This document shows, piece by piece, positions 1-64,000 of a stretch of 64,000 bases of DNA. The notes below the pieces were generated by a model that saw nothing but the letters and a program-made list of their open reading frames with translations, was not told where the DNA came from and searched no databases. The position numbers were made by a program, and so were the translations under genes. The stretch's first letter is position 1. Each line of letters opens with the position of its first letter. The stretch is from Rhodoferax sp. (lineage in GTDB: Bacteria; Pseudomonadota; Gammaproteobacteria; Burkholderiales; Burkholderiaceae_C): NCBI GenBank assembly GCA_031291305.1, contig JARLJH010000058.1, positions 62,001-126,000 on the forward strand. Reading direction: 5' to 3'.

Positions 1-257
1 AGACCGGCGCACGCCGACATCAGATGTTCCACGGTGTGCACCTTGGCCTGACCATGCGAGATGGTGGATGCCATGCGCGTGTCGGTGACGGCCAAGGCCG
101 ACACCGGAATATCCACCGGCTGCGGCAAATCGACCCGTCGAAAGACGATGCCGGTGTCGGGCTGCGCCGGACGCAGGGTGATTTCCACCCGCTGCCCGCT
201 GTGCAAGCCCACTCCGACGGCGCGGGTCAGGGTTTTGAGAGTTCGTTGTTTAAGCAC
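1..257 (-). CDS. lpxC: UDP-3-O-acyl-N-acetylglucosamine deacetylase LpxC, N-terminal part
   Basis: The reverse strand reads without stop from a GTG at 257 to the window edge, giving about 85 residues that begin [10 protein letters not shown] and continue with the LpxC hallmarks [28 protein letters not shown] and HTVEHLMSA; the last holds the first zinc-ligand His. LpxC is the cytoplasmic Zn deacetylase that commits precursors to lipid A. It usually lies directly after ftsZ in proteobacterial dcw clusters, and here it does so with two extra genes between. The GTG start aligns with the family N-terminus, but no strong Shine-Dalgarno sequence is seen. The gene is cut only by the window end. Confidence 0.93.
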
Positions 258-321
258 GAGGAAATTTTACTTTTTTGGGCACACCCGCACCTTGTCCGGG
301 TCATGACTGTGAACAGCGCCA

Positions 322-1548
322 TCACAGCGCAACATGGTGTTCCATCCGATCCCGCTTGGCAAGAGCGGGGAACAGTTTGAACCATCCGGCTGCAATCAAG
401 ACCGTGCCGCAACCGCCCAACACTACCGATCCCACGGCACCAAACATCGCTGCCGTGGCGCCTGATTCGAATTCGCCGAGTTGGTTGGAGGCGCCAATGA
501 ACATGGCGTTGACCGCCGACACCCTTCCGCGCATCTCGTTGGGTGTTTCCAACTGAACAAGGGTTGATCTGGTCACAACGCTGATGCTGTCCGCCGCCCC
601 TGAAATTGCCAGCGCCACCAGAGACAGTCCAAAATTTCTGGATAAGCCAAAAACAATCGTGGCAATGCCAAAAACGGCAACCGCTGCCAACAACCGATGG
701 CCCACGCCTCTGGTCAATGGCCAGCGCATGATGGCCAGGGACATTGCCAATGCACCTACCGCCGGAGCAGATCGCAACACTCCCAGCCCGAGCGGCCCGG
801 TATGCAGGATGTCACGGGCATAAATCGGTAGCAGGGCTGTGGCACCTCCGAGCAGAACCGCAAACAAGTCCAGGGAGGTGGCCCCCAGCAACACTTTGCG
901 GTGCCAAACAAAAGTAAATCCGGCCAGAACCGTCTGCCAAGTGGCAGCCAGGTGGGCTTCCTGGTGAAGGTAGCGCACCAGCAAGGCAAGAGCGGCTGAT
1001 ATCAGAAGCAGCACTGCGCAAGTGACATAGACCGTCGTCGCGCCGGTCGTGTACAGCATGCCACCAATGGCCGGGCCGCCAATGATGGCCACCTGCATCC
1101 CACTGGAACTCAAGGCCACCGCGCTTTGCAGCATATCCTGCGGCACCAGCTGAGGCGTCAATGCCTGTTGTGCTGGCATCTGAAAGGCACGCGCCACTCC
1201 CAGGAGTACCGAGATACCCAGAATCAATTCGCGCGAGGCAAAGTGGTAATGGGTGGCAAGAATCAACACCAGTGCAGCCACCGCCTGAATGCCCATGCAG
1301 AAGGCAAAAATGCGGGCGCGATGGAAGCGATCAGCCGCGTGCCCGGCGGGCAACATCAACACCAGAGCGGGCACAAACTGGAACAGGCCGACGAGGCCAA
1401 GATCCCAGGCGCTGGACGTGATGTCATACATTTGCCAGGCCACCGCCACCATCAGCATTTGATTGGCGCTCACACCAATGAGCCTGGCCAGCCAGAACCG
1501 TATGAATTGTCGATAGGCAAAAAGCCGACGTACGCTGCTTTGAGGCAT
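322..1548 (-). CDS. MFS transporter, EntS-like exporter family
   Basis: A protein of about 408 residues with roughly twelve hydrophobic segments. It starts MPQSSVRRLFAYRQF and carries an early R-L-x(4)-N-Q-M motif, a PAGHAADRFHRARI loop between TM2 and TM3 (the MFS motif A position), and a matching NEMRGRVSAVNAMF loop in the second half. This organisation is typical of the transmembrane secretion effector/EntS subgroup of MFS exporters. The substrate cannot be read from sequence. An in-frame extension to 1647 exists, but it overlaps the preceding gene and has no membrane character, so the ATG at 1548, 15 bp after the upstream stop, is preferred. It sits between ftsZ and lpxC, which is not part of the usual dcw gene set. 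Confidence 0.85.
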   Translation of the reverse strand: MPQSSVRRLFAYRQFIRFWLARLIGVSANQMLMVAVAWQMYDITSSAWDLGLVGLFQFVPALVLMLPAGHAADRFHRARIFAFCMGIQAVAALVLILATHYHFASRELILGISVLLGVARAFQMPAQQALTPQLVPQDMLQSAVALSSSGMQVAIIGGPAIGGMLYTTGATTVYVTCAVLLLISAALALLVRYLHQEAHLAATWQTVLAGFTFVWHRKVLLGATSLDLFAVLLGGATALLPIYARDILHTGPLGLGVLRSAPAVGALAMSLAIMRWPLTRGVGHRLLAAVAVFGIATIVFGLSRNFGLSLVALAISGAADSISVVTRSTLVQLETPNEMRGRVSAVNAMFIGASNQLGEFESGATAAMFGAVGSVVLGGCGTVLIAAGWFKLFPALAKRDRMEHHVAL

Positions 1549-1562
1549 GGGGTCGAATCCGA

Positions 1563-1841
1563 TCAGTTGGATCGTCGGCCCGGGGATTTCAGCTCTTCCA
1601 TCAGTGCGTCGGGTTGCCCACCCTCCGCAAGATGCTTTTTGTACCAAACCGTCAGGATCGTCGTGACCACGGGACCTGGGTTTTGACAGACCTTGCCAAA
1701 ATCCAGTCCATTGATGCTGCAGATCAATTTGACGAGATCCATGTCCAAATCGATGGCATCAGTCTCACAGCGCCGAATTTTGAGATCGGCAAAAGAGTAG
1801 CCTTCTGGAAGTTTTAGAGTCAACAACGAATCTGTCGGCAT
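1563..1841 (-). CDS. Hypothetical 92-aa protein between ftsZ and the MFS gene
   Basis: I do not recognise this small protein. It starts MPTDSLLTLKLPEGY at an ATG at 1841 and contains an acidic stretch ETDAIDLDMDLVK, two Cys (CSINGLDFGKVC) and a hydrophobic VVTTILTVWYKK segment. No signal peptide or clear membrane helix is seen. It lies 84 bp downstream of the ftsZ stop and 15 bp upstream of the MFS gene on the same strand, so the two are probably cotranscribed. An in-frame extension to 1916 is possible but would run almost to the ftsZ stop. Reality is supported by frame continuity and spacing, not by a known family. Confidence 0.6.
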   Translation of the reverse strand: MPTDSLLTLKLPEGYSFADLKIRRCETDAIDLDMDLVKLICSINGLDFGKVCQNPGPVVTTILTVWYKKHLAEGGQPDALMEELKSPGRRSN

Positions 1842-1925
1842 GGCGTATCTAAAGAAAAGTGAGGCGCACCCCTGTGGGCGGTTGCCAGCCTGCAACCTCT
1901 GGTCACAGGCGGCCACCCTAGCCCG

Positions 1926-3185
1926 TCAATCCGCCTGCTTGCGCAGAAACGCCGGGATCTCGAAGTCATCCATGCCGCCGCTGGACAAGGCGTCGACCTT
2001 GGCAGCTGCAGTCGTGCGGTCACGTGTGCGCCAGACGCTGGGGGTAGCCATGGCACCGTAATCGGGCTGGCTGCGGCCCAGGCTTGCGCCAGGCATCAAA
2101 CCAGTAACCTGATTGGAGCTGGCAGGGTTGTCCAGCGTAGGCACATTGAACGGCACGTCATGGGTTCCGGTGCGCAGTTGCACCTGCTGTTGTGGCGGGG
2201 CCACTACCAACTTTGGACGCGCGCCCTGGCGGCACAGACCCGTGGCCACCACGGTAACGCGAATCTGGTCGCCCAGGTTGTCGTCGTAGGCCGTGCCGTA
2301 AATCACATGCGCATCGGGCGATGCGTAGGCACGAATGGTGTTCATGGCCAATTTGGATTCGCTCAACTTCAAGGAACCCTTGCCTGCGGTGATCAGCACC
2401 AGCACGCCCTTGGCACCCGACAGGTCGATGCCTTCGAGCAGCGGGCAGGCCACCGCTTGTTCGGCGGCGATACGGGCACGGTCTGGACCTGCAGCTACGG
2501 CGGTACCCATCATGGCCTTGCCGGGTTCACCCATGACGGTGCGCACGTCTTCAAAGTCAACATTCACATGGCCGGGCACATTGATGATTTCGGCAATGCC
2601 ACCCACCGCGTTTTTCAGCACGTCGTTGGCATGGGCAAAAGCTTCATCCTGTGTGGCATCGTCGCCCAGCACTTCGAGCAGTTTTTCGTTGAGCACCACG
2701 ATCAATGAATCAACATTGGCCTCCAGTTCGGCCAGACCGCCGTCGGCGTTGTCCATGCGGCGTTTGCCTTCAAACTCAAACGGTTTGGTGACCACACCCA
2801 CGGTCAGGATGCCCATCTCACGCGCCACCCGAGCAATCACCGGCGCAGCACCGGTGCCGGTGCCTCCACCCATGCCCGCAGTGATGAACAACATGTGCGC
2901 GCCTTCAATGGCGGTGCGGATGTGATCAACAGCCACTTCAGCGGCTTCACGTGCTTTCTCGGGCTTGCTGCCCGCGCCCAGACCAGAGGTGCCGAGCTGG
3001 ATGACACGGTGCGCATCGCTGGTGGAGAGCGCTTGCGCATCGGTATTGGCGCAAATGAACTCGACGCCCTGCACAGCGCTGGCGATCATGTGAGCTACGG
3101 CGTTACCGCCGCCGCCGCCTACCCCGATCACCTTGATCTGGGTGCCTTGGTTGAAAGCTTCTTCGTCGATTAGTTCAATGCTCAT
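1926..3185 (-). CDS. ftsZ: Cell division protein FtsZ
   Basis: A tubulin-like GTPase of 419 residues that polymerises into the Z ring under the inner membrane. The N-terminal GTPase domain shows VIGVGGGGGNAV at about 19-30, the tubulin signature GGGTGTG at 106-112 and the T7-loop region further on. A Gln/Pro-rich linker follows from about residue 330. The conserved tail DDFEIPAFLRKQ near the C-terminus is the usual docking peptide for FtsA and other partners. Length is slightly above the ~390 typical of betaproteobacteria because of the linker. The gene follows ftsA after 139 bp, a gap large enough to hold its own promoter, as is common for ftsZ. Confidence 0.98.
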   Translation of the reverse strand: MSIELIDEEAFNQGTQIKVIGVGGGGGNAVAHMIASAVQGVEFICANTDAQALSTSDAHRVIQLGTSGLGAGSKPEKAREAAEVAVDHIRTAIEGAHMLFITAGMGGGTGTGAAPVIARVAREMGILTVGVVTKPFEFEGKRRMDNADGGLAELEANVDSLIVVLNEKLLEVLGDDATQDEAFAHANDVLKNAVGGIAEIINVPGHVNVDFEDVRTVMGEPGKAMMGTAVAAGPDRARIAAEQAVACPLLEGIDLSGAKGVLVLITAGKGSLKLSESKLAMNTIRAYASPDAHVIYGTAYDDNLGDQIRVTVVATGLCRQGARPKLVVAPPQQQVQLRTGTHDVPFNVPTLDNPASSNQVTGLMPGASLGRSQPDYGAMATPSVWRTRDRTTAAAKVDALSSGGMDDFEIPAFLRKQAD

Positions 3186-3324
3186 GGGGTGCTCCTTGGG
3201 TGTGAATGGGTAAAAAATAAATCAAAAGGGTTGCGGTTGAATAGGGTTGGGTGTGGTGGCGGGTCAACGCATCGCCATCGCCCGGGTGGGCCGCCTCGGC
3301 TGAGCCAAATGGGGTGTTTCATGC

Positions 3325-4554
3325 TTAAAAGTTCCCCACAAACCAGTCCTTGATACCGCTGAAGGCGGTTTTCATGGAACCGTTCTTCTGTGCGACCTTG
3401 AAGCCGCGCAGTCGTGCCAGTCGAGCCTCTTCCAGCAGGCCCATCACGGTGGCCGCACGCGGCTGAGCCACCATGTCAGACAGCGCGCCGGTGTACTTGG
3501 GTACACCGCGACGCACCGGTTTCAAAAAGATGTCTTCACCGAGTTCGACCATGCCGGGCATGACACAACTGCCGCCAGTCAGCACGATGCCGCTGGAGAG
3601 CATCTCTTCAAAGCCGGACTCGCGCATCACCTGATGCACCAGGCTGAAAATTTCTTCCACCCGCGGCTCGATCACGCCTGCCAGCGCCTGACGGCTGAGC
3701 ATGCGCGGGCCGCGGTCGCCCAGGCCAGGCACTTCCACCTGCGCCTCCGGGTCGGCCAGCAACTGCTTGGCCCAGCCGTTTTCAACCTTGATTTCTTCAG
3801 CGTCCTTGGTTGGCGTGCGCAGCGCCATGGCGATGTCGCTGGTGATCAGGTCACCGGCAATCGGAATGACGGCGGTGTGGCGGATCGCGCCGTTGGTAAA
3901 AATAGCCAAATCTGTAGTGCCCGCGCCAATATCCACGAGGGCTACACCGAGTTCACGTTCATCTTCGGTCAGCACGGATTGGCTGCTGGCCAGCGGATTC
4001 AACATCAGTTGCTCAACTTCCAGTCCGCAGCGGCGCACACATTTGATGATGTTCTCAGCAGCGCTTTGGGCACCGGTGACGATGTGCACCTTGGCTTCCA
4101 GCCGGATGCCGCTCATGCCAATCGGCTCTTTCACATCCTGGCCGTCAATGATGAATTCCTGCGGTTCCACCAGCAGCAGGCGCTGGTCGGTGGAGATGTT
4201 GATGGCCTTGGCGGTTTCCACCACCCGCGCCACGTCGGCGGCTGACACTTCACGGTCCTTGATGGCGACCATGCCGTGCGAATTGATGCCGCGAATGTGG
4301 CTGCCGGTGATGCCGGTGTAGACACGGGTGATCTTGCAGTCGGCCATCAACTCGGCTTCTTTGAGTGCCTGCTGAATGCTTTGCACGGTGGCGTCAATAT
4401 TCACCACCACGCCGCGCTTCAAGCCGTTGCTGGGCGCCACGCCCAGACCAGCCAGCTTGAGCTGACCGTCGGGCATAACTTCGGCCACCACCACCATCAC
4501 CTTGGCGGTGCCGATGTCCAGACCGACGACTAAATCCTTGTACTCTTTTGCCAT
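3325..4554 (-). CDS. ftsA: Cell division protein FtsA
   Basis: An actin-like ATPase of 409 residues that tethers FtsZ filaments to the membrane and signals to the septal synthases. The phosphate-1 motif LVVGLDIGTAKV is near residues 8-19, the second phosphate loop VDIGAGTTDLAIF is near 205-217, and the adenosine motif VLTGGSCVMPGM lies in the C-terminal third. The C-terminal end KTAFSGIKDWFVGNF is amphipathic, as expected for the membrane-targeting helix. It follows ftsQ by 21 bp and precedes ftsZ, the standard order. Start at ATG 4554 matches family length. Confidence 0.98.
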   Translation of the reverse strand: MAKEYKDLVVGLDIGTAKVMVVVAEVMPDGQLKLAGLGVAPSNGLKRGVVVNIDATVQSIQQALKEAELMADCKITRVYTGITGSHIRGINSHGMVAIKDREVSAADVARVVETAKAINISTDQRLLLVEPQEFIIDGQDVKEPIGMSGIRLEAKVHIVTGAQSAAENIIKCVRRCGLEVEQLMLNPLASSQSVLTEDERELGVALVDIGAGTTDLAIFTNGAIRHTAVIPIAGDLITSDIAMALRTPTKDAEEIKVENGWAKQLLADPEAQVEVPGLGDRGPRMLSRQALAGVIEPRVEEIFSLVHQVMRESGFEEMLSSGIVLTGGSCVMPGMVELGEDIFLKPVRRGVPKYTGALSDMVAQPRAATVMGLLEEARLARLRGFKVAQKNGSMKTAFSGIKDWFVGNF

Positions 4555-4575
4555 GATGTCACCTGTTGTCTTGCA

Positions 4576-5364
4576 TTACTGTTTCTTGCCGTCCATACCG
4601 TCCAGCGTGGTCACCCCGTCCAGCCGAATGGCGTAGCCGTCCGTGTGGCGCAAATCCACCGACGCCAGTTGCTCTGGCGTGCGCTGGTACCGGGCCGTGA
4701 CCTGTGTCACTGTTTTCAAAAATCGCTGCGCGCGTGCCACCAAATCAGATGTACTGCCACTGCCGAATTCGATCTCAGTCCCGCTATCCAGTTGGGCCCG
4801 CCAACCACCACGCGGCGTGAGTTCAAGCTGGCCGATCGTCAGGTCCATGGGGGCAAACAGGGGTTGCAAGGTTTGCTGCATGGCCAACACCTGCGCCGAC
4901 TGGCCTTCCGGGCCGATCAGGCGCGGCAGGTTGTCTTGGTCAAGCTCGCCCGCATTGGCTTCGAACACTTCTCCAAAGCTGTTGACCATGCGTGAGTCAC
5001 CCTCTTCACCCCAGAAAGCCATGGCCTGATGCTCCTGCAATTGCACCTTCAAACGGTTCGGGAAATCACGTCGCACAATGGCCTGACGCACCCAGGGCAT
5101 GGTCTCAAACACTTTGCGCGCGGCATTGATATCCAACGTGAAAAACGTGCCTTGCAGGCGCGGCATGACATTGGCGCGCAAGGTGATGGCGTTGTAGTGT
5201 TTAACGTCACCCGTGACGCTGACGCCGCTGATGGCAAACGCGGGCAGGCGTGCGCCCCAGCCCAGCAGTGCGCCCACGCACAGCAGCGCCACCACGACCA
5301 ACAGCAAATTCGCTGTGGCGTGCATCAGGCGCACATCCATGGGCAGGGGCTCAGGCGTTTTCAT
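4576..5364 (-). CDS. ftsQ: Cell division protein FtsQ
   Basis: A bitopic division protein of about 262 residues, part of the FtsQLB complex that controls FtsWI. It has a short cytoplasmic N-terminus, one transmembrane helix ([17 protein letters not shown], about residues 17-33), a periplasmic POTRA domain beginning around [12 protein letters not shown], and a beta domain. The start at 5364 is chosen because its ATG overlaps the ddlB stop (ATGA) and gives [14 protein letters not shown]; longer in-frame extension to 5409 would lie inside ddlB. The gene is followed 21 bp later by ftsA. Confidence 0.95.
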
Positions 5365-6320
5365 GCAGTGGCGTAATCCAGGGTGGCAGATCCAAGGATC
5401 TGCAGGCACAAATCGGCATAACTGATGCCAGCGGCCTTGGCTGACATCGGCACCAGCGAATGACTGGTCATGCCCGGCGAGGTGTTGATTTCAAGCAAAT
5501 AGGGCTTGCGCGTGGTGGCATCAATCATCACGTCAGCCCGCGCCCAGCCACGGCAGCCCAGGCTCTTGAACGCCTGCAGCACCAATTGCTGGATGGCCGC
5601 TTCTTCGCCCTCCGGCAACAGCGCAGGCACCAGATACTGGGTGGTGTTGGTGAAATATTTGTTCTGGTAGTCGTAATTGCCATCGGGCGCGACGATGCGG
5701 ATCACCGGCAAGGCCCGCGCCTGAGCACCGCTGCCCAGCACCGGGATGGTGACCTCGTCACCGGCAATAAACTGCTCACACAGGACTTCGTCATCCATGC
5801 CGGCCGCCAGAGCGTAGGCAGCGGCACATTGATCGGCAGCGGTAACTTTGCTCAGACCCAGCGTGGAACCTTCACGCGCAGGCTTGACGATCATGGTCTG
5901 GCCGGGGGCCGCCAACTCGGCATAAGCGGCTTGCGTAGCGGCGGCACTGGTCACGGTTCGCCAGGCAGGGGTTGGCAGGCCGTCAGAGAGCCACAGGCGT
6001 TTGGTCATGATCTTGTCGATGGCCATGCTGGAGGCCATCACACCCGGCCCGGTGTAGGGAATGCCCAGCAGTTCCAGCGCGCCCTGCACCGTGCCGTCTT
6101 CCCCAAATCGGCCATGCAAGGCAATGAAACAGCGGGTGAAACCGTCGCGCTTGAGCTCGCTCAAGTCACGTTCAGACGGATCAAAGGCATGGGCATTGAC
6201 ACCTTTTTCAAGCAAGGCCTGCAAGACACCTGTACCCGACATCAGCGAAACCTCGCGCTCGCCAGACTGTCCACCCATGAGAACGGCGACTTTCTCGGTT
6301 TTTAGATCAAATGCACTCAT
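5361..6320 (-). CDS. ddlB: D-alanine--D-alanine ligase DdlB
   Basis: An ATP-grasp ligase of 319 residues that makes D-Ala-D-Ala for MurF. The N-terminal motif [19 protein letters not shown], the ATP-grasp segment [15 protein letters not shown] and the C-terminal [16 protein letters not shown] metal- and substrate-binding region are all present. The reading frame is open far upstream into murC, but the ATG at 6320 gives the family N-terminus and overlaps the murC 3' end by 14 bp. The stop overlaps the ftsQ start. The cytoplasmic step sits exactly in the usual dcw place between murC and ftsQ. Confidence 0.97.
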
Positions 6321-7749
6321 AGCCCCGTCCTTCCTGCATAACATGCTCTGTATTCCGAAGCATCGAAACCAGTTTCCCAGGCACCGCTCCAATCGAGCCC
6401 GCGCCCATGCACAACACCAGGTCACCGTCGCGGGCGTTGTCGATGATGGCTTGCGGCATGGCGGCAATGCTGTCAACAAACACCGGCTCCACTTTGCCCG
6501 CCACCCGCAATGCTCGGGCCAAGGCGCGACCATCGGCGGCCACAATCGGCGCCTCGCCGGCGGCATACACGTCGGTCAGCAGCACCACGTCAGCGACGCT
6601 GATCACCTTGACAAAATCCTCAAAGCAGTCCCGCGTGCGGGTGTAGCGGTGCGGCTGAAACGCCAGCACCAGACGCCGCTCTGGATAAGCACCACGCGCG
6701 GCTGCCAGGGTGGCTGCCATTTCGACCGGGTGGTGACCGTAATCGTCAATGACGCGGAACGTGCCCCCACCCAGCGCAGGCACGTCGCCATAGCTCTGAA
6801 AGCGCCGCCCGACGCCGCCAAAATTGGCCAGCGCACGCTGCACGGCTTCGTCTGGAATATTGAGCTCCACCGCCACGCTGATCGCCGCCAGGGCGTTGAG
6901 CACGTTGTGACGGCCCGCCAGATTCAGCACAACATCCATGTCGGGCAGCGTGACACCATTGCGCCGCTGCACCGTGAAATGCATCTGGCCGCCCACAGCG
7001 CGTACATTGACCGCCCGAACTTCAGCCCCCTCCTCCATGCCATAACTGGTGACCGGGCAGGTCACCTTGGGCAGGATGCTGCGCACGCCAGGATCGTCGG
7101 TGCACAAGATGGCGGTGCCATAAAACGGCATGCGGTGCAGAAAGTCGACAAACGCGCCCTTGAGCCGCTCGATGTCATGGCCATAGGTTTCCATGTGGTC
7201 GGCATCAATGTTGGTCACCACCGCCATCACCGGCAACAGGTGCAGGAACGACGCGTCCGACTCATCGGCCTCGACCACGATGTGGTCGCCTTTGCCCAGG
7301 CGGGCGTTGGCACCGGCGCTGTTGAGGCGCCCACCAATCACAAAGGTCGGGTCCAGGTCACCCGCTTCCAGCACGCTGGTCACCAGACTGGTGGTGGTGG
7401 TTTTGCCGTGGGTGCCAGCGATGGCAATGCCTTGCTTCAAGCGCATCAGCTCGGCCAGCATCAGGGCGCGGGGCACCAGGGGAATGTGTTTTTCGCGGGC
7501 TGCCAGCACCTCGGGGTTGTCGGCCTTGACGGCGGTGGAGGTGACCACCGCGTCAGCGCCTTCAACATGAGCCGGTGCATGTCCGATATACGTGGTGATG
7601 CCCAGGCCTTTCAAACGCTGCAACACGGCGCCGTCGGCAATATCGGAGCCGGAAATGGTGTAGCCCAGCGTGTACAGCACCTCGGCAATGGCCGACATGC
7701 CCGAGCCGCCGATGCCGACAAAGTGGATATGTTTGATGGCGTGCTTCAT
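6307..7749 (-). CDS. murC: UDP-N-acetylmuramate--L-alanine ligase MurC
   Basis: A cytoplasmic Mur ligase of 480 residues adding L-Ala to UDP-MurNAc. An N-terminal Rossmann motif [16 protein letters not shown] (10-25), the ATP loop GTHGKTTT at 112-119 and the family ExxxSDASF-type segment [14 protein letters not shown] are visible, with the C-terminal ligase domain carrying [14 protein letters not shown]. Length is normal. Its ATG overlaps the murG stop (ATGA, 7746-7749) and its 3' end overlaps ddlB by 14 bp, so translation is probably coupled along murG-murC-ddlB-ftsQ. Confidence 0.98.
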
Positions 7750-8822
7750 AAACTAAGCTCCTCACAGGCCGTCACCATCTGCGCAGTGGCATCAAGTTTT
7801 TGCATCATTTTGGCCTTTAGCCCTTTATTCATAAGTACAGTACGCTTCATATTCTGTAGCATTTCTGCCAGCGACTGCGGTGTCAACTCAGTCTGCGGCA
7901 CCAGCCAGCCAGCCCCTTGATCTACCAGGAAGCGTGCGTTGGCGCTCTGGTGGTCGTCCACGGCGGACGGCAGCGGCACAAACAAAGCCGCCGCGCCTAC
8001 GGCGGCAATCTCGGTCACTGTGCTTGCGCCAGCGCGGCAGATGATCAAATCAGCATCGGCAAAAGCCTGCGCCGTGTTGTCGATGAACGGGGTCAGTTCG
8101 GCCGCCACACCTGCCTGCGCGTAGTTGGCACGCAGCGCATCGATTTGCTTGGCACCGCTTTGATGCAGCACGCTGGGGCGCTGCTCAGCGGGCAGCAGCG
8201 CCAGCGCTTGCGGCACGATCTCGTTGAGCGCTTTGGCGCCCAGACTGCCCCCGACCACCAGCACCCTCAAAGGCCCGCTGCGCCCGGCAAAGCGCTGTTC
8301 AGGTAGCGGCTGGTTCAAAAATGCCGCGCGCAGTGGATTGCCCACCCAGCGAGCGCCCTTGAGGACGTTGGGGAAAGCGGTGAAAACCCGACTTGCCACG
8401 CCAGCCAGCACCTTATTGGCCAGCCCTGCGACCGAGTTCTGCTCATGCAGGAGGAGCGGTTTGCCCAGCAAGACGGCCATCATGCCTGCCGGAAAGGTGA
8501 TGTAGCCGCCAAGCCCCACCACCACATCGGGCTTGACACGGCGCAACACCTGAATGCTCTGCCAAAACGCCTTCAGCAGGCGCAGCGGCAACAGCGCCAG
8601 CGTGATGACCCCCTTGCCGCGCAGGCCACCAAAGTCAATCGACTCGAATGCAAAGCCTTGCGGCGGCACCAGCTGGCTTTCCATGCTGGGCTGGCCTGGT
8701 TTGCCACGGCCACCGAGCCAATGCACGCGCCAGCCTTTGTCACGCAGCGCTTGCGCCACCGCCAGGCCTGGAAAGATGTGGCCACCGGTGCCACCGGCCA
8801 TGATCAAGGCGCACTTGCTCAT
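7746..8822 (-). CDS. murG: Lipid II synthase MurG (UDP-GlcNAc transferase)
   Basis: A GT28 glycosyltransferase of 358 residues at the inner face of the membrane that converts lipid I to lipid II. The N-terminal G loop [19 protein letters not shown], a second glycine loop [14 protein letters not shown] and the donor site [23 protein letters not shown] are present. Residues of about 320-345 near the C-terminus ([17 protein letters not shown]) are unusually Met/Lys-rich, and the DNA there (7801-7860) resembles a decayed copy of the dispersed palindromic repeat. The start ATG lies inside the duplicated palindromic block at the ftsW joint; the Shine-Dalgarno GGAGG is also inside that block. Confidence 0.97.
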
Positions 8823-8995
8823 ACACGGCCTCCGTGCATGAGACAGGCCGCTGACGCGCCTGTCGCGCTACGCGCTTGGGTTCCATTTTGGTGAAACAGA
8901 ACTCTCATACACGGCCTCCGTGCATGAGCCAGGCCGCTGACGCGCCCTGTCGCGCTACGCGCATAGGTTCCGTTTTGGTGAAACCGCACTCTCAT
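8819..8995 (-). CDS. 58-codon linker ORF between ftsW and murG, built from duplicated DNA
   Basis: The ftsW stop TGA overlaps an ATG at 8995 that opens a 58-codon frame. The frame stays open across two near-identical 29-codon halves ([17 protein letters not shown]... then [17 protein letters not shown]...) and closes with a TGA overlapping the murG ATG at 8822. Each half is preceded by GGAGG, 7 bases before its ATG. The final LMHGGRV repeats the last seven residues of FtsW. The first unit is 87 bp (in frame) and the second 86 bp, so only the second joint restores the ATGA arrangement for murG. Whether a peptide is made is unknown. The ORF may simply preserve translational coupling across an insertion. 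No family resemblance is seen. Confidence 0.45.
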
Positions 8996-9015
8996 ACACG
9001 GCCTCCGTGCATGAG
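8820..9015. repeat. Three tandem copies of a 23-bp palindromic block, period 86-87 bp
   Basis: Identical 23-bp blocks (beginning CATACACGGCCTCCG on the plus strand) lie at 8820-8842, 8906-8928 and 8993-9015. The 63- and 64-bp segments between them differ by only about seven bases and one indel. On the coding strand every block carries GGAGG plus an ATGA, so the gene boundary itself has been copied. The third block, nearest ftsW, is the natural ftsW 3' end. Confidence 0.92.
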
Positions 9016-9025
9016 AGTGCGGTTT
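8981..9025. repeat. 45-bp near-perfect palindrome across the ftsW stop codon
   Basis: The arms AAACCGCACTCTCAT (8981-8995) and ATGAGAGTGCGGTTT (9011-9025) are exact reverse complements. The intervening 15 bases are themselves largely palindromic (CACGG/CCGTG). The right arm is ftsW coding sequence (codons for NRTLM); the left arm is its inverted copy just past the stop. In mRNA this would form a strong hairpin covering the FtsW C-terminal codons and the next start codon. Confidence 0.85.
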
Positions 9026-10260
9026 TCTTGATCAATTCTCAGCACCACGGCGATGGCGGCTAAGTTGATCAGGATGGCCGAGCCGCCGTAGCTCATCAGC
9101 GGCAGGGTCAGGCCTTTGGTGGGCAGTGCACCCAGGTTCACGCCCATGTTGATAAAGGACTGAAACCCCATCCACACCGCCACACCCTGCGCCACCAAAC
9201 CGGCGAACACACGGTCCAGCGCAATCGCCTGGCGGCCGATGGACATCATGCGCCGCACCATCCACAAGAACAGGGCAATCACGATGACCACACCAACCAG
9301 GCCGAATTCCTCGCCGATCACCGCCAGCAAAAAGTCGGTATGCGCCTCAGGCAGCCAGTTGAGCTTTTCCACACTGCCACCCAGGCCGACGCCAAAAATC
9401 TCGCCACGCCCGATGGCGATCAGCGCGTGCGTCAGCTGGTAGCCCTTGGCCAGCGCATTGGTTTCGCTCCACGGATCCAGGTAGGCAAAGATGCGTTCGC
9501 GCCGCCATGGGCTGGAGGCGATCATCAAGCTGAAAGCCACCAGCAACACCGCAGCAATCAAAAAGAACATGCGTGCATTGACGCCGCCCAGAAACAGGAT
9601 GCCCATGGCGATCACCGCAATCACCATGAAGGCACCCATGTCGGGCTCGGCCAGCAGCAACACACCCATCACCGCCACCGCAGCGCCCATGGGCAGCACG
9701 GCGCGGAAGAAGCGCTCTTTCACATCCATCTTGCGCACCATGTAGTCAGCGGCATACAGCAGCACGGTGAACTTGGCCAGCTCAGACGGCTGAAAGCTGA
9801 TCGGGCCCAAGCCAATCCAGCGGCGCGCGCCGTACACCACCTTGCCCAGATGCGGTATCAACACCAACACCAGCAAGGCAATGGAAATCAGAAACAGTGG
9901 CCGCGCCATCTTTTCCCAGACACTCAGCGGCACCTGATAGGCCAGCAGCGCGCCGACAAAAGAGATCAGCAACCACATGATGTGGCGAATCAGAAAGTAG
10001 GTAGGGGTGTAGTTGGCAAAACGCGGGTTTTCCGGCATGGCAATGGATGCCGAATAAACCATCACCAGCCCCCACAGCAACAGCGTCGCTGTGACCCAGA
10101 ACAGCGGCTGGTCAAACCCCTGTGCGCGCATGGGCACAGAACCGGTGGACGCCAGCCGGGTCGCGCCCAGGCGCACCGGCAGCACGTCACCCGCTGGCGT
10201 GCTCAGCCCCATGCCACGCTGGCGCAGGCGCTGGATGAAGCTGGGCTGGCGATGGCTCAT
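8992..10260 (-). CDS. ftsW: Lipid II polymerase FtsW (SEDS family)
   Basis: A SEDS glycosyltransferase of 422 residues with about ten transmembrane helices that polymerises septal peptidoglycan with FtsI. An N-terminal cytoplasmic segment of ~45 residues precedes the first helix. SEDS signatures include [19 protein letters not shown], the periplasmic [19 protein letters not shown] segment and the C-terminal [16 protein letters not shown]. The last residues [11 protein letters not shown] are encoded by the palindromic block that has been duplicated downstream. Its ATG overlaps the murD stop (ATGA at 10257-10260). Confidence 0.97.
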
Positions 10261-11825
10261 GCGCCGCCCTCCAGCATGACACCGGCCTCAGTCGCCAGGT
10301 CAGTCACCGCCTGCACGAACATGCGTGCCCGGTGCTCGTAGTTGTCAAACATGTCAAAGCTGGCGCAGGCGGGCGACATCAACACCGCGTCTCCGGACTT
10401 CGCCTGAGCGCTGGCCTGCGCCACCGCATCGGGCATGGAGCTGGCCTGAAGCAGTGTCACGCCGGTGTCGGCCAAAGCGGCGTGAATCAACGGTGCGTCG
10501 CGCCCGATCAACACCACCGCACGCACATAGCGGCCCACCGGATCTGCCAGCGGCGAAAAGTCCTGCCCCTTGCCCTCGCCACCCAGAATCACCACCACCT
10601 TGCGGTCGGCGCCCAGCCCGTGGAGTGCGGCAACGGTGGCGCCCACGTTGGTGCCCTTGCTGTCGTCGAAATACTCCACACCGCTGAACGTGCCGATGGG
10701 CTGTACCCGGTGTGGCTCACCGGCATACTCGCGCAAGCCGTACAGCATGGGGGCCAACGGGCAACCGGCACTGCTGGCCAGCGCCAGCGCGGACAAGGCG
10801 TTGATGGCGTTGTGCCGCCCCCGGATGCGCAGCGCATCGGCGGGCATCAGGCGCTGAATGTGCAGGTCTTCAGCGGCTTCGTTGCGTTTGCGCTTGGTCT
10901 CGTCGGCTTCCAGGGCGCGTACCAGCCAGGTCATGCCGTTAACGCTTTCAATGCCAAAGTCGCCCGGGCGCGTGGGCATATCGCCGCCAAACGTGAGGTG
11001 CTGACGAACCTGCGGGCGCTGCAGCTTGACGCGCACCGGCGCGGGCAACATCGCCATCACCAGCGGGTCGTCACGGTTGAGCAGCATCAGGCCTTGCTGG
11101 CCGAAGATGGCAGTTTTGGCTTGCGCATAGGTCGCCATGGAACCATGCCAGTCCAGATGGTCCTGCGTGATATTCAGCACAGTGGCGGCGGTGGGCTCGA
11201 AACTGGTTTCGCCGTCGAGCTGGAAGCTGGACAACTCCAGCACCCAGACCTCAGGCAAGGTGTCGTTGTCCAGATGCTGCGTCAGTGTGTCGAGCAGCGT
11301 CGGGCCAATGTTGCCTGCCACCGCGACCGTTTTGCCTGCGCGCTCCACCAGTTGGCCGGTGAGCGAGGTGACGGTGGTTTTGCCATTGGTGCCGGTGATG
11401 GCCAGTACGGCGGGGCTGTAGCCGCGCGCCGTCTGCAACTGCCTCAAGGCTTGAGCATATAAGCCCAATTCGCCTGCAGCCCAGATTCCACCGTGACGAG
11501 CAGCTTCATAAACAGGAGCAACCTCGGCCGGACTCAGGCCCGGGCTCTTGAACACCGCACGTACCTCCGTGCCCTGCACCAACGCCGCGTCGAACGCGCC
11601 GGCGACAAAACGCGCCGACGGAACGTCATGCTGCAAGCTGGTCAGTTGCGGCGGTGCCGTGCGGGTGTCCGCCACCGTCACCTGTGCCCCGCAGCGCGCA
11701 CACCAGCGTGCCATCGCCAAACCCGAAGCGCCCAGACCGAGGATCAGCACCTGCTGATCTTGCAGGTACTGCATACCGTCGCCAAGCGGCGCGGCAGGTG
11801 TGATGGTGAGCGTCGGGGTGGTCAT
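10257..11825 (-). CDS. murD: UDP-N-acetylmuramoylalanine--D-glutamate ligase MurD
   Basis: A cytoplasmic Mur ligase adding D-Glu. 522 residues is longer than the ~440-500 usual, partly from an N-terminal lead of ~20 residues before [14 protein letters not shown] and an insert around residues 305-330 ([17 protein letters not shown]). The ATP loop GTNGKT is at 145-150 and [17 protein letters not shown] marks the C-terminal domain. The start at 11825 lies 4 bp past the mraY stop. A later in-frame ATG at residue 18 ([10 protein letters not shown]) is an alternative. Confidence 0.96.
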
Positions 11826-11829
11826 GGCC

Positions 11830-13008
11830 TTATCTCAGCTTCAGGGTGCTCAAACCTACCAGGCACAAGAGCATGGTGATGATCCAGAACCGCACCACCA
11901 CCTGCGTTTCTTTCCAGCCGGTTTTCTCAAAATGGTGGTGCAGCGGCGCCATCTTCAGCAGCCGTTGGCCGATGCCTGAGCGTTTCTTGGTGTACTTGAA
12001 CCAACTCACCTGCAACATCACCGACAGCGCTTCGACCACGAACACGCCGCCCATGATGGCCAGCACGATTTCCTGGCGCACGATCACCGCGATGGTGCCC
12101 AGTGCCGCGCCGAGCGCCAGCGCGCCGACATCGCCCATGAAGACCTGCGCCGGATACGTGTTGAACCACAAAAATGCCAAACCAGCACCGCACATGGCAG
12201 CGCAAAAGATCATCAGTTCACCGGCACCGGGAATGTGCGGCAGGAACAGGTAGCGGGCAAACACCGAGTTACCCGTCACGTAGGCAAAAATACCCAAACA
12301 GGCGCCCACCATGACCACCGGCATGATGGCCAAGCCGTCCAGACCGTCGGTCAGGTTCACGGCATTGCTGGAGCCGACGATCACCAGATAGGTCAGGATG
12401 ACAAAGCCCAGCACGCCCAACGGATAGCTGACTTCCTTGAAAAACGGCAGCATCAGCCCAGCCTTGGGCGGCAGGCTCAAATCGAAGCCCGATTGCACCC
12501 AGGTGAAGAACAGTTCCAGCACCCGGTAGTTGGAGTTTTCAGAAATGGAGAACACCAGGTACAGCGCCGCCACCACGCCAATCAGCGACTGCCACAGGTA
12601 CTTTTCCTTGGAGGGCATGCCCTCGGGGTCTTTGTTGACGACCTTGCGCCAGTCGTCTGACCAGCCGATGGCGCCAAACCCGAGGGTGACCAGCAGCACG
12701 ATCCAGACAAAGCGGTTGCTCCAGTCAAACCACAACAGGGTGGACAGCGAGATGCTCAGCAGAATCAGCACCCCGCCCATGGTCGGTGTGCCGCTTTTGA
12801 CGTGGTGAGACTCCATGCCGTAGCCGCGAATCGGCTGGCCGATTTTGAGCGCGGTCAGGCGGCGAATCACCCAGGGGCCAGCGGCCAGCCCCATCAGCAG
12901 CGCCGTCATGGCGGCCATCACGGCGCGGAAAGTCTGGTATTGAAAGACGCGCAAAAACCCGAGTTCGGGCGACAGCGTCTGCAACCATTGCGCCAGCCAG
13001 ATCAGCAT
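11830..13008 (-). CDS. mraY: Phospho-N-acetylmuramoyl-pentapeptide transferase MraY
   Basis: An integral membrane enzyme of 392 residues with about ten helices that transfers phospho-MurNAc-pentapeptide to undecaprenyl phosphate, making lipid I. Family motifs are clear: [13 protein letters not shown] near 72-84, the Asp-rich catalytic segment [28 protein letters not shown], and the C-terminal [13 protein letters not shown]. Length exceeds the E. coli 360 mainly in an N-terminal extension and a periplasmic loop, normal for Burkholderiales. It overlaps the murF 3' end by 7 bp. Confidence 0.97.
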
Positions 13009-14426
13009 GTGGCCACCTTGCTTTCCTGTGCAGCAGCGACGATGCTGTCAACCACCCGCTCCATCTTCATGAAACGCGACCCCTTGACCAGTACGCTGGC
13101 GACACCGGGCAGCGCAGCAGCCACGGCGGTTTGTAAATCAATCATCTCGACGTAGGCCTTTACATTATTGAAATTAATAGCTGCCTGTCCAGATTGCACA
13201 CCGGTCACAAGCACTTTTTCTATATTTTTTTGCTGGGCATGGGTGAGCGCCTCGGCATGAAAGTGCGGCCCCTGATCGCCCACCTCGCCCATGTCACCCA
13301 GCACCAACAGACGCGGACCTGGCAAGGCAGCCAGCACATCAATGGCAGCGCGCACCGAGTCCGGGTTGGCGTTGTAGGTGTCGTCCACCACAGTGAGCGA
13401 ACGCCCTTGGTAGGACACGTTCAACGCACGGCTGCGGCCTTTGACGGGCTCAAATGCCGTCATACCGGCCGCGATGGCCGCCAGCGGAACCCCCGTCGCC
13501 AGCGCGCAGGCCACAGCGGCCAGCGAGTTCTTGACGTTGTGGGCACCTGCAATGTGCAGCGTGTAACGCAGATCGCCCGCCGGGGTGCTGGCAACGACCT
13601 GCCACGCGGCGTCCGCCCAAGTCGCTTGCCGGGCAAATACCTGCGCGTCTGCCTGCGCCTCAGCCGCAAAGCGCAGCGTCGCCCGCGAACCTGCCAACGC
13701 TGACCAGATAGCGCTGTAGGCATCATCTGCCGGGAACACGGCCACGCCGTCAGCCGATAAAGCGCGGATGACTGTGCCGTTTTCCTGCGCCACCGCCTCG
13801 ACGGTCTGCATGAATTCCAGATGCTCACGCTGCGCGTTGTTCACCAGCGCCACGGTGGGCTGGGCGATGGCCGCCAGAGTGGCAATTTCACCGGGGTGGT
13901 TCATGCCGAGTTCCACCACGCCAATCCGGTGCGCCGATGACAGGCGCAGCACGGTGAGGGGCACGCCAATGTCGTTGTTCAGGTTGCCTTGTGTGGCCAG
14001 CGCGGCGTCTCCCTGGTGCGCGCGCAGGATCGAGGCGATCATCTGCGTCACCGTGGTCTTGCCATTGCTGCCGGTCACCGCAATCAAGGGCAAGCTGAAC
14101 TGCGCGCGATGTTGTGTGGCCAGTTGCGCCAGCGCCAAACGGGCGTCGGGCACCACCAAGCCTGGCAAGCCTGCCTGCACCAGTTGTTCGGCAGCGTTGT
14201 CGCCTTGGCAAATGGCGGCTACCGCACCTTTGGCCTTGGCATCCGCCAGAAAAGCATTCGCATCAAAGCGCTCGCCGCGCAGCGCGACAAACAAGTCTCC
14301 GGCCTGCAGCGTGCGGGTGTCGGTGTGCACGCGGGCGATGGCCACCGGCAACGCAGCGTCCATGCCCACGGCTTGCGCCTGAACCAGCCAGGCGGCGACT
14401 TGTTGCAACGTCATCAGGACACTCAT
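13002..14426 (-). CDS. murF: UDP-MurNAc-tripeptide--D-alanyl-D-alanine ligase MurF
   Basis: A cytoplasmic Mur ligase of 474 residues adding D-Ala-D-Ala. The ATP loop GSNGKTT is at 119-125; [14 protein letters not shown] and [16 protein letters not shown] are family signatures. A short AT-rich stretch near the C-terminus (encoding KNIEKVL and [15 protein letters not shown] about 13,145-13,235) has base use unlike the rest of the gene and may be an old repeat remnant. The start overlaps the murE stop (ATGA). Confidence 0.96.
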
Positions 14427-15955
14427 GCATTCACCTCAATGTGATCACCCGGGCGGCGTTGCGCCAACGCCTGTTGAACCTGTGCCATGTCCGAGAAAGG
14501 CAGTCGCTTGCCGGAAATCTCTTGATAGTCCTCATGGCCCTTGCCTGCCACAAGCACCACATCGCTGGGGGCCGCCTGCGCCAGCACCTGCTTGATGGCC
14601 AAGGCACGATCGGGCTCGACGCGAACCCCCGGCACACCGGCCAGACCAAGCAGTATCTGGCTGATGATGGTGTCAGGAGCCTCACTGCGCGGGTTGTCGC
14701 TGGTGACCATGACCTGATCGGCGTGGTCGGCGGCGATGGCGCCCATCAGCGGGCGCTTGCTGGTGTCGCGATCACCGCCACAGCCAAACACGCACCAGAG
14801 CTTGCCGCCGCGCTGCGCCGCCACGGGCTTGAGCGCGTCCAGCGCCTTGGCCAGTGCGTCCGGCGTATGCGCGTAATCCACCGCTACCAGAGGCTGGCCA
14901 GCCAGGCTGACGCACTCCATGCGCCCGGGCACGGGTGTCAACGCAGAACAAGCCTGCACAGCGGCTTGCAACGGCACCCCCAGCGTACGCATGGCGGCGA
15001 CCACACCCAGCACATTGGCAACGTTGTAGTCGCCGATCAGGCGGGTGATCAAGGGCACGCGCTGCGCACCTTCAACCACGTCAAAACACACGCCACCCGA
15101 CGCATAGTCAATGCTCTGCGCCTGCAGCCGGGCATGGTTGCCGGACCCAACCTGCATTGACACGGTCCACAGGTCCAACGCGGCGGCGCCCGCTGGGGCG
15201 CTGACCAGCGTGTCTGCCAACTCAGCACCATACGGGTCATCGACGTTGACCACCGCAGCACGCAGCTCCGGCCAGGCAAAGAGCCTCGTCTTGGCCTGCC
15301 AGTAGGCCTCCATGCTGCCGTGGTAGTCCAGATGGTCTTGCGTCAAATTGGTGAGCATCGCCGTATGGATTTGCGTGCCATCCAGCCGGTGCTCTTCGAT
15401 GCCAATGGACGAAGCCTCAATCGCGCAGGCCTGCATACCCTGCGCCACAAACGTTGCAAATGCTGCCTGCAAAGCTACCGGGTCCGGCGTGGTCAGGCCG
15501 GTGCTGATGACATCCGGTGGAACACCAACACCCAAAGTACCCACCAGCCCGCATGGAATCTGGGCCACCTGCTTCAAGCTGGAGAGCGCTTGCGCTAACC
15601 ACCAGGCGGTGGATGTCTTGCCGTTGGTGCCGGTGACTGCCAGCACCTGCAAAGCGCGACTGGCCTCGCCAAAGTAGTGGCTGGCAACAGGGCCACTGGC
15701 TGCCTTCAAGCCGCTGTAACAGGCGATGCGCGGGTCGTCAAACGCAAACGCCTGCGCGCCGGACAGCTCCACCAGACAGGCCGCAGCCCCTGCCGCCAAC
15801 GCACCCGCCACATGCACACGGGCATCGACCGCTGCACCCGGCCAGGCCAGAAAACCGTCGCCAGCGCGAACCTTGCGACTGTCGGTGCGCAATGCGCCCG
15901 TGACATGCGACTGCAGCCAGTGCGCAGCTTCCAGAGGTGTGTGCAGTTGCTGCAT
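14423..15955 (-). CDS. murE: UDP-MurNAc-L-Ala-D-Glu--2,6-diaminopimelate ligase MurE
   Basis: A cytoplasmic Mur ligase of 510 residues adding meso-diaminopimelate. The ATP loop GTNGKTST is at 109-116, the UDP-MurNAc loop region HRLDGTQIHTAMLTNLTQDHLDYHG-like segment follows, and the DNPR motif in TSDNPRSEAPD marks mesoDAP (not lysine) specificity, consistent with a Gram-negative wall. Its ATG shares one base with the ftsI stop (TGATG at 15953-15957). Confidence 0.97.
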   Translation of the reverse strand: MQQLHTPLEAAHWLQSHVTGALRTDSRKVRAGDGFLAWPGAAVDARVHVAGALAAGAAACLVELSGAQAFAFDDPRIACYSGLKAASGPVASHYFGEASRALQVLAVTGTNGKTSTAWWLAQALSSLKQVAQIPCGLVGTLGVGVPPDVISTGLTTPDPVALQAAFATFVAQGMQACAIEASSIGIEEHRLDGTQIHTAMLTNLTQDHLDYHGSMEAYWQAKTRLFAWPELRAAVVNVDDPYGAELADTLVSAPAGAAALDLWTVSMQVGSGNHARLQAQSIDYASGGVCFDVVEGAQRVPLITRLIGDYNVANVLGVVAAMRTLGVPLQAAVQACSALTPVPGRMECVSLAGQPLVAVDYAHTPDALAKALDALKPVAAQRGGKLWCVFGCGGDRDTSKRPLMGAIAADHADQVMVTSDNPRSEAPDTIISQILLGLAGVPGVRVEPDRALAIKQVLAQAAPSDVVLVAGKGHEDYQEISGKRLPFSDMAQVQQALAQRRPGDHIEVNA

Positions 15956-17688
15956 CAGAACGTATCCTCCACGGCATCGGTCACCACCTGGGGCTTAACC
16001 GTCATGTCGGGTGGCACGCCAAGGACCCGCAGCGTCTGCTGCACGGTTTGGCTAAAAACCGGCGCTGCGACATCGCCACCAAAATACTGACCGTTGGTAG
16101 GCTCGTCAATCATCACCGCCACAGCAATACGCGGCGCATCAATGGGTGCCAGCCCGGCGAACACACCACGGTACTTCTTGGCCGCGTAGCCATGGCCTTC
16201 TTGCTTGTTGGCTGTACCGGTCTTGCCGCCCACCGAATAGCCCATGGTCTGCGCCTTGGGAGCAGTGCCTCCCGGGCCGACGACCAGATGCAACATGTAG
16301 CGCACCTGCTCGGCCACCTTGGGATCGAAGATCTGTTGACCGGCCACCGGCCCGGACACCTTGAGCATGGACAGCGGCACCAGGTCGCCGTTGCGCCCCC
16401 AAATGGTGTAGGCATGCGCCAGTTGCATCAGGCTCACCGACAGGCCGTAGCCGTAGCTCATGGTGGCCTGCTCGATCGGGCGCCAGCTCTTGTACGGACG
16501 TAAGCGGCCACTGACTGCGCCTGGGAATGGCACCTGCGGCTTCTGACCAAAACCGATGCTGCTGTACATCTCCCACATCTCACGCGCAGGCATTTGCAAG
16601 GCGATTTTGGCGGTGCCAATGTTGCTGGACTTCTGGATCACTTCATTGACCGTCAGCATGCCATGCGCATGTGAGTCGGAAATCGTCGCGCTGCCGATGG
16701 TCAGACGCCCAGGCGCTGTCTGGATCTGTGTCTCCGGCGTCACGCGTTTGGTGTTGAGCGCCAGCCCGATGACAAAGGGCTTCATGGTTGAGCCAGGCTC
16801 AAAGCTGTCAGTCAGTGTGCGGTTGCGCAATTGCTCACCGCTGAGATTGACCCGCTTGTCCGGCACATAGCTGGGGTAATTGGCCAACGCCAGCACCTCG
16901 CCGGTGTGAACGTCCAGCACCACAATGCCGCCCGCTTTGGCTTTTTGTTTGATCACCGCGTCCTTGATGGACTCATAGGCAAAAAACTGCACCTTGCTGT
17001 CGATGCTGAGTTGCAGGTCACGGCCATCCACAGGGGCAACCTGCTCACCCACATCCTCCACCGCGCGCCCCATGCGGTCCTTGATGACACGCCGCGAACC
17101 GTTACGCCCAGCGAGGTCCTTGTTGAAAGTCAGCTCCATGCCCTCCTGGCCGACATCCTCCACATTGGTGAAACCCACGACGTGGGCGGCGGCCTCACCC
17201 TCAGGGTATTGGCGCTTGTACTCCTTACGCTGGTAAATGCCTTTGATCTTGAGCGCTTCGATCTCCTTGCCTACCGATTCATCCACCTGCCGCTTGAGCC
17301 AGACAAAACTCTTGTCTTCATTTTCAAGTTTATGGTTCAAATCCGCCATCGGCATGTCCAGCAGCTTGGCCAGTTTTTTCAGATTGACGGGGTCGCGGTC
17401 CACGTCCTCCGGAATTGCCCAGATGCTAGGCACCGGAATGCTTGATGCCAGAACAACGCCATTGCGATCAAGAATACGCCCCCGATTGGCAGGCAAAGAC
17501 AGCGTGCGGGCAAAGCGCACCTCCCCTTGGTGCTGAAAAAAGTCATTCGCAATCACCTGGATATACACCGCGCGCCCGGCGAGACCAACAAAAGCCAGCG
17601 CGATGGCCGCCACGATGAACTTGCTGCGCCACACCGGCGTCGGGCTGGCGAGCAAGGGGCTGGAGTTGTAGGCGATGCTGCGGCTCAT
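15955..17688 (-). CDS. ftsI: Septal peptidoglycan transpeptidase FtsI (PBP3)
   Basis: A class B penicillin-binding protein of 577 residues: a short cytoplasmic tail, one transmembrane helix at about 23-43, a dimerisation/pedestal domain and a transpeptidase domain. Catalytic motifs are STMK at 300-303 (nucleophile Ser300), SSN at 354-356 and KTGT at 489-492. It acts at the septum with FtsW. Its ATG overlaps the ftsL stop (ATGA at 17685-17688). Length is family-typical. Confidence 0.98.
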   Translation of the reverse strand: MSRSIAYNSSPLLASPTPVWRSKFIVAAIALAFVGLAGRAVYIQVIANDFFQHQGEVRFARTLSLPANRGRILDRNGVVLASSIPVPSIWAIPEDVDRDPVNLKKLAKLLDMPMADLNHKLENEDKSFVWLKRQVDESVGKEIEALKIKGIYQRKEYKRQYPEGEAAAHVVGFTNVEDVGQEGMELTFNKDLAGRNGSRRVIKDRMGRAVEDVGEQVAPVDGRDLQLSIDSKVQFFAYESIKDAVIKQKAKAGGIVVLDVHTGEVLALANYPSYVPDKRVNLSGEQLRNRTLTDSFEPGSTMKPFVIGLALNTKRVTPETQIQTAPGRLTIGSATISDSHAHGMLTVNEVIQKSSNIGTAKIALQMPAREMWEMYSSIGFGQKPQVPFPGAVSGRLRPYKSWRPIEQATMSYGYGLSVSLMQLAHAYTIWGRNGDLVPLSMLKVSGPVAGQQIFDPKVAEQVRYMLHLVVGPGGTAPKAQTMGYSVGGKTGTANKQEGHGYAAKKYRGVFAGLAPIDAPRIAVAVMIDEPTNGQYFGGDVAAPVFSQTVQQTLRVLGVPPDMTVKPQVVTDAVEDTF

Positions 17689-18008
17689 TTGACCCGTCCA
17701 CCATTCTGAGGCTTGGCGCCGGCCTCTGACCCACCCGGCGTCTCGGCCGTGTAGGTCACATACGTCGTGATAGCCGGATTGGCCGGACGCATCTGTAAGC
17801 GTGACTTTGCCAGGCTCTCGATGCGTGCGGACGTGGCCTGGGCGCGTTTTTCCACATGCAAGCGCTCACTTTCAAGCTCAAGTTTGTGAGCCTCAGCGCG
17901 CGCATGGTCGAGTTCCGAGAACAGGTGCCGCGACTGGTATTGCACATTCACCAGGAACAGGGCACTGAGCACCACACCCACCAGCAACAGCATATTCAGA
18001 CGCATCAT
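17685..18008 (-). CDS. ftsL: Cell division protein FtsL
   Basis: A small bitopic protein of 107 residues: an N-terminal transmembrane helix ([20 protein letters not shown], about 5-24) followed by a heptad-rich periplasmic coiled coil ([27 protein letters not shown]) and a Pro/Gly-rich tail. It forms the FtsQLB complex with FtsQ and FtsB. The identification rests on topology and its fixed place between rsmH and ftsI. Two adjacent ATG codons exist; the first overlaps the rsmH stop. Confidence 0.93.
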
Positions 18009-18961
18009 GCGGCCACCTTCATGGCGGCAGCAGTGCGCTCTGCCACACGCATGATGGCGCTGCGAGCGCGCGGGTTGGCGGCCACTTCAGCAGCGCCGGG
18101 GCGACTGCGGCCTAAGGCCTTGAAGTGCATCACCTGTGGCGCAGCAAATGGCGCGCGGCGGTCATAGACCTCTTTGGCGTGCTGCGCAATGAATTGTTTG
18201 ACAATGCGATCTTCCAGGGAGTGAAAGCTGATCACCACCAGCCGTCCACCCGGCTGCAGCACCTTGAGCGCACCCTCTAACGCTTGTTGCAGCTCCTCAA
18301 GCTCGGCGTTGATGAAAATCCGAAAAGCCTGAAATGTGCGCGTTGCAGGGTTCTGGCCCGGCTCGCGGGTTTTGACCGTGTCAGCCACGAGCTGGGCCAA
18401 TTCAGTGGTGGTGACAAGGGGGCCCCGAGCCTGTCGGCGCGCAACAATCGCCTTTGCAATGGGGCCAGCATACCGTTCTTCGCCATATTCACGAATCACC
18501 TCCGTTATTTGATCTACCTCGGCATGAGCCAGCCACTGCGCCACCGAGGTGCCCCGCGTGGTGTCCATGCGCATATCCAGAGGACCTTCGAACCTGAAAC
18601 TGAAACCCCGCGCCGGGTTGTCCACCTGCGGCGAACTGATGCCCAGGTCCAGCAAAACTCCCGCCACGCTGGACTGAGGCAACTCACCCAACTGTTTGAA
18701 GCCCTGGTGACGAATGGCGAAACGCGGATCTGTGATGTTGGCCGCCTCAGCCAGCGCATCCGGGTCTTTGTCAAAGGCGATCAATCGGGCGTCTGACGCC
18801 ATGCGCGACAGGATCAGGCGACTGTGACCACCGCGCCCAAAGGTTGCATCTACGTAGACCGGGCTAGCTTCGCCCTTGATGCGCCCGTCGCCCGCTTGGC
18901 CGAGCAAAGCGTCAACCGCTTCACCCAACAACACGGTGGTGTGTATCCATGCGTTTTCCAC
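18005..18961 (-). CDS. rsmH: 16S rRNA m4C1402 methyltransferase RsmH (MraW)
   Basis: A SAM-dependent enzyme of 318 residues that N4-methylates C1402 in the ribosomal P site. [13 protein letters not shown] opens the protein; [16 protein letters not shown] is the SAM-binding motif [23 protein letters not shown] is the signature family segment; [15 protein letters not shown] lies near the C-terminus. It sits 9 bp after mraZ, the standard pairing. Confidence 0.97.
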
Positions 18962-18970
18962 CGACTGCCT

Positions 18971-19399
18971 TCAGAACGCAAAGTCTTTGAAAACATCGGG
19001 CATGTCGCCCTGCATGGCCTGGGCTTCCTGCGCGTCGTAGGTGGCCTTGTCCCACAGCTCGAAATAGCTGCCCATGCCCAGCAACACCGATTCTTTGGTA
19101 ATGCCTGCAGCGGCGCGCAGTTCGGGAGAGACCAAAACCCGTCCTGTGGCATCCATGTCCACGTCCATCGCATTGCCCAAAAAAATGCGCTTCCACCACT
19201 GCGCAGACATCGGCAAACTGTTGATGCGCTCGCGAAATTTCTCCCACTCGGGCCGGGCGAAAATCATCAGGCAGCCGTGCGGATGTTTGGTGATGGTGAG
19301 CTGTCCGCTGGCAGTGGCACTCAAGACGTCACGATGCCGGGTTGGCACAGATAGCCGACCCTTTGCATCCAGACTCAATGAGGAAGCCCCTTGAAACAC
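18971..19399 (-). CDS. mraZ: Transcriptional regulator MraZ
   Basis: A protein of 142 residues made of two AbrB/SpoVT-like repeats, each with the DxKGRLxxP-type signature ([15 protein letters not shown] near 11-25 and [14 protein letters not shown] near 80-93). It forms a ring that binds tandem short boxes upstream of its own gene and represses the dcw operon. The start codon is GTG at 19399, preceded by AAAGGTG. It is the first gene of the cluster; candidate binding boxes are annotated upstream. Confidence 0.96.
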
Positions 19400-19449
19400 T
19401 CGAAATCACCTTTGTGGGTTGGGCTCGTTCGACGAGCATCAGTAAAAAG

Positions 19450-19484
19450 GCACTTTTCACCACTAAATTGCACTTTTTTGCACT
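19450..19484 (-). promoter_or_regulatory. Four MraZ boxes with exact 10-bp period
   Basis: On the plus strand CACT occurs at 19451, 19461, 19471 and 19481, exactly one helical turn apart. Read on the mraZ coding strand these are AGTGC, AGTGC, AGTGG and AGTGC boxes, three of them preceded by A-rich triplets, which fits the AAAGTG/TGGGN-type repeats with 10-bp spacing known for MraZ rings. They lie about 52-86 bp upstream of the mraZ GTG, where bound MraZ would block initiation. Confidence 0.7.
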
Positions 19485-19509
19485 GTACCAGCAAATTTGC
19501 ACCCTGCAA
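19482..19509 (-). promoter_or_regulatory. Candidate sigma-70 promoter of the dcw cluster
   Basis: Coding-strand TTGCAG (19504-19509) and TACAGT (19482-19487) are separated by 16 bp. The -10 element overlaps the first MraZ box, so repression by MraZ would be direct. The rest of 19,510-19,694 towards hslU shows no gene; a GCCGGAT repeat near 19,666-19,690 is noted only. Confidence 0.4.
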
Positions 19510-19694
19510 ACTGACAGCCAACAATTTTTTACAATGAAATCAACGACTTAGAAGGGGTTTTGAAGGCCAAAGAGCGACAAAACCGTTCTAAATGAAGCAC
19601 TTAGCGCAGGCACTGAAAGTGATGCGCGAGGATGGCAAGCATTCCCCGAAAAGTGTGCAAAGTTACCGGATGACGGCCGGATGCCGGATCAGCC

Positions 19695-21026
19695 TTACAG
19701 GATGTAACGGCTCAAATCTTCGTTTTTGCTGAGCTCAGCCAGGCGCGACTCCACATACGCGGCATCCACCTGCACGCTCTGACCGGTGAGGCCGCTGGCA
19801 TTGAAGCTCACTTCTTCGAGCAGGCGCTCCATCACTGTGGACAGTCGACGCGCGCCGATGTTTTCCGTGCGCTCATTCACATCAAATGCAATCTGCGCCA
19901 GCCGCGTGATGCCTTCATCAGTGAAACCCAAGCTGACCTGCTCTGTCGCCAACAAAGCCTCATACTGCTTGACCAGAGAGGCGTGAGTCTGCGTCAGGAT
20001 CGCCACAAAATCCTCGACGGACAGAGAGGACAACTCGACCCGAATCGGGAACCGGCCCTGGAGCTCGGGAATCAGATCGCTGGGCTTGCTCAGATGGAAT
20101 GCCCCAGAGGCAATGAACAGAATGTGATCGGTCTTCACGGTGCCGTACTTGGTGGACACCGAGGTCCCCTCCACCAGCGGCAGCAAATCGCGCTGCACGC
20201 CCTGGCGAGACACTTCAGCGCTGCCGCTTTCCGCGCGCGAGGTGACCTTGTCAATCTCGTCGATGAAAACGATGCCGTTTTGCTCCAGCATGTGCAAGGC
20301 CTGGGTCTTGATGTCCTCTTCGTTCACCAGCTTGGCGGCTTCTTCATCGGTCAACAATTTCAGCGCCTCGCCAATCTTCAGCTTGCGCGTCTGCTTCTTG
20401 GGCTGGTTAAGCTGACCGAACATGCCGCGCAATTGTTCAGTCATTTCTTCCATGCCCGCCGGGCCCATGATTTCCATGTGCGGGGCAGCCTGTGCCACAT
20501 CCACTTCAATTTCCCGATCATTGAGCTGGCCTTCCCGCAGTTTTTTGCGAAAAGTCTGGCGCGCAGCGCTTTCAGGCTCTTTGGCCTCCAATACGCCAAA
20601 TTCCTGGCGTGGCATGGGAATCAGAATATCCAGAACCCGCTCTTCAGCAGCGTCTTCGGCACGCGAGCGCATTTTGTGCATCTCGGTCTGACGGGTCTGC
20701 TTGACCGCCACATCGGCCAAATCGCGGATGATCGAATCCACATCCTTGCCCACATAGCCGACTTCGGTGAACTTGGTGGCTTCGACCTTGATAAAGGGTG
20801 CATCCGAGAGGCGCGCCAGACGCCGGGCGATTTCTGTTTTGCCGACACCCGTGGGGCCAATCATCAAAATATTCTTGGGGGTGATTTCACTGCGCAGATC
20901 ACCGTCCACCTGCTGGCGGCGCCAACGGTTGCGCAGCGCAATGGCCACAGCCCGCTTGGCCTGATGCTGACCAACGATATGTTTGTCGAGTTCGGAGACG
21001 ATTTCCTGGGGGGTCAAAGAGGACAT
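19695..21026 (-). CDS. hslU: ATP-dependent protease ATPase subunit HslU (ClpY)
   Basis: An AAA+ unfoldase of 443 residues that feeds substrates to HslV. Walker A GPTGVGKT is at 57-64, the pore motif GYVG follows ([12 protein letters not shown]), the I domain spans roughly 110-240, and Walker [10 protein letters not shown] lies beyond it. The C-terminal EDLSRYIL carries the short tail that activates HslV. It follows hslV after an unusually large 140-bp gap holding REP-like repeats. Confidence 0.98.
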
Positions 21027-21068
21027 TTATGGATCAGTTGAGGATAGTGTCGGTCTGGGGTAAAAAAT

Positions 21069-21164
21069 CTTGGTCTGTCCCGCAAGGTGGACAGCCGGAC
21101 ATCCGACGAAATGTTGGGGACAGAGCAAAGTTCACTTCGTGTAACTCTTGGTCTGTCCCGCAAA
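21069..21164. repeat. REP-like GGGACAGA/TCTGTCCC repeats in the hslV-hslU gap
   Basis: A 52-bp element at 21,113-21,164 begins GTTGGGGACAGAG and ends GGTCTGTCCCGCAAA; its ends are imperfect inverted repeats. A half copy (CTTGGTCTGTCCCGCAA) lies at 21,069-21,085. The full element matches the one at 26,993-27,044 with three differences. Such GGGACAGA palindromes are typical of REP sequences mobilised by RAYT-type transposases; no such transposase is in this window. Confidence 0.75.
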
Positions 21165-21166
21165 GA

Positions 21167-21712
21167 TTAGAGACTCTCAATCGTGTGGTTCATGTTGGTG
21201 TAGATGCAGATCTCGCCGGCAATTTCAAGCGATTTCTTGACCATCTCGGTGGCCGACAACTCCGTATTGTTGAGCATGGCGATAGCTGCGGCCTGCGCAT
21301 AAGCACCGCCCGATCCAATGGCCACAATGCCGTTTTCCGGCTCCAGCACGTCGCCATTGCCGGTGATGATCAGCGAGGCCTCCAGGTCAGCCACCGCCAA
21401 CATGGCTTCCAAGCGGCGCAACACGCGGTCAGTGCGCCAGTCCTTGGTCAGTTCAATGGCGGCGCGCACCAGGTGCCCCTGATGTTTTTCCAGTTTGGCC
21501 TCGAAGCGTTCAAACAGGGTAAAGGCGTCGGCCGTGGCCCCGGCAAAACCCGCCAACACCTTGCCATGGTAGAGCTTGCGCACTTTGCGCGCTGTGCCTT
21601 TGACCACGATATTGCCCAGCGTCACCTGCCCATCACCGCCAATGGCCACCTGCACACCCTGAGGCGTTTGGCGGCGCACACTGATAATCGTAGTTCCGTG
21701 AAATTGTTCCAT
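21167..21712 (-). CDS. hslV: ATP-dependent protease proteolytic subunit HslV (ClpQ)
   Basis: A proteasome-beta-like threonine peptidase of 181 residues. The propeptide MEQFHG precedes the mature N-terminus TTIISVRR, whose first Thr (residue 7) is the nucleophile. [15 protein letters not shown] and [17 protein letters not shown] are family signatures. The propeptide is a few residues longer than the E. coli one. It lies 16 bp downstream of the STAS-domain gene and forms the HslVU protease with the next gene. Confidence 0.97.
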
Positions 21713-21728
21713 GACGCTGTAGGGTTTC

Positions 21729-23453
21729 CTAGTTGGCCTTCACCGTGACTCGCGCGTGCTCGTTAATACCGATCAAATTAAAAAACGCGGCCACCAGATG
21801 CGGCAAGCAGCAAAACTCAATTTTTTGCCCGCGGGCTTGCGCACTGGCAACCCAATTAAGAATGCTGCCCGCCGCCGAAAAATCTACTCGGACCAAACTT
21901 TCGCAACTGACCAGCAGGTCTCCGTCCAACTGCAAGGCAGATTGCAGCGGTGTCAACTCAGCCGCAACGGTACCCAGTACGTCACCGACGAGTTCGACCC
22001 GATTGGCGCTGGCATTCACAAATGGCATGGCCTCCGTCAAGTTTTCAGATACCGTGTTCTGCTGGTTGTCGTCTTTCGCCCAGTCCATCACCTGTGAGGT
22101 CCGATATGACCCGTAAGCGCGATGGCAGCGCGCGCTTTGCCAGGCGGGCGGAGAGACTTCGTAAGTGATGCAATAGTCCATCGACACCAGTTCAAACTCT
22201 TCCTGCGATCCTAGAACACGCAACGCATTCATTCGCAGTTGCCACCAAAACTGCGCCACCTGTCGGTCACCTACCGGGGTGTTGACTCGCAACAATCCGT
22301 CAAGCATCTCAAGGTTCTCAAATTGCAGGGTCAAGGGTTGATCACACCACCCCTCCATCACGCTGGACAATGCCTCAGCTGCCTCCGGCGTGATGATTTT
22401 CAACGCCTGCCAATCCAGCCGGGTATGCGGGCGACCGGTGACCACACAGGCCTGCAACCGATCCACCGAAGGTATGTCAAGCACCGCCGGAGAATGCCAC
22501 ACGACAAAGCCTGCAGTAGCCGAAGAAGGCTGAGCTGGAGACCGGATGCTCATGACAGCATCAACGGGCTGCTGTACAGAAATCAGACTGGGTGCCCCAC
22601 GACCTGATCGTTGAGCATAGTCCATAGCCAGTTGGTCGTATTTGGTTTGCTGGCCGGTGGTTCGGTACATATCCAACAAGGCGGTAATCCAGATGTCTCT
22701 TGACACCTGTTCTGCATTACCTTTGAGCGCGAGAGTCAGCACCGACTCAGCGCCCTCGTCATCACCGTTGGCAAAACGGATGGCGGCATCTTCCAGCACC
22801 GGATCTGACAGAGACTGCCCCATGTCGATCGACTCCATCATGGAACTTGAAAAGCCGCTACCCATCACGGAATTTCCAGCATGGCGTGATGTTTGACTTC
22901 GTGACTTGTCTGCTAATTTGTCCGCGCGATGGGCTGGCGGGGCGTTGCTGCGCACAGTCAACGTCGACTCGCCCAAATTGGTCTGCATGGTCGGCGCAAA
23001 AGTGTTGCATGTATCCAACTGGGACGCACCGGACTCGGATGCAGGCACTGGCTGCGGCTTACTAGGTGACACGGTCTCGGTAGGTCTGCTCTGCTGCCCT
23101 TTCCACCACTGTTTGGACATCTGGGCCTCAATCTCATCAATTTTCTTCAATGTAGACTGACGTCCTCCGGATGCCGCAAACCCTGATGTGTCCTGATAAA
23201 ACGAAGGACGAGCCGCCAGTTCGGACAACGCATCGGGCGAAGCTTCGCGCAGCTTACGCAACTGGCTGAATTCACGCTGACGCACCGCGTCGTTGTGCGC
23301 CTTGCGTGCAATCATCCGCTTAATCGCCTGTTTACCAGATACACCTTCATCGGGCGCATCGGAGACGCTGTTCAACTTGGAGTTGGCAGGTGGACTACGC
23401 ACCAAACTGGCAACTTTTGCCAACAATCCGGATGGAGTGTCTTTGGTCACCAT
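21729..23453 (-). CDS. Large STAS-domain protein of unknown role
   Basis: About 574 residues. The C-terminal ~90 residues ([40 protein letters not shown]) look like an NTP-binding/anti-sigma-antagonist STAS domain, and a second STAS-like segment seems to lie near residues 325-395. The first ~210 residues are polar, low-complexity and probably disordered; residues about 220-275 form helical repeats ([16 protein letters not shown]) of TPR type. A TTG lies just before the chosen ATG at 23453, which has AAGGTG upstream. It sits between dksA and hslV on the same strand. No enzymatic motif is seen, so a scaffold or signalling role is only a guess. Confidence 0.75.
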
Positions 23454-23492
23454 CAATTCACCTTGTGCAAGCCACCCTACCGGCGCACAGCA

Positions 23493-24524
23493 TCAGTCCC
23501 CAAACATCTTTTGCTTGAGTTCGCGTCGCTGTTGCGCTTCCAACGACAGGTTGGCGGTAGGCCGCGCCAGCAAGCGCCCGACACCGATGGGTTCGCCGGT
23601 TTCGTCGCAATAACCATAGTCGCCTGCATCAATGCGATTGATGGACTGCTCGATCTTCTTGAGCAGCTTGCGTTCACGGTCACGTGTGCGTAGCTCCAGT
23701 GCATGCTCTTCTTCGATGGTGGCACGGTCGGCTGGATCTGGCACCACCACGGTGTCTTCGCGCAGATGCTCGGTAGTTTCACCGGCATTGCTCAAAATAT
23801 CATTCTTGAGCGACACCAGCTTGAGGCGAAAGAACGCCATCTGGGTGTCATTCATGTAGTCGTCGTCCGACATGGCCAAAACCTCGGCATCCGTCAGCTC
23901 AGCCACCGACTTCTTCTTCCAGTTGTTAGCCAGTTTCGGGTCTTTTTTGATTGCCGAGGCCAGTGGCGACACGATGGGTTGCACCGTGGTCATCTGGGTA
24001 AAACTGGCTTTGGCAGCAGTGGAAGCAACAGACTGCGCCATTGATGGCACGGTCAGTTGAGCCAGTCGCGACGAGGGGCGGCCAGAACGCACGGGAACTC
24101 CCAGCGAAGTCATGGGAGGTGCGACAGATGAAGTTTTTGAATCGGTCACAGCTTCCACGGACTGGCTAGCTTTGGCGGTTTTAACAGAGGACATCACGGT
24201 TTCAATTGGATCAATGGTGGGCACGGGGTCAGACTTCTTTTTTGTACGAGGCGCAACCGGCTGAGAGGCCGGCATGGCGCGGGCAGGCTCGGCTTCTCTT
24301 GCCGATGCCACTTTTTTGATTACTGGCGCCTTGGCGACTGTTTTTTCCGGTGGTTTAACAACCGACTTCGTCACAGGACTGGCTGCGATTTTGCTGACAG
24401 ATTTGGGAGACACATCCGATTTTTTGATCGGCGCCGATGCTGCGGCTTTCACGGTAGAGGCTGACTTGACAGCGGCAATCGCCTTGGCGGGTGCAGCTTT
24501 CGGTTTGACGGCTGGCGCTTTCAC
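23493..24524 (-). CDS. dksA: DksA/TraR-family RNA polymerase-binding protein with long N-terminal extension
   Basis: 343 residues, about twice the usual ~150. The C-terminal ~140 residues match DksA: the coiled coil with the DxxDxA-type tip (VVVPDPADRATIEEE) and the globular end YGYCDETGEPIGVGRLLARPTA. Only one Cys of the four-Cys zinc site remains (C306); the others are Thr, Ser and Ala. The first ~200 residues are Ala/Lys/Pro/Ser-rich and histone-H1-like, with no domain. DksA binds the secondary channel of RNA polymerase with ppGpp. Whether the extension is translated from the first ATG is not certain; later ATGs exist (such as MTTVQPIV and MSDDDYMND). Confidence 0.88.
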   Translation of the reverse strand: MKAPAVKPKAAPAKAIAAVKSASTVKAAASAPIKKSDVSPKSVSKIAASPVTKSVVKPPEKTVAKAPVIKKVASAREAEPARAMPASQPVAPRTKKKSDPVPTIDPIETVMSSVKTAKASQSVEAVTDSKTSSVAPPMTSLGVPVRSGRPSSRLAQLTVPSMAQSVASTAAKASFTQMTTVQPIVSPLASAIKKDPKLANNWKKKSVAELTDAEVLAMSDDDYMNDTQMAFFRLKLVSLKNDILSNAGETTEHLREDTVVVPDPADRATIEEEHALELRTRDRERKLLKKIEQSINRIDAGDYGYCDETGEPIGVGRLLARPTANLSLEAQQRRELKQKMFGD

Positions 24525-24698
24525 GGGTTGTCTCCTGACGGTTTTTTCTCTGTCTGGGAATGTGAGCAGGATGCTGCCAACTTGTCAGCTGGCGCCTTTT
24601 CTTCGGCGCGCGAGTGTACTGGCGCAGCCGCTGAAAAACCCATGAGTTGCAAAAGCGAGACAAACATCATCCATCCGGGGCACGGTTAAAAGACAAAT

Positions 24699-25748
24699 TC
24701 AGACAAGGCTCTGCTCCATCCCTTGCAAAAAAATGTCCTGGGGCAAATCAATACCGATAAACACCATTTTGCTACAACGCTTTTCCCCGGCAGCCCAGGC
24801 TGGCCCGAGATCGCTTCCCATGAGTTGGTGCACTCCCTGAAAAATCACCTTACGGTCGGTGCTTTTCATATACAGCACGCCTTTGTAGCGCAACATGCGG
24901 GGGCCATAAATGTTGACAATGGCCCCCAGAAAGTCTTCCAGCTTGGCGGGGTCAAACGCGCGGTCGGAGCGAAACACAAAGCTTTTCACGTCGTCGTCAT
25001 GGGCATGGTGGTGACTGTGCTGGTGCGACGGGTGATTGCAGGTCTCGCCGGGCGCGTGGTTGTGCCCCGCATGATCATGGTCGTGGTCGTCTTCCTTGAG
25101 GAAATCCGGGTCGATGTCGAGTTTGGTGTTGAGGTTGAAACCACGCAGGTCAAACACCTCGCTCAAAGCCACTTCGCCAAAATGCACGGCTTTTTGTGGT
25201 GCGCGCGGGTTCATGTGTTTCAAGCGGTGCTGCAGGTCCGCCACCTCTTCAGCAGACACCAGGTCGGTTTTGCTGATGAAGATTTGGTCGGCAAAACCCA
25301 CCTGGCGGCGCGCTTCCTGGCGATCATCGAGCTGTTGGTTGGCGTGTTTGGCGTCCACCAGCGTCAGGATCGAGTCCAGCAAATAACTCTCGGCAATCTC
25401 GTCGTCCATGAAAAACGTCTGCGCGACTGGCCCCGGATCAGCCACCCCGGTGGTCTCGATCACCACCCGGTCAAAGTCCAGTAAGCCCTTGCGTTTTTTG
25501 GCGGCCAGCAATTGCAGGGCCTCGCGCAAGTCTTCACGGATGGTGCAGCAGATGCAACCGTTGCTCATCTGGATGATCTGCTCTTTGGAGTCGGTCACCA
25601 GAATGTCGTTGTCGATGTTTTCCTCGCCAAACTCGTTCTCGATGATGGCGATTTTTTGGCCGTGCGCCTCGGACAACACGCGTTTGAGAAGCGTGGTTTT
25701 CCCCGAGCCGAGGAAACCGGTGAGGATGGTGGCGGGTATAAGACTCAT
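24699..25748 (-). CDS. COG0523 (CobW/ZNG1-type) GTP-binding metallochaperone
   Basis: A G3E-family P-loop GTPase of 349 residues. Walker A GFLGSGKTT is at 11-19, the metal-binding CICC motif at 65-68, ETTGVADPGPV is the switch segment and ISKTDLV the guanine-specificity motif. A loop near residues 223-252 is extremely His/Asp-rich (HDHDHAGHNHA, HPSHQHSHHH), a typical zinc- or nickel-binding patch. Members deliver metal to client enzymes or act in cobalamin synthesis; no cobalamin gene is nearby, so a zinc chaperone role is more likely. The 174-bp gap to dksA may hold the dksA promoter. Confidence 0.92.
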   Translation of the reverse strand: MSLIPATILTGFLGSGKTTLLKRVLSEAHGQKIAIIENEFGEENIDNDILVTDSKEQIIQMSNGCICCTIREDLREALQLLAAKKRKGLLDFDRVVIETTGVADPGPVAQTFFMDDEIAESYLLDSILTLVDAKHANQQLDDRQEARRQVGFADQIFISKTDLVSAEEVADLQHRLKHMNPRAPQKAVHFGEVALSEVFDLRGFNLNTKLDIDPDFLKEDDHDHDHAGHNHAPGETCNHPSHQHSHHHAHDDDVKSFVFRSDRAFDPAKLEDFLGAIVNIYGPRMLRYKGVLYMKSTDRKVIFQGVHQLMGSDLGPAWAAGEKRCSKMVFIGIDLPQDIFLQGMEQSLV

Positions 25749-25800
25749 GATGCGGACGTGTTGGAAGGCAGCGAGTGTAACGATGATCGCCTGTCGGTCC

Positions 25801-26982
25801 CTATTTGCGCATGACGACCAGGCCTTTGAGGTACTCGCCTTCCGGGAAGTAAACCGTCATCGGGTGGTCCGGCGCGCCACCCATGCGTTCATGAATATAG
25901 CCGTCCACCCCGGCGTCGCAACCGGCCGAGGCGACGATTTTGTGGAATAGGTCGGCACTGATGCCACCCGAGCAGCTATAGGTAAACAGCACGCCCCCCG
26001 GCTCCAACAACTTGAAAGCCAGCCGATTGATGTCTTTGTAGGCGCGCGCCGCGCGCTCGGCATGGGCCACGGTCGGCGCAAACTTGGGCGGATCGAGCAC
26101 GATGGCATCGAAGCTTCGACCCTGCTCAACAAATTGGCGCAACGAGGCATTCACATCGGCGTCCATGAAGTCCACGCGACTGGCCTCAAAACCGTTCAGC
26201 GCCACATTGGCGGCGGCCTTTTCGAGCGCCGGGCCCGATGAATCGATGGAGGTGACATGCGCCGCACCACCTTGTAGCGCGGCCACAGTGAAGCCGCCGG
26301 TGTAGCAATAACAGTTGAGCACGCGTTGAAATCCAAGCCGCTTCGCGTAGTTATGAAAGCGCTTACGGCTGTCGCGCTGGTCCAGATAAAACCCAGTTTT
26401 GTGGCCCTCGGCGATGTTCACCGCCAGTTGCCAGTCATGCTCCTGCAGCAGCAGTTCGACATCGCCCTGCCCGCGCAGCCAGCCGGTGGCCTCAGGCAGG
26501 CCTTCGAGCGTGCGGCTGCTGGCGTCAGAGCGTTCATACAGCTTGGTCAGCCCGGTGGCAGCCAGCAGGGCATCGGCAATCTCGTCTTTCCAGCGCTCCA
26601 CGCCCGCCGAGGTGAATTGCGCCACCAGCGTGTCAGCGTAGCGATCAACGATCAGCCCGGGCAGTCCATCCGATTCGCCATGCACCAGTCTCACACCATT
26701 GCTTTGTATGTCAAATCTGCCTCTAGCCCTTATGGATTCTGCGCAAGAAGCTATGAAAAACGATGCATCGATGCGCTGCTGCTCATCAAAGCTCCAGACC
26801 CGGGCGCGGATTTTGGAGGCCGGGCTGAACGCCGCCCAGGCCAGAAACTGGCCCTCGGCAGCCTCCACACGCACGGTTTCACCCGCATCACCGCTGCCTT
26901 TGGCGATGGCAGACTCGAAAATCCAGGGGTGGCGGCGCAGGAGAGAGCGCTCCTTGCCGGGGCGCAAACGGATGGTTTTCAT
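25801..26982 (-). CDS. rlmI: 23S rRNA m5C methyltransferase, RlmI family
   Basis: 393 residues with an N-terminal PUA domain (IRLRPGKERSLLRRHPWIF start), a central domain and a C-terminal Rossmann methyltransferase: VLNCYCYTGGFTVAALQGGA is SAM motif I and IVLDPPKFAP is motif IV. RlmI makes m5C1962 in E. coli. DNA at 26,711-26,761, inside the gene, carries the dispersed repeat motif TCTAGCCCTTAT...GAAGCTATGAAAAA, coding an insert around residues 75-92. It lies 52 bp upstream of the cobW-type gene. Confidence 0.93.
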   Translation of the reverse strand: MKTIRLRPGKERSLLRRHPWIFESAIAKGSGDAGETVRVEAAEGQFLAWAAFSPASKIRARVWSFDEQQRIDASFFIASCAESIRARGRFDIQSNGVRLVHGESDGLPGLIVDRYADTLVAQFTSAGVERWKDEIADALLAATGLTKLYERSDASSRTLEGLPEATGWLRGQGDVELLLQEHDWQLAVNIAEGHKTGFYLDQRDSRKRFHNYAKRLGFQRVLNCYCYTGGFTVAALQGGAAHVTSIDSSGPALEKAAANVALNGFEASRVDFMDADVNASLRQFVEQGRSFDAIVLDPPKFAPTVAHAERAARAYKDINRLAFKLLEPGGVLFTYSCSGGISADLFHKIVASAGCDAGVDGYIHERMGGAPDHPMTVYFPEGEYLKGLVVMRK

Positions 26983-26992
26983 CTTTTAATCA

Positions 26993-27044
26993 GTTGGGGA
27001 CAGAGCAAAGTTCGCTGCGCGTAACTCTTGGTCTGTCCCGCAAA
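26993..27044. repeat. REP-like GGGACAGA/TCTGTCCC element
   Basis: A 52-bp element nearly identical (three differences) to that in the hslV-hslU gap, filling almost the entire space between the 103-aa gene and the methyltransferase gene. Its ends TTGGGGACAGA and TCTGTCCCGCAA are imperfectly inverted and could form a hairpin in the mRNA. Confidence 0.75.
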
Positions 27045-27046
27045 CA

Positions 27047-27358
27047 TCAGTAAGTGATCGTCATGGACGGCACGTCCACGCGAATCATCGGCTTGCCCAG
27101 AGCCGAGCTGACCGCTGCCACATAGCCGGCCACCCATTGGGTATCTTTGAACAACGTCGGGCCCGCCGCCTGCGTCACCACCAGCACCTTGTCAGCGGTG
27201 AGAACCTTGCCACTGGCGCGCAGGGGCTCACACTCCAAGTCGATGAATTGCTTGTCAAGCCAGGCGCGCGCCGCATCGTGCGCCAGCGGCGTACCGTCCG
27301 ACACATGAAAGGTGAACTCAATCCCTTTGTCCAACACCACGCTGATTTGCTTTTGCAT
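27047..27358 (-). CDS. Conserved-looking 103-aa protein of unknown function
   Basis: A soluble alpha/beta-looking protein starting MQKQISVVLDKGIEFTFHV and ending MIRVDVPSMTITY. One Cys (LECEPLR), no signal peptide and no recognised motif. It follows xerC after 29 bp on the same strand and shares its base composition, which supports a genuine gene. I cannot assign a function; the xerC-dapF context gives no direct clue. Confidence 0.65.
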   Translation of the reverse strand: MQKQISVVLDKGIEFTFHVSDGTPLAHDAARAWLDKQFIDLECEPLRASGKVLTADKVLVVTQAAGPTLFKDTQWVAGYVAAVSSALGKPMIRVDVPSMTITY

Positions 27359-27387
27359 AAGTCACCCGTCGAATGGTAGAAAACCCG

Positions 27388-28362
27388 TTATTTTGAACCA
27401 CCCGGCTTAAGGCGTGCCCGCGGGTGCGCCGCATCATAGGCTTTGGCGAGGTGCCCAAAGTCCAGCCGGGTATAAATCTGGGTGGTACTGATGTTGGCGT
27501 GGCCCAACAATTCCTGCACGCCGCGCAGGTCACTGCTGGACTGCAGCAGGTGGCTGGCAAATGAGTGGCGCAGCATATGCGGATGCACCGGCACCGGCAG
27601 CCCGGCCTGCAGACTGCGCCCCTGCAGACGCTTCCAGATCGACTGCGCCGACAGGCGCGTGCCGTTGCGGCCAATAAACAGCGCGGTTTGCGGCTCTGCT
27701 TCTGCGGCCTGAGCGGCAGTGCCGGTCAACTGCGGGGGCGGCAAACCTTGATCACGCACTGCCAGCCAGCGCTGTAGGGCCAGGACGGCTTGGGCACCCA
27801 CCGGCACGATGCGCCGCTTGCTACCTTTGCCCAGCACGTGCGCCTCACCCGCCTGCAAATCCACCCAGCCGCGTGCATGGCTGCTGGCCAGCACATCCAA
27901 CCCGGTGACCTCGGCCAGACGCAGGCCACCGCCGTACAGCAGTTCAACCAGAGCCGCGTCACGCGCTTCCAGCCAGGGGTTGGCACTCTCATTGTGGAAG
28001 CGGGCCAATTGCACCGCGTCATCCACATTCAAGGCTTTGGGAAGCGGCTTTCCAGCCTTGGGCGCACGCACGTCCTGCACCGGGTTGCTAGCCACCAGCC
28101 CTTCGCGCCCGAGCCAGGTGTAAAAACCGCGCCAGCCCGACAGGATCAGCGCGATGCCGCGACCGCTGCGCCCACCGCTGTGCATCTGCGCCACCCATCG
28201 CCGGATGTGGCTGGACTGCACCTGCGCCAGCTCAACACCGGCCAGGGCTGCGTTGCTGGCGAGTTTCTCGAGGTCCAGGGCATACAGCGCCACGGTGCGC
28301 TCGGCCAGACGTTTCTCAAACCGTACGTGGTCCAGATAACGCTGAACCAGGGTATCCGTCAT
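27388..28362 (-). CDS. xerC: Tyrosine recombinase XerC
   Basis: A site-specific recombinase of 324 residues resolving chromosome dimers at dif with XerD. The N-terminal SAM-like domain starts LVQRYLDHVRFEKRLAERT; the catalytic domain has the first Arg in YGGGLRLAEV, HMLRHSFASH (His, Arg), LGHANISTTQIYTRL with the nucleophile Tyr. An insertion of ~25 residues around PPPQLTGTAAQAAEAEPQ makes it longer than the usual ~300. It lies 21 bp after the DUF484 gene in the classical dapF-DUF484-xerC order. Confidence 0.96.
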   Translation of the reverse strand: MTDTLVQRYLDHVRFEKRLAERTVALYALDLEKLASNAALAGVELAQVQSSHIRRWVAQMHSGGRSGRGIALILSGWRGFYTWLGREGLVASNPVQDVRAPKAGKPLPKALNVDDAVQLARFHNESANPWLEARDAALVELLYGGGLRLAEVTGLDVLASSHARGWVDLQAGEAHVLGKGSKRRIVPVGAQAVLALQRWLAVRDQGLPPPQLTGTAAQAAEAEPQTALFIGRNGTRLSAQSIWKRLQGRSLQAGLPVPVHPHMLRHSFASHLLQSSSDLRGVQELLGHANISTTQIYTRLDFGHLAKAYDAAHPRARLKPGGSK

Positions 28363-28383
28363 ACCGTGCCCGGCCAGTTGGCT

Positions 28384-29103
28384 CTAGCGCAGCCTGGAGA
28401 GCGCTGCGCTGGTCAGTTCGGCTATGCGTGCCAGAAACTCGGTGCCCATGGTGCTGTTGAAGCGCTGCGCATCGGGCGATGCCAGCACCAGCAAACCAAA
28501 CGCCGGAGTCACACTGCCTTGCGTCCCGCCCGCTTCAGGCAAACCACGCAACGGCAGAATCGCCAGCGAGACCGCTGCCTGCGGCTCGGGCAGCCAATTG
28601 ATGGCCTCCAGCCCAGTGTTGACGCCGCAAAACGGTTCAGTCAGCGAGGTGGCAAAGGACTTGGCATCGTCGCTCACCCCCCAGGCGAAGCTGCAGCCTT
28701 GGTACTGCGGGGCCACGCCCCAGACCTTGATGCCAACCTGCGGCACAGAAAACTGATCCGCCAGCTCATCGGCAATCAACTGCGGCAGCGTCTGCGGGTC
28801 TGCGTTCAAAAACAGCGTGCGTGCCCATTGCAACAGCTTGTCGGACAAGACCATGTTTTCGTTGACGTTGCGGATCATGTCCATGATGCGCTGCTCAAGC
28901 ATGCGGATTTTTTCGCGCAGCAGGGTGGCCTGGCGCTCCTGCAGGCTGACGGCGCGCTGGCTGTGCGGGCTGCTCAGTTGCACGGCCGCCAGCAGCTCGG
29001 CGTGGCGCTCGAAAAAGTCAGGCGTATTGGCCAGATAGTTGGCGATGTCGTCTTCGGTGATCGGGCTGCCGATGGCGCTGGGAAAATGGGGTGCAGTAGT
29101 CAT
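28384..29103 (-). CDS. DUF484 family protein (GAF-like)
   Basis: 239 residues beginning with a helical segment ITEDDIANYLANTPDFFERHAELL, the DUF484 signature, then a coiled coil (SLQERQATLLREKIRMLEQRIMDMI) and a GAF-like domain. Members lie between dapF and xerC in many proteobacteria, exactly as here. Their molecular role is not established. It is 8 bp downstream of dapF and 21 bp upstream of xerC, so it is cotranscribed. Confidence 0.92.
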   Translation of the reverse strand: MTTAPHFPSAIGSPITEDDIANYLANTPDFFERHAELLAAVQLSSPHSQRAVSLQERQATLLREKIRMLEQRIMDMIRNVNENMVLSDKLLQWARTLFLNADPQTLPQLIADELADQFSVPQVGIKVWGVAPQYQGCSFAWGVSDDAKSFATSLTEPFCGVNTGLEAINWLPEPQAAVSLAILPLRGLPEAGGTQGSVTPAFGLLVLASPDAQRFNSTMGTEFLARIAELTSAALSRLR

Positions 29104-29111
29104 GCTTACCT

Positions 29112-29981
29112 TCAGTTGGGAAGTTCTATATCGCCGTCAAATACCACGGTGGCCGGGCCAGTCAGCATCACCGGGCTTTGCTCACCTTGCCAGGAAATGG
29201 TCAGCGTGCCGCCATGCATCTGCACGTCCACCGTCGCGTCAAGCAGGCCGAGGCGAATACCGGCAACGACGGCGGCACAGGCTCCGGTACCGCAAGCCAG
29301 CGTCTCGCCCGCGCCACGCTCATACACACGCAGGCGAATGTGGCTGCGGTCTAGCACCTGCATGAAACCGACATTCACGCTGCGCGGAAAGGCACTCAAG
29401 CCTTGGATAAGCGGGCCTTGGGTAAGCACCGGCGCGCTATCCACGTCATCCACCAGCGTCACGGCGTGTGGGTTACCCATGGATAACACCGCTACCCTAA
29501 CAATAGCTCCCTGTCCTTGTACATCAAGGGCTAGAGGCCAAAAAGACCATAAACCTGAAGACTCAGCATGCAAACCGGTGGCATCAAACGGCAGGTGCGC
29601 CAGCTCAAAATCCGGTGCTTCCATATCCACCGTGACGCGACCATCTGACTGCATTTGCAGTTGCAGCACGCGGTTCATGGTTTGCACCGTGACCAGGTCT
29701 TTGTCGGCCAGCCCCTGTCGGCGCACAAAGGCCATGAAGCAACGTGCGCCGTTGCCGCAGTGCTCCACCTCGCCACCATCGGCGTTGTGGATGACGTAGG
29801 AAAAATCAATGCCAGGGGTGCTGGAGGTACGCACTGTGAGGATCTGGTCTGCGCCCACGCCGAAGTGGCGGTCAGCCAGAAAGCGGTAGTGCTCGGGCGT
29901 CAGGCCGTAGCGGGTTTGGGTTTCGTCCAGCACCACGAAGTCGTTGCCGGCACCTTGCATTTTGGTAAAGGGGATGCGCAT
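29112..29981 (-). CDS. dapF: Diaminopimelate epimerase DapF
   Basis: A PLP-independent racemase of 289 residues converting LL- to meso-diaminopimelate for lysine and peptidoglycan. The two catalytic Cys lie in HCGNGARC (C75) and ACGTGACA (C230). Residues about 140-162 ([20 protein letters not shown]) are an insert relative to common DapF and are encoded by a copy of the dispersed palindrome (29,502-29,545), kept in frame. It supplies mesoDAP to MurE encoded upstream in the window. Confidence 0.97.
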
Positions 29982-30179
29982 GACTGGGATTATCTATGGA
30001 GCTCGCATTGCAAATCCACGTTTCTTCATAAAGAGCATAGCCTGGCGTTGGTGGCGGCGTTTGATGGATTCCATCCAGTGAAGTCGTTGTGTCACGGATG
30101 GTAGCGGGCGAGGTACAGGGGCCAGATCATCAGAAGCAGCCGCCGACCTTGCCAAGTCCCGCCACTGCATAATTTGCCC
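29982..30179. promoter_or_regulatory. Divergent intergenic region, dapF / NUDIX-MBL gene
   Basis: These 198 bp separate the start of dapF from the start of the plus-strand fusion gene, so both promoters must lie here. No clean -35/-10 pair or operator stands out. Nothing else is seen in it. Confidence 0.4.
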
Positions 30180-31874
30180 ATGCCACGCCTCTCCCAACTC
30201 CTGCACCCCGCACGCACACCTTCACCCGCTCGTCTGGCGGCCACTGTTTTGCTGCTGCGCGACGGCGCACAGGGTCTGGAAGTGCTGATGACGCGACGCT
30301 CGGCCAGCGCCAGTTTTGCACCCGGTGCCTATGTGTTCCCCGGTGGCAGTGTGGATGCGGCGGATGCCCAGCACCATCACCTGGCAACCCGTCGCACCGG
30401 ACAGTGCGACGAGCATCTGACGCAGGCCATCGCGGCCATCCGCGAAAGCCTGGAAGAACTCGGTGTGTTGCTGGCGCGCGATTCCGATGGCCGCTGGGCC
30501 ACTCAGGCTGATATTGAGGCGCTGGACCGCCAAGCTGACTTTTTTGCCCAATGCGGCGCGCGCGGGCTCACTTTGGCAGCAGACGAGGTCTTTGTGCTGG
30601 CCCGCTGGATCACCGACCGCGACCTGCCCAAGCGTTTTGACGTGCCGTTTCTGGTGGCGCGCATGCCTGACGGCCAAACTCCAGTAGCCGATGAGTCGGA
30701 GCAGTTTGAGCCGGTCTGGCTGCGCCCGGGCGACGCACTGGAGCGCCACGCGGTCGGCACGTTTTTCATGATCTTCCCGACAATTCGCACGCTGGAACGG
30801 CTGCTGGCCTTTGCCGATGTCGCCGCAGTGCTGCGCGCCTGCGCCGAGACCGAGGAGCCGCTGTGGTCGAGTTGCCCACGCACCGGACTCCTGGCCGGGC
30901 GCGAGACGCGCTATATGGAACACCAGATGCCGTTTGGCGAACTGGCGCTGACTTGCCCGGACGGCCAGATCGCGCACCCACTAGATTGGCAAAGCGAGCG
31001 CGTCGTGCCGCTGCTGAAGAACGTGCAACGCCTGACCGCGCCCAACCCTGGCGCCATGACTGGCCCCGGCACCAACAGCTATCTGGTGGGCGACCCGCTG
31101 ACGGGTTATATCGTCATCGACCCCGGCCCAGCCGACCCCGAGCATCTGGACAAGCTCTGGCGCGCCGCTGGCGGAGACATCCGGATGATCGTCTGCACCC
31201 ATTCGCACCCGGACCATTCACCCGGTGCGCAGCCCCTGCAAGCGATGTGCCAGGCCCATGCTAGTGCACAGCCGTCTGCCACCCCACCCATTCTGGGCCT
31301 GCCCAGCGCCCCCACCGCCCGTACTGCCAGCCAATTCAAACCTGATCGCTCTCTACAAAATAAAGAGCTGCTTGCCCTTATTCCAAAAGGGCTAGAGGGC
31401 GATTTTGCATATGAACTCAGCCACACCCTGGAAGTCATCCACACCCCCGGCCACGCGGCCAACCACCTGTGTCTAGTGCTGCTGCAAGACGGTTTGCTGT
31501 TTTCCGGCGATCACATTCTGAACGGCAGCACCACAGTGGTGGACCCACCCGATGGCGACATGAACGACTACCTCGCCTCGCTGGATCTGCTCAGCCAGAT
31601 CTGCACGACGCACGACGTGAAGTTCATCCTGCCCGCCCACGGCTATGTGATGGGCGGGCCAGATAACGAAGCGCAGGCCGCCATCGCGCGCCTGAAAGCA
31701 CACCGCCTGCAGCGCGAAGCCAAAGTCATGGCTGCCATGCAGGCGCTACCCGACGGCACACCGGACGACTGGCTGGCGCTGGCTTACGCCGATGTTCCCG
31801 AGCGTATGTGGCCAGTGGCCAAACGTTCGCTGCTGGCGCATGTGGCGCGCATTGCGTCGCAGCGGACTTATTGA
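30180..31874 (+). CDS. NUDIX hydrolase-metallo-beta-lactamase fusion protein
   Basis: About 564 residues. The N-terminal ~240 residues form a NUDIX-like domain (LAATVLLLRDG, FPGGSVDAAD, then AIRESLEELGVLL as the RExxEExG-type box). The C-terminal ~310 residues are an LACTB2-like metallo-beta-lactamase fold: MTGPGTNSYLVG, THSHPDHS metal motif, HTPGHAANHLCL and FSGDHILNGSTT, ending with a winged-helix-like tail. Such fusions occur in Burkholderiales; substrates are unknown, with nucleotides or CoA derivatives plausible. A dispersed-repeat copy (31,355-31,407) encodes part of the linker (LQNKELLALIPKGLEG). The ATG at 30180 is preferred over an upstream TTG. Confidence 0.9.
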   Translation: MPRLSQLLHPARTPSPARLAATVLLLRDGAQGLEVLMTRRSASASFAPGAYVFPGGSVDAADAQHHHLATRRTGQCDEHLTQAIAAIRESLEELGVLLARDSDGRWATQADIEALDRQADFFAQCGARGLTLAADEVFVLARWITDRDLPKRFDVPFLVARMPDGQTPVADESEQFEPVWLRPGDALERHAVGTFFMIFPTIRTLERLLAFADVAAVLRACAETEEPLWSSCPRTGLLAGRETRYMEHQMPFGELALTCPDGQIAHPLDWQSERVVPLLKNVQRLTAPNPGAMTGPGTNSYLVGDPLTGYIVIDPGPADPEHLDKLWRAAGGDIRMIVCTHSHPDHSPGAQPLQAMCQAHASAQPSATPPILGLPSAPTARTASQFKPDRSLQNKELLALIPKGLEGDFAYELSHTLEVIHTPGHAANHLCLVLLQDGLLFSGDHILNGSTTVVDPPDGDMNDYLASLDLLSQICTTHDVKFILPAHGYVMGGPDNEAQAAIARLKAHRLQREAKVMAAMQALPDGTPDDWLALAYADVPERMWPVAKRSLLAHVARIASQRTY

Positions 31875-31937
31875 TCTGGCCATGTGAACTTTGAAAGTCA
31901 GGGAGTCATTTGTCGGTCTGCTAGCGCCTTTGATAGG

Positions 31938-32011
31938 TCATTGCGGCCAAGGCAGGAAGCCTCAGACGCGCTACGCTTTGCGACATCGGCCCCCTGCCTT
32001 GGCCGCAATGA
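31938..32011. repeat. Hairpin element A: 19-bp perfect arms around a shared core
   Basis: Arms 31,938-31,956 (TCATTGCGGCCAAGGCAGG) and 31,993-32,011 are exact reverse complements. The 36-nt loop (31,957-31,992) contains CCTCAGACGCGCT and CTTTGCGACATCGGC, a core that recurs inverted in element B at 32,085-32,160. Confidence 0.9.
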
Positions 32012-32084
32012 ACTGGCACGGACTTGATCATCACGCAGTCTGAAGTCCGGGTATTGAATGCCTGCGAACTGAAGCGCTTGCAGC

Positions 32085-32160
32085 AGTGGATGGGCTATGG
32101 GGGATCGCCGATGTCGCAAAGCGAAGCGCGTCTGAGGTGAGACCCCATAGCCCATCCACT
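32085..32160. repeat. Hairpin element B: 18-bp perfect arms, same core inverted
   Basis: Arms 32,085-32,102 (AGTGGATGGGCTATGGGG) and 32,143-32,160 are exact reverse complements but unrelated to the arms of element A. The 40-nt loop contains GCCGATGTCGCAAAGCG and AGCGCGTCTGAGG, which is the reverse complement of the element A core with one mismatch over about 31 nt. Confidence 0.9.
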
Positions 32161-32222
32161 TCCACCCAGGACGCAAGACGACAAAGGCCCAAGGCCACGC
32201 CGCACGGTTAACATCCCCCGCA

Positions 32223-33029
32223 ATGATCAAACCTGCCAAACCCCTGCCCGCCAAGAATCGGCCCGTCAAACCGGATCAGGAAGGTGTGCGCCTGTCCAAA
32301 CACGTGGCGGCGCTGATCAACTGCTCTCGCCGCGAGGCCGAGCAAATCATCGAAGGCGGCTGGGTGCAGGTCAACGGCCAAGTGATCGAGGAACCCATGG
32401 CACGGGTGCTGGACCAGGCCGTGGTGGTAGACCCGCAAGCCAATCCCATGGCGCTGACCGAGGTCACCCTGTTGCTGCACAAGCCGCCCGGCTGGGAGGC
32501 GATGGCACCGCTGGGCGCCGCCAACAAACGCGTCAGACCGGCGCAGGCATTGCTAACCAACGCCACGCACTGGGCGCAGGACGAGTCGGACGAGCGCGTG
32601 CTGAAGCGCCACTTCGCCAAGCTCACCGCCGCTGTGCCGCTGGAAACTGCTGCCAGCGGACTGGTGGTATTCACCCAGGACTGGCGTGTGCTGCGCAAGC
32701 TGACCGAAGACGCCGCCTTCATCGAACATGAGTTTGTGGTGGAAGTGCAAGGCGAGGTGTCGGTCGACGCCCTGCATCGCCTGAACACGCCGCCAGCCAG
32801 CGAACGCGACACACTGCCACCTGTAAAGGTCAGCATCAACAGCACCGGTGAGACGTCCACCCGCCTGCGCTTTGCCGTTAAGGGCGCGCACCCAGGGCTG
32901 GCAGCCTATCTGTGTGAGCGCGCCGAGTTACAGATTTTGAGCATGAAGCGTCTGCGCATCGGTCGGGTCACGCTGGCGCATCTGCCCGAAGGGCAATGGC
33001 GCTATCTGGCCACGCACGAACGGTTTTAG
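32223..33029 (+). CDS. RsuA/RluF-family pseudouridine synthase homologue with altered active site
   Basis: 268 residues: an N-terminal S4 RNA-binding domain (VRLSKHVAALINCSRREAEQIIEGGWVQVNG is split over 22-52) and a C-terminal pseudouridine synthase domain opened by LLLHKPPGW. In active members the catalytic motif is R-L-D-x-x-T-x-G-L; here the matching segment is PLETAASGL, with Glu141 in place of the catalytic Asp and Pro for Arg. The protein may be inactive or may use Glu. It overlaps the convergent dipeptidase gene by 4 bp. Confidence 0.88.
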   Translation: MIKPAKPLPAKNRPVKPDQEGVRLSKHVAALINCSRREAEQIIEGGWVQVNGQVIEEPMARVLDQAVVVDPQANPMALTEVTLLLHKPPGWEAMAPLGAANKRVRPAQALLTNATHWAQDESDERVLKRHFAKLTAAVPLETAASGLVVFTQDWRVLRKLTEDAAFIEHEFVVEVQGEVSVDALHRLNTPPASERDTLPPVKVSINSTGETSTRLRFAVKGAHPGLAAYLCERAELQILSMKRLRIGRVTLAHLPEGQWRYLATHERF

Positions 33030-33598
33030 AGGCGCACCGGGTCAGCCTGTGTATGCATCAGGCTTTCCCCTTCGACCTCGTCACTGAGTCGGGGGTAGCG
33101 GGTCGGCTCGGGCAGGTTGTAATGCCACCACTCATGAGGGTGGTGCGCCCAGCCCGCATCGGTCATCAACCCCAGCAGCAGGCTGCGGTTGCGCTGCGCC
33201 TGCGGGCTGACGTCGGTGCGGCCATGGCAGGACTGCTCGGTCATTTCGTCAAATTCGGTACCCATGTCCAACGCCGTGCCGTCGGCCTGACACAGCGTCA
33301 GGTCCACCGCCACACCACGGGTATGCATCGAGCCCACACGCGGGTCGGCCACAAACATCGGATTGGGTAGTGCCGCCCACAACCGCCACTGTGCGGCGGA
33401 TGGCCGGTACGCGTCCAACACGCGCAACCGCAAGCCTTGGGCCGCTGCCTGTTCTGCAGCCGACACCAGTGCAGTCAGCGCATCCTTGTGCAAAAAAGCA
33501 AGGGCGTGGTCGTAAATCGTGGTGCCGGTGATGTTGTCAGGCGTGGCGTAGCGCAGTTCAATATCAATGGCGGGGTGGGAGATTTCTTGCAGGGGCAT
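33026..33598 (-). CDS. D-alanyl-D-alanine dipeptidase, VanX/DdpX type (peptidase M15D)
   Basis: 190 residues with the zinc metallopeptidase motifs of the M15D family: SMHTRGVAVDLTL (SxHxxGxAxD) and EWWHYN (ExxH with catalytic Glu). LRVLDAYRPSAAQW matches the family YRP segment. Chromosomal DdpX proteins recycle D-Ala-D-Ala from peptidoglycan as a carbon or nitrogen source; no vancomycin-resistance genes are nearby. No signal peptide is seen, so it is cytoplasmic. Confidence 0.92.
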   Translation of the reverse strand: MPLQEISHPAIDIELRYATPDNITGTTIYDHALAFLHKDALTALVSAAEQAAAQGLRLRVLDAYRPSAAQWRLWAALPNPMFVADPRVGSMHTRGVAVDLTLCQADGTALDMGTEFDEMTEQSCHGRTDVSPQAQRNRSLLLGLMTDAGWAHHPHEWWHYNLPEPTRYPRLSDEVEGESLMHTQADPVRL

Positions 33599-33632
33599 GG
33601 GTTGGAATTATCCTGGCTGATTCGCTGACAAG

Positions 33633-34529
33633 TTAGCCATTGAACAATTGCCCCCGCGCGGCATCGGTGATGGCCAGCACGCACGGGTGGCTGATACGCC
33701 GTTCCACAGAAACCGCATAAAACTCTTCCTCCAGCTCGTCGGTGCGGCCAATGACCAAAGCGTCATACTGAGCGCAGGTTTCTTTTTCGAGCACGCTGGG
33801 GGCCATGAATACACCCTGGCCTTCGCGGCCGAACGCCTTCATCAGCGCAGCATCGTCAAACTCACCGACCACCACCGGGGTCAGTTGATGTCGCGCAAAC
33901 CAGCCATCCAGTTGCCGACGCACCGACGAGGTGGGCCCGGGCACCAGCATCGGCAAACCATCCAGACAATCTGGAAACTGCCCTTTGATGCGGGGCTGTA
34001 GTCCCGGCGAGCAAAAAAAACTCATGTCGCTGCGCCCCAGTGCGTGGTTGAATGCCTTGACGCTGACGCGCTTTGGCATCGGCTCATCGGCGATCACCAA
34101 ATCCAGACGCTGCAGAGCCAGTTGGGCCAGCAAATCATCAAATGTGCCCTCGCGGGCCAGCAATTTGACCGGCTGATCCAATGACAGCGCAGGCTCCAGC
34201 AAGCGATACGCCACCGACTTCGACACCGAATCTGTCACACCAACGCGAAAATCCAGCCGCTTCGGTGCCCCGCGAACCTGTCGCAATGCGCTCTCCAGGT
34301 CTTGTCCCAGGCTGAAAATCTGGTCGGCATAACCCAGCGCCAGACGACCCTGTTCGGTGAGCTCCAACTGCCGCCCACTTTTGCGGAACAGATCGTGCCC
34401 GAGCCAGTCTTCCAGCAGTTTGATCTGGCCTGAAATCGTTTGTGGCGTGGTGTGCAGTTGCTCACCGGCACGCATGATGCCGCCAGCACGCGCGGTCACC
34501 CAAAAATAATAAAGATGCTTGAAATTCAT
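33633..34529 (-). CDS. nhaR: LysR-family regulator, NhaR type
   Basis: 298 residues with an N-terminal winged helix-turn-helix (MNFKHLYYFWVTARAGGIMRA opening, TTPQTISGQIKLLEDWLG recognition helix) and a periplasmic-binding-like effector domain. The start sequence and overall pattern match NhaR, an activator of the Na+/H+ antiporter gene nhaA in E. coli. No nhaA lies in this window, so the target is remote or different. It is divergent from the Rrf2-type gene. Confidence 0.85.
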   Translation of the reverse strand: MNFKHLYYFWVTARAGGIMRAGEQLHTTPQTISGQIKLLEDWLGHDLFRKSGRQLELTEQGRLALGYADQIFSLGQDLESALRQVRGAPKRLDFRVGVTDSVSKSVAYRLLEPALSLDQPVKLLAREGTFDDLLAQLALQRLDLVIADEPMPKRVSVKAFNHALGRSDMSFFCSPGLQPRIKGQFPDCLDGLPMLVPGPTSSVRRQLDGWFARHQLTPVVVGEFDDAALMKAFGREGQGVFMAPSVLEKETCAQYDALVIGRTDELEEEFYAVSVERRISHPCVLAITDAARGQLFNG

Positions 34530-34595
34530 TGAACCGGCACCATTTATGCAGAGAATAATTCGATTTTTCCGAAGTTTAAATGTCTTAAATACGAA

Positions 34596-34624
34596 TTTTC
34601 ACGAAGTGAGTTGAACTTTATAGT
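34596..34624 (+). promoter_or_regulatory. Candidate promoter of the Rrf2-type regulator
   Basis: TTTTCA (34,596-34,601) and TATAGT (34,619-34,624) are spaced by 17 bp, 44 bp upstream of the ATG at 34,668. The surrounding 34,530-34,667 is AT-rich. GACAGGAGTAAGAAAG supplies the Shine-Dalgarno sequence. Confidence 0.4.
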
Positions 34625-34667
34625 TTGATCCGTGTCATCTTCACAGACACTGACAGGAGTAAGAAAG

Positions 34668-35192
34668 ATGCGTTTAAGTACCAAAGGCCGTTTTGCCGTC
34701 ACCGCCATGATTGATGTGGCCCTGCGTGAAAAACTGGGGCCTGTGCCGCTGTCTGACATTTCCGCACGCCAGCAGATTTCGCTGTCGTACCTGGAGCAAA
34801 TGTTCAGCAAGCTGCGCCAGCAAGGTCTGGTGCACAGTACCCGTGGCCCCGGCGGCGGCTACACCTTGGGCCATCGCACCGATGCCATCACAGTCGCCGA
34901 CATCATTGGCGCAGTGGAGGACGCGACGCCCGAAGTCAAGACAGCCGACGCCTCGGCCAGCAAGGACATGGCGCAGGATTTGTGGGACTCGATGAACGCC
35001 AAGGTGTTTGAGTTCATGCAGTCCGTCACCTTGCGCAGCTTGGTGCTGGAGCAGTTGGCCAAAGGCGTGAAGATCGAACAAAAACCTGCGCCCAACCGGG
35101 GTGTGTTCAAAAAGCCCAGCCTGCAAACCGTGCGCACCAATGCGCCGAACTCTGTGTTTGCACTGGGTCAATCGCTGCTGGTACGCAGCTAA
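34668..35192 (+). CDS. Rrf2-family regulator, IscR-like but without any cysteine
   Basis: 174 residues starting MRLSTKGRFAVTAM, the Rrf2/IscR winged helix opening, with the recognition region SLSYLEQMFSKLRQQGLV and wing RGPGGGYTL. IscR binds a [2Fe-2S] cluster through three Cys after the V-D-x-x-x-D-A-T segment. Here the aligned stretch VEDATPEVKTADASASKDMA has none, and the whole protein is Cys-free. It cannot bind a cluster through Cys. It lies upstream of rnpB and cysK, recalling the cluster-free CymR regulators of cysteine metabolism. No isc genes are nearby. An upstream in-frame ATG at 34632 adds 12 residues without a Shine-Dalgarno sequence. Confidence 0.88.
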   Translation: MRLSTKGRFAVTAMIDVALREKLGPVPLSDISARQQISLSYLEQMFSKLRQQGLVHSTRGPGGGYTLGHRTDAITVADIIGAVEDATPEVKTADASASKDMAQDLWDSMNAKVFEFMQSVTLRSLVLEQLAKGVKIEQKPAPNRGVFKKPSLQTVRTNAPNSVFALGQSLLVRS

Positions 35193-35198
35193 TTCAGC

Positions 35199-35236
35199 GC
35201 TATCCCTTATAAAACCTGGGCTAGCTGCTATAAAAA
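35199..35236. repeat. Dispersed palindromic repeat copy
   Basis: GCTATCCCTTATAAAACC then GGGCTAGCTGCTAT, between the regulator stop and the 3' end of rnpB. Same family as copies at 39,463, 41,553, 42,962, 44,637, 49,525 and 50,325. Confidence 0.7.
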
Positions 35237-35238
35237 GT

Positions 35239-35677
35239 GTGAAGCCCACCGATAAGCCGGATTCTGTGCGCCCGGGTTTCCCCAGGCGTGACTGCCATTA
35301 ATCTGGGCCACTGATCACTCAGTGGCTCGGTGCTACCTACCCGCCAACTCCGGGGGCCCCGTCAACGTTGGCCTACTTGGTATTGCTGCGCGTAGAGATT
35401 GCCCGTTTCACCCATTGCAGGCAGAGCCCGCTATGGATGGCTATGCGCTCCCGGTTACCCGGGGGCTGGCTTGCGCCAACCTACACACATAGAACACCCG
35501 AAACAGGATACCTACGCCGACTCGTCTCTGTTGCTCTGATCCTCACCTTATACCCAGGCCTTGCGGCTCAGGCTTTCAGTGGACAGCCGTTAGCTGCTAC
35601 GCTGCCCTATGCAGTCCGGACGTTCCTCCAGTGCTCTGTTTCCAGAATTGCACCAGCGGCAGTCTGGCGGGCTTCAC
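35239..35677 (-). ncRNA. rnpB: RNase P RNA, bacterial type A
   Basis: The minus strand reads from the P1 5' arm GTGAAGCCCGCC (35,677 down) to the 3' arm GGTGGGCTTCAC (35,239-35,250), which pair over 12 bp. Conserved blocks are present: GAGGAACGTCCGGACT with GCATAGGGCAG, CAGCTAACGGCTG, AGGGTGAAACGG-like ATGGGTGAAACGGGC, GTAGGCCAACG, and the terminal CACAGAATCCGGCTTATCGG. About 439 nt, somewhat longer than typical. A GATAAT box (35,684-35,689) sits where the -10 would be. It is transcribed opposite to its neighbours. Confidence 0.95.
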
Positions 35678-35837
35678 GCTCTGATTATCGTTGCAATCCT
35701 CTAGCGCTCATCCACTCCTGCGCCAACTTGCCCGAGCCGCGCCTGCCCGTCGACATAAGCTTATAACCAGATGAGCACAACAACTGGTTCAAAATGACTC
35801 CATCCATCCACCCCGCGTAAGCAACTCAGGAGCACAA

Positions 35838-36755
35838 ATGAAAGCCGACAACGTCTTGCAAACCATTGGCAACACACCGCACATCCGCATCAACCGCCTG
35901 TTTGGCGACACGCACAAGGTGTATGTGAAATCCGAGCGCAGCAACCCGGGCGGCTCCATCAAGGACCGCATTGCTTTGGCCATGGTTGAAGCTGCAGAAA
36001 AATCAGGCGAATTGAAACCCGGCGCGACCATCATTGAACCCACCTCCGGCAACACTGGCGTGGGACTGGCGCTGGTGGCTGCAGTCAAGGGCTACAAACT
36101 GATTCTGGTCATGCCCGACAGCATGAGCATCGAGCGCCGTCGACTGATGTTGGCCTATGGCGCCAGTTTCGATTTGACACCTCGTGAAAAAGGCATGAAA
36201 GGCGCCATTGCCCGCGCCCAAGAGTTGTCGCTGACGATTCCAGGTTCGTGGATTCCCCAGCAGTTTGACAACCCGGCCAACCCGGCAGTGCATGCACGCA
36301 CCACCGCACAAGAAATTTTGGCGGATTTTCCCGATGGCATTGACGTACTGATCACCGGCGTGGGCACGGGCGGCCACCTGAGTGGCGTGGCACAAGTGCT
36401 CAAGACCCAATGGCCGCAGCTCAAGGTATTTGCCGTGGAGCCGTCAGCCTCGCCGGTGATCTCGGGTGGCGCAGCTGCACCGCACCCGATTCAGGGCATC
36501 GGCGCGGGTTTCATTCCCAAGAACCTGAATGTGGAATTGCTCGACGGCGTGATTCAGGTGGAAGGCGAGCCCGCACGTGAATACGCCCGGCGCAGCGCGG
36601 CTGAAGAAGGCCTGCTGGTAGGCATTTCCAGCGGTGCCACACTGGCCGCCATTGCGCAAAAACTGCCCGACATCCCGGCAGGTGCTACCGTTCTGGGCTT
36701 CAACTACGACACGGGTGAACGCTATCTGTCGGTGGAAGGCTTTTTGCCGACCTGA
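35838..36755 (+). CDS. cysK: Cysteine synthase (O-acetylserine sulfhydrylase) CysK
   Basis: A fold-type II PLP enzyme of 305 residues making cysteine from O-acetylserine and sulfide. [12 protein letters not shown] contains the PLP-lysine, [12 protein letters not shown] the substrate loop, [12 protein letters not shown] the phosphate-binding loop and [11 protein letters not shown] the C-terminal signature. CysK rather than CysM is favoured by the loop and length. CAGGAG precedes the ATG. The last 56 bp overlap the 3' end of the convergent AlkD-like gene. Confidence 0.95.
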
Positions 36756-37512
36756 ACGTTCCCGCCAGCAGAGCGGCCCGCTTGTCGGGCGCAAAACGCT
36801 CAATGGCGTAGCGCAACATGGTGCGTGGCATGACCTGCTGGTGAATGCTCAGAAAGTCTTCCAAGACCGCTGCGTCGCGCTTGCCCAGTTCGCGCAGCAT
36901 CCAGCCGCAGGCCTTGTGCATCAGGTCCTGCGGGTCAGCCAGCAGCATCTCGACTAGGCGCAAGGTGTCGGCAAAATCCTTGGCCCGAATGAAAGTCAAC
37001 GTGGCCAGCACGGCGATCCGTCTGTCCCACAGACTGCGAGACTGCGCCAGTTCAACCAATAACGCCCGATCCCGCGTCAGCAAGTGCGCGCCAACAATGT
37101 TGGGCGCCGAGCTGTCCACCAGATTCCAGTTGTTGACCCGATGGCGATGGGCCAAATACAACTGGTACACCTTGTCTTGGATAGCCACGTCACCCTGTTG
37201 GTACCGCCCGGCCAGAATCAACAAAGCCAGCAACCGCTCTTCGTTGTAAGGTGATGCCAACAAGGTTTCACAATCAACCAGTGGTAGCCGTCGAAACTGC
37301 TTGGCCATCTGCCGCACGGCAGGCACCACAATGCCCAGAAATTGGTCTCCCTCACCATACTGACCTGGCCCGGTTTTGAAAAATCCGGCCAAGAACTTCG
37401 CTTTCTCGGGTTCGGCTTGCGCCCGCATGGCCGCTTGGACACGCTGGCAGTCTGACGCCCCGGCGCTTTCCGGGTTGGCGGGCAGGTTGGAGGTGGGCGT
37501 CATGGCCGACAT
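36700..37512 (-). CDS. DNA alkylation repair protein, AlkD-like HEAT-repeat
   Basis: About 270 residues. After a polar N-terminus the protein follows the AlkD pattern of helical repeats: [59 protein letters not shown] and [18 protein letters not shown]. AlkD-type glycosylases remove bulky cationic alkylated bases. The start among 37,587, 37,512 and 37,503 is uncertain; 37,512 leaves room for a divergent promoter. The last ~18 codons are antisense to the end of cysK, so the C-terminus is unusual. Confidence 0.86.
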
Positions 37513-37652
37513 TGTCAACGCAGAACAAACCTGAAGCGTCAGATTGCAAACGGCTGCGCTGGTCACCGGCCCTGTCAAGACCAGCAATGCAGCGAGTGAG
37601 ACTGTTGGCGCGATTTATCATCACCCCCCTGCTTGATAAACACGAGCCCACC

Positions 37653-39452
37653 ATGATCAGACTGTCCGAACTCAAACTTCCCCTCTCCGCCTTGCCGGTG
37701 GTGACCCGCCGCGCCGCCGATGCGCCTGCTGAAACCGATGCCGACCGCGCACCCATCATTCACCCGTTTGACGCCCTCAAACGCCTGAGCGCCCAGGCGC
37801 TGGGTGTGGACCCGGCAGTCATCACCGACTTACACATCTTCAAACGCAGCTTTGACGCGCGCAAGGCAGAGCTGCTGGCGGTGTTCATTGTGGACATCCG
37901 CCTGACCGACCCGGCGCTGGAGGCCGCGCTGCTGGAGCGGTTCAAGGCCAACCCGCACATCCTGCCCACGCCCGACATGGCTTATCCGCTGGTCGCTACC
38001 GCGCCAGCAGACCAGGCGCTGCGCCCGGTGGTGGTGGGTTTTGGCCCCTGCGGCATGTTTGCGGCGCTGATTCTGGCGCAAATGGGGTTCAAACCCCTTG
38101 TATTGGAGCGTGGTCGCCAAGTGCGCGAGCGCACCAAAGACACCTGGGGTCTGTGGCGCAAACACGTGCTCAACCCCGAGAGCAACGTGCAGTTTGGTGA
38201 AGGCGGCGCCGGCACCTTTTCCGACGGCAAACTGTGGAGCCAGATCAAGGACCCGCGCCATCTGGGCCGCAAGGTGATGACCGAATTCGTCAACTTTGGC
38301 GCGCCGCCCGAAATTCTGGTGGAAGCGCACCCGCACATCGGCACCTTCAAGCTGGTCAAAGTGGTGGAAAACCTGCGCGAACGCATCATCGCCCTGGGCG
38401 GCGAGATTCGTTTTGAACAGCGGGTGATGGATGTCGAAGTAGAGGTTTCGGACGGAAAGAGACAGATGCGCGGCCTGACCGTGCTGGAGCAGACCACGGG
38501 CAACACCTATGAACTGCGCGCCGACCAGGTCATTCTGGCGCTGGGCCACAGCGCACGCGACACTTTTGCGATGCTGCATTCGCGCGGCGTGGCCACACAG
38601 GCCAAACCATTTTCCGTTGGTTTTCGCATCGAGCACCCGCAAAGCCTGATCGACCGTGCCCTGTGGGGCCGCCACGCGGGCAATCCGGTGCTGGGGGCCG
38701 CCGCCTACAAGCTGGTGCACCACGCCCAGAACGGCCGCAGCGTCTACAGCTTTTGCATGTGCCCAGGCGGCACCGTGGTAGCGGCCACCAGTGAGCCCGG
38801 CCGGGTCGTCACCAACGGCATGAGTCAGTATTCGCGCAACGAGCGCAACGCCAATGCAGGTCTCGTGGTGGGTATCGAACCCATCGACTACCCGCAGGAC
38901 AGCGCCGCATTCATTGCGGCTTTTGGGCCTGCAACCGGCGAAAAATATGCGCAAGAAGCTCTTGAATTTAGAGCAAATGACAGACAGGCTGTGCACCCGC
39001 TGGCAGGTATCAACCTGCAGCGCCAGCTCGAATCCAATGCCTATGTGCTGGGTGGCAGCAATTACGAAGCACCCGGGCAACTGGTGGGTGACTTCATCCA
39101 CGGCGAGGCGTCCAGCAGCTTGGGCCACGTGCTGCCCTCGTACCAACCCGGTGTGAAACTCGGTGACCTGCACCTGGCCCTACCGGACTACGCCATTGCC
39201 GCACTGCGCGAGGCGCTGCCCGCCTTTGGCAAAAAGATCAAAGGCTTTGACATGCCCGACGCGGTGTTAACCGGCGTCGAAACCCGCACCTCGTCGCCCT
39301 TGCGCATGCCACGTGGTGAGGACTTCCAGAGCATCAACACGGCGGGGCTGTACCCGGGTGGTGAAGGTGCCGGTTACGCGGGCGGCATCCTGTCGGCGGC
39401 GGTGGATGGCATCAAGCTGGCGGAGGCGCTAGCGCGGCAAGTGGCTGGGTAG
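37653..39452 (+). CDS. FAD-dependent dehydrogenase of unknown substrate (COG2509 type)
   Basis: About 599 residues. A small N-terminal domain (FDALKRLSAQALGVDPAVITDLHIFKRSFD) precedes an FAD-binding Rossmann fold with VVVGFGPCGMFAALILAQMG and a second glycine-rich segment FGEGGAGTFSDGKL. The C-terminal LYPGGEGAGYAGGILSAAVDGI closes the FAD site. The pattern matches the uncharacterised COG2509 family of flavoproteins. The ATG at 37,653 is chosen because it opens the conserved N-terminal domain; upstream frame is open but lacks it. It is divergent from the AlkD-like gene. Confidence 0.9.
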   Translation: MIRLSELKLPLSALPVVTRRAADAPAETDADRAPIIHPFDALKRLSAQALGVDPAVITDLHIFKRSFDARKAELLAVFIVDIRLTDPALEAALLERFKANPHILPTPDMAYPLVATAPADQALRPVVVGFGPCGMFAALILAQMGFKPLVLERGRQVRERTKDTWGLWRKHVLNPESNVQFGEGGAGTFSDGKLWSQIKDPRHLGRKVMTEFVNFGAPPEILVEAHPHIGTFKLVKVVENLRERIIALGGEIRFEQRVMDVEVEVSDGKRQMRGLTVLEQTTGNTYELRADQVILALGHSARDTFAMLHSRGVATQAKPFSVGFRIEHPQSLIDRALWGRHAGNPVLGAAAYKLVHHAQNGRSVYSFCMCPGGTVVAATSEPGRVVTNGMSQYSRNERNANAGLVVGIEPIDYPQDSAAFIAAFGPATGEKYAQEALEFRANDRQAVHPLAGINLQRQLESNAYVLGGSNYEAPGQLVGDFIHGEASSSLGHVLPSYQPGVKLGDLHLALPDYAIAALREALPAFGKKIKGFDMPDAVLTGVETRTSSPLRMPRGEDFQSINTAGLYPGGEGAGYAGGILSAAVDGIKLAEALARQVAG

Positions 39453-39549
39453 TTGTTGATCAAATTGGCCTGTAGCCCTTATATATCAAGGGCCTGTAGC
39501 TATCGTTTATTTTGATTGTTTGGTATGCGCGGCGCCAGGCGAGCGGCGG
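39452..39549. repeat. Direct repeat DR1 flanking the hipBA module (left)
   Basis: About 98 bp beginning GTTGTTGATCAAATTGGC, running through a copy of the dispersed palindrome (39,463-39,505) and ending GGCGCCAGGCGAGCGGCGG. It matches DR2 at 41,544-41,647 over most of its length. Confidence 0.75.
39463..39505. repeat. Dispersed palindromic repeat copy in DR1
   Basis: CCTGTAGCCCTTATATATC followed by AAGGGCCTGTAGCTATCG: inverted CCCTT/AAGGG halves flanked by TAGC/AGCTA; one of the best-preserved copies. Confidence 0.8.
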
Positions 39550-39681
39550 GGTAACCGTTCTCCGGCCCCCTCGCGGGAAGCGGCTTGAGCGAACCTTTTA
39601 CCGGGTGTCGCGTCTGGTGGTGGTGCGCCAGCTGTCTCATCACGCGAATGGGTTCTGCGCCCGGTTACCCCACCACTCGCC
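39538..39681. repeat. Long inverted repeat upstream of hipB
   Basis: Arms 39,538-39,557 (GGCGAGCGGCGGGGTAACCG) and 39,662-39,681 are reverse complements at 18 of 20 positions, separated by 104 bp. The loop has no credible gene. The rest of 39,682-39,810 is featureless until the AT-rich hipBA promoter. Confidence 0.7.
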
Positions 39682-39814
39682 TTCAACGGTTTGGGATGCG
39701 CTGTTGGGTGGAGAGATCCAGGCCGTCGACTCGACGCTTTGACGCTGCCACATACAAGGTAGAAAATCTATGCGTTTAGATAGATTTCTTGTAGGCTTAA
39801 CCATTTCATCCAGA

Positions 39815-39887
39815 AATATATGCAAACGTATATATTCTTATTCAAAACCTGCAAGCACACATAAAATATATTCAATTGCATATATTT
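39815..39887. promoter_or_regulatory. Two palindromic operators of hipBA
   Basis: Palindrome O1 (39,815-39,836) has arms AATATAT/ATATATT; O2 (39,864-39,887) has arms AAATATAT/ATATATTT with 11 of 12 pairs matching. Their centres are 50 bp apart in a very AT-rich stretch just upstream of hipB, where a HipB dimer would be expected to autoregulate. AAGGAGAG precedes the hipB ATG. Confidence 0.6.
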
Positions 39888-39900
39888 AAGGAGAGCTGCC

Positions 39901-40221
39901 ATGCTTCTTCCCGTGACGACAGTTTCTGAACTTGGAATGATGCTGCGTGCCACACGCAAGTCCCAGGGCGTGCGTCTGGACGATGCGGCGGGCGCAGCAG
40001 GCGTCGGCCCGGTGTTTGCCGGGGAGTTCGAACGCGGCAAGGAAAGTGTGCAATTTGATTTGGCGCTCAAGCTTTTGCAGGAGATGGGTTTGCGACTCCA
40101 GGTGGATGTACCGGACTCGGCCCTGCCCCTTTTCAAGCAGTTGCAGGAAACTGGCCTGCGCCCGCTGCCCAAAAGAGCCTCACGCCGTCCAGCCAAACCG
40201 GCTAAGGACGCCACATCATGA
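39901..40221 (+). CDS. hipB: HipB-like antitoxin, XRE-family helix-turn-helix
   Basis: 106 residues. The XRE helix-turn-helix spans about residues 9-60 (ELGMMLRATRKSQGVRLDDAAGAAGVGPVFAGEFERGK). The tail is Lys/Arg/Pro-rich (RPLPKRASRRPAKPAK). Overlaps the hipA start by 4 bp (ATGA at 40,218-40,221). HipB neutralises HipA and represses the operon. Intact here even though hipA is broken. Confidence 0.9.
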   Translation: MLLPVTTVSELGMMLRATRKSQGVRLDDAAGAAGVGPVFAGEFERGKESVQFDLALKLLQEMGLRLQVDVPDSALPLFKQLQETGLRPLPKRASRRPAKPAKDATS

Positions 40222-41475
40222 CCAGCACGACAGCACGTGTGCTGGATGTCTTCGTGAATGAGCGCCTAGTCGGGCAGCTCCATGAAGCCGATGACATCTG
40301 GTCCTTTGAATACGCGACCAGCTGGCAACAAGCCTCTGATGCGTTCAGCCTGGCACCTGGTTTGCCTAGGGAAATCACCTTGCACACCGACGGCTCATCG
40401 ATGCGGCGCGTGCAATGGTATTTTGACAATCTGCTGCCGGAAGAAGGCCTGCGAGATGTGTTGGCCAAGGAGGCCCGCATCGACAAATTCGACGCATTCG
40501 GCTTGCTCCAACACCTTGGCGCGGAGTCTGCGGGCTCCCTCGTGTTGCTTGAGCCCGGTGCCGCGCCAGCCGAACGTGGCCGCAAGCCACTGACCCGTGC
40601 CGACCTGCAAAAGCGTATCAACAACCTGCCGCATGCCAGCCTGAGCAGCGGCGCCCCCAAACGCATGTCGCTGGCCGGTGCCCAGCACAAAATGGTGGTG
40701 ATCAAGGCCGGCGACGATCTGTATGAGCCTTTGGCGGGCACGCCATCCACGCACATTCTCAAACCCAACGCACTTTCGCCAGACTACCCATCGTCGGTGA
40801 TGAACGAGTTTTTCATCATGCGCCTGGCCCGCGCCGTGGGTCTGGAGGTGCCCGATGTTGATCGCTTCTACACCCCGGCACCGGTGTACATCGTGGAACG
40901 ATTTGACCGAACTGGTGGCCAAGATGTGCAGCGGCTTCACATCATCGACAGCTGCCAGTTGCTCGACAAATCCCGAGCGTTCAAGTACCAGCAAGCCAAC
41001 TTGGAAACACTGGGCGAAACCATCCGGCAATGCCGTGCCAAGACCATCGCCCGAGTGCAGCTGTATCGGTGGCTGCTGTTTAACGTGATCGTTGGTAACG
41101 GCGACAACCACCTCAAGAACATCTCGTTCAGAGTGAGCAGCGCAGGCATCGAACTGGCCCCGTGTGGAGATGGCGGTGTCGGTGGCAGGCGCACACCATT
41201 TCAACGACGTCACTCGGGACAAGTTGCTCACCGCCGGGGAAGCTTTGGGGCTAGGTCACGCCACCGCGGTGCGCGAACTTGAAGCCATGGCGCGCGACTT
41301 GCCAAAAAAGGCGGACGCGCTCTTTGACGAGATCACGCAGGCCTTTGAGTCGATCATCCAGGCGACCCCCTTGCCAGATGCCGTGCGACAAGTTCAGGGC
41401 GGGGAGTTGATGCTGCTGCGGGCGATCCGAAAAATCGTCATGCACGACATGCTGGAGCGCGTCCAAAAGCACTGA
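40218..41475 (+). pseudogene. hipA: hipA-like toxin kinase, broken by internal deletion and frameshift
   Basis: The first 315 residues are a good HipA: N-terminal couple-hipA domain, SLAGAQHKMVV nucleotide loop, and the catalytic loop GNGDNHLKN at 293-301. After ELAP (313-315) the frame changes: the downstream HipA part (VEMAVSVAGAHHFNDVTRDKLLTAGEALGLG ... to HDMLERVQKH) continues in the +1 frame from about 41,164 to 41,475. The usual FYDLLS/AYDLL segment with the metal-binding Asp is missing between them, so roughly 30 codons were deleted with a shift. The frame-1 product ends at 41,282 with an unrelated tail. The kinase is predicted inactive unless this is a sequencing fault. Confidence 0.85.
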
Positions 41476-41543
41476 ATATCGCCAGCCTTGCCCTGCCCGC
41501 TGCTTCTTCATGATGAGCGCTGGTGACGGAGATGGATCGAGAA

Positions 41544-41647
41544 GTTGTTGACTAAATTGGCTTCTAGCCCTTAGATATCAAGGGCATAAAGCTATCACTT
41601 ATGCAGTTTCTGAGTGCCTGATTCGCGTGGCGCCGGGCGAGCGACGG
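41544..41647. repeat. Direct repeat DR2 flanking the hipBA module (right)
   Basis: About 104 bp beginning GTTGTTGACTAAATTGGC, containing a dispersed-palindrome copy (41,553-41,600) and ending GGCGCCGGGCGAGCGACGG; the counterpart of DR1 at 39,452-39,549. Confidence 0.75.
41553..41600. repeat. Dispersed palindromic repeat copy in DR2
   Basis: TTCTAGCCCTTAGATATC followed by AAGGGCATAAAGCTATCAC, closely matching the copy at 39,463-39,505. Confidence 0.8.
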
Positions 41648-41656
41648 CGTTGGGCA

Positions 41657-42730
41657 TCACTGGCACACGAGTGCACGAAGCCGAAGGATGTCTGCCTCGT
41701 GAAGGCGCTGAAACAGGTCAGAGGTTAGGTTGAAAGTGAGCTCAAAATCGTTAGGAGCGTTGAATTCCCCATTGAGTGAAAGTGCCGACCAGATCAGTGC
41801 GAGGCCTCTATCGCAGGTACACATGGAAAATGCCTCCTGCTTAAATAGCGCTTGGCCTGCGGCTGCTAGTTCGATGTGACGTATATCGCTCAATGCATTG
41901 AATGCCATTTCTTCGGAGTATGTATTCTTTGGCTTTAGTATTCTCCGACCGATCGCGGGAGGTTTGCCGTGGTCGTGCTCAAACAGGCAGGATAAGGCGG
42001 CAAGACAGACTATCGAAGCGCGATTGACCTGATGCTTATCGGCGGCGCAAAGTACTTCTTTTGCAAGCTTCCATCCGTTCAAACGATTTGGCCTGTTAAC
42101 AAGTGTGGGGCAAACTTCTTGCAGAAATGCAATTTCTTGCGCAGGCCGACTGTCGAATGCTTCGAGCTGTGCATATGCCGCGCGATATGCTTCTGCGGAT
42201 AGATGAATGACGTGGCATTTCGGCAGCGCATGCAACAACTCTGCCGCGCCTTCCTCGTAGCCAGCCACAAACTCATCCATTGTTGGTTTGCGCTGAAAGT
42301 TCGCCTCGAAAGCAAAGGGCAGCGGATTAAACAAAGGGGATCCCTGCGCAAAGAAATCTGACCACCAAGTCAGGGACTCGGCATTGGCTGCAACCTTTCC
42401 CTCGCGAATCTTGCGAAGTGTGATGACGACATTCCTATCCACAAGGAACCGCGAAGGCATAGCAAACGGCATCGGAACCCAGCCGTTTGGAACTAGGGCG
42501 AAGATCGTGGTAGGTTTGTTGAAAATAACCTTAGCTTTGACCGTTGCGTGACCTGGCTCTGGTTTGCCATTGAGCAGTGCACTATTCCCTCGCATTTCTA
42601 GGTTCAGCGGGGTCGACTCATTCTCCTCCAGTTCAAGAATTTCTAACGGGCCGAACGGGCGAACATAGTCCGGCACTAACTCGACGCTTTTGTTGTCTTC
42701 GAACTCGGCTTTGAAGGAGAAGAGTGACAT
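41657..42730 (-). CDS. Unrecognised 357-aa protein in accessory region
   Basis: I do not recognise this protein. It starts MSLFSFKAEFEDNKSVELVPDYVRPFGP, is soluble by composition, has eight Cys scattered in the second half (including MCTCDRG near residue 309) and no signal peptide or membrane helix. Base composition is visibly lower in GC than the neighbours, with AT-ending codons frequent, which suggests transfer. It lies between direct repeat DR2 and a possible decayed attC-like sequence. GAGAAG is 6-11 bp before the ATG. A defence-island or cassette-borne function is possible but not supported by any motif. Confidence 0.7.
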   Translation of the reverse strand: MSLFSFKAEFEDNKSVELVPDYVRPFGPLEILELEENESTPLNLEMRGNSALLNGKPEPGHATVKAKVIFNKPTTIFALVPNGWVPMPFAMPSRFLVDRNVVITLRKIREGKVAANAESLTWWSDFFAQGSPLFNPLPFAFEANFQRKPTMDEFVAGYEEGAAELLHALPKCHVIHLSAEAYRAAYAQLEAFDSRPAQEIAFLQEVCPTLVNRPNRLNGWKLAKEVLCAADKHQVNRASIVCLAALSCLFEHDHGKPPAIGRRILKPKNTYSEEMAFNALSDIRHIELAAAGQALFKQEAFSMCTCDRGLALIWSALSLNGEFNAPNDFELTFNLTSDLFQRLHEADILRLRALVCQ

Positions 42731-43056
42731 GGTGGCTTTTATGGTGCCTAACGAAATGTTGCTCAGCCATCCCGCTTGCTGGATCTGAGTTACGTGCGCT
42801 ATTTGGACTCAAGCACTATAGCTGGCACCGCCAAGAGACAGACTTGTATCGGGCGAAGTTTTCATCCGGTGGCGAGGGAGCAACGGCCAAGTGCGTCGTC
42901 CGAGCGACATGGGTGCAGCATCTGCGCGTTTGACGTGTCACCTCAGCATTCAACCCATTGATAGAAAAAGCGCCATCAGCCCTTATAGATCATGGGTTAG
43001 AGCTATCAATACCATACCAATCTATCCCACCTGCGTGATGGTGTGTTGGCTTTGGG
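42731..43056. other. Intergenic region with a dispersed repeat copy
   Basis: A 326-bp gap. It begins with GTGCCTAACG and an imperfect CTCAG/CTGAG hairpin (42,744-42,795), and holds a copy of the dispersed palindrome at 42,962-43,010 (ATCAGCCCTTATAGATCATG...AGAGCTATCAA). Small open frames here have no support. Confidence 0.5.
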
Positions 43057-43563
43057 TCAGGCCGCTTCCCCTGCCTCCAGCCGCAGCAGCAAATCGTTTG
43101 CCTCCAAAAACTGCGCCTCGCTGAAAACCCTGATACCTGCACTTTCCAACAGGGCCGACATCACGCCTTGCTCGGTCACGCGGACGCCTGTGAACGTGCC
43201 GTCGTAGATGTAGCCCGAACCACAGGAGGGGCTACCTTCCTTGAGCACCGCCACACGGATGCCTTTGTCTTGGGCCAGGGTCAGCGCGTGCTGGGCGCCG
43301 GTGACGAACGCGGTCGACACATCATTGCCCTGTGAGTCGACCACCCTAGCCCGCCCCTGCAGAACCATGGCGCCGCCCGCGCCTAAGCTGATCTCAGCGG
43401 GCGGGCGTGGCACGGGCAAGCCACCCGCGACCTCCGGGCAGACCGGGACCACGCGGCCCTGCGCTTGCCAGCGTGCCAGCACGTCGCTTTCGCAGCGTTT
43501 GTGGATATCGTTGTAGCGAACCGGGCTGCCAAGCAGGCAGGAACTCACGAGGACATATTGCAT
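43057..43563 (-). CDS. DUF523 family protein
   Basis: 168 residues with the DUF523 pattern: an N-terminal VSSCLLGSPVRYN, a middle VVPVCPEVAGGLPVPRPPAEI, and KEGSPSCGSGYIYDGTF. Conserved Cys in SSCLLG, VCPE and SPSCGS could bind a metal. Members are short soluble proteins without known function. Divergent or convergent partners do not suggest a role; the next gene upstream is a methyltransferase 85 bp away on the same strand. Confidence 0.9.
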   Translation of the reverse strand: MQYVLVSSCLLGSPVRYNDIHKRCESDVLARWQAQGRVVPVCPEVAGGLPVPRPPAEISLGAGGAMVLQGRARVVDSQGNDVSTAFVTGAQHALTLAQDKGIRVAVLKEGSPSCGSGYIYDGTFTGVRVTEQGVMSALLESAGIRVFSEAQFLEANDLLLRLEAGEAA

Positions 43564-43648
43564 GTGTGTGGCCTTTGGTGATGTGGTTGGACGCCGGTCT
43601 TGGCGTTTCCAAGCCGGAAAGCGACGTATGCTGGGCTGGTGGGCGGGC

Positions 43649-44395
43649 TCACCGCAGCATCAGCGCGAACACGCCCCAGCCCAGGTACTCGCGGGTGTAG
43701 GTGGTGTAGCGCGTGGGCTCCGAGTGGAGTTGGGCGCGCACCTCGGGCGCAAAGTCGTCGCCGGGGTTGGCGTCCAGCCAGCGGCGCATGGTGAGCCATT
43801 TGGCGGCCTCGTACCGGTCCCAGCCGCCCTGGTCCGCCAGAACCATTTCCACCAGGTCGTAACCCAGCTGGCCAAAAGACGCCACCAACTCTGGCAGCGT
43901 GAGAAAGTCGCTGATGGCGTGGGCCAGGCAGCCTTTGGCCACCTCTTGCATCGGCGGCAACTGGCGCCAAAACGGTTCGCCAATCAGGATGATCCCGCCG
44001 GGGCGCAGGCTCTGCGCCAGCAGCGTGATCGTACCGGCGACGCCCCCGGCGATCCAGGTGGCCCCCACGCAGGCGGCTACATCCACCCCCTGCTCAGAGA
44101 CATAACCGGCGGCATCACCGTGGATGAATTTAACTTGGTTGGCCACGCCAAGTTCTTGCGCACGGCGTTTGGCTTGTTCGGTGAACAGCTGGCTCATGTC
44201 GACGCCGGTGCCGGTGATGCCGTGGTCGCGTGCCCAGGTACACAACATCTCGCCCGAACCGCTGCCGAGGTCAAGCAGGCTGGCACCCGGCGTTAGGCGC
44301 AATGCCGCACCCAGGGTGGCGAGTTTGTCGGGGGTGATCGGGTTGTGGATGCGGTGCGCGCTTTCAGTGATGGTAAATATCCGTGGGATGTCCAT
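43649..44395 (-). CDS. Class I SAM-dependent methyltransferase
   Basis: 248 residues. SAM motif I is SLLDLGSGSGEML near 40-52, GVDMSQLFTEQAKRRA is motif II, and DVAACVGATWIAGG corresponds to motif IV. GGIILIGEPFWRQ follows as post-motif strand. The family resembles generic Methyltransf_25/31 proteins; the substrate cannot be inferred. It precedes the DUF523 gene and may be cotranscribed with it. Confidence 0.88.
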   Translation of the reverse strand: MDIPRIFTITESAHRIHNPITPDKLATLGAALRLTPGASLLDLGSGSGEMLCTWARDHGITGTGVDMSQLFTEQAKRRAQELGVANQVKFIHGDAAGYVSEQGVDVAACVGATWIAGGVAGTITLLAQSLRPGGIILIGEPFWRQLPPMQEVAKGCLAHAISDFLTLPELVASFGQLGYDLVEMVLADQGGWDRYEAAKWLTMRRWLDANPGDDFAPEVRAQLHSEPTRYTTYTREYLGWGVFALMLR

Positions 44396-44636
44396 GATGG
44401 AAAATTCCTGAGGGGTGAGCGTAGATGAGGTCGCGGTCTGTTTGATGTTGCCGAGCCCCCTGGCGGGGTGGGCAGATGTGCCCCGTCGTCCCGCTGGCTG
44501 GATCAGGTGCGAGGGTCAGAGGTCCGCAATCACTATAGCGCGCACCTCACAGAGACAGCCCGGTCATTGGGGGAGGAATTTGTGTTCGGTGGCTCGGGCG
44601 CAACAGCCGCCTAGTAACGCCCGTTGTCGACTCCAT

Positions 44637-44684
44637 ATAAAAGCGCCTGCAGCCCTCATAAAACAATGGCTAGACGCTATCAAT
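44637..44684. repeat. Dispersed palindromic repeat copy
   Basis: CTGCAGCCCTCATAAAAC then AATGGCTAGACGCTATCAA; a diverged member downstream of the methyltransferase promoter side. Confidence 0.6.
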
Positions 44685-44755
44685 TCTGGGATTATTGCTG
44701 CCGTGAATCGCAGAGGCGACCCAAAGCGGCGCTGCTCCCGCCTACACCGCCGCCC

Positions 44756-44867
44756 GTCGACGACACTGGGGCGAATGGTGCAGCATGGACTTGGGGTTTT
44801 GCCAAATCAAGGAGGAGCCCGCAGGGCGGGGGACATTTGCGGAACCATTTGCCCCAGTGTCATCGAC
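44756..44867. repeat. 24-bp inverted repeat with 64-bp loop
   Basis: Arms 44,756-44,779 (beginning GTCGACGACACTGGGGC) and 44,844-44,867 are reverse complements at 22 of 24 positions. The loop has no gene. The architecture resembles the hairpin elements at 31,938-32,160 but the core is different. Confidence 0.8.
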
Positions 44868-44881
44868 CCTCGCCCTACGAA

Positions 44882-44902
44882 GCTGGGCAACATCTGCCCA
44901 GC
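44882..44902 (-). terminator. Hairpin downstream of the TRAP operon
   Basis: GCTGGGCA (44,882-44,889) pairs perfectly with TGCCCAGC (44,895-44,902) across a 5-nt loop, about 13 bp past the dctP stop on its strand. There is no clear U-tract, so termination may be Rho-assisted or the hairpin may protect the 3' end. Confidence 0.45.
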
Positions 44903-44914
44903 CTGTAAAGGCGT

Positions 44915-45934
44915 TTATTTCCCGCCGCGAATCTTCTTCAGCTCGGCCTGCGTTTCGTTCCACAGGTCCATGCCGATGTCGGCGCCGATCCCGGCATACA
45001 CCTTGGTGAGCTTGTCGCGCATGCGGTCTGATTCAGCGGGTGACATTTCGTTGATCTGCATGCCCTTGGCTTTCAGATCGGCCATGGCTTTGGCGGCTTC
45101 TGCGCGCGTGTCCTTACGCTCGAAGTCGCGGCTGACCTTGGCGGCGTCCATCAGCACCTTTTGCTCGTCCTTGGTGAGCGTATCCCACCATTTCTTGCTG
45201 GCCGTGACAATCCACGGGCTGTACACGTGGTTCGTCACCGTCATGTACTTCTGCACCTCATAGAACTTGCTCGACAGAATGGTGTTGAACGGATTTTCCT
45301 GGCCGTCCACGGTCTTGGTTTCCAGCGCGCTGAACAGTTCCGAGAACGCCATCGGGATGGCGTTGGCGCCCAGGGTCTGAAAGGTGGTCAGGAACACGTT
45401 GTTTTGCATCACACGCAGCTTGATGCCGTCCAAGTCTTCCATCTTGGTGATCGGGCGCTTGCTGTTGGTCAGGTTGCGAAAGCCGTTTTCCCAATACACC
45501 AGCCCCACGAGGCCCTTGTCCTGCAACTTACCCTTGATCTTCTCGCCAATCGGTCCATCGAGCAGGATGTCGGCCTCCTTGGTGTTGCCGATCAGAAATG
45601 GCGTGTCCCACAGCGCCATTTCCTTGGTGATGCCCACCAGGGTGGCGGTGGAGCCGACCATCATTTCCTGTGCGCCACCAATCAGCGCCTGCTGCATCTG
45701 ATTGTCCGGGCCGAGAGCTGCGGCACCGATGGCACGCACCTTCATCTTGCCGCCGGACAGCTTGGCCACCTCATCGGCAAAGACCTTGGCCGCGCGGCCC
45801 TGGTTGCTTTGCTCGTTGAGGCCGTAGCCAAAACGGATCAAGTGCGGCTTGATGTCTAGCGCGAATGCCGAAAACGAGGTGCTGAGCACCGCAGCGCTGG
45901 CTGCGGCGATAAGGGTTCTGCGAAGCAATGACAT
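44915..45934 (-). CDS. dctP: TRAP transporter substrate-binding protein DctP
   Basis: 339 residues with a signal peptide (MSLLRRTLIAAASAAVLSTS, cleaved after about SAFA), then a periplasmic DctP fold: IRFGYGLNEQSNQGRAA, the conserved Arg region GIKLRVMQNNVF that anchors a substrate carboxylate, and ENPFNTILSSKFYEVQKY. The start at 45,934 has AGGAG 5-9 bp upstream; an open extension to 45,985 has no function. It is last in the gntK-dctQ-dctM-dctP operon, and the partner kinase suggests gluconate or a related sugar acid as ligand. Confidence 0.94.
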   Translation of the reverse strand: MSLLRRTLIAAASAAVLSTSFSAFALDIKPHLIRFGYGLNEQSNQGRAAKVFADEVAKLSGGKMKVRAIGAAALGPDNQMQQALIGGAQEMMVGSTATLVGITKEMALWDTPFLIGNTKEADILLDGPIGEKIKGKLQDKGLVGLVYWENGFRNLTNSKRPITKMEDLDGIKLRVMQNNVFLTTFQTLGANAIPMAFSELFSALETKTVDGQENPFNTILSSKFYEVQKYMTVTNHVYSPWIVTASKKWWDTLTKDEQKVLMDAAKVSRDFERKDTRAEAAKAMADLKAKGMQINEMSPAESDRMRDKLTKVYAGIGADIGMDLWNETQAELKKIRGGK

Positions 45935-45988
45935 GTGAATCTCCTGTTGGTTAAAGTCAAACACGTGGAAAAATCGGAAACACAAGCG

Positions 45989-47281
45989 TTAGCGCATCCA
46001 CGCCACGGGTGCGGTGACGATCTGCGGGAACGCCACAAACAGCGCCAGAATCAAGATGTAAGTGATCAGGAACGGGCTGATGCCGCGGACCACGCTGTGC
46101 AGCGGCATGCGCCCCACGCTGGCCACTACGTTGAGCACCGTGCCCACGGGCGGCGTGATCAGGCCGATGGAGCCATTGAGCACAAACATCAGACCGAAAT
46201 ACACCGGATCAATGCCCGCCTTGACGGCGATGGGCAACATCACCGGCGAGAAGATCAGGATGGTGGGCGTCAGGTCCAGTGACGTGCCGACCACGATCAG
46301 CACCAGCATCATCACCACCATCAACAGTTTGGGGCTTTCCACCAGCGGCCCGAGCCAGCCGGTCAGCACATTGGGCAGGTCGGCCAGCGTCACCATGTAG
46401 CTGGCCACCTGCGCACCCGCGCACAAAAACATCACGATGGCGGTGGTTCTGGAAGCGCGAACCAGCACGTCATACACCTGCACGAACTTCATTTCGCGGT
46501 GCACAAACAGTGAAATCACCAGCGCGTAGAACGCTGCCACCACCGCAGCCTCGGTCGGCGTGAACAGGCCTGACTTCATGCCGCCAATGATGATGACGGG
46601 CATCAGCAGCGCCCAGAAGGCTTTCAGAGTTGCAGTGAATCGGGCGCGCATGGACAGGGCTTCACCTTTTGGCAGATCCAGCCCGCGCAGCACCAGCTTC
46701 CACGCCACGATCAGCCCGACGCCCATGATGAGGCCGGGGACGATGCCTGACAGGAACAGTGACGAGATTGAGGTGTTGGTGGTCACGCCGTAAATGATGA
46801 ATGGCATGCTCGGCGGAATGATGGGGGCGATGATGCCGCCTGCGCCAATCAGGCCAGCCGACGTCTGCAACGGGTAGCCCTGCTTGCGCATCATCGGCAA
46901 CAGAATGGTCGCCAGCGCTGCCGTATCAGCCAGCGCTGAGCCGCTCATACTGGCCATCAACACCGCCGCGCCAATCGCCACAAAACCCAGACCGCCACGG
47001 ATGTGCCCGACCCAAGCCTGCGCCATGGTGATGATGCGCTGGCTGATGCCGCCCGCGTTCATCAATTCACCCGCCAGGATGAAAAACGGCACCGCCAGCA
47101 ACGGGAAACTGTCCACCCCGGCCACGAGGTTTTGCGCCAGCAATTGGGTGTCCCAAAAGCCCAGCACATAGGACATGGCGGCACCGGTGAGCACCAGCGC
47201 CAGTCCCATGTTCATGCCAACTCCGAGCAGCGACAACATGCCGCCGACAAAAACCAGAAATGCCAATCCTTCACTTGTCAT
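45989..47281 (-). CDS. dctM: TRAP transporter large permease DctM
   Basis: 430 residues, about twelve transmembrane helices. Family segments include VPFFILAGELMNAGGISQRI, SMSGSALADTAALATILLPMM, GIIAPIIPPSMPFIIYG and FGLMFVLNGSIGLITPPVGTVLN. It forms the Na+-driven membrane unit with DctQ, fed by DctP. It lies 6 bp after dctQ and 54 bp before dctP, a gap that holds the strong dctP ribosome binding site. Confidence 0.96.
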   Translation of the reverse strand: MTSEGLAFLVFVGGMLSLLGVGMNMGLALVLTGAAMSYVLGFWDTQLLAQNLVAGVDSFPLLAVPFFILAGELMNAGGISQRIITMAQAWVGHIRGGLGFVAIGAAVLMASMSGSALADTAALATILLPMMRKQGYPLQTSAGLIGAGGIIAPIIPPSMPFIIYGVTTNTSISSLFLSGIVPGLIMGVGLIVAWKLVLRGLDLPKGEALSMRARFTATLKAFWALLMPVIIIGGMKSGLFTPTEAAVVAAFYALVISLFVHREMKFVQVYDVLVRASRTTAIVMFLCAGAQVASYMVTLADLPNVLTGWLGPLVESPKLLMVVMMLVLIVVGTSLDLTPTILIFSPVMLPIAVKAGIDPVYFGLMFVLNGSIGLITPPVGTVLNVVASVGRMPLHSVVRGISPFLITYILILALFVAFPQIVTAPVAWMR

Positions 47282-47287
47282 GATGCT

Positions 47288-47800
47288 TTACTCCGCTTGC
47301 GCGCCGAACCCGAAGTGCAACGGGGTGCGTTTGATCAGTTCAACGAGTGCCATGATGCCGATGGCTGTGGTGCATAGAAATGCGGGCAAGGGCAGCAACG
47401 CCGTGGGGTAATGCAACACCACCGAGTGACTGTCCAAACCCACCACCACCTGCTGCCAGGCGCCCCAGGCAACCAGCACACAGGCACCCAGAACCAACAA
47501 TCGGATCAGCACAGTGACACCCGCCATGGCACGCGGTTTTTTGCGTAGCAGGCCTACCAGACTGGTGAACACCATGTGCTCACCCGCCGGATAGGCTGCG
47601 GTGGCTCCGATGAACACCATCCACACAAACAACAGGCGCGAGAGTTCCTCGCTGGCCGCTATGCCGCTGCCAAACCCGTAGCGCAGAACCACATTGACAA
47701 ACACCGACATCGCCATCACACCCAGGCAAATGGCCATCAAGGCGCTGCTCAAACGCCGGAACGCGCTCTCGGTCACGGGATGCTGTACTTCTGTTGTCAT
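47288..47800 (-). CDS. dctQ: TRAP transporter small permease DctQ
   Basis: 170 residues with four predicted helices. The signature region SEELSRLLFVWMVFIGATAAYPAGEHM matches the DctQ family. It pairs with DctM to form the TRAP membrane complex. Its ATG overlaps the gntK stop (47,797-47,800), indicating translational coupling to the kinase. Confidence 0.94.
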   Translation of the reverse strand: MTTEVQHPVTESAFRRLSSALMAICLGVMAMSVFVNVVLRYGFGSGIAASEELSRLLFVWMVFIGATAAYPAGEHMVFTSLVGLLRKKPRAMAGVTVLIRLLVLGACVLVAWGAWQQVVVGLDSHSVVLHYPTALLPLPAFLCTTAIGIMALVELIKRTPLHFGFGAQAE

Positions 47801-48306
47801 GTCAGTTCCTTGGTTGTCAGCCAGGCTGCGACCTCGGCTTGTAATTGGGAAAGGGGGGCCATCGCATCCAGCGTCAGCACACCGGGCTCGCCGGTCGGCA
47901 ACTGCAGGGTAGCGAACTGGCTATCCACCAATTTGCTGGAGAAGAAATGCGCCTGGCCACGCGACGCGACGCGGGCTTGGGCGTCTTCGCGGCTGATCTG
48001 CAGAAAGGCAAAGCGCAAGCCGGGCGCAGCCTGACGCAGATGATCGCGGTAAGCCTTTTTGAGTGCCGAGCAGGTCAGCACGATGCCACCAGGGTGCTGG
48101 CGCAACTGATCACACAGCCGGTCCAGCCAACCCGCGCGGTCGTCGTCAGTCAGCGCAATGCCCTGACTCATTTTCTGGCGACTCTCTGGGCTGTGAAAGT
48201 CATCGCCTTCCACCAGCGGCAAGTGCATGGCCTGGGCCAGCACACCGCCCAAACTGGACTTGCCACAACCAGCCACACCCATGATCACAATTGAAGTGTT
48301 CATCAT
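47797..48306 (-). CDS. gntK: Gluconokinase
   Basis: A P-loop kinase of about 169 residues phosphorylating gluconate to 6-phosphogluconate. Walker A GVAGCGKSS is near residues 10-18, VEGDDFHSPESRQKMSQGIALTDDDR is the gluconokinase signature and VLTCSALKKAYRDHLR follows. The start is placed at 48,306 (MMNTSIVIMG); in-frame upstream codons to 48,348 would read through the operator. First gene of the operon, with the operator 6-20 bp upstream of its start. Confidence 0.95.
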   Translation of the reverse strand: MMNTSIVIMGVAGCGKSSLGGVLAQAMHLPLVEGDDFHSPESRQKMSQGIALTDDDRAGWLDRLCDQLRQHPGGIVLTCSALKKAYRDHLRQAAPGLRFAFLQISREDAQARVASRGQAHFFSSKLVDSQFATLQLPTGEPGVLTLDAMAPLSQLQAEVAAWLTTKELT

Positions 48307-48311
48307 TGTTA

Positions 48312-48325
48312 GGATAGCGCTATCC
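48312..48325. promoter_or_regulatory. Operator GGATAGCGCTATCC in front of gntK
   Basis: A perfect 14-bp palindrome with central CG, the form bound by LacI/GalR-family repressors, immediately upstream of the gntK start. An identical copy lies at 48,424-48,437, with centres 112 bp apart. Confidence 0.85.
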
Positions 48326-48423
48326 ATGCGTGTTAAATAAAAAGTCAATGTCGAATGCCAGGCTTGATCAAGGGCCCCTTGGGACCCGGGAAAGTGATTA
48401 AGATTGACTTGACGATGACTTTT

Positions 48424-48437
48424 GGATAGCGCTATCC
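48424..48437. promoter_or_regulatory. Operator GGATAGCGCTATCC in front of the LacI-family gene
   Basis: Identical to the palindrome at 48,312-48,325, located 39 bp before the regulator ATG. The pair on the divergent region suggests autoregulation and possible looping. Confidence 0.85.
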
Positions 48438-48475
48438 TAACGCCAGCTTATTTGCCCCGTATTAGTATTTACCCT

Positions 48476-49510
48476 ATGTCATCGACAAAAAAATCAAGCC
48501 CCCGATCCCGCGCCACCGGTCGCGTCACGCTGGCCGATGTGGCACGGCTGGCGCAGGTGAGCCCCATCACTGTGTCCCGCGCGCTGCGCGGTGAGCGTGC
48601 CGTGGACGCGCTGCTGGTGGCCCGCGTCCAAGCGGCAGCCAATGAACTGGGCTATGTGCCCGACCCCGCAGCCCGCGCGCTGGCCTCGCGTCATAGCGCA
48701 CAGGTGGTGGTGTTGATTCCGCTGCTGTCCAACGCGCTGTTTGTCGATGTGCTGGAAGCCGTGCAGCGCACGCTACGTCCGGCTGGCTACCAGATGCTGA
48801 TGGGTGTGACCCACTACAACGCCGATGAAGAAGAAAACCTGTTGCGCGAGCTGCTGCAACACCGCCCGGCCGGGTTGCTGGTCACCGGTTTCGAGCGCAA
48901 CGATGCCACCCGCCAGATGATGACCGCAAGTGGCGTGCCCTGCGTGCACCTGATGGAGTCATCGGGTGCTGAGGGGGTTTACAGCGTTGGCTTTTCGCAA
49001 ACGGATGCCGGGGCCGAAATGACGCGGCATTTGCTGCAACGCGGCAAAAAGCGCATTGCCTTTGCGGGTGCCCAGCTCGACCCCCGCACGATGCAGCGCC
49101 TGACGGGTTGGCGCGAGGAACTCACGCGGGCTGACCGGTACGAGCCTCAACTGGAGTGGCTCAACCCCGCACCTTCCTCTATGGCACTGGGCGGCGACAT
49201 GCTGGCGCAGATTCTGCAGGCGCAGCCCGACGTTGATGCGATCTTTTTCAACAACGATGACCTGGCACAAGGCGCGCTTCTGGCCGCGCTACGCCTTGGC
49301 TTTCAGGTTCCACAGAGGGTTGCCATCGCCGGCTTCAACGACCTGACCGGCAGCGACCAGATGCTGCCCACTCTGACCACCGTGCACACACCGCGCAGAG
49401 AGATTGGCAGTGCCGCAGCCAGCATGCTGGTGGCGCTGATGGACGGCGAAACCGTGCCCTCGCCAAGCATTGATCTGGGTTACCGGCTGGTGGTGCGCGA
49501 TAGCACCTGA
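48476..49510 (+). CDS. gntR: LacI-family repressor of the gluconate/TRAP operon
   Basis: 344 residues. The N-terminal helix-turn-helix and hinge read VTLADVARLAQVSPITVSRALRGERAVDALLVARVQAAANELGY over about 17-60, followed by a PBP-like effector domain (VVVLIPLLSNALF, GLLVTGFERND, VDAIFFNNDDLAQGAL, VAIAGFNDLTGSD). Similar to GntR-type gluconate repressors. It is divergent from gntK, with two identical operators between. The ATG at 48,476 is chosen because upstream codons to 48,422 would include the operator itself. Confidence 0.9.
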   Translation: MSSTKKSSPRSRATGRVTLADVARLAQVSPITVSRALRGERAVDALLVARVQAAANELGYVPDPAARALASRHSAQVVVLIPLLSNALFVDVLEAVQRTLRPAGYQMLMGVTHYNADEEENLLRELLQHRPAGLLVTGFERNDATRQMMTASGVPCVHLMESSGAEGVYSVGFSQTDAGAEMTRHLLQRGKKRIAFAGAQLDPRTMQRLTGWREELTRADRYEPQLEWLNPAPSSMALGGDMLAQILQAQPDVDAIFFNNDDLAQGALLAALRLGFQVPQRVAIAGFNDLTGSDQMLPTLTTVHTPRREIGSAAASMLVALMDGETVPSPSIDLGYRLVVRDST

Positions 49511-49524
49511 CCTGAAAATGTAAG

Positions 49525-49565
49525 AAATAAGCCGCTAGCCCTCGTGGATAAATGGCTTATAGCGG
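49525..49565. repeat. Dispersed palindromic repeat copy
   Basis: AAGCCGCTAGCCCTCGTGG then ATAAATGGCTTATAGCGG, between the repressor stop and the DUF3334 gene. A diverged copy of the common family. Confidence 0.6.
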
Positions 49566-49596
49566 TACATTCGCCTTTTCATTGGAGAGATAGAAC

Positions 49597-50304
49597 ATGA
49601 CCAAGAAAGGGCAAAAAAGTCCCGTGGTATACAGCACCGAAGACTTGCTGACCAGCCTGTGCAATTCAGTCACCCGGGTTTTGAACGTGGCCACCCAGTG
49701 CAACATCCACTACTCCGGTATGGTGCAGCGCATCACCAAAACCTGCCTCAAACCCGACATCGGTTGTTTTGTGCTGTTTGATGGCGGTTTCTCGGGCCTG
49801 GTGGTGCTGAACTTTTCGGCACAAACCGCCATGGAGCTTTATGAAAGCTACATGCTCAACATGGGCATGCCCAAGAGTGAACTGGCCAGTGCGCATACCT
49901 CGGATGACGTGGCCAACATCCTGGGCGAATTGATGAACCAGATCGTGGGCGACTTCACTGGCAAGGTGCGCAGAGAACTACAAACCCACATCACCCAGAA
50001 CCAACCCAAGATGCTGGTGCTGAACAAACAGGTGTTGTTGAGCATCGACACCCACCTGGACCAGCCTGAAGTGCGACGCGTGACCTTTTACACCGGGCAC
50101 AACAACATTTTTTACCTGGAACTGGCCACTGACCGGACTGAGTTCATCAAGCTGCATGACTTTGAGGCCACCGAAGCCCCCAATCCCGATGAACTGATCG
50201 CCCAGACCACCTCAGACATGCTGGTGAGCGCCGAGCTACCCGCCTCAGCAGACCAACCGCCCCAGGAAGACCACGACAGTCTGATGAAATCCCTGGGGTT
50301 CTAG
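49597..50304 (+). CDS. DUF3334 family protein (CheX-like)
   Basis: 235 residues. SPVVYSTEDLLTSLCNSVTRVL at the start, LKPDIGCFVLFDGGFSGLVVLNFSAQTAMELYE and DDVANILGELMNQIVGDFTGKVRREL match the DUF3334 pattern, which shares the fold of CheX-type phosphatases. The C-terminal ~50 residues are acidic and Pro-rich. No signal peptide. The role is not established; a signalling function is inferred from fold only. GGAGAG precedes the ATG. Confidence 0.82.
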   Translation: MTKKGQKSPVVYSTEDLLTSLCNSVTRVLNVATQCNIHYSGMVQRITKTCLKPDIGCFVLFDGGFSGLVVLNFSAQTAMELYESYMLNMGMPKSELASAHTSDDVANILGELMNQIVGDFTGKVRRELQTHITQNQPKMLVLNKQVLLSIDTHLDQPEVRRVTFYTGHNNIFYLELATDRTEFIKLHDFEATEAPNPDELIAQTTSDMLVSAELPASADQPPQEDHDSLMKSLGF

Positions 50305-50324
50305 GCACAATCCAGGTAGATTTT

Positions 50325-50391
50325 TAGATAAAATCAGCCTGTAGCCCCCATAAACAAAGGGTAATGCGCTATAACTTTCGCATTACCCTTT
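50325..50391. terminator. Bidirectional terminator-like hairpin built on a dispersed repeat
   Basis: A dispersed-repeat copy (50,325-50,375) is extended by a perfect 13-bp stem: AAAGGGTAATGCG (50,356-50,368) with CGCATTACCCTTT (50,379-50,391), loop of 10 nt. It lies between convergent DUF3334 and RhtB-type genes, and would act as a hairpin for either strand. Only short T-runs follow. Confidence 0.6.
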
Positions 50392-50418
50392 ACATCCCCA
50401 GCTAACAAGCAGGAAAAA

Positions 50419-51048
50419 TCAAACGGCCCGCTTGAACAGCGCCAACAGTGACCCAGCCACCACAAACAGACTGCCAAAGGTACGATTCATGGCACGGATG
50501 TGCGACGGCTCCTTGAGCGCGCCCAGCACGCGCGAGGCCAGCGCGGTGTAGCCCGACATCACCACCATGTCGGTAAAGGCCAACGTGGCACCGATGATCA
50601 GGTATTGCGGTGTCAATGGATGCTGCACATTGATGAACTGCGGCACCACCGCCAGCAAAAACACTGTGCCCTTGGGGTTGACCACATTGATCATCCAGCC
50701 TTTGAGAATCAACGCGCGCTGGGTCACCACTTCACCGGTGTCTGACAGCGCCACCATCGGCCGCGCTGGCGCGCGCCACTGCTGAATGCCCAGCCATACC
50801 AGATAGGCTACACCCAGCCACTTAACCACGGTGAACGCCGCGCTGGAGGTGGCCATCAGCGCCCCCAGGCCGACGCCGACGATCAGCAACTGCGACCAGA
50901 TGCCCAGCACCAACCCGAAGATCGTCACATAACCGTATTTGAAACCGTGGTTAAGCCCGGCGCTCATGGAGGCGATGGCCCCCGGTCCGGGAGAGATGCT
51001 GATGGCCCAGGAGGCCGCGAAGAAAGTGAGCCAGGTAGAAAGTTCCAT
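50419..51048 (-). CDS. LysE/RhtB-family amino-acid exporter
   Basis: 209 residues, six predicted helices. The N-terminal SPGPGAIASMSAGLNHGFKYG is the RhtB signature (P-G-P), followed by LGVAYLVWLGIQQWR and NVVNPKGTVFLLAVVPQF. Members export homoserine, threonine or related amino acids. Single gene, convergent with DUF3334. The 117 bp up to the mdcB stop hold nothing recognised. Confidence 0.92.
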   Translation of the reverse strand: MELSTWLTFFAASWAISISPGPGAIASMSAGLNHGFKYGYVTIFGLVLGIWSQLLIVGVGLGALMATSSAAFTVVKWLGVAYLVWLGIQQWRAPARPMVALSDTGEVVTQRALILKGWMINVVNPKGTVFLLAVVPQFINVQHPLTPQYLIIGATLAFTDMVVMSGYTALASRVLGALKEPSHIRAMNRTFGSLFVVAGSLLALFKRAV

Positions 51049-51165
51049 GGCTTGAGTCTAGCCCAGGCAAAAAAAAACATCATCGCGGGGCCACTGCTGG
51101 GCTTGCTGGACCAGCGCCACTGGGCGGATGCAGCATTAGTGCGGCGCTCACCTGGCCAGTGGTGG

Positions 51166-52065
51166 TCATTCAACAGACGCAAGGTCTTGCGCTAAAGCCG
51201 GACTCGCCGCTTTCTGAACGTCGCCAATGACCAACTCAAAGGCGTCGAGAAATAGCGCCGCAGCCAGCAAGTCTGCCGCGCCACCGGGCGATGCGTTATG
51301 TGCCAGCATCGTCTGTTCAAGCCGTGCCAACAACTCTCGCCCCGTGGGTGAACCTGTGCCACCGGCGTCGCCGATCGCATGGGCAAGTGTCTGCACAGCA
51401 AATAACGCCGACTCGCCGCCACGCGACAGAACGCATGTGTCCGGCAACGACGACATGATCGACACGAGTGCATCAAGTCGCGCCGTCGTTTCCGATTTGC
51501 CTTTGGCACGACTGGCACGCAAAACCGGCAAAGCCAGGTCGATGACATGGGGGAAACCCAGTTGCGCTTCGCCGCGAGCACCGCTGACGCCATAACGCGC
51601 GCGGACTCTCTCACCATTGCTGCGCCGTGGCAGACAGTATTGATCGGGCAGCTCGGCGATGTGAGACGCTCGAAGCGCAACATGGGCCGCTTGCCAGTCC
51701 GCTGGATCCATGGATGCTGCGGCGCAGAGCAAACCGATTGCCCAAATCGCACCGCGATGGGTGTTGACCCCGGCGGTTGCAGCCATCATGGCAACCTCCG
51801 CGTCCCTGCCAATGCGTCCTAATTCCTCACGCAAATGCAGGTCCGCCCGAGCCCCCCTGGCGACAGCACTCATTTCTACAAAAGCCGGCCGCAATGCCTG
51901 TGCCGAACGCAGCATGAGCGACAGATTCAGGTCGTGATGTGCACCGTTACCACGGCGATCAACCAACCCTGGTTTGGGGGTTAGTTCAGCCTCATCGACC
52001 AAGGCACGCACAGCCAAATCGGCGATACGTTGCGGCAACGAGCTGTTCAGGATGATGGGGTTCAT
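51166..52065 (-). CDS. mdcB: Triphosphoribosyl-dephospho-CoA synthase MdcB
   Basis: 299 residues. Makes the prosthetic group precursor of the malonate decarboxylase acyl carrier protein from dephospho-CoA and ATP. ELTPKPGLVDRRGNGAHHDL and GVNTHRGAIWAIG are the CitG/MdcB signatures, and SPGGAADLLAAALFL is the C-terminal motif. ATG at 52,065 is chosen over an open extension to 52,104 that overlaps mdcH. Last gene of the operon, 10 bp after mdcH. Confidence 0.94.
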   Translation of the reverse strand: MNPIILNSSLPQRIADLAVRALVDEAELTPKPGLVDRRGNGAHHDLNLSLMLRSAQALRPAFVEMSAVARGARADLHLREELGRIGRDAEVAMMAATAGVNTHRGAIWAIGLLCAAASMDPADWQAAHVALRASHIAELPDQYCLPRRSNGERVRARYGVSGARGEAQLGFPHVIDLALPVLRASRAKGKSETTARLDALVSIMSSLPDTCVLSRGGESALFAVQTLAHAIGDAGGTGSPTGRELLARLEQTMLAHNASPGGAADLLAAALFLDAFELVIGDVQKAASPALAQDLASVE

Positions 52066-52075
52066 TGTCGGCCTC

Positions 52076-53014
52076 TCAAGCGGAGTTCTCGTTTTCACGT
52101 GCACACAAGGACTGAAGGGTGTCCAGCCGGGTGGCCGCTGCCGCCAGCGCCAGCCCGTCGTCGGCGAACAAACGCGACGTGAGTTTGGTCAACACCTCTC
52201 CGGGCGGCATCTCCAGTGCCAGCCGCATACCACGCTCATAAGCCAGTGATGAAGCGTCGTGCCAATGCACGGGACGCGCCATGTTGTAGGCCAGATCGTC
52301 ACCAATGGCCGCTGGCGTGAACAAAGCACGGGCCCGACTGGCGCTGATGTAGCAGATACGCGCGGGCTGCAGCGTTGTGGCGGTGATCGATTGCGCCAGT
52401 TGCCGTGCCGCATCATCCAGCAGTGCGCAGTGTGATGGCACGCTGATGGCAATGCGCTTGCAATGTGAGGCATGCGCCGCCAGCGCCAATTCCGCAACCC
52501 GTTGCATGCCAACTTCGTGACCGGCAACAACAATCTGGTCGGGGGCATTGATGTTGGCGACAAACAACGGATGCTGTACGGTGAACGCCTGCTCAACAAG
52601 CGCTGCCACCTGATAGCGGTCCAAGCCAATGACCGCGGTCATCCCGTAATCATGCGGGAATGCCGTTTCCATCAGGCTGCCACGCAGACTGACCAGACGG
52701 ACCGCATCGGTGAAGTCGAGCGCGCCAGCGACGACAGCGGCGGGGAAAGCACCAATCGACAGACCAAGCAACATGTCCGGTCGACAACCTTCCGCGATCA
52801 ACATGCGGGCAAAGGCCACGCCAGAGGTCAGCAGGCAAAGCTGGACGGCGCGCGACGAAGCAAGCGCCGCAGCGCTGTCCAGAGACAGCAGGTCTTCACC
52901 AAGGGTCTCGCTGGCAATGCTCAGCGTCGAACGAATTTCCGCATGCGCCGGCAAGCGGTGCAGCATGCCGGGCTCTTGTGCGCCCTGTCCGGGGAAGGTA
53001 AAAGCGATGCTCAC
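52076..53014 (-). CDS. mdcH: Malonate decarboxylase malonyl transferase MdcH
   Basis: 312 residues of the FabD-like acyltransferase fold. FTFPGQGAQEPGML opens the protein and GLSIGAFPAAVV holds the nucleophile Ser; SVPSHCALL carries the active His. It loads malonyl from malonyl-CoA onto the carrier protein for priming. The GTG at 53,014 overlaps the mdcG stop (GTGA) and gives the family N-terminus; an open extension to 53,041 is less likely. Confidence 0.94.
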   Translation of the reverse strand: MSIAFTFPGQGAQEPGMLHRLPAHAEIRSTLSIASETLGEDLLSLDSAAALASSRAVQLCLLTSGVAFARMLIAEGCRPDMLLGLSIGAFPAAVVAGALDFTDAVRLVSLRGSLMETAFPHDYGMTAVIGLDRYQVAALVEQAFTVQHPLFVANINAPDQIVVAGHEVGMQRVAELALAAHASHCKRIAISVPSHCALLDDAARQLAQSITATTLQPARICYISASRARALFTPAAIGDDLAYNMARPVHWHDASSLAYERGMRLALEMPPGEVLTKLTSRLFADDGLALAAAATRLDTLQSLCARENENSA

Positions 53015-53649
53015 GGTTGTTCTTTCTCGTCGCACTGCCAAGGATTGGCCACCAGACAGGGGCCACGCGCTGTTTTCAGCAGCATCCGACGCTCACCACG
53101 TGCCCATTCGGCCAACGCGACAGCGCCATACGGCGTTTCCATCTGCACGTCACAACGCACCGGCAGTTCGGCAAAGAGGCGCAACAAAGGAGCTATCTCC
53201 ACACGATTGGGTTCTTGCGGGAAGCGCATGACGATATCGAGATCGCTATCGACGCGCACCACCGGCAAGCCCGTTGCCAACTGGAAACCAACACTGCCGG
53301 TCGGACCCCACGCGTAGTGATCCGCGAGGCTGCTGCGTAGCGTGGACAGACTTGCGATCGCGGGTAACGTCAGGTCTATGGCACCGAGCCGCTGCAGCAG
53401 TGATTCCGGCGTTGCCACGCGAACGATGGCAGCCTTTGGCAGAACCCCTCCCAGCCGTTGCGCCCGCGAATAGCCCCGAAGTCCGACGGCAATCTCGTTG
53501 CTGCTCGCCACAGCGCGACGTACAACCGCCGGGCGTTGTTCGCGCAGCACCGCCACCGCCCAGTCAGGTAGCGGCTCGGCCCACTGGAAACTGCTACTGG
53601 TGTCAAACCAGAGCAGGTCATGTGCGCGCAGTGACGAGGTAGAACACAT
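53011..53649 (-). CDS. mdcG: Phosphoribosyl-dephospho-CoA transferase MdcG
   Basis: 212 residues. Attaches the prosthetic group to a Ser of MdcC. GPTGSVGFQLATG and the nucleotidyltransferase metal motif DSDLDIVMR are visible in the second half; HDLLWFD at the start is typical. Overlaps mdcH by 4 bp and lies 8 bp after the transporter gene. Confidence 0.93.
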   Translation of the reverse strand: MCSTSSLRAHDLLWFDTSSSFQWAEPLPDWAVAVLREQRPAVVRRAVASSNEIAVGLRGYSRAQRLGGVLPKAAIVRVATPESLLQRLGAIDLTLPAIASLSTLRSSLADHYAWGPTGSVGFQLATGLPVVRVDSDLDIVMRFPQEPNRVEIAPLLRLFAELPVRCDVQMETPYGAVALAEWARGERRMLLKTARGPCLVANPWQCDEKEQP

Positions 53650-53657
53650 GGTGCCAG

Positions 53658-54638
53658 TTAGAGTGGTGCGACCATGCCCGCCGTCAGCATGATGAACAGC
53701 GGAATGGTGAAGATAAAGGCACCGGTACTGACCAGCAAGCTTCCTTCTGCGTCGGGCGACTGGACACCAAAACGGTTGCCAAAAACGACCCCGAAGAAAC
53801 CGGCAGACAGGGCAATGAGCAAAATGCCAGCACGTCCAACCACCGGATCAATACCGAACAGTAGAACCAAGCCCCAGGCGACAAAAGGTTGCGCAACGTT
53901 CTTGATCAGTGCACCGAACAGGACCGGCCCGTTGATTTTCAACTTACGAGCGGAGAGGATTACGCCGGTGAGGAACAAGGCCGCGGCCAGCGCGGCGGCG
54001 CCAAGCGGGCGCAGCGAGATGAGCAACAGATTCGGCGCCTTCATGTCGAGAGCACCGAGTACCGCAGAACCGAGGACACCAATCAGTGGGCCAAAAACGA
54101 TGGGCTTCTTGAAGGACAGGTAGATGAGCTTGGGCAACAGTGTCGCCATCGAGGCTTGCTCGCCGCGTTGTTTGGCCTTACCAGCTTCGAGGATCATCAG
54201 GCAGAACGGCGTCATCAGCACGGCTCCACAGGAGATGGCGACAGCAACGCTGAGCGAGATGCCGGTGCCTTCCCCAAATGCGCCGTTAAGAATCGGCAGC
54301 CCGAGCGCAGCGTAGTTGGGCAGGCCAACTGTCAGCGCGAGAACGGCCGAATCCTGCGAAGATTTGCCGGACACCTTGACCGAAATGAAGTAGATCAGCG
54401 CGTAAGCGACCCACATCGATAACGTCAGTATGAGGATCAACGGAGCCTGCTTGACAATCCCAGCCCAGGGTGTCTGCACTGTGGCCAGGAACAGTGCGCC
54501 TGGCAGCGCAAAGTCCATCAGGAAGATATTCAACAGTGAAACGTTGCTGTTATCGACAAGCTTCGATTTGCCTGCCCAGAAGCCTAGCAGCATGATCACG
54601 AAGATCGGCGCTAGGGCCTTGATGATGATATCCGTCAT
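53658..54638 (-). CDS. mdcF: Malonate transporter, AEC family (MdcF type)
   Basis: 326 residues and about ten helices in two halves; MDFALPGALFLATVQ, LTVGLPNYAALGLPIL and ALSAGFFGVVFGNRFG are AEC (auxin efflux carrier) family features. Its position inside the operon between mdcE and mdcG, as in Klebsiella, supports malonate uptake. A strong TTAGGAGA site precedes the ATG. Confidence 0.92.
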   Translation of the reverse strand: MTDIIIKALAPIFVIMLLGFWAGKSKLVDNSNVSLLNIFLMDFALPGALFLATVQTPWAGIVKQAPLILILTLSMWVAYALIYFISVKVSGKSSQDSAVLALTVGLPNYAALGLPILNGAFGEGTGISLSVAVAISCGAVLMTPFCLMILEAGKAKQRGEQASMATLLPKLIYLSFKKPIVFGPLIGVLGSAVLGALDMKAPNLLLISLRPLGAAALAAALFLTGVILSARKLKINGPVLFGALIKNVAQPFVAWGLVLLFGIDPVVGRAGILLIALSAGFFGVVFGNRFGVQSPDAEGSLLVSTGAFIFTIPLFIMLTAGMVAPL

Positions 54639-54707
54639 TAAATTTCTCCTAAAGATTGAGATGCATTTGTGTTATTTCGATGGACTGGCTAGGCCAGTCC
54701 GGGGTGA

Positions 54708-55520
54708 CTAATGCCATTGCGCCTTGAGCAGCTCACGCACCTTGCGTGAGGCCTCGCGCGTTGTCGCTACGAGGCGTCCGCTGAGATCACGCGGCGTCGT
54801 TGCGATGTCTGCAATTGCGGCCTGCAGCGCCTGTTCGGCGACCTGCAGATCTGCCGCAGACGGCTGCTCCGGGTTGCCCACGTCGATCAGCTTCCAGAGC
54901 AAACCAAGCGTCGAGAAATTCTTGACGTCATAGGCCATCGGTGGGACTTTCTCGGCAAGCGCTTCGAGTTGCTCGACGCTGCGCAACGTGATACGTGCCG
55001 CTGCCGCCTTGTTCATGGCGTGCACCACTACCCCGACATCGTTCAAGGCGATCAGCCGGTTGGCCTGGTAGCCATGCGCCAGGAAACCGCCCGACATCGC
55101 CTTGCCGACGATCAGTGCAACCACCGGGTGTCCGGCCAGCCGTGCGCTGGCGTAAGCAGCACCAGCAGCGGCCAGCGCCTGGTGGATGCCATAGGCTTCC
55201 TCACGGCGGCCATAGGCCTGGCTCGGTACGTCGACGATGGCCACAATGGGGCGTTTCACCGCTTGGTCCTTGTCGGCGACGATCACCTCACGCACAACAC
55301 GGGCCACGGTCCAGCCTTCGAGCAAACCCACCTCGCCGCGTGCCGCACGCGGAAAACGATTGTCGGCATCGGGAACGATGGCAATCATGCGCACTGGCGT
55401 GGCACCCAGCATCGTGTCGCTGGCCAGGACGGACGGCGCCAGGCCTTCAAGTGGTGTGCTACCGGCACTCAGCGCGGTAAACCAGACGCGGCCGCGACCG
55501 GAAACGTTTTGTTCAGACAT
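54708..55520 (-). CDS. mdcE: Malonate decarboxylase gamma subunit MdcE
   Basis: 270 residues of the crotonase-like carboxyltransferase fold: GEVGLLEGWTVARVV, AIVDVPSQAYGRREEAYG and ALIVGKAMSGGFLAHGYQANR with the oxyanion glycines. It works with MdcD to decarboxylate malonyl bound to MdcC. The ATG at 55,520 shares a base with the mdcD stop and has AAAGGA upstream; a GTG one codon earlier is an alternative. A 69-bp gap follows before mdcF. Confidence 0.95.
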   Translation of the reverse strand: MSEQNVSGRGRVWFTALSAGSTPLEGLAPSVLASDTMLGATPVRMIAIVPDADNRFPRAARGEVGLLEGWTVARVVREVIVADKDQAVKRPIVAIVDVPSQAYGRREEAYGIHQALAAAGAAYASARLAGHPVVALIVGKAMSGGFLAHGYQANRLIALNDVGVVVHAMNKAAAARITLRSVEQLEALAEKVPPMAYDVKNFSTLGLLWKLIDVGNPEQPSAADLQVAEQALQAAIADIATTPRDLSGRLVATTREASRKVRELLKAQWH

Positions 55521-56365
55521 CACAATTCCTTTCCAAAATCCGCACGAACTGTGGCGCTCTCGGCCTGCCGTGTGGTGTCAATACGATTGAGCAGGGCAAG
55601 AAATTCATCGACGCGCTCATCGCGATGCGTGGCGGGCAAGCCCTGCATAAAGAGGGATCGGACCGTCTCACCGATGTTTTGCACGTCATCTTCGACATAG
55701 CGGTCTGCGAGACCGGTCTTGAAGCGCTGTTCACCGCCGGAAAAGCTCCAGATGAACGGGCGGTTGCGCGAGTCGTATTCGTCAATGCCAGCTTCCTGCT
55801 CGATCACTTGCGGACCATTGAGTCCGAAGCGTGCTTCACGGGTTACTACCACGTAGCTGCACAACGCAGCGGCGACCGACATGCCACCAAAGCAACCAAC
55901 GCTACCGGCGATGACAGCGATGACCGGCTGATAACGCCGCAGATCGGCAATCGCTGCGTGGATTTCAGCAATCGCGGCGAGCCCCAGGTTAGCTTCCTGC
56001 AGGCGCACGCCGCCGGTCTCCAGCAACAACACGGCACGAGTCGGAATGCCATGGCGGTTGTCCTCAGCGGCCAGTTCCAGCGCACCGGCCATCTTGGCAC
56101 CACCGACCTCGCCCAGGCTGCCACCCTGAAAATTGCCTTCAATCGCCACCACCACGGCGGGCTGCCCGTCGATGGTTCCCTTGGCCACGATGACGCCATC
56201 GTCAGCTTGGGTCACGATGCCCTGCTGCTTGAGCCACGGCGAGGTCATCCGCTCGAAGGGGCCAATCAGTTCGCGCATGCTGCCCGCATCGAGCAAAGCG
56301 GTGGCCCTTTCACGGGCGCCAAGTTCGATAAAACTTCTGCTTGTCAATAAGTGTTCTTTGTACAT
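55520..56365 (-). CDS. mdcD: Malonate decarboxylase beta subunit MdcD
   Basis: 281 residues, the second carboxyltransferase-like subunit: EGNFQGGSLGEVGGAKMAGALELA, GVRLQEANLGLAAIAEIHAAI and VAGSVGCFGGMSVAAALC are family segments. Subunits MdcD and MdcE form the biotin-independent decarboxylase core. It lies 7 bp after mdcC and overlaps mdcE by one base. Confidence 0.95.
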   Translation of the reverse strand: MYKEHLLTSRSFIELGARERATALLDAGSMRELIGPFERMTSPWLKQQGIVTQADDGVIVAKGTIDGQPAVVVAIEGNFQGGSLGEVGGAKMAGALELAAEDNRHGIPTRAVLLLETGGVRLQEANLGLAAIAEIHAAIADLRRYQPVIAVIAGSVGCFGGMSVAAALCSYVVVTREARFGLNGPQVIEQEAGIDEYDSRNRPFIWSFSGGEQRFKTGLADRYVEDDVQNIGETVRSLFMQGLPATHRDERVDEFLALLNRIDTTRQAESATVRADFGKEL

Positions 56366-56372
56366 CTCAGCC

Positions 56373-56690
56373 TCAGCTCAGTGAGTGGGTGACAGGGGAG
56401 GTGACTTCTTCCAGAGCCTGATCGATACGCATGCGCACGACGCCTGGTGTCGCCCCGAAATCATTGATTTCCATGTTCAACGCGGCGATCGGTGCAGCTT
56501 GGAAAATCCGGTCAAACAGCGCCTGCCACATGTGGCGGCTGCCATCGACCGAGGTATTGACCGTGATGCGCGCCTGATCCTGGCTGCCCGGTTCAAGCAG
56601 CACTTCCAGATCACCGGAGCCCACCACGCCAACCAGCGCACGGCCCTGAATCGGCGCGCTCGCCGGATAGATAAATTGCATTGTTTCCAT
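56373..56690 (-). CDS. mdcC: Malonate decarboxylase acyl carrier protein MdcC (delta)
   Basis: 105 residues. VGVVGSGDLEVLLEP holds the Ser (near residue 28) that carries the phosphoribosyl-dephospho-CoA arm, and the C-terminal INDFGATPGVVRMRIDQALEEV matches the family. The ATG at 56,690 has GAAGGGA upstream; the open frame to 56,756 encodes a basic stretch with no homology and overlaps mdcA. Confidence 0.94.
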   Translation of the reverse strand: METMQFIYPASAPIQGRALVGVVGSGDLEVLLEPGSQDQARITVNTSVDGSRHMWQALFDRIFQAAPIAALNMEINDFGATPGVVRMRIDQALEEVTSPVTHSLS

Positions 56691-56752
56691 CTCGATGTCC
56701 CTTCTATATTTGAAAAATTGAGCGGGGCGACGCCTGCGCCCGGCTCGCTCCA

Positions 56753-58414
56753 TCACCAGCTGCGGAAACGTGCAGGCGGGTTGTACAGGCCGTCCGACCA
56801 GGTAACGAGTTCGGCAACGCTTTTCGCTGCGAGCAAGGAACGGGTGGCGTCGGCGCGGCGGATGTCGAGATCCTCCGGCAGTGCAATCAGACCCTCGCTG
56901 CGCATGCGCGCGGTGTCCTTGGGGTCGTGACGCAAGCCGATCGGGGTGACGCCAGCGACGGCAGCCACCATCGCCCGGCGTTCTTCGAGCGAGCGTGCCT
57001 TGTAGAGGTAGGCAATACCTTCCTCGGTCAGCACGTGTGTCACGTCGTCGCCATAAATCATCACTGGCGCCAGCGGCATGCCGGTGTCCTTGGCAACCTG
57101 GATGGCATCGAGTGATTCGACGAAGGTCGGCTTGCTGCCCGGCTGGAAGGTTTCAACCATCTGCACGACCAGTTTCTTGCCGCGTTCAAGCGGGTTGTCG
57201 GTTTGCAGCAGGTCCAGCCAGGCGGGTGTCGGGTGGCGCCGACCGTGCGGGTCGTGGCCCATGTTCGGGGCACCACCAAAGCCTGACAGACGACCACGGG
57301 TCACCGTTGAGGAATGGCAGTCTGCATCGACCTGCAAGGTCGAGCCGATGAACATGTCAACAGCGTATTGCCCTGCGAGTTGGCAGAAGGCGCGGTTCGA
57401 ACGCAGTGAACCATCACGGCCCGTGAAGAAGATGTCGGAGCGGGCCCGGATGTATTCCTCCATGCCCAGTTCACCACCGAAGCAATGCACGCTCTCGACC
57501 CAGCCGCTCTCGATTGCCGGGATCAGTGTCGGATGGGGATTGAGTGCCCAGTGTTTGCAGATCTTGCCCTTGAGGCCCAGCTTCTCGCCGTAGGTTGGCA
57601 GCAGGAGTTCGATGGCCGCGGTGTTAAAGCCCAGGCCGTGGTTCAACGACTGCACCTGATGGCGCTCATAAATACCGCGGATGGCCATCATCGCCATCAG
57701 CACATGCACTGGCTTGATCAGGCGCGGATCGCGGGTAAACAGCGGCTCGATAAAGAACGGTTTGTCAGCGACAACAATGAAGTCGACCCAGGAACCTGGA
57801 ATGTCGACACGCGGCAGTTCGGTGTCATCCTCCACCAACTCGTTGACCTGTGCGATGACAATCCCGTCGCGGAAGGCTGCGGCCTCGACCAGTGCAGGTG
57901 TATCTTCGGTGCTTGGGCCGGTGTAGAGGTTACCGTGACGGTCAGCTTTGTAACCAGCGACGAGCGCAATATTTGGGATCAGGTCAACGAACAGGCGGGC
58001 ATACAGTTCGATGTAGGTGTGGATGGCGCCGACTTCCAACTGGCCGTCTTCAAGCAGTTGCGAGATGCGCAGACTCTGTGGCCCGGAGAAGGAAAAGTCG
58101 AGCTTGCGAGCAATGCCACGCTCAAACAAATCCAAGTGCTCACTGCGCCCGACGCTGGGCATGAGCATGTGCAAATCATGGACTTTGCCTGGGTTGACTT
58201 TGGCCAGCGAGCGCGACAGAAAGTCCGCCTGTTTCTGGTTGTTCCCTTCCAATACCACTCGGTCGCCAGAAACGATCAGGGTTTCAAGAACCTCGACCAG
58301 GCGTGCGGTTGGGATGATGCGACCATTGGTGATCGGCTTGACCAGATCGATCCGGCGCTGCTTCTCTTTTTGACGTCTGTTCCAGACGGGGGTCTGTTCA
58401 CGTGTCTGACTCAT
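56753..58414 (-). CDS. mdcA: Malonate decarboxylase alpha subunit MdcA (acyl carrier transferase)
   Basis: 553 residues of the CoA-transferase type. It exchanges acetyl for malonyl on MdcC. The N-terminus MSQTREQTPVWNRRQKEK, PNIALVAGYKADRHGNLYTGPSTEDTPAL, the segment SVHCFGGELGMEEYIRARSD and GRLSGFGGAPNMGHDPHGRRH are family signatures. The ATG at 58,414 has CTAGGAGTAG upstream; the frame is open to 58,477. First structural gene of the operon. Confidence 0.96.
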   Translation of the reverse strand: MSQTREQTPVWNRRQKEKQRRIDLVKPITNGRIIPTARLVEVLETLIVSGDRVVLEGNNQKQADFLSRSLAKVNPGKVHDLHMLMPSVGRSEHLDLFERGIARKLDFSFSGPQSLRISQLLEDGQLEVGAIHTYIELYARLFVDLIPNIALVAGYKADRHGNLYTGPSTEDTPALVEAAAFRDGIVIAQVNELVEDDTELPRVDIPGSWVDFIVVADKPFFIEPLFTRDPRLIKPVHVLMAMMAIRGIYERHQVQSLNHGLGFNTAAIELLLPTYGEKLGLKGKICKHWALNPHPTLIPAIESGWVESVHCFGGELGMEEYIRARSDIFFTGRDGSLRSNRAFCQLAGQYAVDMFIGSTLQVDADCHSSTVTRGRLSGFGGAPNMGHDPHGRRHPTPAWLDLLQTDNPLERGKKLVVQMVETFQPGSKPTFVESLDAIQVAKDTGMPLAPVMIYGDDVTHVLTEEGIAYLYKARSLEERRAMVAAVAGVTPIGLRHDPKDTARMRSEGLIALPEDLDIRRADATRSLLAAKSVAELVTWSDGLYNPPARFRSW

Positions 58415-58554
58415 ATCTACTCCTAGTGTTTCTTCAACGGGAGTAGTTTCGGATTTCGCGTGAGCGTGTTCAATCAAGCTGCGCGCAATTCAGTTACGCA
58501 AAGCGGAATGTTTTTGTCCCCAGTGAGGACGTCCGGCGTGGCAGTGCCCCGGCT
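58415..58554. promoter_or_regulatory. Gap between mdcR and mdcA, expected mdc promoter
   Basis: 140 bp between the regulator stop and mdcA. As the regulator is on the same strand, the operon promoter and MdcR site could be here or upstream of mdcR. No unambiguous T-N11-A palindrome or promoter is read. Confidence 0.35.
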
Positions 58555-59532
58555 CTACGGTGAGTTGCCCCAGTTCGCTGTGCTGATACGGCAGATAGAC
58601 GAGAGCGCAAGAATATTCGGATCGCGCTCGCGTGCACGCAGGAAAACCAAGCCAATCGTCTGGCGCATCCGATAGCGTGGTTGCAGTGGAATCAATTTGA
58701 CGCGCTCGCCAAAAACATGGCGCACTCGTCCGGGCAGCAGCGTGTAGCCGACGCCACCGGCGACTAGGCTCATCAGTGAAAATATATCGCCCACCTGAGT
58801 GACGACATTCGGCATGAATCCGGCGACGCGGAACGCTTCCACAAACCCCCGATTGGTGATGAACCCTCCACTGAGCGAGACAAAGTCGGCTTTGCTTAAG
58901 TCCCGCAGGTCGATTTCGTCAGGCAGGCGCATCGAGTTGGCCTGGTTAACGGCAAGGAAAATATCATCCTCGAAGAGTGGAATGGCTTCAATCTGGCCAT
59001 TGCTGGAGGGCAATCCCATCAGTACCGCGTCGATCTGAGCGGCCGCGAGCTGTTCGAGTAAGTCGTCGTCTGAGCCGAGAGCGAGATTGACATGCAGATC
59101 GGGGCGCCGCAGCTTGATGTCCATGATGATTTTTGGAACGATGTGGGCCGTCAATGAATACAGGGAACCAATCCGAATTTGATTGGAGGCAAAACCCGCG
59201 AGCGCACGAGTTTGCGTGATCCCCTGAAGTATTTGCTCGACAGCGTTGCGCGCCGCTTCCTCAAATATTGTGGCCGCGGGCGTTGCAACCAAGTTCCGCC
59301 CCTTGGCGCTGAATAACTGGCAACGTAGGCCTTCTTCAAGCGAATGCAGCGCCCGGTGAACGCTGACCGCAGTCGTCTCCATCGCTTCAGCAGCTTTCGA
59401 CAAATTCCCCGTACGCATGAAGGCGAGGAATATCTCCAGCTTACGAAATGTGATTTCGTCATTGATGCGCGCTTTCAAGTCATCCCCTCTTTGTTGTTTA
59501 CCCATACCAACTGTCCGCGCCAATTGGACCAT
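58555..59532 (-). CDS. mdcR: LysR-family regulator MdcR of the malonate operon
   Basis: Up to 325 residues with an N-terminal winged helix (TFRKLEIFLAFMRTGNLSKAAEAMETTAVSVHRALHSLEE is split across about 28-67) and a LysR effector domain. Gene position directly upstream of mdcA supports MdcR, the malonate-responsive regulator. It lies on the same strand as the structural genes, while many LysR regulators are divergent. Two starts are possible, 59,532 and 59,505 (MGKQQRG); neither has a strong ribosome binding site. Confidence 0.88.
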   Translation of the reverse strand: MVQLARTVGMGKQQRGDDLKARINDEITFRKLEIFLAFMRTGNLSKAAEAMETTAVSVHRALHSLEEGLRCQLFSAKGRNLVATPAATIFEEAARNAVEQILQGITQTRALAGFASNQIRIGSLYSLTAHIVPKIIMDIKLRRPDLHVNLALGSDDDLLEQLAAAQIDAVLMGLPSSNGQIEAIPLFEDDIFLAVNQANSMRLPDEIDLRDLSKADFVSLSGGFITNRGFVEAFRVAGFMPNVVTQVGDIFSLMSLVAGGVGYTLLPGRVRHVFGERVKLIPLQPRYRMRQTIGLVFLRARERDPNILALSSICRISTANWGNSP

Positions 59533-59672
59533 AGCTGCAAGTGCACACTATTAACCGTTGATGGGTGCACGACCTTCGACATCGCCACCGAATGGAGGAG
59601 TTCTGACTTGATCGCTCAGACGCCATGCCCTGAGATTGAGCGCGTTCCATGCAATGCGTCTGGCTCAGGCAA

Positions 59673-59709
59673 GAAAAAACCCCAGCGTGGTCTGAACACT
59701 GCTGGGGTT
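59673..59709 (-). terminator. Rho-independent terminator after htpX
   Basis: AACCCCAGC (59,678-59,686) pairs with GCTGGGGTT (59,701-59,709). On the minus strand the stem is followed by a run of six T, so it terminates transcription coming from htpX, 40 bp past its stop. Confidence 0.85.
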
Positions 59710-59748
59710 GCCATACCGGGAAAGCCTGCGGATGGATGACGCGTGGGC

Positions 59749-60624
59749 TCAGCTCTGCGCGTTTTGCAACGCCGCAATACGCTCTTCCAATGGCGGATGA
59801 GAGGCAAACAACTGACCAACGCCACCGGTGATGCCAAACGCGGCCACGCTCTTGGGCAGTTCACTGGGCTGCATGTTGCCCAGGCGCGCCAGCGCGTTGA
59901 TCATCGGTTGCTTGCGCCCCAGCAACTGGGCAGACCCCGCATCCGCACGAAACTCGCGGTGGCGACTGAACCACGCCACCACAATCGCCGCCGCAAAGCC
60001 CAGCACGATGTCCAGCACCATGGTGCTGATGTAATAACCAATGCCGGGGCCGCTGGAACGCTCGTCACCCTTGCGCAAAAAGCTGTCCACCGCGTAGCCA
60101 ATCACCCGGCTCAGGAACACCACAAAGGTGTTCATCACGCCCTGGATCAAGGTCATGGTAACCATGTCACCATTGGCCACGTGAGAAATTTCGTGGCCAA
60201 TGACAGCCTCGATCTCTTCGTGCGTCATGCCTTGCAGCAAGCCGGTGCTGACCGCCACCAGCGCCGAATTCCTGAACGCGCCAGTAGCGAAGGCGTTGGG
60301 CGCGCCGTCAAAAATGCCGACTTCCGGCATGCCGATACCTGCGCGCTCAGAGAGCTTGCGCACGGTATCGACAATCCAGGCTTCGTCCACATTGGTGGGC
60401 TGGTTGATGACCCGCACGCCCGAACTCCACTTGGCCACAGGCTTGCTGATCAGCAGCGAAATGATGGCACCGCCAAAGCCGAACACCAGCGCAAAGCCCA
60501 GCAAGGCGCCCAGATTCAGGCCGCTGCCGGTCAGATAGCGGTTAACCCCCAGCAAACTGGCCACCACGCCCAGCACCGCGACCACCAGGACGTTGGTGAG
60601 AACAAACAGAATGATGCGTTTCAT
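59749..60624 (-). CDS. htpX: Membrane zinc protease HtpX
   Basis: 291 residues. The N-terminal two helices ([41 protein letters not shown]) precede the cytoplasmic-facing zinc motif HEISH in [14 protein letters not shown] and the third ligand region EFRADAGSA. HtpX degrades damaged membrane proteins. The ATG at 60,624 has AAGAAGGAAA upstream; the frame is open to 60,819 without meaning. It overlaps nothing and lies 118 bp after the DUF3025 stop. Confidence 0.96.
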
Positions 60625-60742
60625 GATTTCCTTCTTTAAAAACCGGTAAGTCACAACCCGACGAACCGAGAAATGTTTCAAATGGTAAGGGTGAACCGTG
60701 CCAAAGCCAGCCAAACCGGACTCAATTCCACATGGTGGCTGG

Positions 60743-61519
60743 CTATTTGAGCGGTGCTGCCAGGGTCCGTCTGGCCACCCTGAACACGCTAGGGTCATCG
60801 TAAAACCCTGGCACCTCATTGCCGAGCCACCACAGCGGCACGCCTAGCACCGGCAGGTGGGCAAAGGGTTTGCTCGCCAGCTTGTCAGCGCTCAGGTCCG
60901 CCGCCAGCCAAGTGTCTACATCTGCTATTTCATCTGTAGCTGGATGCACCCGGTAGACGTGGGCTGACATCGATTTTCTTGGGACAACCAGTTTTTCCAG
61001 CAAAGCGTGACCAAACAGCGTCAGTTGGGACTGCTGCCACAGCGGGCGCAGTTCACCAAACACCCGGCACCAGTCTTTGTCCACCAGTGCATCCCACAAG
61101 GCGTCAGGCGCGCGCAGCAAAGCGGCGTTTTCGTCAAACAGCGTGAGGGCATCGCGCGTCGGGCCGCGCACCGGGGCGATGCCGGTCTGGGCGATTTGCG
61201 CCGCGTGCAGCTGATTCAGCCGCCGCTTGGTCAGCGGAAAGTTCATCCAAGCCAGTGCATTGAAAAAGTCGTGCAAGCCCTTACGGGTCGGGCACCCTCC
61301 ACTATCAAAAATATATTGTTCATAAGCCATGCCCGGCGGCAGGTCCGACTGCGGCACAAAGCGCACCGGAGCTTGGCCGGGCGCTGGCCAGAGCGCCTGG
61401 GCAACGTTGTTCAGCGCCTCGGGTTGCGGCATGCCCGCCAAAACCAGATGGGCTGCGGGCTCACCCAGCGTACGCCACGGCGACAGCCAGGGTGCCCGCC
61501 AATTGATCGTGGCAATCAA
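60743..61519 (-). CDS. DUF3025 family protein
   Basis: 258 residues. [37 protein letters not shown] is split here in two parts by the family pattern RxNxHDFFNALVWL...P; DENAALLR and [16 protein letters not shown] are further signatures. Soluble, no known function. Its ATG overlaps the NYN gene stop (61,516-61,519), so the pair is translationally coupled. Confidence 0.9.
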
Positions 61520-62475
61520 GATGCCAACGGTGCCGGGGTGTACTGCACCGTTCTGGGTTTCTCGGTCGGGGCCAGTACGAACTGGTTCGAAAACTTTTTC
61601 AGCAGCTTGGTGGCGGTCATGTTTTTGCCGCGCAATTTGGCGTCGAGCAGCGCCTTGGCCACAGCCGCCAAGGATTGCGGCTGCCCGGTTTGCAGCGCAG
61701 GCACCGCCGCCAGAATGGCCGCTACGTCAAGCATCGGCATCTGATTGACGGCTAGGTCGGCCGCCCTGGACGTCGCTTTGTCAGGCTGCCGTGCGTTGTT
61801 GCCAGCGTTTTCCGCCAGCAAGGTGGCCGGTATTTCAGAGGATGTGGGTTCAATGACCGCCTTGTTACGAGAGGTTGTTTTGCTTGCTGTTTTTTTGGCG
61901 GGCGTTTTGGCTGCTGGTGACTTGGGTGTCTGTGGTTTGGCTGAGGGCGCTTGCTCTGCAGACAGCTGGCTGGTGGCAGTCTTTCGGGCTGCTGTTTTGC
62001 GTGGCGTCTTGCGCGCGGGCGTGGCCAGGCTGGCCAGCGGCGTTGCGTCCTGATGCGACAACTCCGGCCCGACCAGAATCACCCGGTCATAGGCAGGAAT
62101 GGCCTCCCTGCCCATCTTGCTGCGCTCGGAGACACACACGACGCGGATGCCCCGTTCACGCAGACGCACCACCAGCGGCGTGAAATCCGCGTCTCCCGAG
62201 CCGATAACGATCAGCCCCGGCGTGGGCGTTTGGCAAGCCAGTTCCATGGCATCCACGGCCAGCGCCATGTCGGTGGTGTTTTTGCTCAGAGCCAGGTTCA
62301 CAAATGGACGCACCGCCCAGGCTCGCAAGGTGTCGGCCAGGGCTTTGAGGTTCTCGGCGCTGCCATAGGCGCGGCGCACCGGCAGACGGCCTTCGGTTTC
62401 CTCCAGCACCCGAAACGCCTCGTCCACCCAGGCGCCTGAATTCAGGTTGTCCGCATCAATCAGAAATATATTCAT
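61516..62475 (-). CDS. NYN/LabA-type PIN-like nuclease with C-terminal OST-HTH-like domain
   Basis: 319 residues. The N-terminal NYN domain (residues ~1-145) starts MNIFLIDADNLNSGAW with catalytic Asp residues, continues with LSKNTTDMALAVDAM, and VIGSGDADFTPLVVRLRERG, the PIN-like acidic motifs. A ~90-residue Lys/Ala/Thr/Pro-rich linker follows. The C-terminus (AVAKALLDAKLRGKNMTATKLLKKFSNQF) resembles an OST-HTH/LOTUS RNA-binding fold. Such proteins are predicted RNases. The ATG at 62,475 is preceded by AAGGAG. Coupled to the DUF3025 gene. Confidence 0.88.
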   Translation of the reverse strand: MNIFLIDADNLNSGAWVDEAFRVLEETEGRLPVRRAYGSAENLKALADTLRAWAVRPFVNLALSKNTTDMALAVDAMELACQTPTPGLIVIGSGDADFTPLVVRLRERGIRVVCVSERSKMGREAIPAYDRVILVGPELSHQDATPLASLATPARKTPRKTAARKTATSQLSAEQAPSAKPQTPKSPAAKTPAKKTASKTTSRNKAVIEPTSSEIPATLLAENAGNNARQPDKATSRAADLAVNQMPMLDVAAILAAVPALQTGQPQSLAAVAKALLDAKLRGKNMTATKLLKKFSNQFVLAPTEKPRTVQYTPAPLAS

Positions 62476-62521
62476 GGGAACTCCTTCATGGATCGTCGGG
62501 CCTGATTCAGACTGGCCAATC

Positions 62522-63577
62522 TCAGCCTTGCAGCCGCCAAGACAGCGCCTCGCCACTGGCCAGGGGTTTGAGTTCGGCCTGACCGAAGGCAAAGCTGGCT
62601 GGTGGCGTCCAACTCTCGCGCTGGAGCGTGATGGTGCCGGTGTTGCGCGGCAAACCGTAAAAGTCGGCCCCGTAAAAGCTGGCAAAGGCTTCCAGCTTGT
62701 CCAGCGCACCCACCGAATCAAAGGCCTGCGCATACAGCTCCATGGCGGCGTGGGCGGTGTAGCAGCCAGCGCAACCCGTGGCGTGCTCCTTCAAATGCAC
62801 GGCGTGCGGGGCGCTGTCGGTGCCGAGGAAGAACTTCGGGTCACCGCTGGTGGCCGCAGCCAGCAAGGCCTGGCGGTGGGTTTCACGTTTGAGCACGGGC
62901 AGACAGTAGTAATGCGGGCGGATGCCGCCGGTGAAGATGGCGTTGCGGTTGTACAGCAGGTGGTGCGCGGTGAGCGTGGCCGCCTGAAAGCGCGCATCGG
63001 CGGCCTGCACATAGTGCACGGCTTCACGCGTGGTGATGTGCTCCATGACGATCTTGAGTTCAGGAAAGTCGGCGCGCAGTGGGATGAGCTGGGTGTCGAT
63101 GAACACGGCTTCGCGGTCAAACAGGTCGATGTCGGGCGAGGTCACTTCGCCGTGCACCAGCAGCGGCATGCCCGCGCGTTGCATGGCTTCAAGCGTCTTG
63201 TAGGTCTTGCGGATGTTGGTCACACCGGCATCGCTGTTGGTGGTTGCACCGGCCGGGTAGAGTTTGACGGCAACCACACCAGCCTCTTTGGCCCGCTGGA
63301 TTTCTTCAGCGGGCAGCTTGTCGGTGAGGTACAGCGTCATCAGTGGCTCAAAACGCAGGCCTTTGGGCACGGCGGCGAGGATGCGCTCACGGTAGGCCAG
63401 CGCCTGCGCCGTGGTGGTCACCGGTGGGCGCAGGTTGGGCATGATGATGGCGCGGGCAAACTGGGCTGCGGTGTGCGGAACCACGGTGGCCAGCGCATCG
63501 CCGTCGCGCACATGCAGGTGCCAGTCGTCCGGGCGGGTCAGGGTCAGGGTTTCAAGGGTTGTAGGCGTGGAGGTCAT
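62522..63577 (-). CDS. pyrC: Dihydroorotase PyrC
   Basis: 351 residues, class II dihydroorotase of pyrimidine biosynthesis. Zinc ligands in [10 protein letters not shown], carbamylated Lys in [19 protein letters not shown], metal His in MEHITT and FLGTDSAPH are all present. It closes the ring of carbamoyl aspartate. The ATG at 63,577 is the family start; the open frame to 63,811 is not. Lies 46 bp upstream of the NYN gene. Confidence 0.96.
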
Positions 63578-63751
63578 GGCGCGTATTGTCCCCAATCCGC
63601 GTGACGCCCGGCAATCCGTCCGCACAGCGCGATACACCTTTGCGTGATTGCCATGCTTCTCCGATGGATGCTGTCTGAAGAAGACGCAGCTCGTACGTGC
63701 CCGTGGGGGGCTTGGGGGCAACCGATAATCCGCCATTCGTACAACCATCCC
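63578..63751. promoter_or_regulatory. Divergent region pyrC / nitroreductase gene
   Basis: 174 bp between the start of pyrC and the start of the plus-strand gene. Both promoters must lie here; no strong sigma-70 pair or operator is seen. Confidence 0.35.
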
Positions 63752-64000
63752 ATGCCCTGCGTGACGCATCTGCTTCCTGAATACTTCGCAAAATTTGTCG
63801 CCGACCGACAATCAGTGCGTGCTTACCTGCCCACCTCTGTGTCAGATGGCGTGCTTCATCAGATACTGATGGACGCGCGCCGCGCACCCAGTGGTGCCAA
63901 TCTGCAACCGGGGGCCTTCATCCTGGTGCGGGGTGATGCCCGAGTCAAGCTGTCTGCTGAACTCACTCAGGCGTCCAGGGGCGGGCTTCAAGAGGTGGAG
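63752..64000 (+). CDS. Nitroreductase-family protein, N-terminal part
   Basis: The plus strand stays open from an ATG at 63,752 to the window end, giving 83 residues: [20 protein letters not shown], then [19 protein letters not shown] and [19 protein letters not shown]. The RxSxRxY-type opening and the APSGxNxQP segment are the FMN-binding hallmarks of the nitroreductase family. The C-terminal half is outside the window. A GTG at 63,761 is an alternative start; no strong Shine-Dalgarno sequence is present. Confidence 0.85.

Follow-up and report, generated by a model that had tools for sequence, protein, structure and literature searches.

The DNA analysed here, a 64,000-nucleotide stretch of a Rhodoferax sp. 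contig (the window), carries on its minus strand the cell-division and cell-wall cluster murD-ftsW-linker-murG-murC; the genes were named by recognition and through ortholog searches. The ftsW gene (8992..10260, placed from the open reading frame list and ortholog joints) and the murG gene (7746..8822) are separated by the linker, an ORF of 58 codons (8819..8995) composed of two fused 29-codon units. As the original prediction proposed, this ORF overlaps the ftsW stop at one end and the murG start at the other, each time by ATGA. (Elsewhere in the window, an ordinary class A RNase P RNA lies at 35237-35675 on the same strand.)

The joint contains a 25-bp near-palindrome, CTCATACACGGCCTCCGTGCATGAG, three times without a mismatch. 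Each copy offers GGAGG and ATGA on the minus strand, which makes it a ready coupling site. P1 (8991-9015) is the native 3' end of ftsW: read on the coding strand, it spells the last codons of that gene (LMHGGRV and stop), its SD is GGAGG, and its ATGA joins the ftsW stop to the linker start. The identical P2 (8904-8928), at the border between units 1 and 2, is read through in frame, and P3 (8818-8842), also identical, holds the linker stop and the murG start. No further copy with up to three mismatches occurs in the window, and 100 dinucleotide shuffles likewise yielded none. The predicted identical blocks, together with their GGAGG and ATGA, are real, except that they measure 25 bp instead of 23 bp and are shifted by 2. 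Spacing between palindromes is 87 bp for unit 1 and 86 bp for unit 2. The intervening stretches (62 and 61 bp) share 55 of 62 alignment columns, with 6 mismatches and 1 gap; counted with their palindromes, the two copies are 94% identical across 112 nt.

Further elements make up the joint. Arm A (9013..9027; codons GAAAACCGCACTCTC) belongs to ftsW itself, whose last codons form this arm and the first palindrome. Arm A' of unit 1 (8980..8994) is the reverse complement of A and starts at the ftsW stop codon; A'' (8967..8978; CAAAACGGAACC) is a decayed direct copy of A; hairpin 2 (8951..8961) and hairpin 3 (8930..8949; CAGG..CCTG) complete the unit. Unit 2 has its own A' (8893..8905), followed by A'' and hairpins 2 and 3 (8844..8891), all again on the minus strand. 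The inverted copy of ftsW coding sequence foreseen at the ftsW stop forms an inverted repeat with 21-nt arms (8981-9001 and 9005-9025) that are 95% complementary around a 3-nt loop, and folds with the ftsW end into a stem of about 21 bp. The window joint as a whole folds much more stably than its shuffles do (z -8.5). Relatives share the plan of the unit: arm A, the SD/ATGA palindrome, A', A'', then hairpins rich in GC, and finally the ftsW tail once more, closed by ATGA. One segment is present in the order direct-inverted-direct (A, A', A''), with A'' decayed. Because the unit ends with the tail copy, GGAGG and ATGA are rebuilt beside murG.

Absence of the unit from relatives, which would have argued for a purely local event, is not what was found: searches of the genus, by covariance model and with 112 nt of DNA as query, located it in 14 of 89 genomes, the window's own counted (E <1e-10, among the best 40 candidates per genome), in every case between ftsW and murG. 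The usual form is a single 86-bp unit. Two units are present in R. antarcticus (L076, and L026 with the same sequence), in L028, where they are fused in frame as in the window, and in L029, where they are separately coupled; overall, relatives carry from one to three tandem copies. R. antarcticus ANT.BR and Curvibacter delicatus are among the bearers of units. The predicted growth by tandem units that bring their own SD and ATGA is supported. The one-base difference between 86 and 87 bp is not the one-off adjustment that it had seemed, since arrays of both kinds occur in relatives, some fused in frame and others coupled separately (2 mod 3). Recurrence in many assemblies, including the 1-contig G005 and the 2-contig G002, rules out an assembly artefact. 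(An apparent second murG start in L030 and L048 is a scaffold duplication at an N-gap, not biology, and in G228 and G442 the array is interrupted by a contig end, as expected of repeats.)

Wider searches return largely to the same joint. At E<=0.1, among the best 8 candidates per genome, 85 of 399 family genomes match, the weak matches including bare palindromes. Both ftsW and murG flank 26 of the 27 loci L157-L183, L174 stopping at a contig edge. Another 35 places in the family comprise 28 with both genes (some with a bare palindrome or a different insert), 4 with one gene, at contig ends, and 3 weak model matches with neither (L188, L190, and L216); L190 is a copy of a longer element type, discussed below, at an argF-like gene, the same place as L351. 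Across the order, matches at E<=0.01 occur in 8 of 399 genomes: two belong to the window's family, and the six from other families all match at ftsW/murG. (In one of these six, L222, only 19 nt separate the two genes, which are not connected.) Besides the 14 genomes of the genus, many of the family carry the unit at this joint.

Does the unit spread to other joints, as the term 'self-propagating' in the original prediction implied? The 4.98-Mb genome contains no second copy, the other 15 of 18 matches spanning 14-25 nt with E of at least 0.26. A query with this unit type (type 1) in 15 genomes gave eight matches of at least 59 nt, all at ftsW/murG; its reach is limited, since the joint itself came up in just 7 of these genomes. 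The term is unsupported for the window unit, since the unit was found at this joint only.

A general rule emerges from the path that ribosomes would follow between the two genes. A one-per-genus family sample of 140 genomes provided 133 usable joints (four genomes had no MurG match; L312, at a contig edge, L281, with an N-gap, and G192, with a partial MurG, were left out). At least 40 nt separate the ftsW stop from the aligned MurG start in 38 of the 133, and all 38 are connected: 7 through a murG N-terminal extension from the ftsW NTGA, and 31 through consecutive ORFs, each linked to the next by an exact NTGA overlap and the last to murG. Lowering the threshold to 20 nt gives 50 connected joints of 50. 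In an approximate null built by Markov resampling, randomised inserts in random phase gave a mean of 21.7 and a maximum of 32 of 50 (400 sets). When the observed phase is kept, openness alone connects 38.1 of 50 on average, and much of the excess therefore sits in the phase. Counting every unique ftsW/murG joint of at least 20 nt, 116 of 116 are connected by exact NTGA overlaps (3 with N left out); the 138 joints shorter than 20 nt include two exceptions, L338 and L222. Inserts of unrelated sequence obey as well. Because the insert families differ, the rule concerns the reading path and not the sequence.

The next joint downstream behaves in the same way: inserts of at least 20 nt occur between murG and murC in 11 of 74 loci, and an NTGA-overlapping ORF bridges 11 of 11. 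No insert of that length lies between murD and ftsW in 78 loci. Survival of the insertion through a rebuilt relay of overlaps, as first suggested, is better supported than the original prediction had it (116 of 116 and 11 of 11 joints). PMC10666635 describes termination-reinitiation coupling as strongly distance-dependent and as nearly abolished by a spacing of about 20 nt. Such dependence explains why inserts must be bridged, and would make the rule a necessary one if murG depends on coupling. On the sequence evidence, the original prediction holds as to coupling, and does so generally at the ftsW/murG joint; the linker is predicted to be translated. A literature search found no report of ftsW/murG translational coupling by overlap, and no title that names the joint (subscription papers were mostly outside reach); the passages from PMC2755013 deal with CRISPR.

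Two catalogues accompany these counts. The bridged murG/murC loci are L058, L059, L065, L067, L069, L071, L075, L091, L102, L109, and L127. Another GC-rich repeat at ftsW/murG (..GGGCCGYCCCAAG..AAGCGTGGGG) is an in-frame MurG N-terminal extension, and was noted in L052, L055, L063, L070 (which has the L039 sequence), L103, L107, L110, and L115.

A translated linker might also matter for its product, a peptide of 27-29 residues (MxxLFHQN..LMHGGRV) that would mimic the FtsW carboxyl terminus. Sixteen of the peptides, with a mean column identity of 73%, give an impression of conservation, and their ends resemble that of the host FtsW; the tail in L109 encodes the same amino acids with different codons. 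However, antisense pairing with ftsW codons dictates how they begin; inserts of unrelated sequence are just as well connected; and the fused arrays (the window, L028, L165, L168, L170, and L172) read the later part of their non-final units in another frame. The peptide core, moreover, displays weak third-position bias: across 11 linkers of the genus, differences at codon positions 1/2/3 number 119/132/194 in the core, as compared to 288/46/1140 in nearby ftsW, a pattern that suggests little amino-acid constraint. The tail codons (34/10/157) look protein-constrained, although these bases also carry the SD and ATGA. Searches of the linker against Pfam and NCBIfam returned no family at cut-off, the one sub-threshold match being to TadE (E 0.11). 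The codon-position test weakens a functional peptide as the main reading, and we regard it as highly improbable. Together, weak codon bias, the antisense-forced start, and reading in another frame favour a bridge over a functional peptide.

The arms follow their host gene closely. In 17 aligned units, 93% of paired cells hold standard pairs, and 13 stem pairs have changed on both sides as against 6.3 after shuffling, which ignores relatedness. Among 48 non-redundant linkers (at least 9 of 12 A:A' pairs; 30 different host A sequences), A' makes 10.5 of 12 pairs with its own A and 7.4 with the A of others, a difference reached in 0 of 20000 permutations that ignore relatedness. The stem was part of the model that supplied most of this set, whereas the one-per-genus sample was drawn by MurG alone, and it agrees. 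There, 12 of 133 genera form 9-11 of the 12 A:A' pairs; the joints without such an echo of ftsW reach at most 7 pairs when long (26 joints) and at most 8 when short (95 joints). Own pairing in the 12 echo joints averages 10.4 of 12, cross pairing 7.0 (0 of 10000 permutations). Even the 38 long joints taken together, unselected, have an own-pairing sum of 235, compared with a permutation maximum of 209 (10000 permutations). A'' tracks its host less well than A' (own 8.8, cross 7.4 of 13).

Second units appear to preserve earlier states. The unit 2 arm of the window retains TTCTG, which mismatches this ftsW and is found in the arms of relatives with ftsW AACAGAAC; the window ftsW and the adjacent unit 1 arm agree on a different version (AACCGCAC/GTGCGGTT). 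Similarly, the unit 2 arm of L029 resembles the L030 arm. Both unit 2 arms are older-looking versions. The ftsW-end palindrome is itself stronger in bearers of inserts, which could be cause or effect of the inserts: of 10 pairs, the two echo groups have 9.67 and 9.20, as against 7.25 for the remaining long joints and 6.66 for short ones.

Covarying stems, and stable folds in four relatives (z -4.9 to -9.0) and in the window, invite an RNA-based explanation. The hairpin at the ftsW stop and an alternative A':A'' hairpin (by eye, A' is able to pair with both A and A'') might constitute a switch, a processing site, or an attenuator, a proposal that we consider improbable; that the structure sets MurG relative to FtsW is to be doubted just as strongly. 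The unit is patchily distributed, A'' follows the host less closely than A' does, and the covariation is also expected from correction by template switching. The A:A' covariation fits selection and such correction alike, and cannot separate them. At the joint, no family of Rfam 15 attained its gathering score, and a further comparison produced sub-threshold matches only.

How patchy the echo linkers are was judged from 80 relatives, 11 of which carry one, on a quick tree of FtsW and MurG rows. At least 8 changes are required; tree shuffles averaged 10.5, and 5 of 500 were as low as 8. On this tree the linkers are patchy, with slight clustering. Together with R. ferrireducens A7, R. sp. BLA1, and R. 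antarcticus, all unit bearers, the window forms a starred four-row set. Given this patchiness, and the seeming ease of precise deletion between repeats, selection, regain, or transfer is needed as well.

A second, longer element, type 2, occurs as well. At ftsW/murG it has the form TTTCGGCGCAGGCT-hairpin-hairpin-GCCGNAGCC, repeats the host FtsW tail at its end, and is carried by some genera and by other families. In other genera its core is dispersed, with matches at E<=1e-5 in 53 of 200 family genomes; ftsW/murG copies and tail-only matches are counted among these. Twenty-five long copies occupy 19 of 20 loci (L345-L364), and 18 of the 25 adjoin a flank that is repeated, some of them as tandem copies. 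The repeat is often a gene end, present again beyond the element; by eye, we take these ends to be argF-like in L345 (three in tandem) and L349, acyl-CoA dehydrogenase-like in L355, and metK-like in L357 and L360. Nine copies have an NTGA at the scored stop, and in seven of them (three in L345, one each in L349 and L355, two in L359) an ORF chain reaches the distal copy in the frame of the gene; those in L353 and L354 are unchained. In eight others the scored stop offers no start; L351 and the second L346 copy, both among these, are uninformative because the wrong stop was scored. One has no stop in the repeat, and seven are without a repeated flank.

Two further observations concern these loci. 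In L352 and L356, two copies of the type-2 core lie inside a gene that by eye is RND-type transporter-like (DDAIVMxENI). Near the metK-like array, L360:863-950 matches the Twister-sister ribozyme at 27 bits, below the gathering score of 34, probably by chance.

These dispersed copies open another origin for the linker, as a degenerate member of a dispersed, structured, MIRU-like mobile element that would move in a way of its own and settle at gene 3' ends. Each insertion would adjoin a direct copy of the gene end, leaving the gene and its coupling intact. Dispersal of the type-2 core at the ends of other genes, with repeated flanks and tandem copies, speaks for such an origin, and L183 combines the type-2 core with an extra hairpin, so that by eye type 1 could be type 2 minus its core. 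On the other side, the window's genome contains neither a type-2 match nor a second copy of its own unit; long type-1 matches in the 15 genomes lie at ftsW/murG alone, within the limited recovery given above; and a repeated flank went undetected in 7 of the 25 type-2 copies. The inverted arm is weak at the other type-2 copies: by local alignment, 1 of 25 beats 50 shuffles, and flanks pair at -8.7 kcal with their own element as compared to -7.1 kcal across elements (19 loci; 187 of 20000 permutations as low). Nine type-2 copies at ftsW display no preference for pairing with their own host. We judge this origin unlikely, if worth keeping in mind.

A broader form of it is about as doubtful: type 2 may represent an undescribed class of mobile 'gene-end echo' elements in the Burkholderiales, the window array being a stripped, locally amplified descendant. 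In this tentative scheme, a gene-end echo would consist of a structured core together with the gene end copied once more in direct orientation, which rebuilds the SD and the stop/start overlap and renders the insertion translationally silent. At ftsW, an inverted copy might also be made and become the stem of the element, again a speculative step. We lowered our estimate for the scheme because the inverted arm is weakly supported at other genes.

The reading that we prefer, and hold to be probable, is that the window joint holds a two-unit tandem array in which the end of ftsW was duplicated on a hairpin template, and that such copies persist only where they serve as translated bridges. The SD and ATGA site that closes ftsW already forms a palindrome, at which replication could switch templates; such switching would have given the inverted copy (A') and the direct copy (A'' plus the tail), with GC-rich hairpins between them. 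The joints themselves exhibit the second step: the only forms met are those with an ORF path from the ftsW NTGA into murG. By established coupling biology, ribosomes that finish ftsW would then reinitiate on the linker, and afterward on murG, so that the linker peptide would be mostly a by-product. Unequal exchange or slippage between the identical palindromes may gain and lose units. Finally, template switching, which according to parts of PMC8794818 is able to create and maintain hairpins, may re-copy one arm from the other; the covariation is observed and this cause is proposed, and it would explain why the ftsW-proximal hairpin is near perfect. A possible further contribution is selection to keep the SD hidden in structure until the ribosome arrives. 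The GC-rich hairpins remain beyond what simple duplication of ftsW accounts for.

How tightly genome change is bound by coupled translation can be gauged at this joint, as a clean natural experiment: insertions have occurred repeatedly between ftsW and murG, and each scored insert of at least 20 nt forms a connected path. Moreover, the arm covariation may stem from mutation, through template switching, and not from selection on RNA, which advises caution in equating covariation with function. The dispersed longer type suggests a harmless mode of insertion, in which the element arrives with a copy of the gene end that it disturbs.

Several known systems resemble parts of this arrangement. Exact 4-nt overlaps are shared with termination-reinitiation coupling at ATGA and NTGA, whose known cases are direct gene-gene overlaps, whereas here inserted DNA constitutes a bridging chain of ORFs. 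The high-copy palindromes of 20-40 bp that characterize REP/BIME elements with RAYT are not seen here: the palindrome occurs three times in the window, and the unit lies at one joint of the genome. Rickettsia palindromic elements demonstrate that palindromic inserts are tolerated in reading frames, and form dispersed families inside ORFs; the window unit differs in lying between two genes, at one locus. Tandem inversion duplications have the direct-inverted-direct order seen in A, A', and A''. Quasipalindrome template switching, as described in parts of PMC8794818, likewise involves inverted copies that form or mend stems. In comparison with both processes, the events here are on the scale of a gene joint, recur in many genera at one joint, and include extra GC-rich hairpins.

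The mycobacterial MIRUs, which Supply et al. reportedly described in 1997 as occurring in tandem copies, inserted at DTGA sites, with overlaps at both ends, come closest. Both are short tandem units of variable copy number (here 86/87 bp and 1-3 copies), and in both the ORF of the unit is coupled to its neighbours by 4-nt overlaps, here as read from sequence. Judged by plan and by the account of them in PMC12548453, they are the nearest known kind, and the likeness lies in how they work. MIRUs are dispersed at many loci, whereas the unit occupies a single locus in the window's genome, and here the insert carries inverted and direct copies of the end of its host gene, with a long hairpin that tracks that gene.
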